DNA of 64,000 bases, taken from NCBI GenBank assembly GCA_902610315.1, contig CACLVA010000001.1, positions 43,614 to 107,613 of the forward strand, read 5' to 3'. The DNA is from an uncultured Pelagibacteraceae bacterium. GTDB lineage: Bacteria > Pseudomonadota > Alphaproteobacteria > Pelagibacterales > Pelagibacteraceae. Under the pieces are notes generated by a model. It worked only from the letters and a program-made list of their open reading frames with translations, did no database searches and was not told where the DNA came from. Shown here in pieces: positions 1 through 64,000 of this stretch (its first letter is position 1; each line of letters opens with the position of its first letter). The position numbers were made by a program, and so were the translations under genes.

Positions 1-591
1 ATTAACATCGGGAGAATGTTGTGTGGATATAACTACTGATTTTACATTAGCTGGTTTTCCATCTTTATATTCTATAGTTATTTGACTTTTAGAGTCCGGT
101 TCAATATTTTTTAACTTACCGGATTTTCTATCTTCGGCCATTAACCTTAAAATCTTATGTGAATAATGTATTGGAGCTGGCATTAACACGTCAGTTTCAT
201 TGCATGCATATCCAAACATTATTCCTTGGTCTCCTGCTCCCTCATCTTTATTTCCAGAAGAGTCAACTCCCATAGCAATGTCTGATGATTGAGCGTGCAA
301 GTGACTTTCTATTTTTGTTGCTTCTTTATAAGTGAAGCCATCTTGATCATATCCTATATCTTTAATACAATTTCTAACTTTCTGAATTAAATCATCTTTA
401 TTTATATCAGGTCCTCTTACCTCACCAGCTAGGACAACTTTATTTGTTGTAGTTAAAGTTTCACATGCAACTCTAGACTGGGGCTCGGCGGCTAGGTAAG
501 TATCAACTACCATATCTGATATCCTATCACATACTTTATCTGGATGACCTTCTGATACAGACTCGCTTGTAAATAAATAGTTTTTTTTCAT
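1..591 (-). CDS. metK: S-adenosylmethionine synthetase (N-terminal part; gene runs off the left edge)
   Basis: Reverse translation gives [37 protein letters not shown]...[16 protein letters not shown], classic MetK motifs; not in the ORF track because it is truncated. Confidence 0.97.
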
Positions 592-2108
592 TTTAATCTT
601 TTTAAAAAAAAAATTAAACTAATATAAAAAAATACTAAAAAAAAGAAAATCTTATTACCATAAATGCTAAAGAGCGTAGGAAATACCTTAGAAACAGAAT
701 TTATCTCAATGCTTCCCTTTTCAGTTGTGTTAAGCTTTTGATTAACTTTTCCATTTAGGCTTATATGGGCAGAAATTCCATTGTTGGCAACTCTTAAAAC
801 ATCTTTGCCCTCTTCGATTGATCTAAATATGGAATGATTAAAATGTTGAACAGGCCCTATGCTATTTCCAAACCAGCCATCTTCAGAAATATTTAGAATA
901 AAATCGTAGTTATTTGTGTTTTTATTTAATGCACCAGAAAATATGATTTCATAACAGATCAAAGGTAAAAATGATATTTCACCTACATTAAGAATATTTC
1001 TCTCAGTTGAAGAACTAAAAGATTTATACCCATAAGTTATTTTTTTAAGACCTAAGCTACTTAAAAAATTTTCAAAAGGTAGAAACTCCCCAAAAGGAAC
1101 AAGTTTATTTTTATTATATTTATCTTCTATTTCAAATTCCTTATTAAATATTGCCAATGAATTAAATATATTTTCTCCATCATCTAAAGTAATACCTAAA
1201 ATTACTTTTGAATTATCTGTTAATTGATTAGAAATTTCATTAAAATTATTATTTAATTTATTTATTTCCCCAATATTAGTTATACCTTCTGGAAAAATTA
1301 AGAGTAAATCTTTATCAAGTGGATAACTATTTTCAAAAAGTTCATTTATTTTGTTTTCTACAGGTTCGTCAATAAAAAACCTCTCTATATTAAACTTGGG
1401 CGAAACTAATTTTATTGATGGATAAATTATTTTTTTTTGTTTGTTTTCAACCTGCTCAATTTTATTAAATCCATAATAAACATTAAGTGACAAAATTAAC
1501 ACTGCCGATGATAAGATTATAAATTTTTCTAAAATTTTAATCTTGAATAAAATTATTATTGGTAAAGTATAGAAAGTAATAGCCAGTAGGTTGAGTGAGT
1601 AAGTTCCTATATAGCTAAGTATTTGTAAAGAGCTAATAAATTTTACTAAACTAAAAGAAATCAGATTCCACGGAAACCCACCAAAAATTGTTCCTCTTAA
1701 ATATTCCACTATAGATAACGTTAATGAAAAAATCAAAATTGAAATAAAATTCATTTTTATATTAAAAAATTTTAATAGGTAAGAAAATAACCCATAAAAA
1801 AACGATAATAAGAAAGGAATTAATATAATTGATAAAAATATTAAGTTCTCAAAATTTTGATCAAATTTGAGAGAATTTGAAATCCAATATAAATTGGTCA
1901 AGAAGTAACCAAATCCAAAAAACCATCCAACTAAAAAATTATTAAGAAGATTTCTATCGAGATTTATTACCAAAATATAAAATAAAAATGGAAAAGTAAA
2001 AAAATTTATAAAAAAAAAGTTATAAGGAGGTAAGCTAAATGAAGAGAGAAATCCTAAACTAAATAGAATTAAAATTATTAATGACTTCTTTTTTAGAATT
2101 ATTGCCAA
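588..2108 (-). CDS. lnt: Apolipoprotein N-acyltransferase
   Basis: Multi-TM N-terminus plus nitrilase-like domain ([24 protein letters not shown]). Confidence 0.93.
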
Positions 2109-2109
2109 T

Positions 2110-2550
2110 TTAAAAATTAAGTTGTTTAAATATTAAATTTTCTTTTTTAGACATTTTTTGAAAATCTTTGTGTTTGATATGGTCATGGCCTCTTAGATGT
2201 AGGTACCCATGTATCCACATCTTATCTAATTCATAATCAAAAAATGATTTTTTGGATCTTTCATTGATTATTTCATAACTAATAGCTATGTCTCCAAGAT
2301 AGTTGTTACTTTTCAACTTTATGTTTAATGGAAATGACAAAACATCTGTTGGTCTATTAACTTTTCTAAATTTATTGTTTAATTTTTTCATTTTTAAACT
2401 ATTTGTTAAAAATACTGTAAACTCATTTATTTTTTTTGATGAATTTATGTAAGTATTAAATTTCCTTTGTTTTATCTTGAAGTAATTTTTTGGGTCTTTA
2501 ATTTTTTTTTTCCATTCTGGAAAATCAACAACAACATGAATTTTTATCAT
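2110..2550 (-). CDS. ybeY: Endoribonuclease YbeY / rRNA maturation factor
   Basis: RPTDVLSFP and HGYLHLRGHDH zinc motif; adjacent to PhoH-like gene. Confidence 0.95.
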   Translation of the reverse strand: MIKIHVVVDFPEWKKKIKDPKNYFKIKQRKFNTYINSSKKINEFTVFLTNSLKMKKLNNKFRKVNRPTDVLSFPLNIKLKSNNYLGDIAISYEIINERSKKSFFDYELDKMWIHGYLHLRGHDHIKHKDFQKMSKKENLIFKQLNF

Positions 2551-3545
2551 TTCTCAGAATTTAGATCAGAGTATGCTTTCACAATTTTAGATACTAATGG
2601 ATGTCTAACTACATCTGTGTGGTTAAAATCAATTACAGATATCTCATTTAAGTGTCCAAGTATTTCTTTGGATCTTCTTAGACCTGATAAAGATTTATTA
2701 GGCAAATCTATTTGTGATGGATCACCATTAATAACAATTTTTGAGTTTTCTCCGATTCTAGTTAAAAACATCTTGATTTGTGTATCGGTTGCATTTTGAG
2801 CCTCGTCTAAAATAGCAAAAGAATTTTTCAGTGTTCTGCCTCGCATGAATGCTAAAGGTGCTATTTCTATATCCCCAATTTCAATACGTTTTTGAATTTT
2901 TTCAAAATCCAAAAGATCATAAAGTGCATCATATAAAGGCCGTAAATATGGATCTACTTTTTCCCTCATATCTCCTGGCAAAAAACCTAATCTTTCTCCA
3001 GCTTCAACAGCGGGTCTTGATAAAATTATCCGCTCTATTTTTTTATCTAAAAGCATTGTTAAAGCTACTGCTACTGCTAAATAAGTTTTGCCTGTTCCAG
3101 CAGGTCCAGAAGATATTATAATTTCGCTATCTCTTAGTGCTCTAACGTATTTTTTTTGTTTTTCAGATCTTGGTATTACTGATTTTTTTGGTGTTTTAAT
3201 TATATATTCAATTTTATCTGTTTTTTCTTCAATCATAAATTTATTTACTGAAGATGTAATATCTTTTTTTTCAATTGCCCAATTATTTATAAATTGGTCA
3301 AATAGAAAAACAATTGCATTTTTTACAATTTCATTTTTTTTAGGTGTGCTTTTTACTAGTATTGAATTGCCACGAGAATAGATATTAGTTTCCGTAATTT
3401 TTTCTAGCTCTTTAAGATTATTGTTAAATTCACCAACAATACCCATCAATATATCATTATTTTTAAAGATAATACTTAAGGTGTTATTTTCTGAGTAAAC
3501 AAATTTTAGATCATCTACAGCTTTTTTATACGAAACGTTATTCAA
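2547..3545 (-). CDS. ybeZ: PhoH-like ATPase (YbeZ)
   Basis: GPAGTGKTYLAVA Walker A, LSRPAVEAGERLGFLPGD, DEAQN. Confidence 0.95.
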   Translation of the reverse strand: MNNVSYKKAVDDLKFVYSENNTLSIIFKNNDILMGIVGEFNNNLKELEKITETNIYSRGNSILVKSTPKKNEIVKNAIVFLFDQFINNWAIEKKDITSSVNKFMIEEKTDKIEYIIKTPKKSVIPRSEKQKKYVRALRDSEIIISSGPAGTGKTYLAVAVALTMLLDKKIERIILSRPAVEAGERLGFLPGDMREKVDPYLRPLYDALYDLLDFEKIQKRIEIGDIEIAPLAFMRGRTLKNSFAILDEAQNATDTQIKMFLTRIGENSKIVINGDPSQIDLPNKSLSGLRRSKEILGHLNEISVIDFNHTDVVRHPLVSKIVKAYSDLNSEK

Positions 3546-3546
3546 T

Positions 3547-4881
3547 TTAAGCTGCTCTCATGTTTTTTTTTTCATCTATTTTTCCAAATAAAGTATTTCG
3601 ATTAGTTTTTGATATTTTAATATCAACTAATTTTCCAATATATTTTTTAGCTCCCTCAAATATAACAGAATTTAAAAAAGCATTTCTTCCAAAATATTTG
3701 TCTTGATTTCTCAATTTGTTTTCAACTAAAACCTCAATAGATTTGCCTATTAGAGATTGGTTTTTTTTTATTTGATAATCCTCTAATAACTCTTGAATAT
3801 TAATTAAACGTTCTTTTGCAATTTCTTTATCTATAGGCTTTAGCCTTGATGCTGGTGTTCCTGGTCTAGGGCTGAATATAAAAGAATAAGAATTTATAAA
3901 CTTGATATTTTTTACTAGCTCCATTGTATCATTAAAGTCAGAGTCCATTTCGCCCGGATAACCTATAATAAAATCACTTGAAAATTCTACATCATTATTT
4001 ATTTCTTTTATCATTCTATGTATTTCTAAATATTTTTCTACTTTGTGATTTCTGTTCATTAATTTTAATATTTTATCAGAACCACTTTGGATAGGCAAAT
4101 GAACGAAGGGCATCAATTTTTTTGAACTAGAATAACATTTTATCAAGTCTTCAGTCATATCTCTTGGATGTGATGTTGTGTATCTAATTCTTTTTAACTC
4201 TGTTATTTTATCCAGTTCTAATATTAAATTAGATAATTTATAAATTTTATCCCCATCTTTGTATAAATATGCATTAACGTTTTGTCCCAACAAAGTTAAT
4301 TCTTTCGCACCATTTTTTATTAAACTTTCAGCTTCTTTAATTATTTTTTCAAAAGGTCTGGAAAACTCTGGTCCTCTAGTATAAGGCACTACACAAAAGT
4401 TACAAAATTTGTCACACCCTTCCTGTATTGTTAAAAATGAAGATACGTTGCTATCATTGTTCCTTATTTTGTCTAGATAATTGAATTTTTCTTCAGTATC
4501 AAATTCGGTTAGTTCTCTTTTGTTTTTAAAATTAAAATTTTCAATAATTCTATTTATTTTGTGATATGATTGAGGTCCAATAATTATATCAATATAAGGT
4601 TCCCTTTTTACCATTTCTCCACTTTCAGCTTGTGCAACACATCCTGCTACAATCACAATTGGTTTTTTTTTATTTTTATAGTTTTTTCGAACTCTTCCTA
4701 TTTCATCGAAAACTTTTTCTTTTGACTTATCTCTTATGTGGCAGGTGTTTAATAAATAACAGTCAGCGTTTAAGTGGTCATTTGTTTTAATATAACCAAT
4801 ATTTCTTACAGTGTCATAAATACGATTTGTATCATATTCATTCATTTGACATCCAAAAGTTTTAATGAAAATTTTTTTCAC
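3547..4881 (-). CDS. miaB: tRNA-2-methylthio-N6-dimethylallyladenosine synthase
   Basis: TFGCQMNEYDT; radical SAM CDKFCNFCVVPYTRG; TRAM domain C-terminus. Confidence 0.96.
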   Translation of the reverse strand: MKKIFIKTFGCQMNEYDTNRIYDTVRNIGYIKTNDHLNADCYLLNTCHIRDKSKEKVFDEIGRVRKNYKNKKKPIVIVAGCVAQAESGEMVKREPYIDIIIGPQSYHKINRIIENFNFKNKRELTEFDTEEKFNYLDKIRNNDSNVSSFLTIQEGCDKFCNFCVVPYTRGPEFSRPFEKIIKEAESLIKNGAKELTLLGQNVNAYLYKDGDKIYKLSNLILELDKITELKRIRYTTSHPRDMTEDLIKCYSSSKKLMPFVHLPIQSGSDKILKLMNRNHKVEKYLEIHRMIKEINNDVEFSSDFIIGYPGEMDSDFNDTMELVKNIKFINSYSFIFSPRPGTPASRLKPIDKEIAKERLINIQELLEDYQIKKNQSLIGKSIEVLVENKLRNQDKYFGRNAFLNSVIFEGAKKYIGKLVDIKISKTNRNTLFGKIDEKKNMRAA

Positions 4882-4883
4882 AA

Positions 4884-5309
4884 TTAATCAGATTTATCTT
4901 TAACACAATAAAGTTCTAATTTTGAGTCTACTAGTTTGTATCCATGTTTTTCAGCAATTTTTTTTTGAATGCTTTCAATTTCATCGCTTGTAAATTCAAT
5001 TATATTTCCAGTTTTTATATCAATTAGATGGTTATGATCATCATTTAACTCATACCTTGCCTTTCCATCTTTAAAATCATGTTTCATTAAAATACCTGAC
5101 TCTTCAAATAATTTCACTGTTCTATAAACTGTTGCAATACTTATTTTGTTATCAATATCTGAAACACGTTTATAAAGCTCATCTACATCTGGGTGGTCTG
5201 ACTCTCCATAGTTTTTTTTGGACTCAGATATAACTCTAGCTATGGTTTTTCTCTGTTCAGTTAATTTAACACCTTTCGCTAAGCATTTTTGCTCAATTGT
5301 ATCTGTCAT
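4884..5309 (-). CDS. fur: Fur-family transcriptional regulator (Fur or Mur)
   Basis: LTEQRKTIARV, ISIATVYRTVKLFEESGI, DHNHLIDIKTGNIIEF. Confidence 0.93.
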   Translation of the reverse strand: MTDTIEQKCLAKGVKLTEQRKTIARVISESKKNYGESDHPDVDELYKRVSDIDNKISIATVYRTVKLFEESGILMKHDFKDGKARYELNDDHNHLIDIKTGNIIEFTSDEIESIQKKIAEKHGYKLVDSKLELYCVKDKSD

Positions 5310-5318
5310 AATATTATT

Positions 5319-5711
5319 TTAACTCATATAAAGCGGTTTAATCAAATTTTTTATTAATTTGCCTTTTTTTAATAAGTTTAAAACTCCTAAATAATCTAAT
5401 TTTTCAACATCTTTTGAGGAAAATCCGTATATTTTAAATTTATATATTAAATTTAGAGCTTTTAAAGTTGATATAGAAGTTCTTATACTTGAATATTTGC
5501 CAGGTCCTAAATTTACCAAGACTTTATCTACAGTATTAAAACTTATCATCTTTTTATCCAAAAATTTAAACAAAAGTAAAGCAAATTTATCAAAATTTTT
5601 CCTACTGTTTTCATAACCATTAGTATAGATTTTACTTTCATCTATGATTTTGAAAATAATTTTTTCGTTTGCAGCATCAACTATTAGATATTTTTTGATT
5701 TTTTTTTTCAT
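5319..5711 (-). CDS. tsaB: tRNA threonylcarbamoyladenosine biosynthesis protein TsaB-like (short)
   Basis: NLGPGKYSSIRTSISTLKAL matches TsaB G-P-G-S-F-T-G-L-R-I region; position in the miaB/fur cluster. Confidence 0.75.
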   Translation of the reverse strand: MKKKIKKYLIVDAANEKIIFKIIDESKIYTNGYENSRKNFDKFALLLFKFLDKKMISFNTVDKVLVNLGPGKYSSIRTSISTLKALNLIYKFKIYGFSSKDVEKLDYLGVLNLLKKGKLIKNLIKPLYMS

Positions 5712-6702
5712 ACATGGTTCAGCTATTGCTGAGAAAGAGATTAAGTATTTTTCGGATGATCATGGTGTTGTATCAATTATGTATCATAGATTTGATGAAA
5801 ATAAATATCCTTCTACAAATATTAAAGTAGATATTTTCAAAAAGCAACTCGAACTAATTGAAGAAAGTAACATTGAATATTATGACCCTGGTAAATTTAA
5901 TAATGAATTTTATAATCCAAAAAAAAATCACAAAATTTTAATCACTATTGATGATGCTTTTTCCTCATTTTACGAAAATGCTTGGCCAATACTAAAAAAT
6001 AAAAAAATACCATTTATCTTATTTGTTTCTACTGAGCCAGTTGGGAAATCAGGATACATGAACTGGGAACAAATTAAAGAAATATCAAGTTATGAATTTG
6101 CATATATAGGTAATCACTCTCATTCTCATGAATATTTATTAGAATTTTCATATATTGAATTTGAGAAAGATATAAAAAATTCTATAAAAATATTTAAGGA
6201 AAAATTAGGTTACAATCCAATTTTTTTCTCTTACCCCTTCGGAGAATATAATTTAAAACAAACAAAATTTATTGAAAGTAATTTTAAATATGGTTTTGGA
6301 CAACATTCTGGGGTGATTGACTCAACTAAAAATCGGTTTGAACTTCCTAGATTCCCAATAAATGAGAAATATGGTGATTTAGAAAGATTTAAGTTTATTT
6401 TAAATTTATTCCCAATTCCCTACAAGAGTCTAAAACCAAAAGATAAATTTGTGAGTAAAGAACAGAATCCACCAACTGTAGAAATAAATTTTTTTGATGA
6501 ACAAAAAAATATCAAAAATATTAATTGTTTTTCAAATGAAGGTAATCAATGGAGAAATCCAATTATGGAATTTAAAAAAAATGCTTTGGAAATTAATTTC
6601 AGAGAAAAATTTACGTTTAGAAGAGGTAGAGTAAATTGTTCTGTTAAAGATGGGGATATTTGGAGATGGCTAGGAATTCAAATGTCTGTTGAAATAGATT
6701 AG
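5644..6702 (+). CDS. Polysaccharide deacetylase family protein, exported, with C-terminal extension
   Basis: VSIMYHRFDENKYPST, ITIDDAFSSFYE, IGNHSHSHEYL, FSYPFGEYN; N-terminus looks like a signal peptide (FFFIHGSAIAEKE). Confidence 0.8.
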   Translation: MILKIIFSFAASTIRYFLIFFFIHGSAIAEKEIKYFSDDHGVVSIMYHRFDENKYPSTNIKVDIFKKQLELIEESNIEYYDPGKFNNEFYNPKKNHKILITIDDAFSSFYENAWPILKNKKIPFILFVSTEPVGKSGYMNWEQIKEISSYEFAYIGNHSHSHEYLLEFSYIEFEKDIKNSIKIFKEKLGYNPIFFSYPFGEYNLKQTKFIESNFKYGFGQHSGVIDSTKNRFELPRFPINEKYGDLERFKFILNLFPIPYKSLKPKDKFVSKEQNPPTVEINFFDEQKNIKNINCFSNEGNQWRNPIMEFKKNALEINFREKFTFRRGRVNCSVKDGDIWRWLGIQMSVEID

Positions 6703-7856
6703 ATTAAATTTTTATATTTTACGCTTAATGGCATAAGTTTGACGTCATCAAAATCTTTTAAAGAATTTTGGTTTATGATCTGTTTTAATATTTTCGTATA
6801 TTCTTTTCCTGTTTCGGCGTAATTATCTAATTGATCGGCTAATAATAAACTATCAAGCTTTTCATTGTCATCTCTTAACTGTGCTCTTAATTGTCTAAAA
6901 TTTTTGTAACTAGAGTGAGTGTTTAAGTTTCTTTGATAAGCTCTCACAGAAGCTTTTAAAACTTTAAACTTCATAACTTTATGCTTTGTATCACTTTCAG
7001 CTCCTGCAGGCTTTATGCCATCACCTGACCAAGTCCACTGTCCAAACAATGCATTTCCTTCTAAAGCAAATCTCGAAGTTCCCCATCCTGTTTCTTTTGC
7101 AGCCTGGGCAATTGCTAAGGAAACAGGCACAATATCCATACGAACCTTTAATGTAGGTATGTCTTTATTTAGGACACCGTATTGTTTGAATTTTCGGTTT
7201 AACCAATTAATTTCTTTTTTAGAGTTTTTATTCTTATTAAGAATACTAAATAATCTTTTTCTATCTATTAGAATTAAACTATTTTCCTCTAAAATTAATG
7301 GTAAAATTATCTGGATAAACAAATTTTTTCTTTTTTTAGAACTTTCGATTTGTTTAATTTCATTAGGTAAAAGTGAGAGCCTTATTGGTTTAACTTTTTT
7401 ATTTTTTCTGACTTCACTAAGTGAATAATCTGTATCTTTAAATAATTGTTCTATAGTTGATGCACTTAATCTTACTGTGTCTTGTGGTATTTCCTCAAAT
7501 TTAAAAACATCCTCTAAAATATTGGATAAATCAAGTCCCTCATCAATTTTTGATTTATTTTCAATATCACCACCTTCAAGAACTTTTTTGAATTTTTTAT
7601 TCGATTCATTTATCTTCAGATTTTTTGCTATTTTGGGTTCAAATTCAGAAAATATTGGTGCAATGAAAGCTATCATAATGATTATAAAACTTGATAGCCC
7701 AGTCAAGTAAAGCGTTCTAAATTTTTCAAATCCAATATTGAAGGAGTTCTTCTTTTTTAAAACTATTCCTTGTGACGATAAAAACTTTTGCAACTTAAGA
7801 AATTGAGTTGGATTAAAATTTTTTTTAGTTAATTTATTTATGAAAATTTTTTTCAA
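6699..7856 (-). CDS. Bax-like N-acetylglucosaminidase-family membrane protein; TTG start proposed at 7856 instead of the listed 7952
   Basis: VPVSLAIAQAAKETGWGTSRFALEGNALFGQWTW glucosaminidase motif; residues before 7856 lie inside nfuA in another frame; TTG overlaps the nfuA TGA as TTGA. Confidence 0.75.
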   Translation of the reverse strand: MKKIFINKLTKKNFNPTQFLKLQKFLSSQGIVLKKKNSFNIGFEKFRTLYLTGLSSFIIIMIAFIAPIFSEFEPKIAKNLKINESNKKFKKVLEGGDIENKSKIDEGLDLSNILEDVFKFEEIPQDTVRLSASTIEQLFKDTDYSLSEVRKNKKVKPIRLSLLPNEIKQIESSKKRKNLFIQIILPLILEENSLILIDRKRLFSILNKNKNSKKEINWLNRKFKQYGVLNKDIPTLKVRMDIVPVSLAIAQAAKETGWGTSRFALEGNALFGQWTWSGDGIKPAGAESDTKHKVMKFKVLKASVRAYQRNLNTHSSYKNFRQLRAQLRDDNEKLDSLLLADQLDNYAETGKEYTKILKQIINQNSLKDFDDVKLMPLSVKYKNLI

Positions 7857-8392
7857 ATAGCCTCTACTTCCCGTACTTCTGGAATGTAATGACATAGTAA
7901 ATTTTGAACTCCTTGTTTCAAGGTTAAAGCTGCACTTGGACAACCTGAACATGCACCTTGGAGTTCTACTCTTACTATTCCGTCTTTAAATTCTTTAAAT
8001 TTAATATCACCACCATCTCTAGCTACTGCGGGTCTAATTTTTGTTTCTAATATTTTTATAATTTGACCCTCTACAGTTGATGTATCTATTTCTGATGTGT
8101 TCTCTATGTTTGATATAACGCTCTCATTTCCATTGGAAAAATAATCATTAATAAAAGATATAATTATATGTTTCAAATCTTCCCACTCATGCTCATTATG
8201 TTTGTTAACAGAAATAAAATTGTCTGAGAGAAAAACACCTTTGACCCCATCAATTGAAAGAATATTTCTTATCAATTCATTATTTGTTTTACTAATTTCA
8301 ACTATCTCTACCGGTCCAATTAATGATACACTTTTCCCAGGAAGGAATTTCAATGAATTCGGGTTAGGAGTTACTTCTGTTTGCACGAACAT
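7853..8392 (-). CDS. NifU-family Fe-S scaffold (Nfu, N-terminal Nfu_N plus NifU C-terminal domain)
   Basis: FVQTEVTPNPNSLKFLPG; RPAVARDGGDIKF; GACSGCPSAALTLKQGV CxxC. Confidence 0.95.
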   Translation of the reverse strand: MFVQTEVTPNPNSLKFLPGKSVSLIGPVEIVEISKTNNELIRNILSIDGVKGVFLSDNFISVNKHNEHEWEDLKHIIISFINDYFSNGNESVISNIENTSEIDTSTVEGQIIKILETKIRPAVARDGGDIKFKEFKDGIVRVELQGACSGCPSAALTLKQGVQNLLCHYIPEVREVEAI

Positions 8393-8438
8393 TCTTTAAA
8401 TATAGGTATAAGATCGATTTTTTTAAAGTAAATAATAC

Positions 8439-9440
8439 TCAAAAACCAAATTTTTTCTTAATATCTTTTAATTTTTTTGATGATAATTCGTAAGCTTTTT
8501 CACCTCCGTCTTTCAAAACTTGGTCAATATATGAGGAATCTTGGTTTAATTTTCTAATCTCTTTTGAAATTGGTGAAATTTTATCAACAATCACATTTGA
8601 TAATTTTTCCTTAAAAAAAGAAAAGTTTTTGTCTTTAAACTCATTAAACAAATCGTCAACTTTTTTTTCAGATAAGCTTGAATAAATTCCAATTAAATTT
8701 TCAATTTCAGGTCGAGATTTAAGATTGTTCATGTTTGTTGGGAAAGGACTAGTATCTGTTTTTGCTTTTTTAATTTTATTAATTATTTCTGAATCTGTAT
8801 CAGTCAAGTTAATTCTGCTTAATTCGGATGGGTCTGATTTACTCATTTTCTTTTTTCCATCTTTTAAGCTCATAATTCTTGCAAAATCTTTCTGAATTAA
8901 TGGCTCAGGAATTTTAAAAAAATTAGGTGCCTCAAAATCTGTGTTAAATTTCTTTGAGATATCTCTAGCCAATTCTAAATGCTGCTTTTGATCCTCACCC
9001 ACAGGTACGTGAGTTGCATCATATAAAAGAATATCTGCAGCCATCAAGACAGGATAAATATAGAGACCAACGCTTGCCTTTTCTTTGTCTTTTCCGGCCT
9101 TTTCTTTAAATTGAGTCATTCTGTTTAACCAACCCATTCTAGCAACACAACTTAATAGCCAAGAAACTTCTGAATGAGCCGACACAGATGATTGATTAAA
9201 AATTATACTTTTTTTCGGATTAATGCCACATGCTAAAAAAGTTGCAGCAGTTTCTCTGATATTTTGTTTCAAAATTTCTGGATCTTGTTTTACCGTAACA
9301 GCATGTAGATCGACTACACAAAATATACACTCATTATTTTGATTTTGTAGATCTACAAAGTTTTTAATCGCACCGATATAATTACCCAAATGTAGATTAC
9401 CAGTAGGCTGAACACCTGAAAAAATTTTTTTAACTCCCAT
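8439..9440 (-). CDS. trpS: Tryptophanyl-tRNA synthetase
   Basis: FSGVQPTGNLHLGNYIGAI; KKKMSKSDPS. Confidence 0.97.
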   Translation of the reverse strand: MGVKKIFSGVQPTGNLHLGNYIGAIKNFVDLQNQNNECIFCVVDLHAVTVKQDPEILKQNIRETAATFLACGINPKKSIIFNQSSVSAHSEVSWLLSCVARMGWLNRMTQFKEKAGKDKEKASVGLYIYPVLMAADILLYDATHVPVGEDQKQHLELARDISKKFNTDFEAPNFFKIPEPLIQKDFARIMSLKDGKKKMSKSDPSELSRINLTDTDSEIINKIKKAKTDTSPFPTNMNNLKSRPEIENLIGIYSSLSEKKVDDLFNEFKDKNFSFFKEKLSNVIVDKISPISKEIRKLNQDSSYIDQVLKDGGEKAYELSSKKLKDIKKKFGF

Positions 9441-9441
9441 A

Positions 9442-10971
9442 CTAGTACTTTATTTTAATATCACTCAATTTGAAAGCTTTAGTAATCAATGAAATTATAA
9501 AATAAATTAATATACTTAATATTACTAAAAAAAGTAGATAGATAAATTTATAGTTATTTTCAAACGATAGTTGACTTTCAAAATAAAACAGTAAATTTTG
9601 AAAGCATAATCCCATTATAATAGTAGAAACAGTAATTCTAATAATTTGTGTAATTATTTTATTATTAAACCTGAAATAATTTTCTTTATGTAAATAAATG
9701 TACAATAAAATAGAATTAATCCATGATGAAATTGACGTTGCTATCGGGATTATAATAAAGCCTAAGTCTCTAAAAAAATAAACACTAATTATGATGTTTA
9801 ATAAAACCGATATGGTTGAAAAATAAAAAGGAACTTTCGTATTGTCTCTTGCAAAAATAAAACTTGAAAATATTTTTATTAAGGAAAATGCAGGAAGTCC
9901 TAAAGAAAAATATAATAAAGCTTCTGCAGAGTTTCTTACGCTTATAATGTCAAAAGATCCATAGCCAAATAGTGATGACACAATTTCTTCATTTGCAATT
10001 ATTAATGCTAACATTGCCGGGAGACTTAAAAGCAATGATAACTCTAGGGATTTATTTTGAATTTTATCTATTTGTAATTTTTTATTTTGTTGGATGTATG
10101 AAGATAGTTTTGGAAGTATAATAGTTCCTATTGCAATACCTGCAATTGCAAGATTAATTTGATATATTCTGTCTGCGTAATATAAAATAGAAACTGCACT
10201 TGCCTGGAAAGAAGCAATAATTGTTCCAACTAAAATATTTATTTGAGTTACACCCGATGAAAATATACTGGGTAATAGTTTTTTAAAAAATAATTTAACC
10301 TCCTTTGAAATATTTAATCTTAATTTAAATTTTGGTTTAAAAAATTTTTTAACAAATATTATTAAAAAAACAAATTGAATAAAACCTGCAATTGATACAC
10401 CATATGATAAAAAGATGACTAGCTTTTCGTCTAAAATTTTTCCACAAACTAAAATTCCAATCATTATTATATTTAAAATAATAGGAGCGGCTGAGGCTGC
10501 AGCAAACTTATTATGCGAATTTAAGATGGCAGAGAAAAAAGACGCTAAACTAACAAAAAAAATGAAAGGGAAAGTAATTTTTGTTAACTGAGTTGCCAAA
10601 AGAAATTTTTCTGGATCAGATTTAAAACCTGGCGCGATTAATGATACAAAGAAAGGCATAAATAACTCAACTAAAAGTACTAATGTTAATAGAAAAATTG
10701 TTAGGAGGTTAAAAATGTTATTAGCAAAATTTTCGGACTTTTTTTTTCCTTTGATTAATTCTTTTGAATAACTTGGCACGAATGCAGCGTTAAATGATCC
10801 CTCGCCAAACAATCTTCTAAAAGTGTTTGGGATTCTAAAGGCCACAAAAAAAGCATCAGCTATAGGTCCAGATCCAAGAAATATTGCGATAAGAATATCT
10901 CTTAAATAACCCGAAATACGACTTATTAAAGTATAGAAACTAAAAGTCCCAGTTGACTTAATAATATTCAT
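9442..10971 (-). CDS. murJ: Lipid II flippase MurJ
   Basis: TLISRISGYLRDILIAIFLGSGPIADAFFVAFRIPNTFRRLFGEGSFNAAFVP. Confidence 0.97.
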   Translation of the reverse strand: MNIIKSTGTFSFYTLISRISGYLRDILIAIFLGSGPIADAFFVAFRIPNTFRRLFGEGSFNAAFVPSYSKELIKGKKKSENFANNIFNLLTIFLLTLVLLVELFMPFFVSLIAPGFKSDPEKFLLATQLTKITFPFIFFVSLASFFSAILNSHNKFAAASAAPIILNIIMIGILVCGKILDEKLVIFLSYGVSIAGFIQFVFLIIFVKKFFKPKFKLRLNISKEVKLFFKKLLPSIFSSGVTQINILVGTIIASFQASAVSILYYADRIYQINLAIAGIAIGTIILPKLSSYIQQNKKLQIDKIQNKSLELSLLLSLPAMLALIIANEEIVSSLFGYGSFDIISVRNSAEALLYFSLGLPAFSLIKIFSSFIFARDNTKVPFYFSTISVLLNIIISVYFFRDLGFIIIPIATSISSWINSILLYIYLHKENYFRFNNKIITQIIRITVSTIIMGLCFQNLLFYFESQLSFENNYKFIYLLFLVILSILIYFIISLITKAFKLSDIKIKY

Positions 10972-11018
10972 AAATCATATTAGTCTTAATATTGGCTCAA
11001 TTGTATACATAATAAATA

Positions 11019-13310
11019 GTGAACATGAAAAAAAATAAAGTTGAACATTACTCAGATAAAGAGGCATTAGAATTTCATAATAGCAATAAATCAGGCAAGA
11101 TTGAGATTATATCCTCAAAACCAATGACTTCAAAAAGGGACCTCGCCTTAGCTTATTCACCGGGTGTTGCTGCACCTGTAAAAGCAATTGCTGAAAATCC
11201 TGACAGAGCATACGATTACACGACTAAAGGAAATTTAGTAGCTGTAATTAGTAACGGTTCAGCAATTTTAGGTTTAGGCAATTTAGGAGCAATAGCATCA
11301 AAGCCAGTCATGGAAGGAAAGGCAGTTTTATTTAAAAGATTTGCAGATATAGATTCGATTGATATAGAAATCGATACTAACGACACTGAAGAAATAATTA
11401 AATCAATAAAAAATATTTCTAAAAGTTTTGGAGGAATTAATCTCGAAGATATAAAAGCCCCTGAGTGTTTTGTCATAGAAAGAAAATTAAAAGAAATATT
11501 AGATATTCCAGTTTTTCATGACGACCAACATGGTACTGCTATAATAACTAGTGCAGCATTAATTAATGCTTGCGATATTGCTAAAAAAAAATTAAACGAA
11601 ATAAATGTAGTTATTAACGGTGCTGGTGCATCCGCAATGGCATGTGCGAAGCTTTTTATAAATTCAGGAGTAGATAAAAATAAAATCAAAATGCTTGATT
11701 CAAAAGGAGTTATTTATAAAGACAGAGATAACTTAAATGAATGGAAAAATGAATTCTCAATTAAAACAAATGACAGGAGTTTAAATGATGCTATAAAAAA
11801 CGCAGATGTTTTTTTAGGGTTATCTCAAGCAGGGGTTCTCAAAAAAGATATGGTAAAAAGTATGGCAAAAAATCCTATAATTTTTGCCTGTGCTAATCCT
11901 GATCCAGAGATTACACCTGAAGAAATTGAGGAAGTACGAGATGATGCAATTATTGCAACTGGTAGGTCAGATTATCCTAATCAAGTAAATAATTTAATTG
12001 GCTTCCCTTATATTTTCAGAGGGGCTCTTGATGTTAGATCAAAAACAATAAATGAGGAAATGAAAGTTGCTGCTGTACACGCTATAGCTTCTTTAGCAAG
12101 AGAGAGGGTTCCTGACGAAGTGGTTGCAGCTATGGGTGGAGAAAGACCAGTTTATGGCAAAGACTATATTATTCCATCAACTTTTGATCCAAGACTAATA
12201 AGTGTAATACCACTAGCAGTAGCAAAAGCGGCCATTAAAACTAAAGTAGCAAGAATAGGAATTGAAAATTTTGAAAATTATTCTGAGCAACTTAAAAATA
12301 GGCTGGATCCAACTGTAGCTGTAATGCAAGGTATAAATTCACAAATTAAAAAGAATCAAAAAAAGGTGGTATTTGCAGATGGTGAAGATGAAAATAATCT
12401 TAAGGCTGCAATTGCATTCAAAAATAGTGGGCTGGGTATTCCAATTTTGATTGCTAAAGAAGAGATTGTTAGAAAAAAATTAAATGAAATTGGATATGGA
12501 GAAAATTTCGATATTGAAATTATAAATTCAACAAATGAGGACTTAAGAAAAAAATATACAGGATTTTTATTTAAACGCCTTCAAAGAACTGAAGGATTAT
12601 TGGAACGCGATTGTGATAAACTTATTAGAAATGATAGAGTTACGTTTGGTGCATGTATGGTCTCATGCGGTGATGCAAATGCAATGGTTACTGGAAATAC
12701 AAGAAGATATTCAGCATCATTAGAAAAAATTTGCAAAGTTGTTGATCCAAGACCAGGTGAAATAATGTTTGGCCTAAACATGATAGTTAATAGAGGAAAA
12801 ACTATTTTTATTTGCGATACTACAGTGATCGAGTACCCTGATGAAAAACAGTTAGCTGATATGGCAATTTCAGCTGCTAGAGTTGTAAGGTTATTTGGAT
12901 TTGATCCAAAGATCGCTTTTTTATCACATTCTACATTTGGTCAACCAACCACAGATAGGACAAAAAGAATAAGTGATGCAGTTGAGTTGCTTAAAAAGAA
13001 AAATGTAGACTTTAAATTTGATGGTGAAATGCAGCCTGATGTTGCTTTGGAAGATATGTTTCAAGAACTTTATCCATTCTCTGAGATTGTTGGTAATGCA
13101 AACGTTTTAATTATGCCAAGTCAGCACAGCGCCGCTATTTCTTATAAAATGATACAATCTATGAGCAGAGCAAAATTAATCGGACCACTTTTAATAGGTT
13201 TAGGACAAGCAATTGAGATAGCTCCGTTGAGAAGCTCAACATCAGATATATTAAATTTGGCCTCTGTTGCAGCCTATTCAGCTGAAATAATTGATTATAA
13301 TAAAAATTAA
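11019..13310 (+). CDS. maeB: NADP-dependent malic enzyme with C-terminal phosphotransacetylase-like domain (GTG start as listed; ATG at 11025 also possible)
   Basis: SKRDLALAYSPGVAAPVKAI, FHDDQHGTAII, PTA-type C-terminal half. Confidence 0.95.
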   Translation: MNMKKNKVEHYSDKEALEFHNSNKSGKIEIISSKPMTSKRDLALAYSPGVAAPVKAIAENPDRAYDYTTKGNLVAVISNGSAILGLGNLGAIASKPVMEGKAVLFKRFADIDSIDIEIDTNDTEEIIKSIKNISKSFGGINLEDIKAPECFVIERKLKEILDIPVFHDDQHGTAIITSAALINACDIAKKKLNEINVVINGAGASAMACAKLFINSGVDKNKIKMLDSKGVIYKDRDNLNEWKNEFSIKTNDRSLNDAIKNADVFLGLSQAGVLKKDMVKSMAKNPIIFACANPDPEITPEEIEEVRDDAIIATGRSDYPNQVNNLIGFPYIFRGALDVRSKTINEEMKVAAVHAIASLARERVPDEVVAAMGGERPVYGKDYIIPSTFDPRLISVIPLAVAKAAIKTKVARIGIENFENYSEQLKNRLDPTVAVMQGINSQIKKNQKKVVFADGEDENNLKAAIAFKNSGLGIPILIAKEEIVRKKLNEIGYGENFDIEIINSTNEDLRKKYTGFLFKRLQRTEGLLERDCDKLIRNDRVTFGACMVSCGDANAMVTGNTRRYSASLEKICKVVDPRPGEIMFGLNMIVNRGKTIFICDTTVIEYPDEKQLADMAISAARVVRLFGFDPKIAFLSHSTFGQPTTDRTKRISDAVELLKKKNVDFKFDGEMQPDVALEDMFQELYPFSEIVGNANVLIMPSQHSAAISYKMIQSMSRAKLIGPLLIGLGQAIEIAPLRSSTSDILNLASVAAYSAEIIDYNKN

Positions 13311-13903
13311 TCTTTTTGAATTCTTAAATCCTCTACTAAAAGAATGCTGGCGATAACTTTATCTACATCTAATATCGATTTTGCTTCATCTACAACAATC
13401 TCTAATTCATCCTTATTTCTTGCAATACCATAAATGTAAATATTCTTTTTGTAAGTATCTATTTGATAATTGCCTGATTTTATGTTTTTATTTACAATCA
13501 ATGCAGCTCGTAACTGAGAAGTTATTAGCGCATCCTTGGCTGATTGTTTAAAATTAAATTTTTCTCTAATTTTAATATCATTTCTTACAGACCTAGCTCC
13601 ACTAGTTTCCCACGCAATTTTTGTAATTTTTAACTTTTCTTCTGGGTTATCAACTTTGCCAGTAATAAATATTCTGCCATCTAAAACCTTGGTTTTAACA
13701 GATAAGAAATATTTTTTTTCTTCCATCGTGAGTCTGGTTATTAAGTTTTTTTCCATAATAGAATCATCAATTTGTGTACCTAAAGATCTTGGGTCAATTG
13801 CTACTGAAACTCCTGTACCAAATAATCCTCTAGAGCTGGTGCCAGAACAACTGTTTAAGAAAATAAGCAATATAATAAAAAAATAAAAGTTCTTATTTAT
13901 CAT
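13307..13903 (-). CDS. BON-domain lipoprotein
   Basis: Lipobox LNSCSG; repeated BON-type segments (V.D.I..., V.G.V...). Confidence 0.8.
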   Translation of the reverse strand: MINKNFYFFIILLIFLNSCSGTSSRGLFGTGVSVAIDPRSLGTQIDDSIMEKNLITRLTMEEKKYFLSVKTKVLDGRIFITGKVDNPEEKLKITKIAWETSGARSVRNDIKIREKFNFKQSAKDALITSQLRAALIVNKNIKSGNYQIDTYKKNIYIYGIARNKDELEIVVDEAKSILDVDKVIASILLVEDLRIQKD

Positions 13904-14735
13904 TTTTAAGTTTGAGGCAAAAATCGTAGATTACTTTTTTTGGTATTTTTTTATTTGAATACTTTTTAACGATATCTTTTATACTTTTATTCTTTAGCAT
14001 TTTTTTAATAATTTCTTTATCAGATTCTTCCAAAAAACCGAAAGGAATAGTGCTTTCTTTTATCTCAGAAATAACAATGGTAAGTTCCCCTTTATCATAT
14101 ATTTTAATTTTTTTTAAGTCCTCAACTTTACATCTAATAAATTCCTCATGTATTTTTGTCATTTCTCTACATAGAACGATCTCTCTTTTCTTGAAAAAAT
14201 TTATTACTATTTCTAAATTTTTGATCAATTTTTTTGGCGGAATAAATAAAACTATTGAACAATCCATTTTGGAGAGAAATTCTAACTCTTTAATTAATTT
14301 ATTTTTTTTTTCCTCTAAAAAACCAAAAAAAATAAACTTGTCTGAAAAACCACTTATTGATAGTGAGGTTATAACTGATGAAGCGCCAGGTATTGGAGTA
14401 ATTGGAATATCATTACTTATACATTCTTTCACTAATATTTTACCTGGGTCTGAAATTACAGGAGTTCCTGCATCAGAGATAAGTGATATTATTTTACCAT
14501 TCATTAAATGATTTATGATGTCTTTGGTCTTTTTTCTTTCATTAAATTTATGAAATGCAATAAGTTGGGTTTTTATATTAAAATGATTTAATAGCTTTAT
14601 AGATACCCGAGTGTCTTCACACAAAATTAATTCTGAATTTTTAAGAATTTCTAGTGCTCTTATCGTTAAATCTCCCAAGTTTCCTATAGGCGTGGAAACT
14701 AGATAAAGTCCCTTTTTTTGTGATTGTGATATCAT
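13893..14735 (-). CDS. rsmI: 16S rRNA 2'-O-ribose C1402 methyltransferase
   Basis: GLYLVSTPIGNLGDLTIRALEIL, CEDTR, SDAGTPVISDPG. Confidence 0.96.
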   Translation of the reverse strand: MISQSQKKGLYLVSTPIGNLGDLTIRALEILKNSELILCEDTRVSIKLLNHFNIKTQLIAFHKFNERKKTKDIINHLMNGKIISLISDAGTPVISDPGKILVKECISNDIPITPIPGASSVITSLSISGFSDKFIFFGFLEEKKNKLIKELEFLSKMDCSIVLFIPPKKLIKNLEIVINFFKKREIVLCREMTKIHEEFIRCKVEDLKKIKIYDKGELTIVISEIKESTIPFGFLEESDKEIIKKMLKNKSIKDIVKKYSNKKIPKKVIYDFCLKLKNDK

Positions 14736-14766
14736 TAAATTAAAAGTTTACTATATAATATAAAAT

Positions 14767-15918
14767 ATGAAAAAATTACTTAATTTAACATTTTTTATAT
14801 TCATAATTTTTATTTTTGCTAATAAGCTTTTTGCATCAGAGGAAAAGATAAAAATTGGTTTGCTTTTACCTTTAGATGGTCAAAACCACGATATTGGAAA
14901 ATCAGTACTAAGAGCTGTAAATTTAGCAATTAATAAAATAGATGATCCCATTTTAGAAGTTTATCCAAAAAATAATTTTGATAATCCCGAAGATAATAAA
15001 AAAGCAGCTCAAGAATTATATGATCGAGGCGTAAGGATATTTATTGGACCTATTTTTGATAAAAATATTAAAAATTTAGAAAAATTTAGTGATGCAGTAT
15101 TCATAACTTTTTCAAATAAAAATAAAAGTATCCAAAAAAATTTAATTTATGCAGGTGTAAATGCAACTTCTCAGATGGCTACAATAAAAAAATTTCTAGA
15201 GGATAATAATATAAAAAAGACTATATGCCTTATACCGGAATCAGACTTCAAAGAGGAAATTAAAAAAGGAATTTCCCAAACAAACATTAATTTAAAAAAA
15301 GTTTTTTACTACAATACAGAGCCAACAGAAATTACAAAAAGAATTGAAAAAATTACAAAGTATGACGTCAGGAAACAAAACTTACTTGATGAAATTAAGA
15401 GAGTAGAGAACTCTGATGATCCAAATAAGGAAAAAAAAATAAAAAATCTTGAAAAAAGAGATACGATAGGAAAATTAGGATTTGACTCAGTTATAATTTC
15501 GGATTTCGATGAGTCTTTAAAAAGTGTGATAACATCTCTTATTTACACAGATGTAAACACAAAAAGAGTTCATTTTATAACTCTTAATCAATGGTTTGAC
15601 GATAGTTTATTAAAAGAAGATAGTTCACAAAATATTTATTTTCCATCAATTAACAAAAAAAATTACGATAACTTCTCAAATTTATTTTTTGAAAAATTCA
15701 ATAGTTATCCAAATCAGATATCGTTTTTAAGCTATGATTTAGTTGGACTGGTTTATTATTTAACAAAAAAAAATAGTTTAGATGATGTAGATGAAATTTT
15801 TAACCAAAAAAATGTTTTCAAGGGTAAAACAGGTATATTTGAAATTAAAGATAAAAAAATCAGACATGTTCTTAATTTTTATAAAGTTGAAAAAGGGAAG
15901 TTTATAAAAATTTTTTAA
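14767..15918 (+). CDS. LppC/LpoA-like penicillin-binding protein activator (periplasmic-binding fold)
   Basis: IKIGLLLPLDGQNHDIGKSVLRAVNLAI; next to rsmI. Confidence 0.8.
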   Translation: MKKLLNLTFFIFIIFIFANKLFASEEKIKIGLLLPLDGQNHDIGKSVLRAVNLAINKIDDPILEVYPKNNFDNPEDNKKAAQELYDRGVRIFIGPIFDKNIKNLEKFSDAVFITFSNKNKSIQKNLIYAGVNATSQMATIKKFLEDNNIKKTICLIPESDFKEEIKKGISQTNINLKKVFYYNTEPTEITKRIEKITKYDVRKQNLLDEIKRVENSDDPNKEKKIKNLEKRDTIGKLGFDSVIISDFDESLKSVITSLIYTDVNTKRVHFITLNQWFDDSLLKEDSSQNIYFPSINKKNYDNFSNLFFEKFNSYPNQISFLSYDLVGLVYYLTKKNSLDDVDEIFNQKNVFKGKTGIFEIKDKKIRHVLNFYKVEKGKFIKIF

Positions 15919-16504
15919 TTTTTTGAAAAGCTTTGTATCTATGATCAATTTTATATTTTTTTTTGGGTGAAATTTGAGCAAATGTTTTCTTTGATCCACG
16001 TGGGATAAAAATTGGATCATATCCAAAACCTTTGTTGCCAATCTTTTTATTCGATATTGTGCCGAAAATCTGTCCTATTGTTGTTTTATATTTTCCACCT
16101 GGCCAATAAATTGTTAATGCACAAATAAATTTGGCATTTATTTTTCTGCTTCTCCAATTAGAAACTTTTTTATCTAATTTTTTAAATACTTTTTTTATTG
16201 CTAAATCAAAATTATTTTTTTTTCCTCCCCAGCGTGCTGAATAAATACCGGGTTGATTATTTAAAAGATTTATTTCCAAACCAGAGTCGTCTGACATACA
16301 AATTTGATTGGTTTTTTTGGAAAAAAAACGTGCTTTAATGAGCGAATTTTCTTTAAATGTTTTTCCATTTTCCTTTGGACTTTTTAAATTGTAATCAGAT
16401 GTTGAATAAATCTTAATGTTTTTTGGTAATAAAGCTTTGATTTCCCTTAATTTACCTTTGTTATTAGTGCCAATTAACAGTTGTGAAATTTTTTTTGCTT
16501 TCAT
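15902..16504 (-). CDS. rdgB: Non-canonical purine NTP pyrophosphatase
   Basis: LLIGTNNKGKLREIKALL, SDDSGLEI, GFGYDPIF. Confidence 0.94.
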   Translation of the reverse strand: MKAKKISQLLIGTNNKGKLREIKALLPKNIKIYSTSDYNLKSPKENGKTFKENSLIKARFFSKKTNQICMSDDSGLEINLLNNQPGIYSARWGGKKNNFDLAIKKVFKKLDKKVSNWRSRKINAKFICALTIYWPGGKYKTTIGQIFGTISNKKIGNKGFGYDPIFIPRGSKKTFAQISPKKKYKIDHRYKAFQKIKKFL

Positions 16505-16540
16505 CTGGAAATATTTATTTTACATACCATATAAGTAACT

Positions 16541-17131
16541 ATGGATAAAGAAAACGAAAATACTTCAGAAATAAAAAACGAAGATAAAACAGTAAATGAA
16601 GAAAGTAATTCCAAAGAGGATCAAAAAGAGGAGTTGTCTCAAGAGGATAAACTAAGAGAGATTGAAGATAAGCTAACCAGAAGTTATGCAGAATTAGAAA
16701 ATCAAAGAAGAAGATATGAAAAAGAAAAAGATGAAGCCTATGAATTTGGAGGCATGGCACTTGCAAAAGAATGTTTAAATCTGACAGACAACTTAGAAAG
16801 ATCTAAATCGTCTATTATTAACGACGAAAGTCTTGAAAAAAATAATAAAGATAAAATAATTGAGCACCTTGATATTATTTATAAGGATATATTATCAATT
16901 TTTAAAAAAAATCAGATTGATGAAATTTCAGCTCTTGGTGAAAAATTGGATCCAAATAAGCACCAAGCTATGCTTGAAATTGAAGATGCGGAAAAAGAAC
17001 AAGGCACTATCGTTCAAGAAATTCAAAAAGGGTTTACATTAAAAGGAAGGCTGCTTAGACCTTCGCTCGTTGGAGTCTCAAAGAAACCTCAAAAAAATGA
17101 GGAAAAACAACAAAAAAAGGAGAAAAATTAA
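16541..17131 (+). CDS. grpE: GrpE nucleotide exchange factor
   Basis: AELENQRRRYEKEKDEA; upstream of dnaK. Confidence 0.95.
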   Translation: MDKENENTSEIKNEDKTVNEESNSKEDQKEELSQEDKLREIEDKLTRSYAELENQRRRYEKEKDEAYEFGGMALAKECLNLTDNLERSKSSIINDESLEKNNKDKIIEHLDIIYKDILSIFKKNQIDEISALGEKLDPNKHQAMLEIEDAEKEQGTIVQEIQKGFTLKGRLLRPSLVGVSKKPQKNEEKQQKKEKN

Positions 17132-17191
17132 TATTAGTTATAACTTGTAGATTTAAAATTAACACTTATATGACCAATATAATTTAAAATT

Positions 17192-19114
17192 ATGAGCAAA
17201 GTAATTGGAATAGATTTAGGAACAACAAACTCTTGTGTAGCAATCATGGATGGTACGCAAGCTAAAGTTTTAGAAAACGCTGAAGGTGCAAGAACTACAC
17301 CATCTGTTGTTGCATTCACTGATAATGATGAAAAGTTAATTGGACAACCAGCTAAAAGACAAGCTGTAACCAATCCAGAAAATACTGTATTTGCTGTTAA
17401 AAGATTAATTGGAAGAAATTTTGACGATCCATCAGTAAAAAAAGATATAGAAACATCTCCTTTTAAAATAGTAAACTCAGATAAAGGTGACGCATGGATC
17501 GAGGCTAAAGGTAATAAATATTCTCCATCTCAAATTTCGGCTTTTATTCTTCAAAAGATGAAAGAGACTGCAGAAAAATATTTAGGACAAGAAGTAAAAA
17601 AAGCTGTAATCACTGTGCCAGCATATTTTAATGATGCGCAAAGACAAGCTACTAAAGATGCTGGAAAAATTGCAGGTTTAGAAGTTTTAAGAATTATTAA
17701 TGAACCTACCGCAGCATCTCTTGCTTATGGTTTGGACAAAAAAACCAATAAGAAAATTGCAGTATATGATTTAGGTGGTGGAACATTTGATGTTTCGATA
17801 CTTGAATTAGGTGATGGTGTTTTTGAAGTTAAATCTACAAATGGTGATACTTTTTTAGGTGGTGAAGATTTTGATAATACAATTGTTGAATATTTATTAT
17901 CAGAATTTAAAAAAGATAGTGGAATAGATTTGAAATCTGATAAGCTTGCGCTTCAAAGATTAAAGGAGGCAGCAGAAAAAGCGAAAATTGAGCTTTCTTC
18001 AGCAGCACAAACAGAGATAAATCTTCCTTTTATTACAGCTGACAAAACTGGTCCAAAACACATAAATTTAAAAATGACTAGAGCAAAACTGGAGGCCTTA
18101 GTTGAAGATTTAATTAAAAGAACTATGCCACCATGTGAAACTGCTCTTAAAGATGCTGGTCTTTCAGCGAGTGAAATCGATGAGATTGTGCTAGTTGGTG
18201 GAATGACTAGAATGCCTAAAATTATAGAAGAAGTTAAAAACTTTTTTGGAAAAGAGCCTAATAAATCTGTAAACCCTGATGAGGTTGTTGCTATGGGCGC
18301 AGCTATACAAGCTGGTGTATTACAAGGCGATGTAAAAGATGTTTTATTACTAGATGTGACGCCTTTATCTCTTGGAATTGAAACACTAGGAGGAGTATCA
18401 ACAAAATTAATTGATAAGAACACAACTATACCAACTAAGAAAAGCCAAGTTTTCTCTACAGCAGAGGATAATCAGCCAGCTGTATCCATTAGAGTTCTTC
18501 AAGGTGAAAGAGAGATGGCATCAGATAACAAAGTTTTAGGAAATTTTGAATTAGTCGGAATTGCGCCAGCTCCTAGAGGGGTGCCTCAAATTGAAGTTAC
18601 ATTTGATATTGATGCAAACGGTATAGTTAATGTGTCAGCTAAAGATAAAGGAACTGGAAAAGAACAGAAAATCCAAATTCAAGCATCAGGTGGCTTAAGT
18701 GAAGAAGAAATTAACAAAATGGTAAAAGAGGCTGAAGCTAATAAAGATGCTGACAAAAAGAAAAGGGAAGCCGTTGATGCAAGAAATCAAGCAGATACTT
18801 TATTACATTCTACTGAGAAGAACCTAAAAGAACATGGAAGTAAAGTGTCTGAGGCAGATAAAAAAGCTATCGAAACCGCATGTGCAGATTTAAGAAACTC
18901 TTTAAAAGGAACTGATGTTGAGGACCTTAAAAAGAAAACGCAAGATTTAGTTCAAGCATCTATGAAATTAGGTGAAGCTATCTATAAGTCACAACAAAGC
19001 GCTAAACCAGATGATGGTGCAAAAGATAAAAAAGAAGAAGGAAAAAAAGACGATAACGTTGTTGACGCAGACTTTGAGGAAGTAAAAGACGAGAATAAAG
19101 AAAAAAGTGCCTAA
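17192..19114 (+). CDS. dnaK: Hsp70 chaperone DnaK
   Basis: [38 protein letters not shown]. Confidence 0.99.
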
Positions 19115-19142
19115 GAGCTAACAACTATTTGTCTAATTAGTT

Positions 19143-20267
19143 ATGGCAAAAAGAGATTATTACGAAGTCTTAGGTGTAAATAAATCAGCATCAGCAGATC
19201 AAATAAAAGCGGCATATAGAAAACTTGCTGTAAAACATCATCCAGATAAAAATAAAGGTGATAAAGCTTCTGAGGAAAAGTTTAAAGAAGCATCAGAGGC
19301 GTACCACGTCTTATCAAATACAGAGCGAAAACAAAATTATGATAATTTTGGACATGCTGCATTTGAGAATGGAGGTGGAGGAAGAGGGGGTTTTAGCAAT
19401 TTTGACTTTTCCAGCCATTTCTCAGATATATTTGAAGATTTTTTTGGTGATTTTGGTGGAGGCGGAAGAAGAAATAGAAAATCAAATTTTAGAGGTTCTG
19501 ATTTAAGATACGATTTATCTATTTCATTAGAGGAAGCTTACACAGGAAAAAAACAGGATATAAAGTTTTCAACTTCAGAAAAATGTCAGACCTGCAATGG
19601 AAGCGGTTCTAAACCAGGCACAAATGTTGGTTCATGTTCTATGTGTGGAGGTAACGGTCAAGTAAGATCAAGCCAAGGATTTTTTACTGTTCAACAAACT
19701 TGCCCTCAATGTTCAGGTACGGGTGAACAAATAACTAATCCTTGTGGCAGCTGTAGCGGACAAGGAAAAAAACAAGCTTCAAAAAGATTATCAGTAACAA
19801 TTCCTAAAGGTGTAGATGATGGAACTCGAATTAGATTAGCCGGAAAAGGTGAAGCTGGATCCAGAGGTGCATCAAGTGGAGATCTTTATCTTTTTATTAA
19901 TGTTTACTCACATGATTTATTTAAAAGAAGTGAAGAAAATTTATTTTTTGAATGCCCAATATCTATTGCTGATGCAGCTTTGGGAGCATCCATAGAGATA
20001 CCAACCATTGATGGAGGAAAAGCAAAAATCAAAATTCCATCTGGAACTCAAAGTGGTAAACAATTTCGTTTAAGAGGCAAAGGAATGCCTTTAATGAGAA
20101 GTGGTGGAGTTGGTGATTTATATGTACAAGTAAATACTGAAGTCCCCATTAATCTTAATAAAGAACAAAAAGATCTTCTTGAAAAATTTAGAGAAATCGA
20201 AAACGAAAAATCTAACCCAAGTATTAAAAAGTTTTTTCAAAAAGCAAAAAACTTTTGGAAAAATTAA
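19143..20267 (+). CDS. dnaJ: Chaperone DnaJ
   Basis: J domain with HPD, four CxxCxGxG repeats. Confidence 0.99.
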   Translation: MAKRDYYEVLGVNKSASADQIKAAYRKLAVKHHPDKNKGDKASEEKFKEASEAYHVLSNTERKQNYDNFGHAAFENGGGGRGGFSNFDFSSHFSDIFEDFFGDFGGGGRRNRKSNFRGSDLRYDLSISLEEAYTGKKQDIKFSTSEKCQTCNGSGSKPGTNVGSCSMCGGNGQVRSSQGFFTVQQTCPQCSGTGEQITNPCGSCSGQGKKQASKRLSVTIPKGVDDGTRIRLAGKGEAGSRGASSGDLYLFINVYSHDLFKRSEENLFFECPISIADAALGASIEIPTIDGGKAKIKIPSGTQSGKQFRLRGKGMPLMRSGGVGDLYVQVNTEVPINLNKEQKDLLEKFREIENEKSNPSIKKFFQKAKNFWKN

Positions 20268-20283
20268 ATAAAAAGTGAATTTT

Positions 20284-20451
20284 ATGAGTCTTGAGGTAAT
20301 TGTACCAGTAATAGCCTTAATAGGCGTACTTGTACTAGTTTTACCTGGTTTTATTCAAACTAATTATAACTTTAAGATCCTGCTTAAGAATTTATCAATA
20401 TGGATTATAGTGGTAGCTATAATATTAGTATTTATATATTTTATATTATAA
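20284..20451 (+). CDS. 55-aa predicted two-helix membrane microprotein (unlisted in ORF track)
   Basis: Translation MSLEVIVPVIALIGVLVLVLPGFIQTNYNFKILLKNLSIWIIVVAIILVFIYFIL*; fills the post-dnaJ gap. Confidence 0.6.
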   Translation: MSLEVIVPVIALIGVLVLVLPGFIQTNYNFKILLKNLSIWIIVVAIILVFIYFIL

Positions 20452-20458
20452 ATAATAA

Positions 20459-20638
20459 TTAATTATTTTCAGTGCAGATATCTTTGATAACTGGAACACT
20501 TGAACAGTCACCACATTTAGTTACTTGAACTAAACAACCACTATCAAGTAATTTTACATCAACAACTCTATCGCATTTAGAGCATACTGAAGAAATAGTT
20601 AATCCACATTTTTTACAACTAAATTTTTGTGTTTGCAT
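20459..20638 (-). CDS. 59-aa cysteine-rich, probably zinc- or metal-binding microprotein (unlisted in ORF track)
   Basis: Translation MQTQKFSCKKCGLTISSVCSKCDRVVDVKLLDSGCLVQVTKCGDCSSVPVIKDICTENN*; three CxxC pairs. Confidence 0.7.
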   Translation of the reverse strand: MQTQKFSCKKCGLTISSVCSKCDRVVDVKLLDSGCLVQVTKCGDCSSVPVIKDICTENN

Positions 20639-20689
20639 AAATTTAAGATAGGAAATTAAAAATATTATTCAAGAAATAACGTATAATAT

Positions 20690-20704
20690 TGATTATCATT
20701 ATCA
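20690..20704. promoter_or_regulatory. Fur-type 7-1-7 operator, box 1 (TGATTATCATTATCA)
   Basis: One mismatch from a perfect TGATAAT-N-ATTATCA inverted repeat. Confidence 0.65.
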
Positions 20705-20749
20705 CAAAAAAACCAATTAAAAACATCTCTTTAAAAAAATCTTTATGAA

Positions 20750-20764
20750 TGATAATCATTATCA
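20750..20764. promoter_or_regulatory. Fur-type 7-1-7 operator, box 2 (TGATAATCATTATCA)
   Basis: Perfect 7-1-7 inverted repeat identical to classical Fur consensus. Confidence 0.75.
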
Positions 20765-20777
20765 ACAAAATCTTTAT

Positions 20778-21551
20778 ATGAAAATAAATTTAACTATTAC
20801 AGGCTGTATGGGAAGAATGGGGCAACAACTTATTAAGTCCTCAAATAAAAATAAAATCTTTAAAATAGTTTCACTCACTGAAAACTTTAAAATTAATAAA
20901 AAAATAAATAATATTTTACCCGAATTTAATAACGTTAATTCTTTCAAAAAAACTAATATAATTATAGATTTTACAGTTCCTAAATGTACTTTGGAAGTGC
21001 TTAAAATTGCTTCTAAACTAAAAAAAAGAGTAATTATAGGTACAACTGGTTTTACTAAAAGTCAGGAAAATTTGATAAAAAAATATTCTAAAAAGATTCC
21101 AATACTAAAGGCTGGGAATATGAGCTTAGGGATTAATCTATTGATGTATTTAACAGAAATTACCTCAAAATCTCTTGGAAATAATTTCTTAAGTAAAGTT
21201 TTTGAAGTTCACCATAAACACAAAAAAGATCACCCCTCTGGCACAGCTTTAATGCTTGGAAAAGGAATAGCTATAGGAAAAAATAAAGATCTAAATAGAT
21301 TGATAGGAAAAAAATATCTAAATAGAAAATCTTTTCCTTATGGGAAAAAAATTAATTTTAATTCAATGAGAAAAGGTGAAGTAGTTGGCGAACATGAGGT
21401 TAAATTTTCTAGCGGCAAAGAAATTATAACTTTAAACCATGAAGCATTTGATAGAGCTTTATACTCTGAGGGCGCTCTAACTGCGGCAAAGTGGTTAATG
21501 AAAAAGAAACCAGGCCTTTACTCAATGCGAGATGTATTGAACTTTAAATGA
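20778..21551 (+). CDS. dapB: 4-hydroxy-tetrahydrodipicolinate reductase; ORF-track start 20745 is probably too early
   Basis: MKINLTITGCMGRMGQQL is the canonical N-terminus; EVHHKHKKDHPSGTAL; the listed extension translates the Fur box. Confidence 0.93.
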   Translation: MKINLTITGCMGRMGQQLIKSSNKNKIFKIVSLTENFKINKKINNILPEFNNVNSFKKTNIIIDFTVPKCTLEVLKIASKLKKRVIIGTTGFTKSQENLIKKYSKKIPILKAGNMSLGINLLMYLTEITSKSLGNNFLSKVFEVHHKHKKDHPSGTALMLGKGIAIGKNKDLNRLIGKKYLNRKSFPYGKKINFNSMRKGEVVGEHEVKFSSGKEIITLNHEAFDRALYSEGALTAAKWLMKKKPGLYSMRDVLNFK

Positions 21552-22216
21552 GTTCAAAAAATGCTGATAAAATCAAAAGAGCTAAGATAGTATTAAAAAT
21601 ACTCAATAAAACTTATCCACGCATTAATGCCCCGCTTGAAAGTAGAAATGTATTCACTCTTTTAATTTCTGTACTTTTATCTGCACAGTGCACAGACGTA
21701 AATGTAAATAACGTAACAAAAAATATTTATCCGAAGTATTTTAAGCCAATTCACTTTGTAAGACTTGGCAGAAAAAAAATTGAAATGTTAATAAGAAGAA
21801 TAGGAATATTTAGAATTAAAGCTAAAAGTATTTATTACCTGTCTAAAACTTTAGTAGAAAAATATAATAGTAAAGTTCCGAGTACCTTCGAACAATTAGA
21901 GGAACTTCCAGGAGTTGGCCATAAAACAGCAAGTGTGGTTATGTCTCAAGGTTTTGGATTCCCTGCTTTTCCAGTTGATACTCATATTCATAGGCTTGCT
22001 CAAAGGTGGGGTTTAACTAATGGCAAGAATGTTGTTCAAACTGAAGAGGATTTAAAAAGTCTATTTCCAAAAAAATATTGGAACAAACTTCATTTGCAGA
22101 TTATTTTTTATGGCCGAGAATATTGTAAAGCTCGTGACTGTTACGGTATTTCTTGTAAAATTTGTACGAGTTGTTATCCTAATAGAAAAAAACCAATTAA
22201 AACCAAAAAGGCTTAG
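21548..22216 (+). CDS. nth: Endonuclease III
   Basis: LLSAQCTDVNVN, LPGVGHKTASVV, VDTHIHRLAQRWGL, CKARDCYGISCKICTSC (4Fe-4S). Confidence 0.96.
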   Translation: MSSKNADKIKRAKIVLKILNKTYPRINAPLESRNVFTLLISVLLSAQCTDVNVNNVTKNIYPKYFKPIHFVRLGRKKIEMLIRRIGIFRIKAKSIYYLSKTLVEKYNSKVPSTFEQLEELPGVGHKTASVVMSQGFGFPAFPVDTHIHRLAQRWGLTNGKNVVQTEEDLKSLFPKKYWNKLHLQIIFYGREYCKARDCYGISCKICTSCYPNRKKPIKTKKA

Positions 22217-22217
22217 A

Positions 22218-23147
22218 ATGAAAATATTAGGTATAGGTAATGCAATTGTAGATGTAATTTGCAAAGTTGAAGATGATTTTATTCAAAAAAATGGTCTTAC
22301 TAAAAGCACGATGAAACTTATTTTCGATGAAAAAGAATTTAAGCAACTATTATCTAATTTAAAAATTGAAAAAACAGTCTCAGGTGGATCTGTTGCAAAT
22401 TCGATTGTTGGTCTTTCTCAACTTAAAAACAAGGTTGGTTTTATTGGTAAAGTAAGTGATGATGACTTGGGTGGAAAATATGAAGAAGGACTTAAACAAG
22501 AAAATGTTGAATATTTTTACTCAAAAAAAAAGGAGGAGCTACCAACAGGTACTTGTTTAATTTTAGTAACACCAGACTCAGAGAGAACAATGTGCACTTT
22601 TCTTGGAACAGCAGGCAAAATTAACGAAAATGACGTAGACACAAATGCTATTAAACAAAGTGAGATTATTCTTTTAGAGGGATATTTATGGGATGAGGGA
22701 GATCCTAAAAAAGCTTTTGACAAAGCAATAACTAATGCAAATAAAGTTGCAATGTCTTTATCAGATCAATTTTGCGTAGATAGGCATAAGCCTCATTTTT
22801 TAAATTTAGTTAAAAATAAATTAGATATAACATTTGCTAATGAGCAAGAAATTATGTCTTTAATTGATGCTAAAAACTTTGATGAGGTAATTAATTTTGG
22901 AAAAGGTCTTAAAAAATTATTGATAATCACTAGAGGTGAAAAAGGTGCAATCTCAATTAATGGTGATGAAGTTACAGAATGCGGAATTCAAAAAAACCTC
23001 AAAGTAGTTGATCTAACTGGTGCTGGGGATCTATTCGCTGCAGGATTTTTACATGGTCATGTAAACGGTCTATCTCAAAAAGAATGCTTAGAAAAAGGTA
23101 CTGAAATGTCTTCTAAAGTTATTCAACAAATTGGTGCAAGAATATAA
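22218..23147 (+). CDS. PfkB-family sugar/adenosine kinase; start corrected from 22110
   Basis: MKILGIGNAIVDVICKVEDDF; DLTGAGDLFAAGFLHG; listed 5' extension lies out of frame inside nth. Confidence 0.92.
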   Translation: MKILGIGNAIVDVICKVEDDFIQKNGLTKSTMKLIFDEKEFKQLLSNLKIEKTVSGGSVANSIVGLSQLKNKVGFIGKVSDDDLGGKYEEGLKQENVEYFYSKKKEELPTGTCLILVTPDSERTMCTFLGTAGKINENDVDTNAIKQSEIILLEGYLWDEGDPKKAFDKAITNANKVAMSLSDQFCVDRHKPHFLNLVKNKLDITFANEQEIMSLIDAKNFDEVINFGKGLKKLLIITRGEKGAISINGDEVTECGIQKNLKVVDLTGAGDLFAAGFLHGHVNGLSQKECLEKGTEMSSKVIQQIGARI

Positions 23148-23159
23148 TAATTAGTCGTA

Positions 23160-24128
23160 ATGATTGATTTTGCTGTAATAGGATCAGGAATATCAGGTGC
23201 TACTATATCTAATAAATTAAATAAAAAATATTCTGTTAAAGTTTTTGAAAAAGCCAAAGGAGTTGGTGGTAGAAGCTCTTTTAAAAGGTTTAAAGATAAT
23301 ATAGGTTTTGATCATGGTCTTCAATATCTATCTCCAAGATCTAGAGAGTTTAAATCTTTTACTAATAAACTTATTAGAAAAAGAGTTATAAAACATTGGA
23401 AAGGCAATCACGAATTTTTAAATGAAAGAGTAAAAAGAGACAAAAAACACATTAAATTAATAGGAGTAAGAGGTAATAACGATATTAGTAAACATTTATT
23501 AAAAGGTATAAATTGTAAATACCAATCGGAATTATCAGAGATACAAAGAAAAAAAGATTATTGGATTCTTAGCTTTAAAGATAATACGTATACTTATGCA
23601 AAGAACTTGATTATTACAGCTCCATTTCCACAAGTAAAAAAGTTAGCATCTAGGTTCGTTAAAACAAAACTTTTTAGAAATAAAGTTAAAATGAATTCAA
23701 GTCTGACTGTGCTATTGATGACAAACAAAACTGGTAGCAATGTCAGTAGTTTTTTTACTAATGATAATATTTTAGGTTGGATTTCAAATGAAAATTCAAA
23801 GAAAAGATTTAAATATAATAAAGATTTGTGGGTCCTTCAAAGCACTTATGAATATGGAAAAAAACATACGGATAATTATAGAAATAAAAAAAAGTTTTAT
23901 ACAAACGTTTTAATTAGTAAATTTAAAAATTTAACTAAAATAAAAATAAAAAAAATATATTTTACACATATTCACGGTTGGAAATATTCATCAAATTCAA
24001 TACCTCTAAAAACCTTAAGTTATTGGGACAAAAAAATAGGCTTAGGAATTTGTGCTGATTGGTTTGGAGGTCCAAGGTTAGAGAACGGATGGTTAAGTGC
24101 AAATGATCTATATAACAAAATTAAGTAA
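23160..24128 (+). CDS. FAD/NAD(P)-dependent amine-oxidase/renalase-like protein
   Basis: DFAVIGSGISGATISNKL; GVGGRSSFKR; C-terminal GICADWFGGPRLENGWLSANDL. Confidence 0.85.
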   Translation: MIDFAVIGSGISGATISNKLNKKYSVKVFEKAKGVGGRSSFKRFKDNIGFDHGLQYLSPRSREFKSFTNKLIRKRVIKHWKGNHEFLNERVKRDKKHIKLIGVRGNNDISKHLLKGINCKYQSELSEIQRKKDYWILSFKDNTYTYAKNLIITAPFPQVKKLASRFVKTKLFRNKVKMNSSLTVLLMTNKTGSNVSSFFTNDNILGWISNENSKKRFKYNKDLWVLQSTYEYGKKHTDNYRNKKKFYTNVLISKFKNLTKIKIKKIYFTHIHGWKYSSNSIPLKTLSYWDKKIGLGICADWFGGPRLENGWLSANDLYNKIK

Positions 24129-24130
24129 TT

Positions 24131-24247
24131 ATGTCTAAAAGATATAGTGGAAAATCATTTAAAGATTCGAGTGTAATGAAGAAGTCCAAGTTATCTTTGA
24201 AAGAAAAGAGAAAAATTAAAAGAGAGAAAAAGAAAAATAAAAATTGA
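24131..24247 (+). CDS. 38-aa lysine-rich microprotein (unlisted)
   Basis: MSKRYSGKSFKDSSVMKKSKLSLKEKRKIKREKKKNKN*; stop overlaps the next gene's TTG start as TTGA. Confidence 0.55.
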   Translation: MSKRYSGKSFKDSSVMKKSKLSLKEKRKIKREKKKNKN

Positions 24248-24876
24248 AAAACAAACTATTAATATTTTTTAAAACTCTTCTAATCAGCCTGATTTTGATT
24301 AGTTGTAGTGAGACTAATAAATTAGAAAATGTGAATAAAATTGTATTGTTTGGAGACAGTTTAATGTCTGGTTATGGTTTAAAGGATGACCAAACACTTT
24401 CTATAATATTAGAAAATGATTTGAAAGAGGCTGGATATAATATCAAAATAATAAATGGAAGTGTTTCTGGAGATACTTCAGAAGATGGAATAGATAGAAT
24501 TGATGAATATACTTCTGATAGTGATATCGATTTGATTATTTTAGGATTAGGTGCAAATGATATGCTAAGAAGAATTAATCCAGACCAAACAGAAAATAAT
24601 CTTAGAAAAATTATAGAAATTATAAAAACTAAAAATATAAAAATAATTTTAGCGGGAATGAAAGCGTCTCCAACAAATGGATTAGCATATAAAAAGAAAT
24701 TTGATGATATTTTTCCTAAGTTAGCAGAAGAATATAATTTAACTTTAATACCTTTTTTACTAAAAAAAGTAGCTTTAAACCCAAAACTAAATCAAAGTGA
24801 TGGTATTCATCCTAATTTTGAGGGTGCTAAAGTGATTTCAGAAACAATAAAAGAAAGTATAATTAATTTCGATTAG
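24244..24876 (+). CDS. GDSL/SGNH arylesterase-thioesterase (TesA-like) lipoprotein, TTG start
   Basis: VLFGDSLMSGYGL, LGANDMLR, DGIHPNFEGAKVI; LISCSE lipobox. Confidence 0.9.
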   Translation: MKNKLLIFFKTLLISLILISCSETNKLENVNKIVLFGDSLMSGYGLKDDQTLSIILENDLKEAGYNIKIINGSVSGDTSEDGIDRIDEYTSDSDIDLIILGLGANDMLRRINPDQTENNLRKIIEIIKTKNIKIILAGMKASPTNGLAYKKKFDDIFPKLAEEYNLTLIPFLLKKVALNPKLNQSDGIHPNFEGAKVISETIKESIINFD

Positions 24877-24959
24877 TAGGGGCGTTTATTTGAATTGAAA
24901 ACCCATTTATCATTAATAAAACGCCACAAGAACGTCAATTTATAAAATGATATACTCAA

Positions 24960-26408
24960 ATGATGAAATTATATTTAAAATATTATTTTATTAGAGTTTT
25001 TTTAGTAAATATATTAGCTTTAGTATATTTATCGGACACATACTCTTTTGATTTTGGTTTTATTTCTATTCAGTCTTTAATTTATTCAATTCATGTATAT
25101 TCATTATATTTTTTTGTTTTTTTTGAGACTGTTTCGGCTTTAATAAGTCAGTATGGACTTGATTTTCATTTTTATAAATTAATTTTAAGTAATTTTTTAA
25201 CTTTAAATTATACTTATGTTGGATATGTATTTTATAAAAATATAAGTATTATTTATTATTTGGTTTTTACTACATTAATAATTTTTTATCTTGAGAAAAA
25301 GAAATATGAGATCGTTTTTAAATTTAAATCATATAATATTAATCAAAAATTTTATCTATTTTCCTTCATTTTAGCATTTATACTTTCAATTCTAAATCCA
25401 TCACTTTCTCATCAAAGTTTAATTAAAAGAATAAAAGGTGCTACTAATATGTGGACGGAGGTGGATAAAACTTTTGTCTACGAAGTTGAACACTACAATC
25501 AAATGGTAAAAAATCATCTTTTTAGAAACGAGAATTGGTTCATTACATTAAACTATTCATTTATTTACTCTGCCAATCTTCCTGCAGGTTCAAGAGAACT
25601 TGCGAATATAGATGATCATAAATATTTTGGGAATTTTGAAAAAATTATTACCCAAAAAAAATTTAATAACATTTATGTAATAATAAACGAATCTTACCCA
25701 AATTTTAGAAATCAAGACCTTAAAAATAATTTATTCCAAAAAATTGTTCTAAACAATGAAAGTTTAAATATTCAAAAATTCAAAAAAAAATGGAATAGAT
25801 CTGCAACAACCCATGGTTCAGAGATGGAATTCTTCTGTGATAAAGAGGTTGATTTTTACGAGTTTCAAAAGGAAGAACTTGATATTTTTTTGGATAAAAA
25901 TAATTGTTGGATAAATAACATTAAAGATAAAAATTTTGTTTATATACACAGTTATAGAGAGTCATTTCTTAATAGATCTAGATATAAAAACTTTTTTGAT
26001 AAATCATATTTTAGTAACGATTTAAAAAAATTTGGTTTTAGTAAATGTGCCCAAAAATTTAGTGGAATTTGTGATCATGATATTATGGATAATATGGATA
26101 TGTTACTTGATAAAAAGAATGATAATTTTGTGATTTTTTTGACCTTAAATAATCATATCCCGGTAGAACCAATTACTGATAAACAATACATAAATTGTGA
26201 AAAAAATTTTCCTTTAAATTTAAGTAAACAGTTTTGTACAATTTATAATAATCAGATGTTTTTTAACGAGAGTATATCTAAGTTTATTTCAAGATTGGAA
26301 AAAAATGATCTTTTGGTTTTATTTTCTGATACACCCCCAATGTTTTCTGGCAAAAGAAGAATTCATTTTGAAGATACGATCGATATATATTTTATTTCAA
26401 GAATTTAA
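24960..26408 (+). CDS. Membrane-anchored alkaline-phosphatase/sulfatase-superfamily (phosphoethanolamine-transferase-like) protein
   Basis: N-terminal TM bundle; IYVIINESYPNFR; ATTHGSEMEFFC; FVIFLTLNNHIPVEP. Confidence 0.65.
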   Translation: MMKLYLKYYFIRVFLVNILALVYLSDTYSFDFGFISIQSLIYSIHVYSLYFFVFFETVSALISQYGLDFHFYKLILSNFLTLNYTYVGYVFYKNISIIYYLVFTTLIIFYLEKKKYEIVFKFKSYNINQKFYLFSFILAFILSILNPSLSHQSLIKRIKGATNMWTEVDKTFVYEVEHYNQMVKNHLFRNENWFITLNYSFIYSANLPAGSRELANIDDHKYFGNFEKIITQKKFNNIYVIINESYPNFRNQDLKNNLFQKIVLNNESLNIQKFKKKWNRSATTHGSEMEFFCDKEVDFYEFQKEELDIFLDKNNCWINNIKDKNFVYIHSYRESFLNRSRYKNFFDKSYFSNDLKKFGFSKCAQKFSGICDHDIMDNMDMLLDKKNDNFVIFLTLNNHIPVEPITDKQYINCEKNFPLNLSKQFCTIYNNQMFFNESISKFISRLEKNDLLVLFSDTPPMFSGKRRIHFEDTIDIYFISRI

Positions 26409-26481
26409 TTTTTGCTTTGTAAATAAATTGAAGTAGAGATGTAGTAAGATTTGTAATTTTTTTTAAAATTCTAATTTAATA

Positions 26482-26513
26482 GGGGCGTTCTGTTGCCAGG
26501 TGCCCCAAACCCC
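26482..26513. other. GC-rich hairpin element GGGGCGTTCTGTTGCCAGGTGCCCCAAACCCC between convergent genes (candidate terminator or structured RNA)
   Basis: GGGGC/GCCCC outer stem, CTG-TTGC-CAG inner stem, followed by AAAAAA; conspicuous against AT-rich background. Confidence 0.6.
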
Positions 26514-26520
26514 AAAAAAT

Positions 26521-26727
26521 TTATCCTTTAAACATTTCTAATGCTTTATTAAGAAGATCTACTGATTTTTTGTGCTCTCCACTATCGTGAGCCTTCATTC
26601 CAGCATCTTTTAATTCTTGAACTTCTGCAATTTTTGCATCAAGGTTTTTTGCCATCATCGGGCATGAACCTGCAAATACAGAGCTCGAAAATAATACAAA
26701 AGATAAAATTAACGCTAATTTTTTCAT
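26521..26727 (-). CDS. Small exported protein, 68 aa, with signal peptide
   Basis: MKKLALILSFVLFSSSVFAGSCPMM; GGAAGG Shine-Dalgarno upstream. Confidence 0.75.
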   Translation of the reverse strand: MKKLALILSFVLFSSSVFAGSCPMMAKNLDAKIAEVQELKDAGMKAHDSGEHKKSVDLLNKALEMFKG

Positions 26728-26837
26728 ATTTTTCCTTCCGTTTATTTGGATATGGTTATTTAATAGAAAATTTTAAGCAACAGAGTGTCACACTGATAAA
26801 GCTATAAAACCATATGTAATAAATATATATAGTCACA

Positions 26838-27140
26838 ATGTTTATAGCGATGAATAGATTTAAAATTGTACTAGGTAAGGAACAAGAATTTGAGAGTGTT
26901 TGGAAAAATAGAGATACTCATTTAAAAGGCGTGCCAGGTTTTAAAGAATTTCATTTAGTTAAGGGAAATACTAACGAAGAATTTACCTTGTATGCATCAC
27001 ATAGTATATGGAATTCAAAAGAGGACTTTATTAATTGGACTAAATCAGAAGCCTTCAGATTAGCTCATAAAAATGCTGGTCAACATCAAGATCTTTATTT
27101 AGGTGCGCCTAATTTTGAGGGATTTGAAGTTGTTTTATAA
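26838..27140 (+). CDS. Antibiotic-biosynthesis-monooxygenase / HmoA-IsdG-like heme-degrading family protein
   Basis: MNRFKIVLGKEQEFESVWKNRDTHLKGVPGFKEFHLVKG...LYASHSIWNSKEDF. Confidence 0.8.
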   Translation: MFIAMNRFKIVLGKEQEFESVWKNRDTHLKGVPGFKEFHLVKGNTNEEFTLYASHSIWNSKEDFINWTKSEAFRLAHKNAGQHQDLYLGAPNFEGFEVVL

Positions 27141-27532
27141 TGATTGAACAAAGCGTTACATATTTATCTGCAATACTTTTAGGGATTATGCTTTTTTTTT
27201 CATTTATTGTTGCACCATCTACATTTAGATTTTTAAATGAAGAATATGCTAGAAAATTTATAAGGGGCATTTTTCCTATATATTACTTACTAAATCTTAG
27301 TATCAGCTTAATTGTCGTTTTATTGATCGCTTATTTAAGTGATTTTAGTCTTAAATTTTATTTAATGTTATCTATTTGTATTTTATTTTTTATCTCTAAT
27401 TTTTTTTTAATGCCATTAATAAATAAGTTTAAAGACAATAAGGAAGAAAAGAACTTCAAAGTATCACACTTTGTATCTGTGCTGATAAACTTGGTACAAA
27501 TGATATTTCTTATAATAATATTAATAAAATAA
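27140..27532 (+). CDS. DUF4149-like (TMEM205-like) membrane protein
   Basis: Four hydrophobic segments; LGIMLFFSFIVAPSTFRFL. Confidence 0.65.
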   Translation: MIEQSVTYLSAILLGIMLFFSFIVAPSTFRFLNEEYARKFIRGIFPIYYLLNLSISLIVVLLIAYLSDFSLKFYLMLSICILFFISNFFLMPLINKFKDNKEEKNFKVSHFVSVLINLVQMIFLIIILIK

Positions 27533-28008
27533 TGAAATATAATTTAGATAAAAGAATTTTTATAAAATTGCTTAGTATTACATTTTTTTCTTTTTTCTTA
27601 ATGCCATTTAAGTTTGCAAAGGCTGTTACAAAAAAAGTTATAAATGAAAATCTTACCAAAAAACAAAAGGAAATAATGTTTAATGAAGGTACGGAAAGGC
27701 CATTTACAAGTGATCTTTTGAATGAAAAAAGAGAAGGTTTTTATCATTGTGCAAACTGCGGTGCAAAATTGTTTGCATCCACTGCTAAGTTTGACAGTGG
27801 GACTGGTTGGCCATCTTTTACAGAAGCTTTGCCAGGTGCGTTTAAAACTAAAATTGATTACTCATTTGGAATGAAAAGAATTGAATATCATTGTGCAAAT
27901 TGTGGAGTTCATCATGGACATGTCTTTGCCGATGGTCCTAGTGAGACTGGAAAAAGATTTTGTAACAATGGTCTTTGCTTAATATTTAAACCATCAAGCA
28001 ACAATTAA
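27532..28008 (+). CDS. msrB: Peptide methionine-R-sulfoxide reductase, with N-terminal export signal
   Basis: CANCGAKLFASTAKFDSGTGWPSF, HCANCGVHHGHVF, RFCNN. Confidence 0.93.
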   Translation: MKYNLDKRIFIKLLSITFFSFFLMPFKFAKAVTKKVINENLTKKQKEIMFNEGTERPFTSDLLNEKREGFYHCANCGAKLFASTAKFDSGTGWPSFTEALPGAFKTKIDYSFGMKRIEYHCANCGVHHGHVFADGPSETGKRFCNNGLCLIFKPSSNN

Positions 28009-28009
28009 T

Positions 28010-28117
28010 CTATTTTTTTTTTCTTTTAAAACTACCTTTTCCTTTTTTAGGTTTGATAATTCTAGGTTTATATTTTTTTGTAAATAGGTCTCTTTTTAAA
28101 GGATTTTTCTTACTCAT
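28010..28117 (-). CDS. ArfA-like alternative ribosome-rescue factor, 35 aa (unlisted in ORF track)
   Basis: MSKKNPLKRDLFTKKYKPRIIKPKKGKGSFKRKKK*; YKPRIIKPKKGKGSFKRK aligns without gaps to E. coli ArfA FRQRVEKNKKGKGSYMRK (recalled sequence). Confidence 0.7.
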   Translation of the reverse strand: MSKKNPLKRDLFTKKYKPRIIKPKKGKGSFKRKKK

Positions 28118-28709
28118 TAATTATGTATCCATCCTTTTTACTTTGAATAAATGTGTCATCATTAAATGCATCTTTTATCTTTTTTCTTAATCTATAAATA
28201 TGCGTCTCAACTGTATGAGTTTCTAAATCCTCTCCGTATTTCCAAACTTTTTTCTGAAGCATATCAACCTTGACTGGTTTATTTTCATTTTTAAGAAATA
28301 TAATAGTATCAATTTCTCGTTCAGTCAGTTTAAGTTCATTATTAGTTTTTTTTAATATTCTTGAATTAATATCTAATATGTATTTGTTTATATTGATATT
28401 TGATTGAGCAGAGTAATTTTGTTGTATTAATCTCACGTTTAGTTGATCAATTAAATTAGAGATTTTTATTGGAAATTTTGTAATACAATAGACTTGTTTT
28501 TCATCAGTTTTGCTTTTCAATGAAGAAAAGTCTTTCTGATTTACAAGAATTATAGAATTCACTAAAAATTTTTTATCTTCACTGATTTTTTTAATCAAAT
28601 CTTTTTTTTCGGTGAAAGTATTGACGTCGTAATTAAAATAATCTTTGATTTCTATAAAAATTTTATCTAATTCTGGTATATTTAAAATATGCAACTTTTG
28701 CGAATGCAT
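28110..28709 (-). CDS. OmpR/PhoB-type winged-helix transcriptional regulator with degenerate receiver domain
   Basis: LTEREIDTIIFL...WKYGEDLETHTVETHIYRLRKKI...GYIINE; no obvious phospho-acceptor Asp in N-terminal half. Confidence 0.85.
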   Translation of the reverse strand: MHSQKLHILNIPELDKIFIEIKDYFNYDVNTFTEKKDLIKKISEDKKFLVNSIILVNQKDFSSLKSKTDEKQVYCITKFPIKISNLIDQLNVRLIQQNYSAQSNININKYILDINSRILKKTNNELKLTEREIDTIIFLKNENKPVKVDMLQKKVWKYGEDLETHTVETHIYRLRKKIKDAFNDDTFIQSKKDGYIINE

Positions 28710-28720
28710 TAAATTATATT

Positions 28721-29212
28721 ATGTTATTAAGATTAAAAAATAAAGGATACTTAATTGTTGATGAATTTAAGTTCAAATGCTCTGTTGGTAAAAAGGGGTT
28801 AAAATCAAAAAAAACAGAGGGAGATCATTGTACTCCAATTGGAATTTTTAAGATTGGTAAAGTTTACTATCGACCAGATAGAGTTAAGAAACCAAAAACA
28901 GTTTTAAAAACCAAAATAATTAAAAAAAATATGGGCTGGTGTGATGATCCGTATAGTAAAAATTATAATAAAGAAATTACTTTAAATAAAAAAAACAGAG
29001 GTGAAAAACTTTTTAGAAAAGACAGCATTTATGATATTTTGATAGTTATAGAATATAATACGAATAAAACAAAGCCATTTAAAGGAAGTGCAATTTTTAT
29101 TCATTTAACAAAAAATTATGGACTTACTAAAGGCTGCATAGCTTTAAAAAAGAACGATTTATTAATACTGTTAAAAATAATTAATAAAAAATCCAAAATT
29201 GAAATTAGTTAA
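28721..29212 (+). CDS. L,D-transpeptidase (YkuD family)
   Basis: TPIGIFKIGKVYYR; FIHLTKNYGLTKGCIALKKNDL (HX..GC catalytic motif). Confidence 0.85.
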   Translation: MLLRLKNKGYLIVDEFKFKCSVGKKGLKSKKTEGDHCTPIGIFKIGKVYYRPDRVKKPKTVLKTKIIKKNMGWCDDPYSKNYNKEITLNKKNRGEKLFRKDSIYDILIVIEYNTNKTKPFKGSAIFIHLTKNYGLTKGCIALKKNDLLILLKIINKKSKIEIS

Positions 29213-29850
29213 CTTCTGGCACCGAATATTTTTGAGCCTACTCTTATAAATGTTGATCCTTGTTCTATAGCCTCCATATAATCATCTGACATACCCATAC
29301 TTATATCTTTTAAATTTAATTTTTCGGATAATTCTCTCATTTTTATAAAATAAGGTTTAGAATCTTTTTCAAATGGAGGGATACTCATTAAGCCAATTAT
29401 ATTTAATTTAAATTCATCAACACATTTTTTATAAAAACTCTCTAAATTACTTATTTCAATACCCCCTTTTTGAGGTTCTTCACCAATATTAACTTGAATA
29501 AATATTTTAGGTTTAAAATTTTTTTTTATTTGCTCGTCTGCTAACTTATTTGCTAATTTAACATTATCTAGAGAATGTATATAATCAAATAAAGGTAACA
29601 CGAACTTAACTTTATTAGTTTGCAATTTACCTATTAAATGTAATTTGATCTTTGGAAAGTCTTGCTTAATACTTGTCCATTTCTCCATTGCCTCTTGTAC
29701 TTTGTTTTCACCAAAATCAGTGTGACCTTCATTAATAACAGGCAATATATGGCTAATTGGGAAAGTTTTAGTAACTGCAACTAATTTAACGTTTTTTTTA
29801 TCTAAAATTTCTTCCTTTATTAAATTCAAATTTTTTACTACGTTTTGCAT
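29209..29850 (-). CDS. yggS: YggS/PLPBP-family pyridoxal-phosphate homeostasis protein
   Basis: LVAVTKTFP, FGENKVQEAMEKW, HLIGKLQTNKVK, MGMSDDYMEAIEQGSTFIRVGSKIFG. Confidence 0.95.
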   Translation of the reverse strand: MQNVVKNLNLIKEEILDKKNVKLVAVTKTFPISHILPVINEGHTDFGENKVQEAMEKWTSIKQDFPKIKLHLIGKLQTNKVKFVLPLFDYIHSLDNVKLANKLADEQIKKNFKPKIFIQVNIGEEPQKGGIEISNLESFYKKCVDEFKLNIIGLMSIPPFEKDSKPYFIKMRELSEKLNLKDISMGMSDDYMEAIEQGSTFIRVGSKIFGARS

Positions 29851-30405
29851 ATGTTTAAATCTATTTACTATTATATAGACAAATTTAATAGAGAAGAAAT
29901 CTATAAGTTAAACAAATCAATAAATATTATATATAGAAATTATTCAAATAAATTTAATACGGAAGATCTTTTACAATTGGTGAATTTTTGTAAAAAACAC
30001 GGAAGAAAAGTTTATATAAGTAATAACTTGAAATTGGCTTTAAGATTTAATTTTGATGGGGTTTATATCCCTTCATTTAACAAATCATTAAAATATAGAA
30101 ATATTATCAAAAAAAATTTTGACATAATTGGGTCTGCACACAATGTTAAAGAAGTTTTAAATAAAGAATTACAAGGCTGCACTAAGATTTTTTTATGTCC
30201 AATATTTAGAACTAAAAAAAATAATAATCATCTGGGGGTTACCAAATTTAACTTAATTAAATTGAGCATAAAAAAAGATATTATTGCTCTTGGTGGAATA
30301 AACCAAAAAAATATGAATTATTTAAGAATGTGTAATGTAAAAGGTGTTGCGGGTATTTCTTGGATAAAAAAAAACGGCCCGAGTATAAATACTGGGCCGT
30401 TTTAA
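29851..30405 (+). CDS. Thiamine-phosphate-synthase (ThiE)-like protein, probably non-canonical
   Basis: TIM-barrel motifs IGSAHNVKEV, CPIFRTKKNNNHLG, IIALGGINQKN; ATG abuts the yggS start (CAT|ATG). Confidence 0.7.
   Translation: MFKSIYYYIDKFNREEIYKLNKSINIIYRNYSNKFNTEDLLQLVNFCKKHGRKVYISNNLKLALRFNFDGVYIPSFNKSLKYRNIIKKNFDIIGSAHNVKEVLNKELQGCTKIFLCPIFRTKKNNNHLGVTKFNLIKLSIKKDIIALGGINQKNMNYLRMCNVKGVAGISWIKKNGPSINTGPF
30371..30403. terminator. Strong bidirectional hairpin AAAACGGCCC-GAGTATAAATACT-GGGCCGTTTT
   Basis: 10-bp perfect outer stem plus inner AGTA/TACT; lies between two convergent genes and overlaps the end of the ThiE-like CDS. Confidence 0.85.
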
Positions 30406-30424
30406 ATTTCAATCTAAAACTAAA

Positions 30425-31507
30425 TTAGAACGCAAGTCCTAAAGCAATTTCAGTTATTTTTGAATCATCTGCGTCTTCATCCATATGAGGATTTTCGATC
30501 TCTATTTGATACGCTTTGATCGACATACCACCCATTGAATATGCAAATTGAATTGAATCAGTCTTCTGGTCTACATCTTGAGATGCTGCTTCTGACTGAG
30601 CATTGTACGTTTCAGTTGACTCTGAGTATGAAACTGAGAAATTGTCATTTACGTTAAACGCAATACCAATTTGCTCACCTTCAAAGATACCACCTGATGT
30701 TCTTAAAGTTTTCGCAGTTGTAGTACCTACTGTTTGAGTTTCTGAAACACCTGAATCTAAGTAAGATTCTGAGTAACCAATTGATACTGGACCAAATGAG
30801 TATTTAGCATACCAAACACCGTTGAACTCGTCTTGAACAGCGTCTTGAGTTGTACCATTAGTTTTTGTTGGGTTCTCTCTTTCAGCACCGTATACACCGA
30901 TCTTAAGAGCGTCGTAACTAATTGTTACACCAGCTTCTTGACCAGTACCGTATGTACCTTCACCTGGAACACCACCGTCACCTGTTTCAGTGTCGTTTGC
31001 ATCAGACGCGTAACCTAAGTCAAACGTAATTGATGCTCCACCAAGATCAAATGTTGGAGATGTGTATGTGATGTGGTTATTATCCATAAAGTCACCAACT
31101 TTGTTTGCAGGCATTAAGTTTCCAGATGGATCTGAAAGCTGCTCGTAAGCTGTTGGAACTTCTTCGTCGTATTTGTAGTGAGCTGCACCACTGTGGTTAC
31201 CCATTAAGAATGAACCAAATGATGGTGTTGCAACTGAAATGTAACCAGATGTTAAGTCAGTTTGGCTATCATTTGTAGCTGTGAAAACAGTAAATGTTGT
31301 ACCGTTATCAAGTTCACCTGAACCTTTAAAAGCAACGTCTTTGTCAGTACCAATACCTCTTGAAGATGTGTTGCTTCCACTTGCTGCTGTACCACTTTTC
31401 AATGTGATGTTTGCACCACCTGTAACAGTTAGTTCACCAGCTTGAGCTGATACTGCAACTAACGAACCCGCTAGTGCTGTAAGCCCAATTTTTTTAAATT
31501 TATTCAT
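30425..31507 (-). CDS. Gram-negative porin (outer membrane beta-barrel); start corrected from 31534
   Basis: MNKFKKIGLTALAGSLVAVSAQAGELTVTGGANITLKSG signal peptide; AAAAAGGAG Shine-Dalgarno just upstream of 31507; barrel-like strands to C-terminal F. Confidence 0.93.
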   Translation of the reverse strand: MNKFKKIGLTALAGSLVAVSAQAGELTVTGGANITLKSGTAASGSNTSSRGIGTDKDVAFKGSGELDNGTTFTVFTATNDSQTDLTSGYISVATPSFGSFLMGNHSGAAHYKYDEEVPTAYEQLSDPSGNLMPANKVGDFMDNNHITYTSPTFDLGGASITFDLGYASDANDTETGDGGVPGEGTYGTGQEAGVTISYDALKIGVYGAERENPTKTNGTTQDAVQDEFNGVWYAKYSFGPVSIGYSESYLDSGVSETQTVGTTTAKTLRTSGGIFEGEQIGIAFNVNDNFSVSYSESTETYNAQSEAASQDVDQKTDSIQFAYSMGGMSIKAYQIEIENPHMDEDADDSKITEIALGLAF

Positions 31508-31696
31508 AAAGTACTCCTTTTTATTTGTATTCATATGAATGAAAGCTTTTTATCAAAATATTAGCTTAAAACGCTCAGAATCATTAAGAAATAGCTATTT
31601 TTAATTAATGTGTGATAAATAAGTCACAATAAAAACATTGGATTTTAGCGTATTTTACTATATTTCATGAGTTTTATATCATTAACCATTTTTTGT

Positions 31697-32269
31697 ATGA
31701 TTAGATTTAAGTTTTTAAATGCAATTCTCGCTCTGCTTATTTTTTTCAGCTTTAATTCTTGCGGTATTTATAAAAGATCTGATGTCAAAGATAATCCTGT
31801 AAATATTAATGAAAGAGTTAGAAAAAATATTCAAGAAGGTAGAGGGGTAAGGTTTGGAAAAGGGGCAACACGAGGTGGTGACTTTGATTTTGCATCTTCA
31901 AACCCATTGTGGAGAGCATCAATAGAGATATTTGATTTTGTTCCTTTGACGAACGCAAGCTATTCTGGAGGAATACTTATTACAGATTGGTTTTCAGCTG
32001 AAAATAAAAACCCAGAAAGCACTAGAGATTTAAAAATAACTGTTAAATTTTTAACTAATGAAATTAGAGCTGATGCAGTAGATGTTACTGTGTTTGAAAA
32101 AATTTGTAAAAATTCGAATTGCAAAACAAATAAAGTTCAGTCAAAACTTGAGAAAGAAATTAAACTTGCGATTTTAAAAAAAGCAGCAATCATGGAAAAA
32201 GACGGATTTCAAAAATATTACGAAAAAGAAGGTAAAAATAAAGCCGGAATACTCGAAAGAAAAGAATAG
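31697..32269 (+). CDS. DUF3576-like lipoprotein; start probably MIRFKFLN (31697), listed start 31667
   Basis: [10 protein letters not shown] lipobox; [26 protein letters not shown]. Confidence 0.8.
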
Positions 32270-32292
32270 CAATTTTTATTTTAAAAAGTTTT

Positions 32293-34836
32293 GTGGAACG
32301 ATATAATTTTAAAACAGTTGAAGAAAAGTGGCAAAAATTTTGGCAAAAAAATAAAAGTTTTAAAACAGAACTAGATAAAAAAAAGAAAAAATTTTATTGC
32401 CTTGAGATGTTTCCCTACCCATCTGGCAAGATACATATGGGGCACGTGAGAAATTATACAATAGGTGATGTACTGGCCAGATATAAGGCACTTCAAAATT
32501 ATAATGTGCTTCATCCGATGGGTTGGGATTCTTTTGGAATGCCAGCAGAAAATGCAGCAAGAGAAAATAACTTAGATCCAAAGGACTGGACAGAAAAAAA
32601 TATTTCTGTCATGAAAACTCAATTAAAAAAATTAGGTTTATCCATAGACTGGGATCGAGAAATTTCAACGTGTTCACCGGAGTACTATAAACATCAACAA
32701 TTATTTTTTTTGGAACTCTTTAATAAAGGGTTAATTTATAAAAAAGAAAACTATGTTAATTGGGATCCAATTGAGCAAACTGTTTTAGCGAATGAACAAG
32801 TCATTGATGGTAAAGGATGGCGTTCTGGAGCAACAGTTGAGAGAAAAAAATTAAGCCAATGGTTTTTTAAAATCTCTCAATTTTCTGACGAGCTTTTAAC
32901 TGGTTTAGATGATTTGGATAAATGGCCAAATAAAGTTAAAGTTATGCAAAAGAATTGGATAGGGAAATCTTTTGGCTGTGAAATAGATTTTAAAATTGAG
33001 GGAAACTCCTCTGTAGATAAAATAAAATGCTTTACCACAAGACCAGATACGTTATTTGGGTTCTCTTTTCTGGCAGTATCAGCTGATCATCCTATCTCAA
33101 AGTTTTATGAAAAAGATAAAGAATTTCAAAAATTTAAACAACTGTGTTCAAAAACAGGAACCACGGAAGAGTCAATCGCGCAAGCTGAAAAAATTGGCTT
33201 TAAGACAAATCTTATAGCTATAAATCCTTTTGATGAAAATTCCAAAGTTCCAGTTTATTTTGCAAATTTTGTATTGATGGATTACGGTTTTGGTGCAGTA
33301 TTTGGTTGCCCAGCTCATGATCAAAGAGATTTTGAATTCGCAAAAAAATATAATTTACCTATTAATACTGTCGTAAAACCTAAAGATTTTAAAGGTGATT
33401 TTAAAGTTAAAGAAGAAGCTTATGTTGGAGATGGTGTGATGATCAATTCCTCCTTTTTAAACAAACTTAACACACCAAATGAAGCAATCTCTAAGGCTAT
33501 CGAGGAAATTGAAAATAGAAAAATTGGTAAAAAAAAAATTAATTTTAGACTAAAAGATTGGGGTATTTCTAGACAAAGATACTGGGGGTGTCCAATTCCA
33601 ATAGCCTACAATGATGATGGAACTTATATAGCTGTACCTAAAGAACAGTTACCAATTACATTGCCAGAAAATATTAATTTAAATACAAAAGGTAATCCAC
33701 TAGATCATCAAGAAAACTGGAGAAAAATAACGATTAATGGAAAAAAATACAAACTTGAAACTGATACTCTCGATACATTTGTTGACTCATCTTGGTATTA
33801 TCTTCGTTTTTGTTCACCTGCTAATATAGAGTATGGATACAACTTAGATGAAATTAAATATTGGATGCCTGTAGATCAATATATTGGTGGCGTAGAGCAT
33901 GCAATATTACACTTATTATATTCAAGATTTTTTATGTTGGCACTTAAACATAAAAATAAAGAATTTATCTCTAAAGAGCCATTTGATGGATTGTTTACTC
34001 AAGGGATGGTTTGTCATGAAACATACAAAGACGATAAAAACAACTGGTTAAACCCAAATGAAGTATTTTCTGAAGATGGAAAAAATTTTTTTAAAATCAA
34101 CAATAGAAAAGAGAGAGTTGTTGTTGGCCCATCAGAGTCTATGTCTAAATCAAAAAAAAACGTGATTGACCCAGAAAAAATAATTGATTCCTATGGCGCA
34201 GATGCTGTTAGACTTTTTATTTTATCTGATAGCCCTCCTGAAAAAGATATTCAGTGGTCAGAACAAGGAATGGTAGCTTCATACAAATTTATTAGTAAGT
34301 TTTGGTTGCTTCATAAAAAAATAATTGAAAAATTAAAAGCAAATGGAAAAAGCACAGATAACGAAGATTTAAATATATTTACAAATAAGTTAATAAAGAA
34401 AATTTCGATGAATCTTGAAAAATTTAATTATAATGTAATTATTGCAAACATTTATGAAACTTATAATTTTCTTATAAAAGAAGTAGAAAAAAATTATAAG
34501 TCAGAAGTACTTAAAGAGAATTATTTAAAAATTCTTACATTGATGATGCCGGTTATTCCTCATATAATTTCTGAAGCTGTTAAAGATTTAAAATACGATC
34601 AAAAACTTAATTGGCCCGAGGCAGAAGAGAAGTATTTACAAGAGAAATATGTAAACATTGTTGTTCAAATAAATGGTAAGAAAAAAACTTTAGTTAAGGT
34701 TGAAAAAAATCTACCAGATAAAGAAGTTATCAACAAAATAAGAGAAGACGAAAAAATATCAAATATTTTAAGTGATAAAAATCTTTTAAAGCATATTATA
34801 GTTAAAAATAGATTAGTGAACTTTATAATTAAATGA
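32293..34836 (+). CDS. leuS: Leucyl-tRNA synthetase (GTG start)
   Basis: [37 protein letters not shown]. Confidence 0.98.
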
Positions 34837-35288
34837 AAAAAATATTTTTAGTTTTAGTTATTATATTTTTGAATGGTTGTGGTTATACACCCTTATATTC
34901 TTCAAAAGAAAGTAATTATAAAGTTATTAGCTTTAAAAAAAATTTAAATAACAGCCTGACCAATTATATTCAAAACAGTATAGAAGTGCTTTCAAATGAA
35001 AATGCAGTCAAAAGTTTAAAAATAAGTTTGGAATATAATGAAAATATTTCAATAATATTAAAAGACTCAAAAGGTGACCCTACAAAAAATAGGTTAAATG
35101 TAGTCATTGATTTATCTCTTTTTAATAACAGTGATAATTTAATTATATCAAAAAAATTTTCAGAAAGTTTTGAGTATAATATTGATGACAACAAGTTTAA
35201 TTTAAAACAATACGAAAAAAATATAAAATTAAATCTTGTGGAAGATATTACTCAACAAATTTTAGTATTTTTAGCAAGTGTGAAATGA
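34833..35288 (+). CDS. lptE: LPS-assembly lipoprotein LptE
   Basis: [15 protein letters not shown] lipobox; between leuS and holA. Confidence 0.85.
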
Positions 35289-36283
35289 TTTTAAAATCGT
35301 TTGAATTAGATAAAATAAATTTTTCCAAATTTAAACTATTTGTTCTTTATGGTGAAAACGAGGGTTTAAAAAAAGAAATAATTTCTAAAATTAAAAGGAA
35401 TTACAACAACAAAGAAATTATATACGAAGAAGAACAAATTTTAAAAAATAAAGACCTTTTTTTTTCTGAAATAAAAAATAAATCATTATTTGACGAAAAT
35501 AAGACTTTCATTATTGAAAGAAGTTCTGAAAAAATTTCAGAAATAGTTATGGACTTGGACCAAAATTTTTTAGATGACATAATAATTTTAAACTGTGGTG
35601 TACTTGACAAAAAATCAAAGCTAAGAAATTTTATTGAAAAATCTGATAATGCTGGAATCATACCAACGTATAAGGATAACTCTCAATCATTAATTAATAT
35701 TGCTAAAGAATTTTTTTTAAAAAACAAAATTAGTGTTTCATATGAAACATTAAATTTATTAGTTAACAGATGTAGCGGAGATAGAGGTAATCTAAAAAAT
35801 GAGTTAGAGAAAGTTTCGAATTATTTATGTGATAAAAAAGTTTTATCAATGAAAGAAATTTCTACTCTAACAAATTTAGCAGAAAATTACAGCGCATCAG
35901 AATTAGTTGATGCGTCTCTAAGTAAAAATTTAAAAAAAACACAAGAAATTTTAAACGAAAATAATTATGCCAATGAGGATATATTTTTTATTTTAAGAGT
36001 ATTTTTACAAAAAGCAAAAAAGATTCTCAGCCTCTTAGAAAAAATAGAAAATAAAAGTGATATAGAAAAGGTGATTTCTGAACATAGACCACCGATATTT
36101 TGGAAAGATAAACCAGTAATAAAAAAACAGTTAGAATTATGGTCATATAAAAAAATGTCCAATCTAATTCAAAAATTGAACCATATAGAGATAACAATTA
36201 AAAAAAATAATACATTGAGCATTATATTAATGAAAAATTTTATTTACGAAATGTTAGATCAGAAAATTAGTAGTTCTTCTTAA
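35285..36283 (+). CDS. holA: DNA polymerase III delta subunit
   Basis: FVLYGENEGLKKEIISKI; GDRGNLKNELEK. Confidence 0.92.
   Translation: MILKSFELDKINFSKFKLFVLYGENEGLKKEIISKIKRNYNNKEIIYEEEQILKNKDLFFSEIKNKSLFDENKTFIIERSSEKISEIVMDLDQNFLDDIIILNCGVLDKKSKLRNFIEKSDNAGIIPTYKDNSQSLINIAKEFFLKNKISVSYETLNLLVNRCSGDRGNLKNELEKVSNYLCDKKVLSMKEISTLTNLAENYSASELVDASLSKNLKKTQEILNENNYANEDIFFILRVFLQKAKKILSLLEKIENKSDIEKVISEHRPPIFWKDKPVIKKQLELWSYKKMSNLIQKLNHIEITIKKNNTLSIILMKNFIYEMLDQKISSSS
35734..35749. promoter_or_regulatory. parS-like palindrome TGTTTCATATGAAACA (degenerate centre) inside holA
   Basis: Perfect 16-bp palindrome, 14/16 to TGTTTCACGTGAAACA. Confidence 0.45.
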
Positions 36284-37109
36284 CGGACTCTATTATCCGA
36301 TTTAATTGATCCAACTCTTTATAGTTAAAAATAATTGAACCTTTATTATTTTTTTTATTTTTTATCTCAACATTCATTCCTATTTTTTCCATAAGATTTT
36401 GTTCTAAAATTCTTATGTTTGGATCTTTGTTTTTCATAAGTTTCTTACTTGGAGTTTTATACGCTCTAACAAGACTTTCTGTTTGTCTCACTGATAATTT
36501 TTTTGATATGATTTTTTTTGAAATTAATTGACAATTCTCAAGACCTACTAAAATTTTAGCATGTCCAGGGGAAATTTTATTTTCCTTAACAAATTCAATT
36601 ACCTCATCGGGCAAACTAAGAAGTCTTAGTGAATTAGTTATATGGCTTCTGCTTTTTCCTATAAATTTAGCAACTTGTTCTTGATCATAAGAAAATTCAT
36701 CTATTAATCTTTTATAACCTTCAGCTTCCTCAATAGCATTTAAGTCGTGCCTTTGCACATTTTCAACTATTCCAAATTCTAAAGCTTTTTTATCGTCTGC
36801 TTCTATAACGACAATAGGCACTTCATGTAATCCTGCCTTCTGAGCAGCAAGCCATCTTCTTTCACCAGCAATAATTTCGTATTTACTATTTCCATTAGAA
36901 TCTCTAACAATTATTGGCTGAATAATCCCTCTTGATTTTATAGATTCAGATAATTCATTTAAGCTTGTTTCATCAAACTTTTTTCTTGGTTGATATTTAT
37001 TTCTTGTAAGATCACTTATACTAGCTTTAGTGTTTGAGGATACCTTTCCCTCACCGATTAAAGATGAAAGGCCTCTGCCAAGTCCTTTTTTATTTTTAAA
37101 GTTAATCAT
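36267..37109 (-). CDS. parB: Chromosome partitioning protein ParB
   Basis: GLGRGLSSLIGEG; RNKYQPRKKFDE; YEIIAGERRWLAAQKAG. Confidence 0.98.
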   Translation of the reverse strand: MINFKNKKGLGRGLSSLIGEGKVSSNTKASISDLTRNKYQPRKKFDETSLNELSESIKSRGIIQPIIVRDSNGNSKYEIIAGERRWLAAQKAGLHEVPIVVIEADDKKALEFGIVENVQRHDLNAIEEAEGYKRLIDEFSYDQEQVAKFIGKSRSHITNSLRLLSLPDEVIEFVKENKISPGHAKILVGLENCQLISKKIISKKLSVRQTESLVRAYKTPSKKLMKNKDPNIRILEQNLMEKIGMNVEIKNKKNNKGSIIFNYKELDQLNRIIESVKKNY

Positions 37110-37906
37110 GCTGCTGTTTCAAAACTTTCTTCCTGAGCTAAAAACTCCTCTGTAAAATTAATATATGACTTGCTGCCTGGACAAGTTTTGTCATAAAATA
37201 TAACAGGCATACCGTGTGAAGGTGCTTCAGATAATCTAACATTTCTTGGTACAACATTTTTGTAAACTTTTTCTTTAAAAAAATTTCTTGCTTCAGTTTC
37301 AACTTCGCCGGAAAGCTTGTTTCTCTTATCATACATAGTCAAGAGTATTCCTCTAATCGTAAGTTCTTGATTTAATCCCACTTTAATTCTATCGATAGTT
37401 TTGATCAGTTGAGTTATACCCTCCAAAGCAAAGAATTCTGTTTGAAGAGGTACTAATAGAGAGTGAGAAGCTACTAAGGCCATGACAGTTAACAAACTAA
37501 GAGATGGAGGGCAGTCTATTAGCACATAATCATATGAGGCTCTAGAATCATTTAAATATGAGGTCAATTTCTCCTTTAGAATATAAGCTCTACGACCATC
37601 ATCTGCTGTTTCTACCTCTAATCCAGATAAATCTACATTTGAAGTGATTATATCCAGGTTAGAAAAATTAGTTTTAGTAACTGCCTCATTAATTTTTTTT
37701 TTTCCAACCAATACTTGATAAATTGAATTAGATGTTTGATCTATATTTGATAAACCTAAACCTGTTGTAGCATTTCCTTGGGGATCTAAATCAATTACCA
37801 AAACTTTTTTATTATTCAAAGAAAGTCCTGCCGCTAAATTTATTACAGTTGTTGTTTTGCCAACCCCACCCTTTTGATTTATTATTGATATGATTTTTTC
37901 TTTCAT
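37106..37906 (-). CDS. parA: Chromosome partitioning ATPase ParA
   Basis: IISIINQKGGVGKTTTVINLAAGL; VLVIDLDPQGNATTGLG. Confidence 0.98.
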   Translation of the reverse strand: MKEKIISIINQKGGVGKTTTVINLAAGLSLNNKKVLVIDLDPQGNATTGLGLSNIDQTSNSIYQVLVGKKKINEAVTKTNFSNLDIITSNVDLSGLEVETADDGRRAYILKEKLTSYLNDSRASYDYVLIDCPPSLSLLTVMALVASHSLLVPLQTEFFALEGITQLIKTIDRIKVGLNQELTIRGILLTMYDKRNKLSGEVETEARNFFKEKVYKNVVPRNVRLSEAPSHGMPVIFYDKTCPGSKSYINFTEEFLAQEESFETAA

Positions 37907-38538
37907 GTTCTTCTTAAATTATTTATTTTTACAATAACTGAATTTACGTCTGTTAAACTTTTTATAATTTCATAATCAAACTTCCATAATTTTAAACATT
38001 CATTAATGTTGTCTCTGCCACTTTTTCCTAAAAATAAAATCAATCTGTTATAATGAGTAAAATTTTTGTTCATTAATTCTAATATTGTTTGAAGTGGTTT
38101 AAATGCCCTAGCCACTATTATGTCCGCCTCTAATTCCCTCTGTTCAAAAATATTTTTTTGCTTTACTTCAGCATTTAATTCGAAGTGCTTGATCATTTTT
38201 CTTAAAAAATTACTTTTCTTTTGACTTTTCTCATAAAGTTCAAATTTTATTTTTGATCCCTTTTTTTTAAATATAATTGCTAAAACTACTCCTGGAAGGC
38301 CAGAACCAGACCCTATATCTAAGCAAGTTTTAGTATTTTTATCAATAATATCAACTATTTGAGCTGAGTCTATTATATGTCTTTTTATTGAGTCTTTCTC
38401 AGTTGATTTGCTGATTAAGTTTATTTTTTTGTTTTCAGTCAATAATAATGATCTGAACTCCTCTAAGGCAGGAAATGTTTCACGTGAAACGTTTAATGTT
38501 TCTAATTGAGAATATTTTTTAAGATTTGATTCGATCAA
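37903..38538 (-). CDS. rsmG: 16S rRNA (guanine527-N7)-methyltransferase
   Basis: [10 protein letters not shown]...[26 protein letters not shown]. Confidence 0.96.
38476..38491. promoter_or_regulatory. parS: parS centromere site TGTTTCACGTGAAACG inside rsmG
   Basis: 15/16 to consensus TGTTTCACGTGAAACA with perfect 14-bp palindrome GTTTCACGTGAAAC; encodes NVSRETF in rsmG. Confidence 0.93.
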
Positions 38539-40406
38539 GCTATATGCTTAATAGACTTTCTTTTGAGATGTGACAATAGAATAAATACAGCTGCCGGGGT
38601 AATTCCGTCTATTCTCAAAGCCTGGCCCATTGTTTTTGGCCTAATTTGCTTAAATTTAGACTTAACTTCATTAGAAAGCCCTGAAAAATTATCGTAATTA
38701 ATATCTGATGGTATTTTTAGGCTCTCATCTCTTTTAAAAGCCAGAATATCTGCCTTTTGTTTCTTCATGTACCCTTTATAATGAGCGTTAATTTCAATTT
38801 GCTCTTCAATTTCACGGCTATAATCGCCTATTTCGGGCCAAATATCCCTGATTTTACTAAATTTTACACCTTTTTGAGCTAAAACAGAGTTAGCTGACCT
38901 GTAAACTCCATCTTTTGCAATTTTAACCCCATATTTTTCTGCTTCAGATGGAGAGATCCTCAATTCATCCATTTGTTTATTCAAAGTTTCTATTTTTATT
39001 GATTTATCCTCAAATAGTTTCTTCCTCTCTGATTTAACTAGGCCGAACTTAATTCCAACAGGTGTAAGTCTCAAGTCAGCATTATCACACCTTAATGATA
39101 ATCTGTATTCTGCTCTTGAGGTAAACATCCTGTAAGGTTCAGCAACTCCTTTTGTAACTAAATCGTCTATCATCACGCCAATATATGCCTGAGACCTGTC
39201 TAGGATTAATGGTTCTTTGGCCTTAATAGATAAAGCAGCATTTGCTCCAGCTATTAGTCCTTGAGCCGCAGCTTCTTCATAACCTGTTGTACCATTAATT
39301 TGGCCGGCGAAGTAAAAGTTTTTTATCTTCTTTGTCTCTAATGTTAAAAAAAGTTCCCTTGGATCAACATAATCATATTCTATTGCGTATCCTGGCCGTA
39401 ATATTTTAACATCTTTTAAACCATTGATATTATTGCATATTTCTTGTTGAAGGTCAGCTGGTAGTGATGTTGAAATTCCGTTAGGATAGACTGTGTTATC
39501 TTCAAGCCCTTCCGGTTCTAGAAAAATTTGATGCCTAGTCTTATCCTTAAATTTATGGATTTTATCCTCTATGGAAGGACAATACCTAGGTCCTACACCC
39601 TTAATACTTCCAGAATACATTGCGCTTCGTTGAATATTTTTTGAAATCAATTCATGAACCTTTTCATTGGTGTAAGTAATTCCACAACTAATTTGTTTAT
39701 TGATATTTTTTTTTGTTAAGAAAGAGAAAAAAGATACTTCATCATCTGGATGTTGCTCTTCTAAATTTGAGTAATTAATAGTACGTCCATCTAACCTAGG
39801 TGGAGTCCCTGTTTTTAACCTTCCAATTTTAAAATTATATTTTTGTAACTGTTCACTTAAACCAGTAGTAGGCTTTTCATTATATCTACCTGCAGGGGTT
39901 CTTTTATCACCAATATGTATCATTCCATTCAAAAAAGTGCCTGTTGTAAGTATTACTTTCTTAGATTGAATTTCTTTTCCAGAAGAAGTTAATATGCCGT
40001 TTATACTATTTTTACGAAATATAAAACCTATTACAGAGTCAGAAAAAATGCTTAAATTACAATAGTTTACAAGTTTTTCTTGCATATATTTTTTATACAG
40101 TGATCTATCACTTTGAGTTCGAGGTCCTCTCACAGCTGGTCCTCTACTTCTATTTAATAACTTAAATTGTATACCAGATTTGTCAGCCACATCTCCCATA
40201 ACACCATCTAAAGCATCTATTTCTCTGACTAAATGACCTTTACCTAAACCACCGATTGCTGGGTTACAAGACATCTCACCAATAGAAGATTTATCATTAG
40301 TAAAGAGAGCTGTATTTACTCCTAATCTTGCAGACGCGGCAGCAGCCTCACAGCCTGCATGACCTCCACCAATTACTATAACATCATATTGTTTATTCTT
40401 TTCCAT
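38535..40406 (-). CDS. mnmG: tRNA uridine-5-carboxymethylaminomethyl modification enzyme
   Basis: [44 protein letters not shown]. Confidence 0.99.
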
Positions 40407-40501
40407 TACCTGAATTTATATTTGAAATCTTTTTTTACAAGACTATCTTAAATTTTATTAATTAGTTAAAAAATAAGCTAATTTAATAGGTAATTAGCGG
40501 T

Positions 40502-41836
40502 TTATTTGCCTATACAGAAATCATTAAAAATACTTGATAAAATCTCTTCAACATCAACTTTTCCAACAACCTTACCTAAATTCCTTACTGCGACTCTTAA
40601 ATCTTCAGCAGCTTTATCGAAATCTTCGTTTATATTTTTATTTTTAAAATCTTGTAAAGATTGAATACAATTATTTAGATCAATCCTGTGACGTTCTCTA
40701 GTAATAAAAACATCTGTGCTAGTAAATAATGATTTTTTTAAAATGTATTTAATTTCTGATATTACTTTATCAATGTTGGTTTCTTTAAGAACAGAAATAG
40801 GAAAAGGATTATATTTTTTTAATTGCTCAGGAACTTTAAAATCATATAGGTCTGTCTTGTTAACCAATAAAATTGAGCTTTTATCAAATAAATCATTCAA
40901 AAAACCAAAGAATTCAACATTTTTTGGCTCTATTATAACTATTCTTAGGTCTGCTTCCTCTGCTTTCTTAAACGCTAGTTTTATACCTTCTTTCTCTATT
41001 ATATCTTTTGATGCCCTTATACCTGCAGTATCTGAGATTATAACTGGATATCCATCAAAGTTTAAATGGGTTTCTAAAACATCTCTAGTTGTACCAGCTA
41101 TCTCAGAAACAATTGAAACATCTCTTTTTGAAAAGTAATTCATTAAAGTTGATTTTCCTGAATTTGGAGGACCAACTATAGCAATTTTGAAACCAGTTCT
41201 AATTTTTTCACCAACTTTATTGTCATCAAGTATTTTTTTTATTTCTATTTCAATATTTTCGACATCTTTTTTTATGTTTTCAGTTATATTTTCAGGAATG
41301 TCTTCTTCGGGAAAATCAATTTTAGCTTCCATAGTTCCTAATATTTTAATTATCTTTTCTCTAATATTTTCAAATTTTAAAAAACTTTTTCCTTTTATAA
41401 TACTTTGAGCTTGATCAATCTGAATTTGTGTTTCCGCAGCTATTAAATCTCCGATTGCCTCTGCTTTTAGTAAATTTATTTTCCCGTTAACGAAAGCTAT
41501 TTTGGTAAACTCTCCTGCCTCGGCCATTCTACATTTTTTAGTATTTAAAAGATTATTTTGTATTTCTGTAATTACACCTCTGCTTCCGTGAACATGAAGT
41601 TCCGCCATATCTTCACCTGTGTAACTATTTGGGGCTGGAAACCATAAAACTATTCCCTCATCTATTAGTCTAGAATTGTTAATATTGTTTATTTTTAGAA
41701 GCTTAGCCCTTCTTGGTGATGGTAAATCACTTTTTGTGATTAATTTAATAATATTGCCTGTTTCTGGACCTGAAATTCTAAATACTGCCACTCCTGATTG
41801 ACCTGGTGCAGAAGATAATGCAAAAATAGTCATCAA
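40502..41836 (-). CDS. mnmE: tRNA modification GTPase
   Basis: TIFALSSAPGQSGVAVFRISG; GPPNSGKSTLMN; C-terminal CIGK. Confidence 0.98.
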   Translation of the reverse strand: MMTIFALSSAPGQSGVAVFRISGPETGNIIKLITKSDLPSPRRAKLLKINNINNSRLIDEGIVLWFPAPNSYTGEDMAELHVHGSRGVITEIQNNLLNTKKCRMAEAGEFTKIAFVNGKINLLKAEAIGDLIAAETQIQIDQAQSIIKGKSFLKFENIREKIIKILGTMEAKIDFPEEDIPENITENIKKDVENIEIEIKKILDDNKVGEKIRTGFKIAIVGPPNSGKSTLMNYFSKRDVSIVSEIAGTTRDVLETHLNFDGYPVIISDTAGIRASKDIIEKEGIKLAFKKAEEADLRIVIIEPKNVEFFGFLNDLFDKSSILLVNKTDLYDFKVPEQLKKYNPFPISVLKETNIDKVISEIKYILKKSLFTSTDVFITRERHRIDLNNCIQSLQDFKNKNINEDFDKAAEDLRVAVRNLGKVVGKVDVEEILSSIFNDFCIGK

Positions 41837-41904
41837 ATTAGTATATAGCGGGAATTGCTAAAGAACATAAATAATTTTTCAAACCTGAGTATGAAAATTT
41901 CAGC

Positions 41905-43176
41905 TTAAGCTGGCTTGTTCATTGAAGTAAAAAACTCTGAATTAGATTTAGTAGCTTTTAACTTTGAATTAATAAACTCAATAGCATCCATAGATCCCAT
42001 TGGGGCAATTATTCTTCTTAAAACATTCATTTTTTGAAGATCATTTTTGTCAAATAATAATTCTTCTCTTCTTGTTCCAGATTTAGTTATGTCTATAGCT
42101 GGGAAAATTCTTTTTTCTGAAATCTTTCTATCAAGTATTGTTTCACTATTTCCTGTTCCTTTAAATTCCTCAAAAATTACCTCATCCATTCTGCTTCCTG
42201 TATCAATTAATGCTGTAGCTATAATTGTTAGTGATCCTCCCTCTTCAATGTTTCTTGCGGCACCAAAGAATCTTTTTGGTCTTTGAAGAGCGTTAGCATC
42301 AACACCTCCTGTCAAAACTTTTCCTGAACTTGGTACAACTGCGTTATAAGCTCTACCTAAACGAGTAATAGAATCTAGTAATATGATTACATCTTTTTTA
42401 TGCTCCGTTAATCTTTTAGCTTTTTCAATTACCATTTCTGCTACAGCAACGTGTCTTTGAGCTGGTTCATCAAAAGTGGAACTAATGACTTCTCCTTTAA
42501 CTGTTCTTTGCATGTCTGTAACCTCCTCTGGTCTTTCATCGATTAATAATACCATCAACGAACACTCAGGATGATTTGCCGTTATTGAGTTTGCGATACT
42601 TTGGAGTATCATGGTTTTTCCTGCCTTAGGAGGAGAGATGATTAGTGATCTTTGACCTTTCCCTATTGGGCTCACTAAATCAATTAATCTTGATGTTAAA
42701 TCAGGTTTTTTTTCAGTTTTATTACTTTCAATTTCCATAACTAATTGTTTATTAGGGTATAGAGGGGTTAAGTTATCAAAAGCTATTTTATGTCTAGACT
42801 TTGCAGGATCTTCATTATTAATTTTGCTTACTTGTAATAGAGCAAAATACCTTTCACCCTCTTTAGGAGCTCTCACAGGGCCTTCTACCGTATCTCCAGT
42901 TCTAAGACCAAATTTTCTTATTTGGCTCGGGCTTACGTAAATATCATCTGCGCCTGGTAAATAATTCGATTCCAGTGCTCTGAGAAAACCAAAGCCATCT
43001 TGTAATAATTGTAAAACACCCATACCAGTTATTTCTTCACCTTTTTCAGCAAGTTTTTTTAGTATAGCGAATAAAATTTCTTGTTTTCTTAAAGTGCTAG
43101 CATTTTCTATTCCAAGCTCTTCTGCTTGCGTAATAAGCTGTGCTGGGGGGTTTTTTTTAAGTTCTTCGATTTTCAT
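41905..43176 (-). CDS. rho: Transcription termination factor Rho
   Basis: [42 protein letters not shown]. Confidence 0.99.
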
Positions 43177-43235
43177 TATAAGGGAAATTTTGTTAAGATT
43201 GTGTTAATATAAACATTATTATAAATTTTTCAACC

Positions 43236-43670
43236 CTACATAGGCTTTAAAATCGCCAAAAAGACAATCAATATTAGTAAAATCGTAGGAATTTCATTAA
43301 TTACTCTAAAAAATTTAGGGCTGCTATTATTTAAATCCTGATTAAAGGATCTTAAACAATGTCCAAGATAAAAATGATAGCCTGTTAAAATAATCACAGC
43401 GATAATTTTTATTAAAAACCATTTAGCTTTTAGTAATTCTATTCCTTGAAAGTGAATAATTGATACTCCAAAGATCCAAGATAATAACATTGCTGGATAC
43501 ATAATGTAAAAATATAGGCGTCTTTCCATTATTTTAAAAACTCCAGATATATCGTTATTTAATTTATTTTCAGAGTGATATACAAAAATTCTTGGTAGAT
43601 ATAAAAGTCCAGCCATCCAAGAAATAACAGCTATCAAATGTAATGATTTTAAAATTAAATAAATATTCAT
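43236..43670 (-). CDS. hemJ: Protoporphyrinogen oxidase HemJ
   Basis: LKSLHLIAVISWMAGLLYLPRIFVYH; beside hemH/hemE. Confidence 0.92.
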   Translation of the reverse strand: MNIYLILKSLHLIAVISWMAGLLYLPRIFVYHSENKLNNDISGVFKIMERRLYFYIMYPAMLLSWIFGVSIIHFQGIELLKAKWFLIKIIAVIILTGYHFYLGHCLRSFNQDLNNSSPKFFRVINEIPTILLILIVFLAILKPM

Positions 43671-44668
43671 TTCCTTATTAAGTATGACTCCACCAAATTT
43701 TTAAGTAAATTTATATGGTCTTCATTATCATTTAAACACGGTATTAGATCGAAATTTTCACCACCCGCGTCAACAAAAGACTCCTTTCCCTGGATCGCAA
43801 TTTCTTCCAATGTTTCTACACAATCTGAAGCAAAGCCGGGGCAAATAACTAATATATTTTTTTTACCTTGTTTTGGAATTTCTTCTAAAGTCTTATCTGT
43901 ATAAGGTGTTAGCCATTCCTGTGGGCCAAACCTTGACTGAAATGTTGTCATAATTTCAATACTGCTAAATTTTTCTTTTAAAAGCCTCGTAGTTTTCATG
44001 CAGTAGCAGTGATATGGATCACCTTTATCAAAATATTTTTTTGGTATTCCGTGATACGATGCAACAATTAAGTCTGGTTTCCAATTAATTTCTGAAATTT
44101 TCTTTTTAATAGAATTAACAATTGCATCTATATAAAGAGGATTTTCTTCATAGTGAGACACAATTTGAAGACTCGGCTGCCATCTCAATTTCATTAAAGA
44201 TCTAAATACTTCATCACAAACAGTTGCGGTTGTAGGTGCTGCGTATTGAGGATAAAGAGGTAATATTATTAAATTTTCACAACCTTTTTCCTTAAGATCT
44301 TTAATTTTACCATTAATACTTGGTGATCCGTATCTCATCGCAAAGTCAATTACTAAGTTTTCCAAATTAAATTTTTTTGACAATTTCTGAGTTTGCATCA
44401 TAGTATAGTATCTAAGCGGAGACATGTTTTTATCTTTCATCCAGATTTCTTTATAAGCTTTTGCAGTTTTAGAGGGTCTGAATGTTAATATAAAAAGATT
44501 TAATATTATTTGCCAAAGAAAAGGGTTTACTTCTATTACTCTCTTGTCAGATAAAAATTCTTTTAAATATTTCCTTATATCCCACCACCCAGTGCTGTCA
44601 GGAGTGCCAAGATTGATTAATAAAACTCCTGTTTTACCATAATTTACTTTTGGATGATTTTTATTCAT
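43667..44668 (-). CDS. hemH: Ferrochelatase
   Basis: TGVLLINLGTPDS; LILPLYPQYA; SYHGIPKKYFDKGDPYHCYC. Confidence 0.97.
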   Translation of the reverse strand: MNKNHPKVNYGKTGVLLINLGTPDSTGWWDIRKYLKEFLSDKRVIEVNPFLWQIILNLFILTFRPSKTAKAYKEIWMKDKNMSPLRYYTMMQTQKLSKKFNLENLVIDFAMRYGSPSINGKIKDLKEKGCENLIILPLYPQYAAPTTATVCDEVFRSLMKLRWQPSLQIVSHYEENPLYIDAIVNSIKKKISEINWKPDLIVASYHGIPKKYFDKGDPYHCYCMKTTRLLKEKFSSIEIMTTFQSRFGPQEWLTPYTDKTLEEIPKQGKKNILVICPGFASDCVETLEEIAIQGKESFVDAGGENFDLIPCLNDNEDHINLLKNLVESYLIRK

Positions 44669-45666
44669 AAGTGATTCTTAACCAATTTAACTAAATAATC
44701 TACCATGCTGGGATCTGTATTTGGTAGCACGCCATGACCAAGATTAAAAATGTATGGTTTGCCCTTAAATATATCTAAATATCTTTTAACATTTGTTTTA
44801 AGTTGTTCTCTATCACCAATCAAAAAATTAGGGTTTAGTCCTCCTTGAATAGTTATATCTATACTGTCTGATATTTTCTTTGGATCAACATTATAATCAA
44901 TACTAATAACATCTGGTTTAACCAGATTAACATAATTTTTGTAATCATTTATTCCTTTAGGAAAACATATGACTGGGATTTTTTTAGACTTCACAAAATT
45001 AACCAAATCTTTAGTGGGATTGTATATGTATTTATCGTAATCTTTTTCATTTAAAAGACCGGCCCAACTATCAAATATTTGGATAATTGTTGCCCCGCTC
45101 TCAATTTGATTATTAATATGAGTTTTGAGAAACCTTACAATAATTTTTAATAAATCCTCAATAAATCTTTTATCTTTTAAATTAAATTCAATATCTTCAT
45201 TTTTAGGGGATTTTTGATTTAACATATAAATTAGAATTGTCCATGGTGCTCCAACAAATCCTATTAAATCTTTATTTCTTAATTCTTCTCTTTCTTTTGT
45301 TTTTTTTATAGCGTTATAAACAGGTTTTAATTTATCTGTAAATTGGATTTCGTTCAAATTTAACATTTCATTAAAATCTATTTCACCTAATAATGGTCCA
45401 AAATCTTTTTTAAATTTTACTGGTTGACCTAAAGCAAAAGGTACTAACAAAATATCGGAAAAAATTATTGCTGCATCCATATCAAACCTTCTTAATGGCT
45501 GAACTGTAATTTCAGATGATAAATTTTCATTTAAACATAATTTTATAAAATCCTGGTTTTCAGATCTAATTTTCCTAAATTCTGGTAGGTATCTACCTGC
45601 TTGTCTCATTAACCATATACAGTTAATATTTGATTTTTTATTTATACAATCCTGCAGTACAGTCAT
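44665..45666 (-). CDS. hemE: Uroporphyrinogen decarboxylase
   Basis: IWLMRQAGRYLPEFRKIR; FSDILLVPFALG; NLGHGVLPNT. Confidence 0.98.
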   Translation of the reverse strand: MTVLQDCINKKSNINCIWLMRQAGRYLPEFRKIRSENQDFIKLCLNENLSSEITVQPLRRFDMDAAIIFSDILLVPFALGQPVKFKKDFGPLLGEIDFNEMLNLNEIQFTDKLKPVYNAIKKTKEREELRNKDLIGFVGAPWTILIYMLNQKSPKNEDIEFNLKDKRFIEDLLKIIVRFLKTHINNQIESGATIIQIFDSWAGLLNEKDYDKYIYNPTKDLVNFVKSKKIPVICFPKGINDYKNYVNLVKPDVISIDYNVDPKKISDSIDITIQGGLNPNFLIGDREQLKTNVKRYLDIFKGKPYIFNLGHGVLPNTDPSMVDYLVKLVKNHL

Positions 45667-45949
45667 AATAATAGATTAAGTAATATTTATATTATTTGTA
45701 TTAGAGATGTTAATATTGAATATTACTATTTTCTAACGCTTTTATAACATTTTTTTCACAATTAATTTGTTTAATAAATCTTTAAAAATAAGGGCAATCT
45801 CAAATAATATAATTTTATTCAAAAAAAGGTATATTGGTTATAAACATGTTTTATAATGTTATTAAAAAGCTTTTTTTTGATTTTGGACGCTAGAATTTGT
45901 AATTTTGTTTATAAGCTAATATTAATACAAGATTCTTTATTAATTATAC
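45667..45949. other. Candidate chromosomal replication origin (oriC) in the hemE/ppsR divergent gap
   Basis: Largest intergenic gap in window; flanked by opposing gene runs; alphaproteobacterial oriC context; degenerate DnaA-box-like TTATAAACA (45838-45846) and its inverse TGTTTATAA (45906-45914). Confidence 0.6.
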
Positions 45950-46775
45950 ATGAGTAATACATATGAAATTTACCTAGTCTCGGATTCAACCGGCGAGACA
46001 CTGGAGAGAATATTTCTAGCAATTAAAGCCCAATTTAAAAACTTTAATTATAAGACACATTACTTTTCATTTACACGAACTGAAAATCAAATCCTGAAAA
46101 TTATAGAAAATTCTTCTAAAAACAAGAATTCTATTTTTTTGTATACAATAGTAGATAATAAACTTGCTCAATTTTTATCAACAGAATGTAATAAAAAAAA
46201 GATACCTTGTTTTGGTGTATTAGGAGATCTTATTTTAACCTTTTCAAAATTATTAAATCAGGAAGCAAGCCACATCCCAAGCGGACAACATGTTATGAAC
46301 GAAGATTATTATAAGAAAATTGAAGCTATTCAATTTACCATGAATCATGATGATGGAAATTCATTAGATGATATAGGCAAATCTGATATAATTTTGTTAG
46401 GGGTTAGCAGAACAAGTAAAACACCTACTTCAATTTATTTAGCAAACAAAGGTATGAAAATTTCCAACATACCATTAGTAAACGAACAATCAGTTCCAGA
46501 ATTTCTAAAAGAAAAAACCAAACCTTACCTGCGTTGTAGGTCTAACAGCTGAACCAGATAGACTAGTAGATTTAAGAAAAAATAGGATGCAATCCATAAA
46601 AGAGAATGAAAATAAAAATTATATAGACTTTGAAAAAATTAAAAATGAGATAGAAGTATCGAAAAAACTTTTTCAAAAATATAATTGGCCAACTATAGAT
46701 GTTACGAGAAAATCAGTAGAGGAAACAGCGGCCTCGATACTTAAAATTCACGATATATTTAACCATAATGAATAG
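45950..46775 (+). pseudogene. ppsR: PPDK regulatory protein (DUF299/PpsR), disrupted by an apparent single-base frameshift near 46525-46531
   Basis: Frame 1 ...PEFLKEKTKPYLRCRSNS*; shifted frame continues CVVGLTAEPDRLVDLRKNRMQSI...NHNE; total 826 nt = 3x275+1. Confidence 0.8.
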
Positions 46776-47349
46776 GATAATATTAGCTTCAAAAAGTGAG
46801 GTGAGAAAAAAAATCTTATTAGAGAATGGTATTTCTTGTAGCGTTGAACCATCTAGAGTTGACGAGGATGTTATCAAAGAGTCACTTTTAAAAGAGGGTG
46901 CAACACCAGAAATAATATCCAAAAATCTTGCAGAATTAAAAGCTAACAAAATAAGCAATAAAAATCCAAACGAGCTGGTCTTAGGAGCGGACAGCGTAAT
47001 AGATTTAGATGGTGAAATAGTTTCAAAACCAAAATCACGAGAAGAAGCCCTTAATATCTTAAAAAAAATGAGTGGTAAAAGTCATTTTTTAATTAGTTCA
47101 GTTTGTATCTCTAAAAAAGGGAATATGATATGGAACTACACTGATAAGGCCGAATTAGTTATGAAGAAATTTAATGACAGTGAGTTAAAAAATTATTTGT
47201 CAAAAATATCTGACAAAAATCTTTATGCGTATAATGTCTATCAAATAGAAGGTGAAGGAAAAAAGTTATTTAGTAAAATAAACGGCGACAAAAATACCAT
47301 AATGGGATTACCAATAACAAAAATTAAAAGTTATTTACAGGAGCATTAA
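46768..47349 (+). CDS. maf: Maf-like nucleotide pyrophosphatase
   Basis: IILASKSEVRKKILLENG; LVLGADSVIDLDGEIVSKPKS. Confidence 0.95.
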   Translation: MNRIILASKSEVRKKILLENGISCSVEPSRVDEDVIKESLLKEGATPEIISKNLAELKANKISNKNPNELVLGADSVIDLDGEIVSKPKSREEALNILKKMSGKSHFLISSVCISKKGNMIWNYTDKAELVMKKFNDSELKNYLSKISDKNLYAYNVYQIEGEGKKLFSKINGDKNTIMGLPITKIKSYLQEH

Positions 47350-48131
47350 TGAAAAAATTTTTTGTAATTGGAAACCCTATAAGCCATTCTCTTTCCCCTG
47401 AGTTACATAATTTTTGGATAAAAAAAAATAAAATTAACGCAGTCTATGATAAAATTAAATTAGAAGAAACAGAATTGGAAGATTTCATTAATAAATTAAG
47501 AAATCACGAGATACATGGAATAAACGTAACAGTTCCTTTTAAAAACAAGGTTATAAAATATTTAGATAAACTTAGTTTAGAAGTTGAAACAACTGACTCT
47601 GTAAATACTATTTATAAAAATGGAGACGATATAATTGGGCACAATACAGATGTAGCAGGATTCGAATTAGGTTTGAGACACTCAAAAATTGATGTTTTAC
47701 ACAAATCAATTTTAATTTTGGGAGCGGGTGGGGTTGTACCTTCAATTATCTATTCTTTATTAAGTATGGGATGCAAAAAAATATTTTTATCAAATAGAAC
47801 TATTGAGAAGGCTGAAAACATAAAAAAGAAATTTAGTGAAATCGAAGTATTAAAATGGGGAAAAATACCAGATTTCGATATAGTTATAAATGCTACAAGC
47901 GTTGGCCTAAAAGGCGATAGTTTAGATTTAGATCTTAAGACAAAGGATAAAATTTTCTATGATATAATTTATAACCCAAAAGAAACCCAATTTTTAAAAA
48001 AAGCTAAGGAAAATGGCAACAGAATTGAAAATGGTATTTTTATGTTTATTTATCAAGCCAATCAGTCTTTCTCGATATGGAACAATATAATACCTAAAAT
48101 TGACGAAGAAGTTTTAAAGATATTGGAATGA
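47349..48131 (+). CDS. aroE: Shikimate dehydrogenase
   Basis: VIGNPISHSLSPELHNFWI; GINVTVPFKNKV; LGAGGVVPSI. Confidence 0.97.
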   Translation: MKKFFVIGNPISHSLSPELHNFWIKKNKINAVYDKIKLEETELEDFINKLRNHEIHGINVTVPFKNKVIKYLDKLSLEVETTDSVNTIYKNGDDIIGHNTDVAGFELGLRHSKIDVLHKSILILGAGGVVPSIIYSLLSMGCKKIFLSNRTIEKAENIKKKFSEIEVLKWGKIPDFDIVINATSVGLKGDSLDLDLKTKDKIFYDIIYNPKETQFLKKAKENGNRIENGIFMFIYQANQSFSIWNNIIPKIDEEVLKILE

Positions 48132-48715
48132 TCAAAATTAGTTTAGTAGGAGATATTGGCTCAGGTAAAACCTACGTTTCAAAATTATTTGGAGCCCCTT
48201 GTTTTTTTGCAGATACAGAGGTTAAAAGATTATATAGAAGTAATAGGCAGTGTTTTATAAAATTGAAAAAAAAATTTCCCCAATTTATTAAGACTTTTCC
48301 AGTTAAAAAAATCGAGTTATCTAATACGATCAAACATAAGTTTTCTAACTTAAAAATTATTGGTCTTATAGTTCATCCCTTTATTAGAAAAAAACTAAAT
48401 ATTTTTTTAAGAAGAAATAGAAAAAAGAAAATTGTTGTTTTAGACATACCGTTATATTTAGAAAATAAAATGAATAAAAAAAATGATGTAGTTGTATTCC
48501 TTAAAACTAAAAAAAAAAATGTGGATAAAAAATTAAAGAAAAGAAAGAACTTCAACCAAAAGCTACTAAATATTCTTAGGAAATCCCAACTAACGTTGAA
48601 ACAAAAAAAAAATAAATCAAACTATGTTTTGGTGAATAATTACAATAGTGCTATTATGAAAAAGAAAGTTAAAATACTTAAAGCAAAGATATTAAATGAT
48701 AGAAGTAGTGCTTGA
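48128..48715 (+). CDS. coaE: Dephospho-CoA kinase
   Basis: SLVGDIGSGKTYVSKLF; VLDIPLYLEN; between aroE and dnaQ. Confidence 0.85.
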   Translation: MIKISLVGDIGSGKTYVSKLFGAPCFFADTEVKRLYRSNRQCFIKLKKKFPQFIKTFPVKKIELSNTIKHKFSNLKIIGLIVHPFIRKKLNIFLRRNRKKKIVVLDIPLYLENKMNKKNDVVVFLKTKKKNVDKKLKKRKNFNQKLLNILRKSQLTLKQKKNKSNYVLVNNYNSAIMKKKVKILKAKILNDRSSA

Positions 48716-49355
48716 TACAGAAACAACAGGTTTGTCAGTTGCTAAAGGTCACCGCATTGTTGAAATTGGCTGTATAGAATTAAAAAATCAAATACCGACT
48801 AATAAAACTTTTCATTGCTATCTAAATCCACAAAGAAAAGTATCCGAAGATGCTATTAAAGTTCATGGTTATACGGATGAATTTCTGGCCGATAAAAAAA
48901 AATTTTCTGATGTTGTTGATGATTTTCTGCAATTTATACAAAATAAAAAATTAATAATACATAATGCAGAATTTGATATTTCACACATTAATAATGAGCT
49001 TAAATTAATAGGTAAACCGACGATATCCAAACATAATGTTATTGATACGCTAGACATAGCAAGAGAAAAATTTCCCGGATCTTCAATAAGTTTGGATGCA
49101 TTGTGTAAAAGGTTCAGAATTGATAATTCTAGAAGAAAATTTCATACGGCATTAATTGACTGCGAACTTCTCTCTAAAGTTTATATTAATTTAACTGATC
49201 AGAAAGAACCAAAATTAAAATTTCATACGGAAGAAACTATCAATACAAATTATTCCAATAAAATAGACTATTGTAAAAAAATAATTCAACCAACAGAAGA
49301 TGAATTAGAAAATTATAAAGTTTTTGTAAAAAAATCTCTGAAAAAAAGTGTTTAA
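48696..49355 (+). CDS. dnaQ: DNA polymerase III epsilon subunit
   Basis: EVVLDTETTGLSVAKGHRIVEIGCIEL; HNAEFDISHIN; HTALIDCELLSKVYINL. Confidence 0.97.
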   Translation: MIEVVLDTETTGLSVAKGHRIVEIGCIELKNQIPTNKTFHCYLNPQRKVSEDAIKVHGYTDEFLADKKKFSDVVDDFLQFIQNKKLIIHNAEFDISHINNELKLIGKPTISKHNVIDTLDIAREKFPGSSISLDALCKRFRIDNSRRKFHTALIDCELLSKVYINLTDQKEPKLKFHTEETINTNYSNKIDYCKKIIQPTEDELENYKVFVKKSLKKSV

Positions 49356-49774
49356 TTCGTTCTATTTTTATAAAGTTGGTTAAAATCTACTTTGCTCTCA
49401 AACTTCACATTTGGGTAACCAGAATGTTTCAGCAAGTCTAGTAAAATTTTTTCAATTTTAGGATAAACTTCTGTTGGAACTTCTTTTAAGAAAATAGGTT
49501 CTAAAATTTCTTTAGTGTTTACATCTTCATCAATTTTGACAATCACAGTATAAATCATTTCAAAATAGCTTTTTTGTTTATCCTCATCAGTCTCTTTAAA
49601 TTTTGTTGATATTGAAACTTCCGCCATTTTATTTTTTAAAGGCCGTGTGTTTATATCAATAAATAATTTAAACTTTGAAATATTTTCTTTGGTATATATA
49701 TAACTTTCAACGTCCTTTGTTTCTGCTGATATATCTTTTATAAATTCTCCAAGAATTCTATATTTTTTTTCCAT
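49352..49774 (-). CDS. secB: Protein-export chaperone SecB
   Basis: Size, acidic/beta-rich sequence IYTKENISKFKLFIDI...YPKIEKILLDLLKHSGYP; next to fxsA, Tim44-like gene and dnaQ as in alphaproteobacteria. Confidence 0.8.
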   Translation of the reverse strand: MEKKYRILGEFIKDISAETKDVESYIYTKENISKFKLFIDINTRPLKNKMAEVSISTKFKETDEDKQKSYFEMIYTVIVKIDEDVNTKEILEPIFLKEVPTEVYPKIEKILLDLLKHSGYPNVKFESKVDFNQLYKNRTN

Positions 49775-50178
49775 TATTTATCCTTATCCTCATATTCGCC
49801 TTCTATCAAATCATCTTTAACTTTTTCTTTTTTGTATTTTTTTCCTAAATATTTAAATATTAAACTTCTAGTTATTGGAAGAATTAAAAGAAAACCAATT
49901 ACGTCTGTAGCAAATCCTGGAATGATTAAAAGCAAAGCCGCAAAAGCCAGGGCAGCTCCAGACATCATTTCATAAATAGGTATTTGGTTATTATAGAGTT
50001 GGGTAACTCCTGATCTCAAAGTGTTTAAACCTTGTAATCTGACAAAATATATACCAACCACCGCAGTTAAAAGAATTATTAAAATTGTGTTAAAAGCTCC
50101 TATTTGACCCCCAATTTGTATGAAAAGGTATATTTCAATGAGAGGAACAAATAAAATTAATAATAAAAGTGTGTTCAT
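49774..50178 (-). CDS. fxsA: FxsA family membrane protein
   Basis: LFVPLIEIYLFIQIGGQIG; GALLLIIPGFATDVIGFLLILP-type motif. Confidence 0.93.
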   Translation of the reverse strand: MNTLLLLILFVPLIEIYLFIQIGGQIGAFNTILIILLTAVVGIYFVRLQGLNTLRSGVTQLYNNQIPIYEMMSGAALAFAALLLIIPGFATDVIGFLLILPITRSLIFKYLGKKYKKEKVKDDLIEGEYEDKDK

Positions 50179-50236
50179 TTGTCATTAATCTAATTTGCTA
50201 GTTGAAATTAAGCAATAGAGTAAATATTATAATATT

Positions 50237-50824
50237 ATGAGTTATAGCTTTGAATATATAGATATCATACTATTAGCCATGATTGCTGGTTTTATCTTTT
50301 TAAGACTAAGAGGCATCTTAGGTAAAAAATCTGGCTTTGAAGAAGACATTACACAAAGCTTTCCCCATGAATTTCCTAATGTTAATCCAGTCAAAAAAAC
50401 TAACTTTGATGTTTTTGATGATAATGCGAAATCAGAATTTTTATCTGGTGCCAAAATTGCTTATGAAACAATTATAACAGATTTTTCTAAGGGAAATTTA
50501 AAAAATATTAAAAGTCTACTAGAAACAAAAGTTTTCAAACAATTTGAAGAAGCAATTTCTGAGAGGACAAAGCAAGGCAATATTTCTGAAACAACTTTTA
50601 TTGGAATAAATTCAGCAGAAATTAAGGATCATAAAAGAAATGGTAATTTTCTTGAAGTTACGGTGGATTTTGTAAGTGAAATTATTTCTTGTGTTAAAGA
50701 TAAAAATTTAAAAATTATTTCAGGCGATCCAGAAAAAGTTAAAAAAGTTTATGACACTTGGAAATTTTCAAAAAATGTTAAATCAAATGATCCTAATTGG
50801 TCACTGATCGAAACTAACGTTTAA
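50237..50824 (+). CDS. Tim44/TimA domain protein
   Basis: IDIILLAMIAGFIFLRLRGILGKKSGFE; C-terminal DTWKFSKNVKSNDPNWSLIET. Confidence 0.92.
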   Translation: MSYSFEYIDIILLAMIAGFIFLRLRGILGKKSGFEEDITQSFPHEFPNVNPVKKTNFDVFDDNAKSEFLSGAKIAYETIITDFSKGNLKNIKSLLETKVFKQFEEAISERTKQGNISETTFIGINSAEIKDHKRNGNFLEVTVDFVSEIISCVKDKNLKIISGDPEKVKKVYDTWKFSKNVKSNDPNWSLIETNV

Positions 50825-51229
50825 TTGAATAAAAAACCGTCTAATAAAGATTTAAAAGATTGGAAAAATTTCCTGGAAAGTAAAGAAAAAGTCCACAATA
50901 AAGATAATGTTATAAACCAAACAAAAATTAAGGAAGAAGCAACAATAGATCTTCACGGATTTTCTCTAGATCAAGCTAACAGTAAAGTAGAAAAATTTAT
51001 TACTGAATGTTTTGAAAAAAAAGTATTAAAATTAAATATTATTACAGGTAAAGGATTAAGATCAAAAGTTGATCAAAATCCTTATCAATCAAAAGATTTA
51101 AGTATTTTAAAATATTCAGTGCCTGAATTCATTAGATCAAATAGTGATTTAATGAAAATTATTAAAAAAATTGATGATCAGGTGGATAACAAAAATTCAG
51201 GTTTTTTTTCAATTTTTTTAAAATTATAA
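50825..51229 (+). CDS. Smr-domain protein (TTG start)
   Basis: [32 protein letters not shown]. Confidence 0.88.
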
Positions 51230-52588
51230 GATAAACTTAGATAAATCGTTATCTTTAACTAGCTGTCCAAGATTTTCTTTAACGTATTTAGAATCTATCA
51301 CAATCTTTTCTCCAGATCTGTCAGTCGCTGTGAAACTAATTTCATCGAGAATTCTCTCGATTATTGTATGAAGTCTTCTTGCACCAATATTTTCTACAGA
51401 TGAGTTAACCTCTGTGGCAAGATTAGCAATGGTCTCAATGCCATCTTCAGAAAATTCTAAGTCAACATTTTCCGTTTTAAGCAATGCTTGGTATTGTTTG
51501 ATTAAACTGTTATCAGGTTCTTTTAAAATTCTTTTAAAATCCTCACTTGTTAAAGCATCTAGCTCAACTCTAATTGGTAATCTACCTTGAAGCTCAGGCA
51601 ATAAATCTGATGGTTTCGCTAATTGAAAAGCTCCAGATGCTATAAATAAAATGTGATCAGTCTTAACAGGTCCATATTTTGTGCTAACTGTTGTGCCCTC
51701 AATTAATGGAAGCAAGTCTCTTTGAACACCTTCTCTTGAAACATCTCCACCAACTCTATCTGTTCTTCCTGAAATTTTGTCAATCTCATCTAAAAAAACA
51801 ATACCATTATTCTCAGTTACATTTTTTGCTGACTTTATAATTTTGTCTTGTTCGATTAATTTATCTGCTTCTTCATTAAGTAAAATTTCATGGGATTCTT
51901 TAACAGTCATTTTTTTCTTTTTTGTTTTACCCCCCATAGATTTACCTAACATGTCACCAATATTTATCATTCCAATGTTAGCGCCTGGCATTCCTGGAAT
52001 TTCAAAGCTAGGCATGTTGCTAGACTCATTAGTAGCAATTTCTATTTCGTTGTCATCTAAGTCACCATCTCTTAGTCTCTTTCTAAAGCTTTCTCTTGTT
52101 GCAACAGATGCTTTATTCCCGACTAAAGCATCCAATACTCTCTCTTCGGCTAATTTTTGAGCTTTCGCATGAACTTCTTTTCTTTTTTTAACTTTTTCCA
52201 TTGCAATAGCTATTTCTAGCAAGTCTCTGATTATTTGTTCAACGTCCCTTCCAACATATCCAACTTCAGTAAATCTCGTAGCTTCAACTTTTACAAAAGG
52301 TGCTTCTGCTAACTTTGATAATCTCCTTGATATTTCTGTTTTTCCAACTCCAGTTGGACCAATCATTAAAATATTCTTAGGCAGCACCTCGTCTCGCATA
52401 TCACCTATTAAAGCTTGTCTTCTCCATCTATTTCTTAATGCGATTGCAACAGCTCTTTTAGCTTTATTTTGACCAACGACATACCTATCTAACTCAGAAA
52501 CAATTTCTCTTGGTGATAATGAGTCAATATGATTTTGTTTTTTTTCCTCGGTTTTCTTTGGGAAAGATTTTACGTTAGATTTTTCCAT
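51224..52588 (-). CDS. hslU: ATP-dependent protease ATPase subunit HslU
   Basis: [43 protein letters not shown]. Confidence 0.99.
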
Positions 52589-53103
52589 TAAATTTTTTCA
52601 ACTTTTATATTATGATTTGTAAATACACAGATATCAGCTGCTACCTGTATAGCTTTTTTTGCGACTTCCTCTGCTTTCAATTCTGTATCCATTAATACTT
52701 TAGCAGCAGCTAAAGCGTAATTCCCACCTGAACCAATTCCAATGACATCTCCCTCAGGTTCTAAAACATCTCCAGTGCCTGAAATTATAAAACTTTTTTC
52801 TTTATCACCAATCGCCATAAGAGCTTCTAATCTTCTTAAGTATTTATCTGTTCTCCAATCTTTGGCTAATTCAACCGCAGCTCTTGTTAAATTTCCTGCA
52901 TGCTTTTCTAGTTTAGCTTCTAATCTTTCAAATAAAGTTAGTGCATCAGCAGTTGATCCGGCAAACCCAGCGATCACATTTCTTTTCTCAATTTTACGAA
53001 CTTTGTTGGCATTACTTTTGATCACTGTATTTCCCATACTCACTTGACCATCACTTGCCACAACTACGTCATTATTTTTTCTTACAAGTACTATTGTTGT
53101 CAT
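52588..53103 (-). CDS. hslV: ATP-dependent protease subunit HslV
   Basis: [38 protein letters not shown]. Confidence 0.99.
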
Positions 53104-53193
53104 TTCAGTTAAATGGATACTAATTTTAAATGTTCAAGTGCTAAATTAACTGTTATTGATATCAATAGATAATGCATATATATCTAACTAAAT

Positions 53194-53784
53194 ATGAAGC
53201 GAAAAGCGGAGATAAGTCGAAAAACTAAGGAAACCAAAATCGATGTAGCTATTAATATCGATGGCAAAGGTAAATTCAAAATAGATACTGGTATTGGTTT
53301 TTTAGATCACATGTTAGAACAGTTATCTAAACACTCCTCAATTGATTTAAAAGTAAAAGCCAAAGGGGATACACATATTGATCTTCACCACACAACTGAA
53401 GATACAGGCATTGCGATTGGTGAATGCTTAAAAAAAGCATCAAAAAAATTTATAGGTATAAAAAGATATGCTCACGCAATGATTCCAATGGATGAAACTT
53501 TAACAAGAGTTGCTTTAGATGTTTCAAATAGACCATACTTAATTTGGAAAGTTGATTTAAAGGTAGAAAAGCTAGGTGAAATGGATACAGAATTATTTAA
53601 AGAGTGGTTTCAAGCATTTTCACAAGCAGCAGGAATCACTCTACACATAGAAAATTTATATGGCGATAATAGTCATCACAAAGTTGAATCTTGTTTTAAA
53701 GGATTAGCAAGGTCTTTAAGAAGTGCACTTGAGATTGATACACGAAATAAGAACGTAATACCATCGACTAAAGGTTCTTTATAA
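53194..53784 (+). CDS. hisB: Imidazoleglycerol-phosphate dehydratase
   Basis: [36 protein letters not shown]. Confidence 0.98.
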
Positions 53785-53790
53785 GAATTA

Positions 53791-54417
53791 ATGAACGTAA
53801 CAATTGTTGATTACAAATCAGGGAACATAAGTTCTGTCATAAACTCATTTAAAGAAGTAGCACAAAATAAAGTTAAAATTGAAGTTACTTCTGATCTTAA
53901 CAAAATAAAATCCAGCGATAAGGTCGTCTTACCAGGGCAAGGTTCCTTCAAGAGTTGTATAGACGCTTTAAATACAATTAATGGCCTTGTTGAAACTTTA
54001 AATGACTTTGCATTAAACAGTAAAAAACCTCTACTTGGAATTTGTGTCGGTTTACAAATGTTCGCAGATGTTGGATACGAAGAAACAGAAACAAAAGGAT
54101 TAAGCTGGATATCTGGAAAAGTTTCAAAAATCAACAATCATAATGGAAAATATAAACTTCCTCATATTGGATGGAATGAGATAAATATTGTTAAAGATAG
54201 TAAGATTTTTAAAAATATTGAAAATAATTCCCATATGTATTTCGTGCATAGTTATGAATTTATACCAAATGACAAAAATGTGATTTCAGCAACAACAGAC
54301 TATTCGTCAAATCATGTTTGCGCAGTAGAGGAAGAAAACATTTTTGGAACTCAATTTCACCCAGAAAAGAGCGATAAGACCGGATTAAAAATTATTGATA
54401 ATTTTATTAGTTTATAA
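53791..54417 (+). CDS. hisH: Imidazole glycerol phosphate synthase glutamine amidotransferase subunit
   Basis: VVLPGQGSFKSC; LLGICVGLQMF; FGTQFHPEKSD. Confidence 0.98.
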   Translation: MNVTIVDYKSGNISSVINSFKEVAQNKVKIEVTSDLNKIKSSDKVVLPGQGSFKSCIDALNTINGLVETLNDFALNSKKPLLGICVGLQMFADVGYEETETKGLSWISGKVSKINNHNGKYKLPHIGWNEINIVKDSKIFKNIENNSHMYFVHSYEFIPNDKNVISATTDYSSNHVCAVEEENIFGTQFHPEKSDKTGLKIIDNFISL

Positions 54418-54418
54418 A

Positions 54419-55135
54419 ATGAAGATATTTCCAGCCATAGATATTAAAGATAAAAAATGCGTACGTTTAGTCAAAGGTGATTTTGATAATAAAACGGAGT
54501 ACAAAAATTCTCCTGTAGATCAAGCAAATAGTTATAAAGATCACGGATTTAAAAATCTGCACATTGTTGATTTAGATGGAGCTTTAACTGGAGAAACAGT
54601 TAATGTTGATATTATTCAAGAAATAGTAAAAAATTCTAATCTTAAGGTAGAGATAGGCGGAGGTATTAGAAATTTTGATAGTATTCAAAAATATATCGAT
54701 GCTGGTGTTGATAAAGTAATTTTAGGAAGTGCTGCAATTAAAGATAAAAAATTTTTAAAAGAGGCATGTGAAAAATTTTCCGGAAAGATTGCTCTTGGTT
54801 TAGATGCAAAGGATGGTAAACTTTCGGTGTCTGGATGGAAAGAAAGCTCAAATAAATCTACTTTAGACTTTCTACAAGAGGTAAATGATTATGGCGTGAG
54901 TAGATTAATTTTTACAGATATTAATAAAGATGGAACTAAAGAAAGCCCAAATTTTGATGAAGCATCAAAAGTTGCAAGTATTTCTAATTGCCCAGTTATA
55001 ATCTCGGGTGGAGTTTCATCAATTAATGATGTCATAAAAGCAGGAAACATGGAGAATATTGAGGGTATAATAGTTGGTAAAGCTATTTATGATGGTGATA
55101 TTAAACTGGAAGAGTTAGTTAAAGAAGATGCTTAA
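54419..55135 (+). CDS. hisA: ProFAR isomerase HisA; start corrected from 54395
   Basis: [38 protein letters not shown]. Confidence 0.98.
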
Positions 55136-55883
55136 AAATCGAATAATACCTTGTTTGGATGTTAAAAATGGACGAGTTGTTAAGGGTATCAACTTTGTAG
55201 ATTTAAAAGATGCAGGGGACCCTGTTGAACAAGCTAAAATTTATTCTGAAGGTGGAGCAGATGAAATTTGTTTTTTAGATATTACAGCATCAAATGAAAA
55301 TAGAGAAACTATTTACGATGTTGTGGAACAAACTTCGAAGAAATGTTTTGTTCCCTTAACTGTTGGGGGAGGAATAAGAAGTATAGAAGATATTAATAAG
55401 CTACTTAATTGTGGTGCTGATAAAATTTCAATCAATACTGCGGCAGTTCAAAATTCAAAAATAGTTATCGACAGTTCAAAAAAATTTGGGTCACAATGCA
55501 TAGTAGTAGCAATAGATGCTAAACAAAATGGTAAAAAATGGGAAATATTCACCCATGGAGGAAGAAATAGCACTGGTATAGATGCTATTGAATACGCAAA
55601 AAAAATGGAGGAGTGTGGCGCAGGAGAATTATTAGTCACCTCTATGGACAGAGATGGGACTCAAGTTGGTTATGATATTGAATTAATGTCTAAAATATCA
55701 TCTATAGTAAATATACCAGTGATTGCATCTGGAGGAGTTGGAAATCTTAATCATTTGTTTGAGGGAATTAAATTAGGAAGAGCAAGTGCTGTTCTTGCAG
55801 CCTCAATATTTCATTATGGAAAACACTCTATAAAAGAGGCAAAGGAATATTTGGATTCAAAAGGGATTCCTGTTAGAATTTAA
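55128..55883 (+). CDS. hisF: Imidazole glycerol phosphate synthase cyclase subunit
   Basis: [32 protein letters not shown]. Confidence 0.99.
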
Positions 55884-55884
55884 A

Positions 55885-56157
55885 ATGCTTAATGTCTTAG
55901 AGGATCTGATTAATCTTGCAAGAACAAGAAAAAAAAATCCAATTGAAGACTCTTATACTAACAAATTATTAAAAGACAAAAATTTAAGTAAAAAAAAAGT
56001 TTTAGAAGAGATCAATGAACTTATTGAATCTGTAGCTAAAAATAGTAATAAAATTCACGAGGCTGCTGATGTTTTGTACCATTTAATTATATATTTAGAG
56101 TCTAATGACATCAAAATTGAAGATGTAATGTCTGAACTGAAAAGTAGAAGGAGGTAG
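55885..56157 (+). CDS. hisE: Phosphoribosyl-ATP pyrophosphatase
   Basis: KVLEEINELIESVAKN; EAADVLYHLIIYLES. Confidence 0.93.
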   Translation: MLNVLEDLINLARTRKKNPIEDSYTNKLLKDKNLSKKKVLEEINELIESVAKNSNKIHEAADVLYHLIIYLESNDIKIEDVMSELKSRRR

Positions 56158-56162
56158 CAACT

Positions 56163-56507
56163 TTGAGAATAATAAAAATTATATTCATTACTATTTTAGG
56201 GTTTGTTATTTACAAAGGATATGTTGCATTCACAGAATTTGAAATTGGTGTAGGAGACAGGGTAGCTGTACTTGAGGAAAGCGCAGGATTTGAGAGAGAA
56301 GGAGAGGTTATAGGATTGATGATGTATCTAGGAAATCCGCCGGAATTAAAAGAACATTTGTACACTGAAAACAAATCTAAATGTTTAGAAATGAAGCAAA
56401 TTGCAGAGGAAACTTCGTTTGCTTATTATGAGTGTGCCAGAGTAAAAGCGGTATTATCTGGTAGGAAAATTGTGAGCATTATTAATGAACTTGAAGTGTT
56501 AGAATGA
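56163..56507 (+). CDS. Small membrane-anchored/exported protein of unknown function
   Basis: N-terminal TM segment IKIIFITILGFVIYKGYVAF; conserved-looking soluble tail. Confidence 0.5.
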   Translation: MRIIKIIFITILGFVIYKGYVAFTEFEIGVGDRVAVLEESAGFEREGEVIGLMMYLGNPPELKEHLYTENKSKCLEMKQIAEETSFAYYECARVKAVLSGRKIVSIINELEVLE

Positions 56508-56869
56508 TCTACGATGACAACAATATATTTGCAAAAATTTTAAGAGGCGAAATGCCCTGTAAAAAAATTTATGAAGATGAATATGTCCTGTCTTTTTATG
56601 ACATTAATCCTCAAAAAAAAATTCATGCATTAGTAATATCAAAAGGCAAATATATTGATTTAGATGATTTTGCATCTAAAGCCTCAGAAAAAGAGATTTC
56701 AGGATTGATAAGAGGAATTAATATTGTTGCAAAAAAATTGCAAATTTCATCTGATACGGGAAAAGGGTATCGAGCTTTAGCGAATATTAGTGAAAACGGT
56801 GGACAAGAAGTACCTCACCTACATTTTCATCTTTTTGGTGGTGAAAAAGTTGGTAAAATAGTTGAATGA
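56504..56869 (+). CDS. HIT-family nucleotide-binding protein
   Basis: NIFAKILRGEMPCKKIYEDEYVLSFYDINPQ; HLHFHLFGG. Confidence 0.96.
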   Translation: MIYDDNNIFAKILRGEMPCKKIYEDEYVLSFYDINPQKKIHALVISKGKYIDLDDFASKASEKEISGLIRGINIVAKKLQISSDTGKGYRALANISENGGQEVPHLHFHLFGGEKVGKIVE

Positions 56870-57375
56870 TGATTCCTGTTCAAAGAAATTTTCTAGAACT
56901 AAAAGACTTAAAAAATCTTAAAACCAATTCAATAAATAAAAACAAATACTCGGTAAAAAAAATTAAACCTGATTTTCAACTAAATAAATTTTTTTATAAG
57001 CAAGTTGGAAAAAATCATAGATGGATAGATAGACTAAGCTGGTCAGATAAAAAATGGATAAATTATATTTCAAATAGAAACTTAGAAACTTATATAATTA
57101 GTGAATTTGATGAATTGGTGGGTTTCTTTGAATTACTATACAATCCTGAATTAGAAGAGACCGAGATTTCTTATTTTGGTTTGCTAGAGGAATATATTGG
57201 AAAAGGAATTGGTGGCTATGCTTTGAGTGTAGCAATAAAAAAATCTTTTGAGAAAAATATTAGAAGAGTTTGGCTTCATACATGTACATTAGATCACCCT
57301 AACGCTTTAAAAAATTATATAGCAAGAGGGATGACTGTATTTAAAAAAGAAAATATTAATATACTAGATAGCTAA
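56866..57375 (+). CDS. GNAT-family N-acetyltransferase
   Basis: EISYFGLLEEYIGKGIGGYALSVAIKKSFE; RVWLHTCTLDHPNALKNYIARGM. Confidence 0.9.
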   Translation: MMIPVQRNFLELKDLKNLKTNSINKNKYSVKKIKPDFQLNKFFYKQVGKNHRWIDRLSWSDKKWINYISNRNLETYIISEFDELVGFFELLYNPELEETEISYFGLLEEYIGKGIGGYALSVAIKKSFEKNIRRVWLHTCTLDHPNALKNYIARGMTVFKKENINILDS

Positions 57376-57923
57376 TTATATTTACTTATATTGAATAAAT
57401 TTTCATCAATAATTTTATTTACTTCTCGAATGTATATTTCAGTAGATACAGAGTTGTTATAAATATCTGTAGTTTCCCAGCCTTTAAGGTATAGTTTTTC
57501 TTTGTCAAAAAAAACTTTTATATCTACATTTTGATGATTTAAATCAATAAATAAATTACCATTTTCTTTTTTAACATTTTTAATTTTAAGTTGGTCAATC
57601 AAAAATTTTTTATCCAAGACTTTGTAAAACGATGTATTTTCTAGTTTATAAAAGTTTGGGATATCTGAATTATTATTTTTGATAATTAGATTTTTTCCAT
57701 CAGAAATAAGAATTTTATTCGAATTATCATATTTGCAATTTATTTTTCTATTAAAAACTAAAATGCAATTTCCAGTTTCTTTTTTCTTATTAATTTTTTG
57801 AGTAAATTTAAAAGTATAATTATTTGATTTTTCTAAAGTATTGACCACTTCTTTTGTTACATCAGAATTTGCTTTAGATATTACTAAAAATAAAAGTAAA
57901 AAAGATATTAAAACCAGTCTCAT
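57372..57923 (-). CDS. lolA: Outer-membrane lipoprotein carrier protein LolA-like
   Basis: Signal peptide; FKFTQKINKKKETGNCILVFNRKINCKYD; next to ftsK. Confidence 0.85.
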   Translation of the reverse strand: MRLVLISFLLLFLVISKANSDVTKEVVNTLEKSNNYTFKFTQKINKKKETGNCILVFNRKINCKYDNSNKILISDGKNLIIKNNNSDIPNFYKLENTSFYKVLDKKFLIDQLKIKNVKKENGNLFIDLNHQNVDIKVFFDKEKLYLKGWETTDIYNNSVSTEIYIREVNKIIDENLFNISKYN

Positions 57924-60022
57924 TAAAGAACTTCTCTTTTGCCAACATGATTTGCTTTGCTTACTACTCCCTTTTCCTCCATTACATCAATTATTCTAGC
58001 TGCCCTGTTGTAACCAATTTGAAGTTTTCGTTGAAGAAATGATGTTGAGGCTTTTCCCTCAGATTTTACAATATTTAATGCAGCTTCGTATAATTCGTCT
58101 AATTGATCACTGTTTTCGCCATTAGATAAACTTTTTTCATCTTTATCAGATAGATTTAATATTTCATCGACATATTCGGGTTCACCCTGAGACCTCAAAA
58201 AATCATTAATCTTTTCAATTTCATTTTCAGACACAAAAGGAGCATGAATTCTGGTTATTCGATTTGCAGAGGACATATATAACATGTCGCCTTTACCCAA
58301 AAGTTGTTCTGCACCTTGTTCACCTAAAATTGTTCTGCTATCTATTTTAGAAGAAACTTGAAAGGATACTCTTGTTGGAAAATTTGCTTTAATAGTTCCA
58401 GTTATAACATCTACACTGGGTCTCTGGGTAGCCATAATTATGTGTATACCTGCAGCTCTTGCCATTTGAGAGAGTTTTTGAATATAATTTTCAATCTCTT
58501 TTCCAGCCACTAACATTAAGTCCGACATTTCATCAACTATTACAACTATGTAAGGCATTGGTAATTTATGTTTTGAATTGTATCCTCCTATATTTCTTAC
58601 ACCAACTTTTGTCATTAATTTATATCTATTCTCCATTTCTTTAACGACCCAACCTAAAACGGTTGCAGCTCTTTTCGCTTCGGTGATAACTGGACACAAA
58701 AGATGTGGAATACCTTCGTATGTTGAAAGTTCAAGCATTTTAGGATCAATCAAGATAAACTTACACAAATTTGGTTTATGTCTAAATAATAATGAAAGTA
58801 AAATTGTATTTATACAAACTGACTTCCCTGAACCAGTAGTGCCAGCTATCAATAAATGTGGCATTGAGGATAAATCTCCAATTATAGGTTGACCAGATAT
58901 ATTTTTTCCAAGCGCTATTGGCAGTATTAATTCTTTGTTGTTAAATTTTGAACTATTTAATATTTCTCTTAAGTAGACATTGTCCCTTTCTAGGTTTGGT
59001 AACTCTATACCAATAGAACTTGATCCTGGAATGACAGAAATTCTCGCTGACTCTGAACTAGTATTTCTTGCTATATCATCAGACAAATTTACAATTTTAG
59101 ATACCTTTACTCCTGCAGCAGGCTCAAATTCATTGAGAGTAACAACTGGACCAGAACTAATTTTTTTTATTTTACCTTCCACACCAAAATCTAAAAGTAT
59201 CTTCTCAAGAAATTTATCATCGATATCGTTTCGAACTTCTTTTTTCTTATTATTTGTTTTAGGTGACTCCAATAAATCCAAACTTGGTAAATTAAACACT
59301 TTGGGTTTTATCTGTTCTTTTTTACTTTCACTTTCAAAAGCAAACGTGTCTTGAAAAGTCTCAGAAGTAGTAAAATTTTCATCTTTATATTTATTCTCTT
59401 CTAATGTCTTTTTTATATTATTTTTCTTTAACTTATTTCTAAGATTTACTAACCAACTGAGTTTAAAATTTATACTTATAATAAATAATACTGTAAAAAG
59501 AGAAAGTTCCAGATAATAGGAAATCTGAGAATTTGAATTCAATATTTTAAAAAAAGTATTATTATAAAAATAATTTCCAACAAACCCTCCATTGCCGTTT
59601 ATTACAAGAAAAAAAGCCTCGTTATAAAACTGAGTAAAAAAAATTGATCCAACAATTGAATAACATATTATGAAAAATAAACTTTTGATAATTAATACTA
59701 ATTTTTTCTCAAAAATTATTGATATTGATAAAAAAATGAGAGTTATTGGAATAAAAAGTGCTACTAGTCCAATTGATTGAAATAAAAAGTCAGCCACAAT
59801 ACTGCCTCTTATACCTAAGAGATTTTCTATTATTTGACTTGATGGATAAATAAAATTTGGGTCATTTGGATTATAACTAATTAACGATAATAGTATTAAA
59901 AAGCCTGAAATTAGTAATAAAACTCCAAAAAATTCAATTAATCTCTCAAAAAGAAAATTTCTAATTTTTTCAATGTTGTTTTTAAAATTCATAAAAGAAT
60001 CAAATTTACCACTTTGTATCAT
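57923..60022 (-). CDS. ftsK: DNA translocase FtsK
   Basis: Four N-terminal TMs; LLIAGTTGSGKSVCINTILLSLL; gamma domain QRKLQIGYNRAARIIDVMEEKGVV. Confidence 0.97.
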   Translation of the reverse strand: MIQSGKFDSFMNFKNNIEKIRNFLFERLIEFFGVLLLISGFLILLSLISYNPNDPNFIYPSSQIIENLLGIRGSIVADFLFQSIGLVALFIPITLIFLSISIIFEKKLVLIIKSLFFIICYSIVGSIFFTQFYNEAFFLVINGNGGFVGNYFYNNTFFKILNSNSQISYYLELSLFTVLFIISINFKLSWLVNLRNKLKKNNIKKTLEENKYKDENFTTSETFQDTFAFESESKKEQIKPKVFNLPSLDLLESPKTNNKKKEVRNDIDDKFLEKILLDFGVEGKIKKISSGPVVTLNEFEPAAGVKVSKIVNLSDDIARNTSSESARISVIPGSSSIGIELPNLERDNVYLREILNSSKFNNKELILPIALGKNISGQPIIGDLSSMPHLLIAGTTGSGKSVCINTILLSLLFRHKPNLCKFILIDPKMLELSTYEGIPHLLCPVITEAKRAATVLGWVVKEMENRYKLMTKVGVRNIGGYNSKHKLPMPYIVVIVDEMSDLMLVAGKEIENYIQKLSQMARAAGIHIIMATQRPSVDVITGTIKANFPTRVSFQVSSKIDSRTILGEQGAEQLLGKGDMLYMSSANRITRIHAPFVSENEIEKINDFLRSQGEPEYVDEILNLSDKDEKSLSNGENSDQLDELYEAALNIVKSEGKASTSFLQRKLQIGYNRAARIIDVMEEKGVVSKANHVGKREVL

Positions 60023-60052
60023 TTAATATTTATTGTTAAAATTAAAAAAATT

Positions 60053-61150
60053 ATGGCTATTTGTTTAATAGGAAAAAATTTAACAGCTTTAGTATTATCT
60101 AAAGTTTTAATTAATAAGGGGTTAAATGTAGATCTTTACTATAAAAATAATAAACTGTCCAAAAATTTAACTAAAACTTATTCTAGAACAATTGGTCTAT
60201 CAAATGAAAGTATTAATTTTTTAAATAACCAAAAAATATTAAATAAAAAAAAATGTTGGGATATTAAACAAATAAATTTGTATAAAGGTGATGACAATAA
60301 AAGTTTTTTTAATTTTAAATCTAAAGATAATAATTTTTATATGACGTCTTATAATAATTTTTTTAATTCACTAGAAAAAAAATTAAAAAGAAATCGATTA
60401 ATAAAATTTAAAAATATTCAAAACAAGAAATTTTATTTAAAACTTGACAAGAAAGGTTACGAAATAATCATCAATACGGATACTACAAATCCTTTATTTA
60501 AAAAATACTTTAGTAATTTGTTAAATAAAAACTATGACAGTATTGCTTTCACAACAATTATTAAGCACTCTAAAATCGAAAATAATAATATTGCAGAGCA
60601 ATTTTTTACAAAATATGGACCCTTAGCTTTTTTACCAATTTCAAAAACTAAAACATCAATTGTTTTTTCGATCTTTGACAAAAACTTAAAAAAAAATAGA
60701 ACTAAAATTAAAGAGTTAATAAGACACTATAATAAGCGATATCAAATAAAAGATATTACAGACCTACTAGAATTTCCAATAAATTTATCACTCTCACGCA
60801 ATTATTATTACAAAAATATTTTATCATTTGGAGATGCACTGCATAAAATTCATCCATTAGCTGGGCAAGGTTTTAATATGACACTGAGAGATACTAAAAT
60901 TATTAGTAACTTAATTGAAAAAAATTTGGAACTCGGACTAAATTTCGATAATGTGTTAGAAAAATTTCAAAATAAAAGGAAAAATTCTAACTTGGTTTTT
61001 GCAATGGGTATTGATTTTATACATGAATTTTTCAAGCTGCTTAATAATTATAATATAAAAACTATAGATAAATTTTTTTCTTTGATGAATAATAGTAGTT
61101 ATATCAAAAATAAATTACAGAATTTTGCCAATAAAGGAATTAATTTTTAG
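60053..61150 (+). CDS. UbiH/VisC-like FAD-dependent monooxygenase; start probably 60053, listed 60014
   Basis: SFGDALHKIHPLAGQGFNMTLRDTKIISNLI; N-terminal FAD motif degenerate. Confidence 0.75.
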   Translation: MAICLIGKNLTALVLSKVLINKGLNVDLYYKNNKLSKNLTKTYSRTIGLSNESINFLNNQKILNKKKCWDIKQINLYKGDDNKSFFNFKSKDNNFYMTSYNNFFNSLEKKLKRNRLIKFKNIQNKKFYLKLDKKGYEIIINTDTTNPLFKKYFSNLLNKNYDSIAFTTIIKHSKIENNNIAEQFFTKYGPLAFLPISKTKTSIVFSIFDKNLKKNRTKIKELIRHYNKRYQIKDITDLLEFPINLSLSRNYYYKNILSFGDALHKIHPLAGQGFNMTLRDTKIISNLIEKNLELGLNFDNVLEKFQNKRKNSNLVFAMGIDFIHEFFKLLNNYNIKTIDKFFSLMNNSSYIKNKLQNFANKGINF

Positions 61151-61795
61151 TTATTGTAGTGTATTATTACTAAAGTTGTCTGAGTTATAAAGATTTATAA
61201 TTTCTTCAAATTTTTTTTTTCTAGATTTTAAATCTTTTGCTTCTAATAACATTTGTTTCTCTTCTTTTGTAAATGGAGATGCCATCGATAAAGTATTTAT
61301 AGTTTGATCTAAACCTTGTTTTTCTAATTCATTCCAATTTATAATATATCCTTGTTTTTCAAAAATTTTTTTAAGATTATTAAACATATGGCTAAAATCA
61401 GAAATATTAGTATCTACTTCTTCTTTATTAATATCATTTTTAAAACCATGACAGTCTATTTTAAATTCTCTATAAGGTTTACCTCTATCAATTTCCTCAA
61501 CTATGTTAAATCTACAAACACCATTTAAAACAATTACGTATCTTCCATCATCAGTCTCGTTAAAACTCATTATTTTGCCTAAGCATCCTACTTTAAAAAG
61601 TTCAGGTTTTTTTGAATTTGAAGTTCCTTTTGGTTGCGCCATACCAATTAAACGGTTTGATTTTATACTATCATTGATCATCTGAATATACCTTGGTTCA
61701 AAAATATTTAATGGTGCAGATGTATTTGGGAAAAAAATAAAATTAGATAAAGGAAATACAGGTAGAATGTTTGGAAGTTCACTAATTTTACTCAT
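61151..61795 (-). CDS. LON N-terminal (substrate-binding) domain protein; start probably 61795, listed 61849
   Basis: LPNILPVFPLSNFIFFPNTSAPLNIFEPRYIQMINDSI. Confidence 0.9.
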   Translation of the reverse strand: MSKISELPNILPVFPLSNFIFFPNTSAPLNIFEPRYIQMINDSIKSNRLIGMAQPKGTSNSKKPELFKVGCLGKIMSFNETDDGRYVIVLNGVCRFNIVEEIDRGKPYREFKIDCHGFKNDINKEEVDTNISDFSHMFNNLKKIFEKQGYIINWNELEKQGLDQTINTLSMASPFTKEEKQMLLEAKDLKSRKKKFEEIINLYNSDNFSNNTLQ

Positions 61796-61896
61796 TTGAC
61801 TAAAAATTATCAAATATTCATTAAAAGATCTATGTTCATATTGTTGCATCTTTATAATAAAAAAGGATGTTATTTATTAAAATAGTTGATTAATTT

Positions 61897-63339
61897 ATGA
61901 GAAATTTTAGCGATGAAAGTTTGTATACTAAGGGTTTAGAGCAATTTAAGAAAAATCAATTAGACAATTCATTAGATTTTCTACTTAGCATTAAAAAAAA
62001 AAATTTAAACACGCTTAAACTAATATCTCAAATATATATCAAACAAAATAATCTTAAAAGTGCAAAGTCATTTTTAAATAAAATTCTGAACTTAGATAAA
62101 AGAAATTTATTTGCCTTAAATTATTTAGGAGATTTAAATAAGTCAGATAGAAATTATTTAGATGCTGAAAAATTTTACATTAAATTAATTTCTTGTGATC
62201 AAAAATTTGCTCCAGCTTATTTCAATTTAGCATCACTTTATGAAGATAAGGGTGAATTAAAACTTGCTAAAGAGCACTATCTCAAAGTTATTGAAATCGA
62301 TAGTAAAAATTATGCAGCATTTTTTAATTTACAAAGAATTGATAAAAATTTTATAACTTATGAGATATTTAAAAAAATTGATAATAATTTAAAAAATAAT
62401 CAAAATTTTAGAGATAAAAATATAGCTTATGGTCATTTTATATTAGCTAATTATTATAGAAAAAAAAAAGAAATAAATTTAGAAATAAAAGAATTAACTA
62501 AAGGTCATGAAATTTTTTTTAATTCAGATCAAACGAACAAAAAAGCTGCTAATTATTGGTTAGAAACAGTTCCAAAAATGGTAAGCAAAAATTTTTTGTT
62601 TAAGTATAATAAAAATAACAAAATTGAGTCAAATGACATTGAGCCAATTTTTATTTTTGGAGTCCCAAGATCAGGCACAACTCTAATAGAAACAATAATT
62701 ACGTCTGGTAAAGAAAAAATTTATAATGCAGGCGAAAATATTGTTTTACAAGCAGCTTTGCAAAACTCACAATTAAATAAAAAAATACAAGAAAGTGAAA
62801 AATCTATTACTTTTGATATTAGTTTTTTAAAAAAAAATATTATTGAAAGTTACAAGAAAAAATTATCTTTACAGACTGAAAAATTTAAATTTATTGATAG
62901 AACTATGTCAAATTTCTTCTTTTCTGAGATTTTATTAGAAATATTTCCAAACGCAAAAATTATAAATTGTAAAAGAGATAATTTTCACAATCTTGTTGCT
63001 ATCTACCAACAGTGTTTAAACAATCTACCTTGGTCTCATAAAGTTGAAGACATTAAAAAATATATTTCTTTTTATAATAATAAACTAAGTACCCTGAAAA
63101 AAAATTATAGTAAAAATATATTAAATGTTGAATTAAAAAACCTTACAGAATACCCAGAGGATATATCAAAAGAAATAATGTCTTTTTGTAAACTAAACTG
63201 GTCAGAAAAAGTTCTTAAATATTATGAAAGAAAAGACTTAATATGTACTACAGCAAGCAATATTCAAATAAGAGAAAAAATTTTTAAATACGATAGTTCT
63301 AAGTTTTTACCCTACAAGGAATATTTTGATAATTTTTAA
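61897..63339 (+). CDS. TPR-repeat sulfotransferase
   Basis: N-terminal TPRs (AYFNLASLYEDKGELKLAKEHY); PIFIFGVPRSGTTLIETIITSG PAPS-loop. Confidence 0.9.
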   Translation: MRNFSDESLYTKGLEQFKKNQLDNSLDFLLSIKKKNLNTLKLISQIYIKQNNLKSAKSFLNKILNLDKRNLFALNYLGDLNKSDRNYLDAEKFYIKLISCDQKFAPAYFNLASLYEDKGELKLAKEHYLKVIEIDSKNYAAFFNLQRIDKNFITYEIFKKIDNNLKNNQNFRDKNIAYGHFILANYYRKKKEINLEIKELTKGHEIFFNSDQTNKKAANYWLETVPKMVSKNFLFKYNKNNKIESNDIEPIFIFGVPRSGTTLIETIITSGKEKIYNAGENIVLQAALQNSQLNKKIQESEKSITFDISFLKKNIIESYKKKLSLQTEKFKFIDRTMSNFFFSEILLEIFPNAKIINCKRDNFHNLVAIYQQCLNNLPWSHKVEDIKKYISFYNNKLSTLKKNYSKNILNVELKNLTEYPEDISKEIMSFCKLNWSEKVLKYYERKDLICTTASNIQIREKIFKYDSSKFLPYKEYFDNF

Positions 63340-63397
63340 TAAAAAAGTCTATTGCTTAATTAAGAAAAAGCATTTACTTTAAAAATTAAACTTATAA

Positions 63398-63472
63398 GCG
63401 GGCGTAGCTCAGTGGTAGAGCGTCTCGTTGCCAACGAGAAGGTCGTGGGTTCAAGTCCCATTGCCCGCTCCA
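63398..63472 (+). tRNA. tRNA-Gly(GCC), CCA encoded
   Basis: GCGGGCG...CTCGTTGCCAACGAG...GGTTCAAGTCCC...TGCCCGCTCCA folds as a cloverleaf, anticodon GCC. Confidence 0.97.
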
Positions 63473-63493
63473 TAAAGGTTTATAATAATAGAT

Positions 63494-63832
63494 ATGAGTG
63501 ATTTATCAGAAAAAAAATGTGTGCCTTGTGAGGGTGGCATCCCTTCGTTTAACTTAAGCGAAATTCATAAATATCTAAAAAAGGTTGATGGATGGGATGT
63601 TAAAAAAAATGAAAATGAGAATTTTTATTTACTTAAAGAATTTAAGTTTGAAAATTTTTTAAATGCCCAAACTTTTGTCAATAAAGTTGGCACTATAGCC
63701 GAGACAGAAGGTCACCATCCAGATATATGGTTTGGTTGGGGATATGCAAAAATAAAAATATTTACTCATGCTATAAATGGTCTCGCAGAAAGTGATTTTA
63801 TTCTTGCAGCTAAAATTGATAAAATTGTCTAA
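63494..63832 (+). CDS. phhB: 4a-hydroxytetrahydrobiopterin dehydratase
   Basis: NKVGTIAETEGHHPDIWFGWGYAKIKIFTHAINGLAESDFILAAKID. Confidence 0.96.
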   Translation: MSDLSEKKCVPCEGGIPSFNLSEIHKYLKKVDGWDVKKNENENFYLLKEFKFENFLNAQTFVNKVGTIAETEGHHPDIWFGWGYAKIKIFTHAINGLAESDFILAAKIDKIV

Positions 63833-64000
63833 TGTCTAAAGTGACGAGTTTTTGAGAAAATTAACACTGTATTTGTATTATTTGCAAATCTTATAATTTC
63901 TTTATCTCTTATAGAACCAAATGGTTGAATGATTGCCTTTACTCCAGATTGAACTAGTTTTTCAACTCCATCGACAAATGGAAAAAATGCATCCGAGGCT
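63829..64000 (-). CDS. purH: AICAR transformylase/IMP cyclohydrolase, C-terminal end (runs off right edge)
   Basis: Reverse translation ...SDAFFPFVDGVEKLVQSGVKAIIQPFGSIRDKEIIRFANNTNTVLIFSKTRHFRH*. Confidence 0.95.
   Translation of the reverse strand, partial: ASDAFFPFVDGVEKLVQSGVKAIIQPFGSIRDKEIIRFANNTNTVLIFSKTRHFRH

Follow-up and report, generated by a model that had tools for sequence, protein, structure and literature searches.

Among the described ribosome-rescue factors, Escherichia coli ArfA (YhdL, PF03889) contacts RF2 through residues 15–31, places F25 in the V198/F217 pocket of RF2, which RF1 lacks, and occupies the empty mRNA channel with its KGKGS motif (PMC6299226). The protein remains active without the last 17–18 of its 72 residues and is inactive when cut to 40, only 46–48 residues are ordered in structures, and the A18T substitution abolishes activity; expression from a non-stop message is a form of regulation in E. 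coli and not a requirement of ArfA activity (PMC8012679). Francisella ArfT, a protein of about 40 amino acids, ends at a stop codon and has a basic tail (PMC6299226), and Bacillus BrfA is a small RF2-dependent rescue factor that enters the mRNA channel (PMC8012679). Within the same ecological system, the described protein closest to the one considered here is gp30 of the pelagiphage HTVC027P, which has been reported as an ArfA with expression in the course of infection (PMC12753301). When 15,259 genomes were surveyed with nucleotide profiles, arfA was recovered in none of 2,376 alphaproteobacteria (PMC11633108). We describe a 35-codon SAR11 gene whose product, judging from its sequence, is very likely a stripped-down ArfA. 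The family is known, and the host group and the minimal form are new: a cellular ArfA of SAR11 was previously unrecognised.

The analysed stretch of 64,000 nucleotides (the window) comes from a genome of 1.06 Mb (89% complete) whose closest relatives with names, Candidatus Pelagibacter and uncultured Pelagibacteraceae, place it in SAR11. At 28117–28010, its minus strand carries an open reading frame (ORF) of 35 codons followed by a TAG stop (translation, MSKKNPLKRDLFTKKYKPRIIKPKKGKGSFKRKKK*), exactly as an earlier sequence-only reading of this DNA had described. The ATG lies within the 3′ end of the gene directly upstream (28110–28709, minus strand), with which the ORF overlaps by 8 nt (ATGAGTAA; 28110–28117), and the two genes are also adjacent in loci L034–L046 and in more distant loci of genera g1 and g7. 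This conserved neighbour had been called a response regulator; the regulator part of that name stands, given an OmpR-type DNA-binding domain (PF00486, the only domain matched), but no receiver domain was found in Pfam. Translational coupling of the regulator and the arfA-like gene via the overlap is possible, and the pair would presumably be co-transcribed. On the other side, the TAG stands one base from the stop of the convergent gene msrB (27532–28008, plus strand), which is a neighbour in close relatives only and lies outside the system. A run of ten A directly precedes the TAG at the end of the ORF (AAAAAGAAAAAAAAAATAG; 28010–28030, minus strand); the run is common to some close relatives, is not conserved more widely and could favour slippage.

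Conservation shows that this ORF is a real gene. Homologues of 35–52 codons are present across the family, in at least seven genera of Pelagibacteraceae and normally once per genome, and their frames are open. In loci L034–L047, mostly from single-cell SAR11 genomes, a frame of 34–63 codons with the same core lies behind the regulator gene and directly adjoins it in 13 cases. At greater divergence (regulator 36–57% identical), the ORF is usually still directly behind the regulator and msrB is no longer a neighbour; genus g7 keeps the same arrangement, and in genus g5 the arfA gene is found elsewhere, adjoining a photolyase gene. The synonymous bias among relatives was strong: over 30 aligned codons of the core, pN/pS was 0.07 for the 14 close relatives and 0.24 when all 45 rows of the codon alignment were included (a few of which are near-copies), whereas shifted and antisense readings of this DNA gave 0.99–1.42. 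Synonymous positions in the Gly, Lys and Ser codons of KKGKGS vary freely while the residues stay constant. K22, KKGKGS and R32 are invariant in 45 of 45 core rows, and position 30 is always F or Y. A chance ORF in AT-rich DNA might well look like this one in having only 35 codons, a lysine-rich product and DNA rich in A runs, but the low pN/pS, set against shifted-frame controls near or above 1, and the conservation in seven genera make this explanation scarcely credible. A second, weak match of the peptide in its own genome (G000:C5, a 223-aa frame, E 0.3) was dismissed as chance.

In Pfam, the window protein matched PF03889 (ArfA) and no other family, scoring 25.7 bits where the cut-off is 25.5; this margin of 0.2 bits is thin by itself, and orthologues scored up to 31.5 bits. 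With the conserved homologues, open frames and strong synonymous bias, this match contradicts each of the refuting outcomes named in the sequence-only reading. When the protein alone was compared with the PDB, the best six matches were all ArfA chains (E 0.03–0.1). We then built a profile (A1) on 22 Pelagibacteraceae proteins plus a single pelagiphage protein, leaving out gammaproteobacterial sequences; it matched six ArfA chains and nothing else among 177,635 PDB sequences (E 2.8e-6 to 8.5e-6). Its alignment to E. coli ArfA is gapless over residues 11–43, covering both the RF2-binding half and the channel tail. The sequence-only reading had pointed to a gap-free alignment that includes KKGKGS and the following aromatic-x-R-K, and both features are present in the window protein; its description of the protein as little more than a decoding-centre core fell short, since the RF2-binding half also aligns (N14, L20, F25, R28 and V29 of E. 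coli). From the alignment to E. coli residues 14–29, we place the putative RF2-binding half at NPLKRDLFTKKYKPRI (28058–28105, minus strand), in which Y16 aligns without gaps to F25 and is aromatic in all 45 rows (Y in 41, F in 4). The predicted mRNA-channel tail, KPKKGKGSFKRKKK (28013–28054, minus strand), contains the invariant residues K22, KKGKGS and R32. NCBIfam has no model matching the window protein, which would explain why the gene is unnamed. The ORF has no GGQ and is therefore not an ArfB, a short GGQ-domain protein of PF00472.

In an ungapped alignment over E. coli residues 12–44, the SAR11 protein thus shares with E. coli ArfA the residues N14, L20, F25 (as Tyr), R28, KKGKGS, the aromatic at position 39, R41 and K42. 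It differs in being encoded by 35 rather than 72 codons, in having an N terminus about nine residues shorter, in ending with a normal stop after the counterpart of residue 44, with neither the aggregation-prone C-terminal tail nor a hairpin before the stop, and in the placement of its gene behind a regulator gene. A further difference concerns A18, whose position is not conserved: it is Arg9 in the window protein and Lys in most relatives, most of which have Ala one residue earlier. A18 is, however, a functional residue of one species, and membership of PF03889 does not depend on it. A small basic peptide that binds RNA or the ribosome for some other job (for example, hibernation or assembly), with an ArfA-like motif acquired by descent or convergence, would likewise be short and lysine-rich; basic, low-complexity tails could converge, the gene is dispensable in some genomes and KGKGS is missing from a related protein of the DUF7230 type. 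Against such a role, which we regard as quite unlikely, KKGKGS is invariant, the RF2-binding positions are conserved and no other family was matched in Pfam (by the protein) or in the PDB (by the profile).

The genome also encodes the expected partners. It contains an alpha-type tmRNA (tag ANNKFALAA), SmpB, RF1 and RF2, and the RF2 pocket is recognizable in the segments GIHRLVR (V198 replaced by Ile) and HTSF (F217), whereas RF1 has Ala where RF2 has F217. The tryptophan of the RF2 GWG motif is also kept; it corresponds to W319, which we take to be an important position for an RF2 that partners ArfA. The parts for ArfA–RF2 rescue are therefore present. No ArfB-sized PF00472 protein was seen in 79 Pelagibacterales genomes, in which the matches to this family were two full-length factors (RF1 and RF2) or their fragments; the contrast that had been drawn with alphaproteobacteria that use ArfB is thus sharper than claimed. 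In the same genome, prfB keeps an in-frame CTT TGA programmed-frameshift site after AGGAG (L064, 237–330), and RF2 is therefore probably self-regulated through a +1 frameshift at the UGA stop within prfB.

On these sequence comparisons, we consider it highly probable that the window protein is an RF2-recruiting ribosome-rescue factor, a minimal ArfA. On a ribosome that has reached the 3′ end of an mRNA without a stop codon and stalled there, the lysine-rich KKGKGSFKRKKK tail would enter the empty mRNA channel, and the N-terminal half (N5..L11...Y16..R19-I20) would add a strand to RF2 and hold it in the active form, after which the GGQ motif of RF2 would release the peptide by hydrolysis of peptidyl-tRNA. 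The protein would in this way act as a backup to tmRNA–SmpB in a group without ArfB. An ArfT-like or independently evolved factor, which would activate RF1 too or contact RF2 differently, is unlikely. Francisella ArfT is similar in size (40 aa), has a basic tail and does without E. coli-style regulation (PMC6299226), and the lack of conservation at the A18 position would suit such a factor; but ArfT works with both RF1 and RF2, lacks the F25 aromatic that is kept in every SAR11 row and has the tail KKGGSTNKK where the SAR11 protein has an intact KKGKGS. In addition, the profile matches E. coli ArfA over both halves, and RF1 of the window genome lacks the F25 pocket. BrfA differs in its N-terminal fold and distribution, is encoded by a terminator-truncated message and was unmatched by our profiles in the PDB. 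If the minimal-ArfA assignment is true, a backup for ribosome rescue is usually kept even in strongly streamlined genomes, and the SAR11 proteins would be among the smallest natural ArfA proteins, useful for defining the minimal working unit.

The length of the window protein fits activity, because the limit for E. coli ArfA lies above 40 residues and the window protein reaches the equivalent of residue 44; the ordered region of E. coli ArfA runs 2–4 residues beyond this end. The message for the SAR11 factor, from a gene that follows the one for a DNA-binding regulator, would have an ordinary stop codon and be translated directly into a short protein. No terminator-like site or conserved stable hairpin was seen in or after the ORF, unlike in E. 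coli arfA or brfA, which makes trans-translation control through a non-stop message unlikely. A weak hairpin within the ORF (z −1.3) was rejected as a regulatory element because a close relative lacks it in its predicted fold. Given the conserved neighbouring regulator, the arfA-like gene may be under transcriptional control.

Matches to PF03889 at E ≤ 1 were obtained in 49 of 61 genomes of the same genus, many of them incomplete, although two of these matches (G040 and G043) are weak and lie in long frames. At E ≤ 0.01, profile A1 had matches in 305 of the 397 genomes searched from the order, of which 285 belong to the family of the window genome (f1) and 20 to family f2; the weak matches that were read from f2 and from genus g6 are of another type, described below. 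Where sequences of genera g1, g5, g7, g8 and g9 were read, the tail KKG[KR]G[SA] is kept. Across the class, PF03889 matched 10 of 385 genomes, eight above the cut-off; six further matches at this level look like scattered genuine ArfA-like frames, although some of them (G593 and G662) are possibly contamination. Such frames from other alphaproteobacteria (L083, L086 and L088–L091) have variant tails in some cases (KKGRKVY, KKGKASY and KKGKRAY). Among 14 control genomes, only E. coli was matched at E ≤ 0.001. If the SAR11 gene works as predicted, the negative survey result (PMC11633108) does not hold for a group that ranks among the most abundant bacteria on Earth. About one-fifth of f1 genomes have no ArfA, including some single-contig genomes that are ~99% complete, and ArfA is therefore dispensable. 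Several ~99% complete single-contig g1 genomes keep the regulator and an L,D-transpeptidase-like neighbour with no ArfA there.

Relatives of the protein also occur in viruses. HTVC027P gp30, deposited as a 'hypothetical protein', scores 20.2 bits with PF03889 against the cut-off of 25.5 and has the same core (NPVAKEVRTPKYKSQIIKPKKGRGSFKR); it is phage-encoded and, as in many viral copies, carries an N-terminal extension of about 22–28 residues that the window protein lacks. Its relatives were found at a minimum of 227 viral contig places, at least, with the core NPIAKEVRTPKYKxRVVKPKKGKGSFKR behind the extension. A tblastn search of the 35-aa peptide against phages gave no match, probably owing to the low-complexity filter, and these relatives were reached through gp30. 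In many marine viral contigs (L033, 15768–15944; L178–L257), the extension has the common form MPGKWDGxSR.... This abundance, together with the expression of the phage gene in infection (PMC12753301), could indicate a gene of phage origin with its main role in infection rather than in rescue of the cell's own ribosomes. We hold this to be very unlikely, as the cellular gene is a single copy under purifying selection and usually lies behind the same cellular regulator, in both g1 and g7 and down to a regulator identity of ~32%. On the minimal-ArfA reading, a rescue factor of the cell is connected with the many marine viruses in which the same protein is encoded.

The other type of small protein resembles DUF7230 (PF23876), a family of which we found no mention in the literature searched. 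Its N-terminal pattern, NPxAxxLxxxxFxxkV, is also found in Pelagibacteraceae ArfA, but the DUF7230 tail (KKxYSRKxK) lacks GKG, and the window protein had no match to this family up to E 10. A second profile (A3) was run on 63 genomes; the small proteins in it came from g6, f2, one g1 genome negative for ArfA and other alphaproteobacteria. In all 30 ArfA-positive f1 genomes the best match was the arfA locus itself, the sole other match (G126) being at chance level. Among 21 ArfA-negative g1 genomes, a separate ORF was matched in 13 (for example, MSKKRKKVKKKNPMAKLLSSPMLRNKIVKNKKKIYNRKKFKLGNE) and neither type was present in the remaining 8; the A3-type protein was also found in 2 of 2 g6 and 9 of 10 f2 genomes, which rules out the view that f2 lacks any homologue. 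The second-type loci are L157–L165, L167, L169, L170 and L173 in g1, L094–L096 and L099 in g6, and L097, L098 and L100–L103 in f2. The two types therefore do not co-occur in these 51 f1 genomes (30 ArfA-positive, 21 ArfA-negative; Fisher p 4e-7), an exclusivity of modest weight because one of the positives (G102) itself contributed to A3 and a tree of the neighbour protein indicates that the second type arose only ~2 times within g1, with ~3 independent losses.

Similarity between the types extends over the N-terminal half. Profile–profile comparison of Pelagibacteraceae ArfA with the DUF7230 type gave 97% probability over the N-terminal 30 columns, and ArfA led the PDB matches of A3 (E 0.024); in that alignment a gap of three residues falls at GKG, with YxRKxK after it. 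A g6 member (MKRNPIAKALRTPKFKKKVIKDKKKYNRKKVKKYF) scored 27.0 bits, exactly the DUF7230 threshold, which other alphaproteobacterial members exceeded; the f2 member that was tested matched no Pfam family, and the DUF7230-like proteins scored below the PF03889 threshold. These relationships are suggestive of a function shared with ArfA. Tentatively, as a possibility that we would not yet favour, DUF7230 and the related alphaproteobacterial proteins may form a second branch of RF2-recruiting rescue factors that replaces ArfA in Pelagibacterales as the backup without ArfB. Members of this branch would combine an RF2-binding half like that of ArfA with a different tail: KKxYxRKxK where ArfA has KKGKGSYxRKxK or, in f2, a basic tail that diverges further. 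If this is true, trans-translation is backed up by one such factor in nearly every Pelagibacterales lineage, without ArfB, and DUF7230 gains a testable function. The second-type ORF of g1 adjoins cryptochrome/photolyase genes (L157–L165, L167, L169 and L170), and arfA of g5 lies directly downstream of a related photolyase gene (L084/L085), shared neighbours that hint at one ancestral position for both types.
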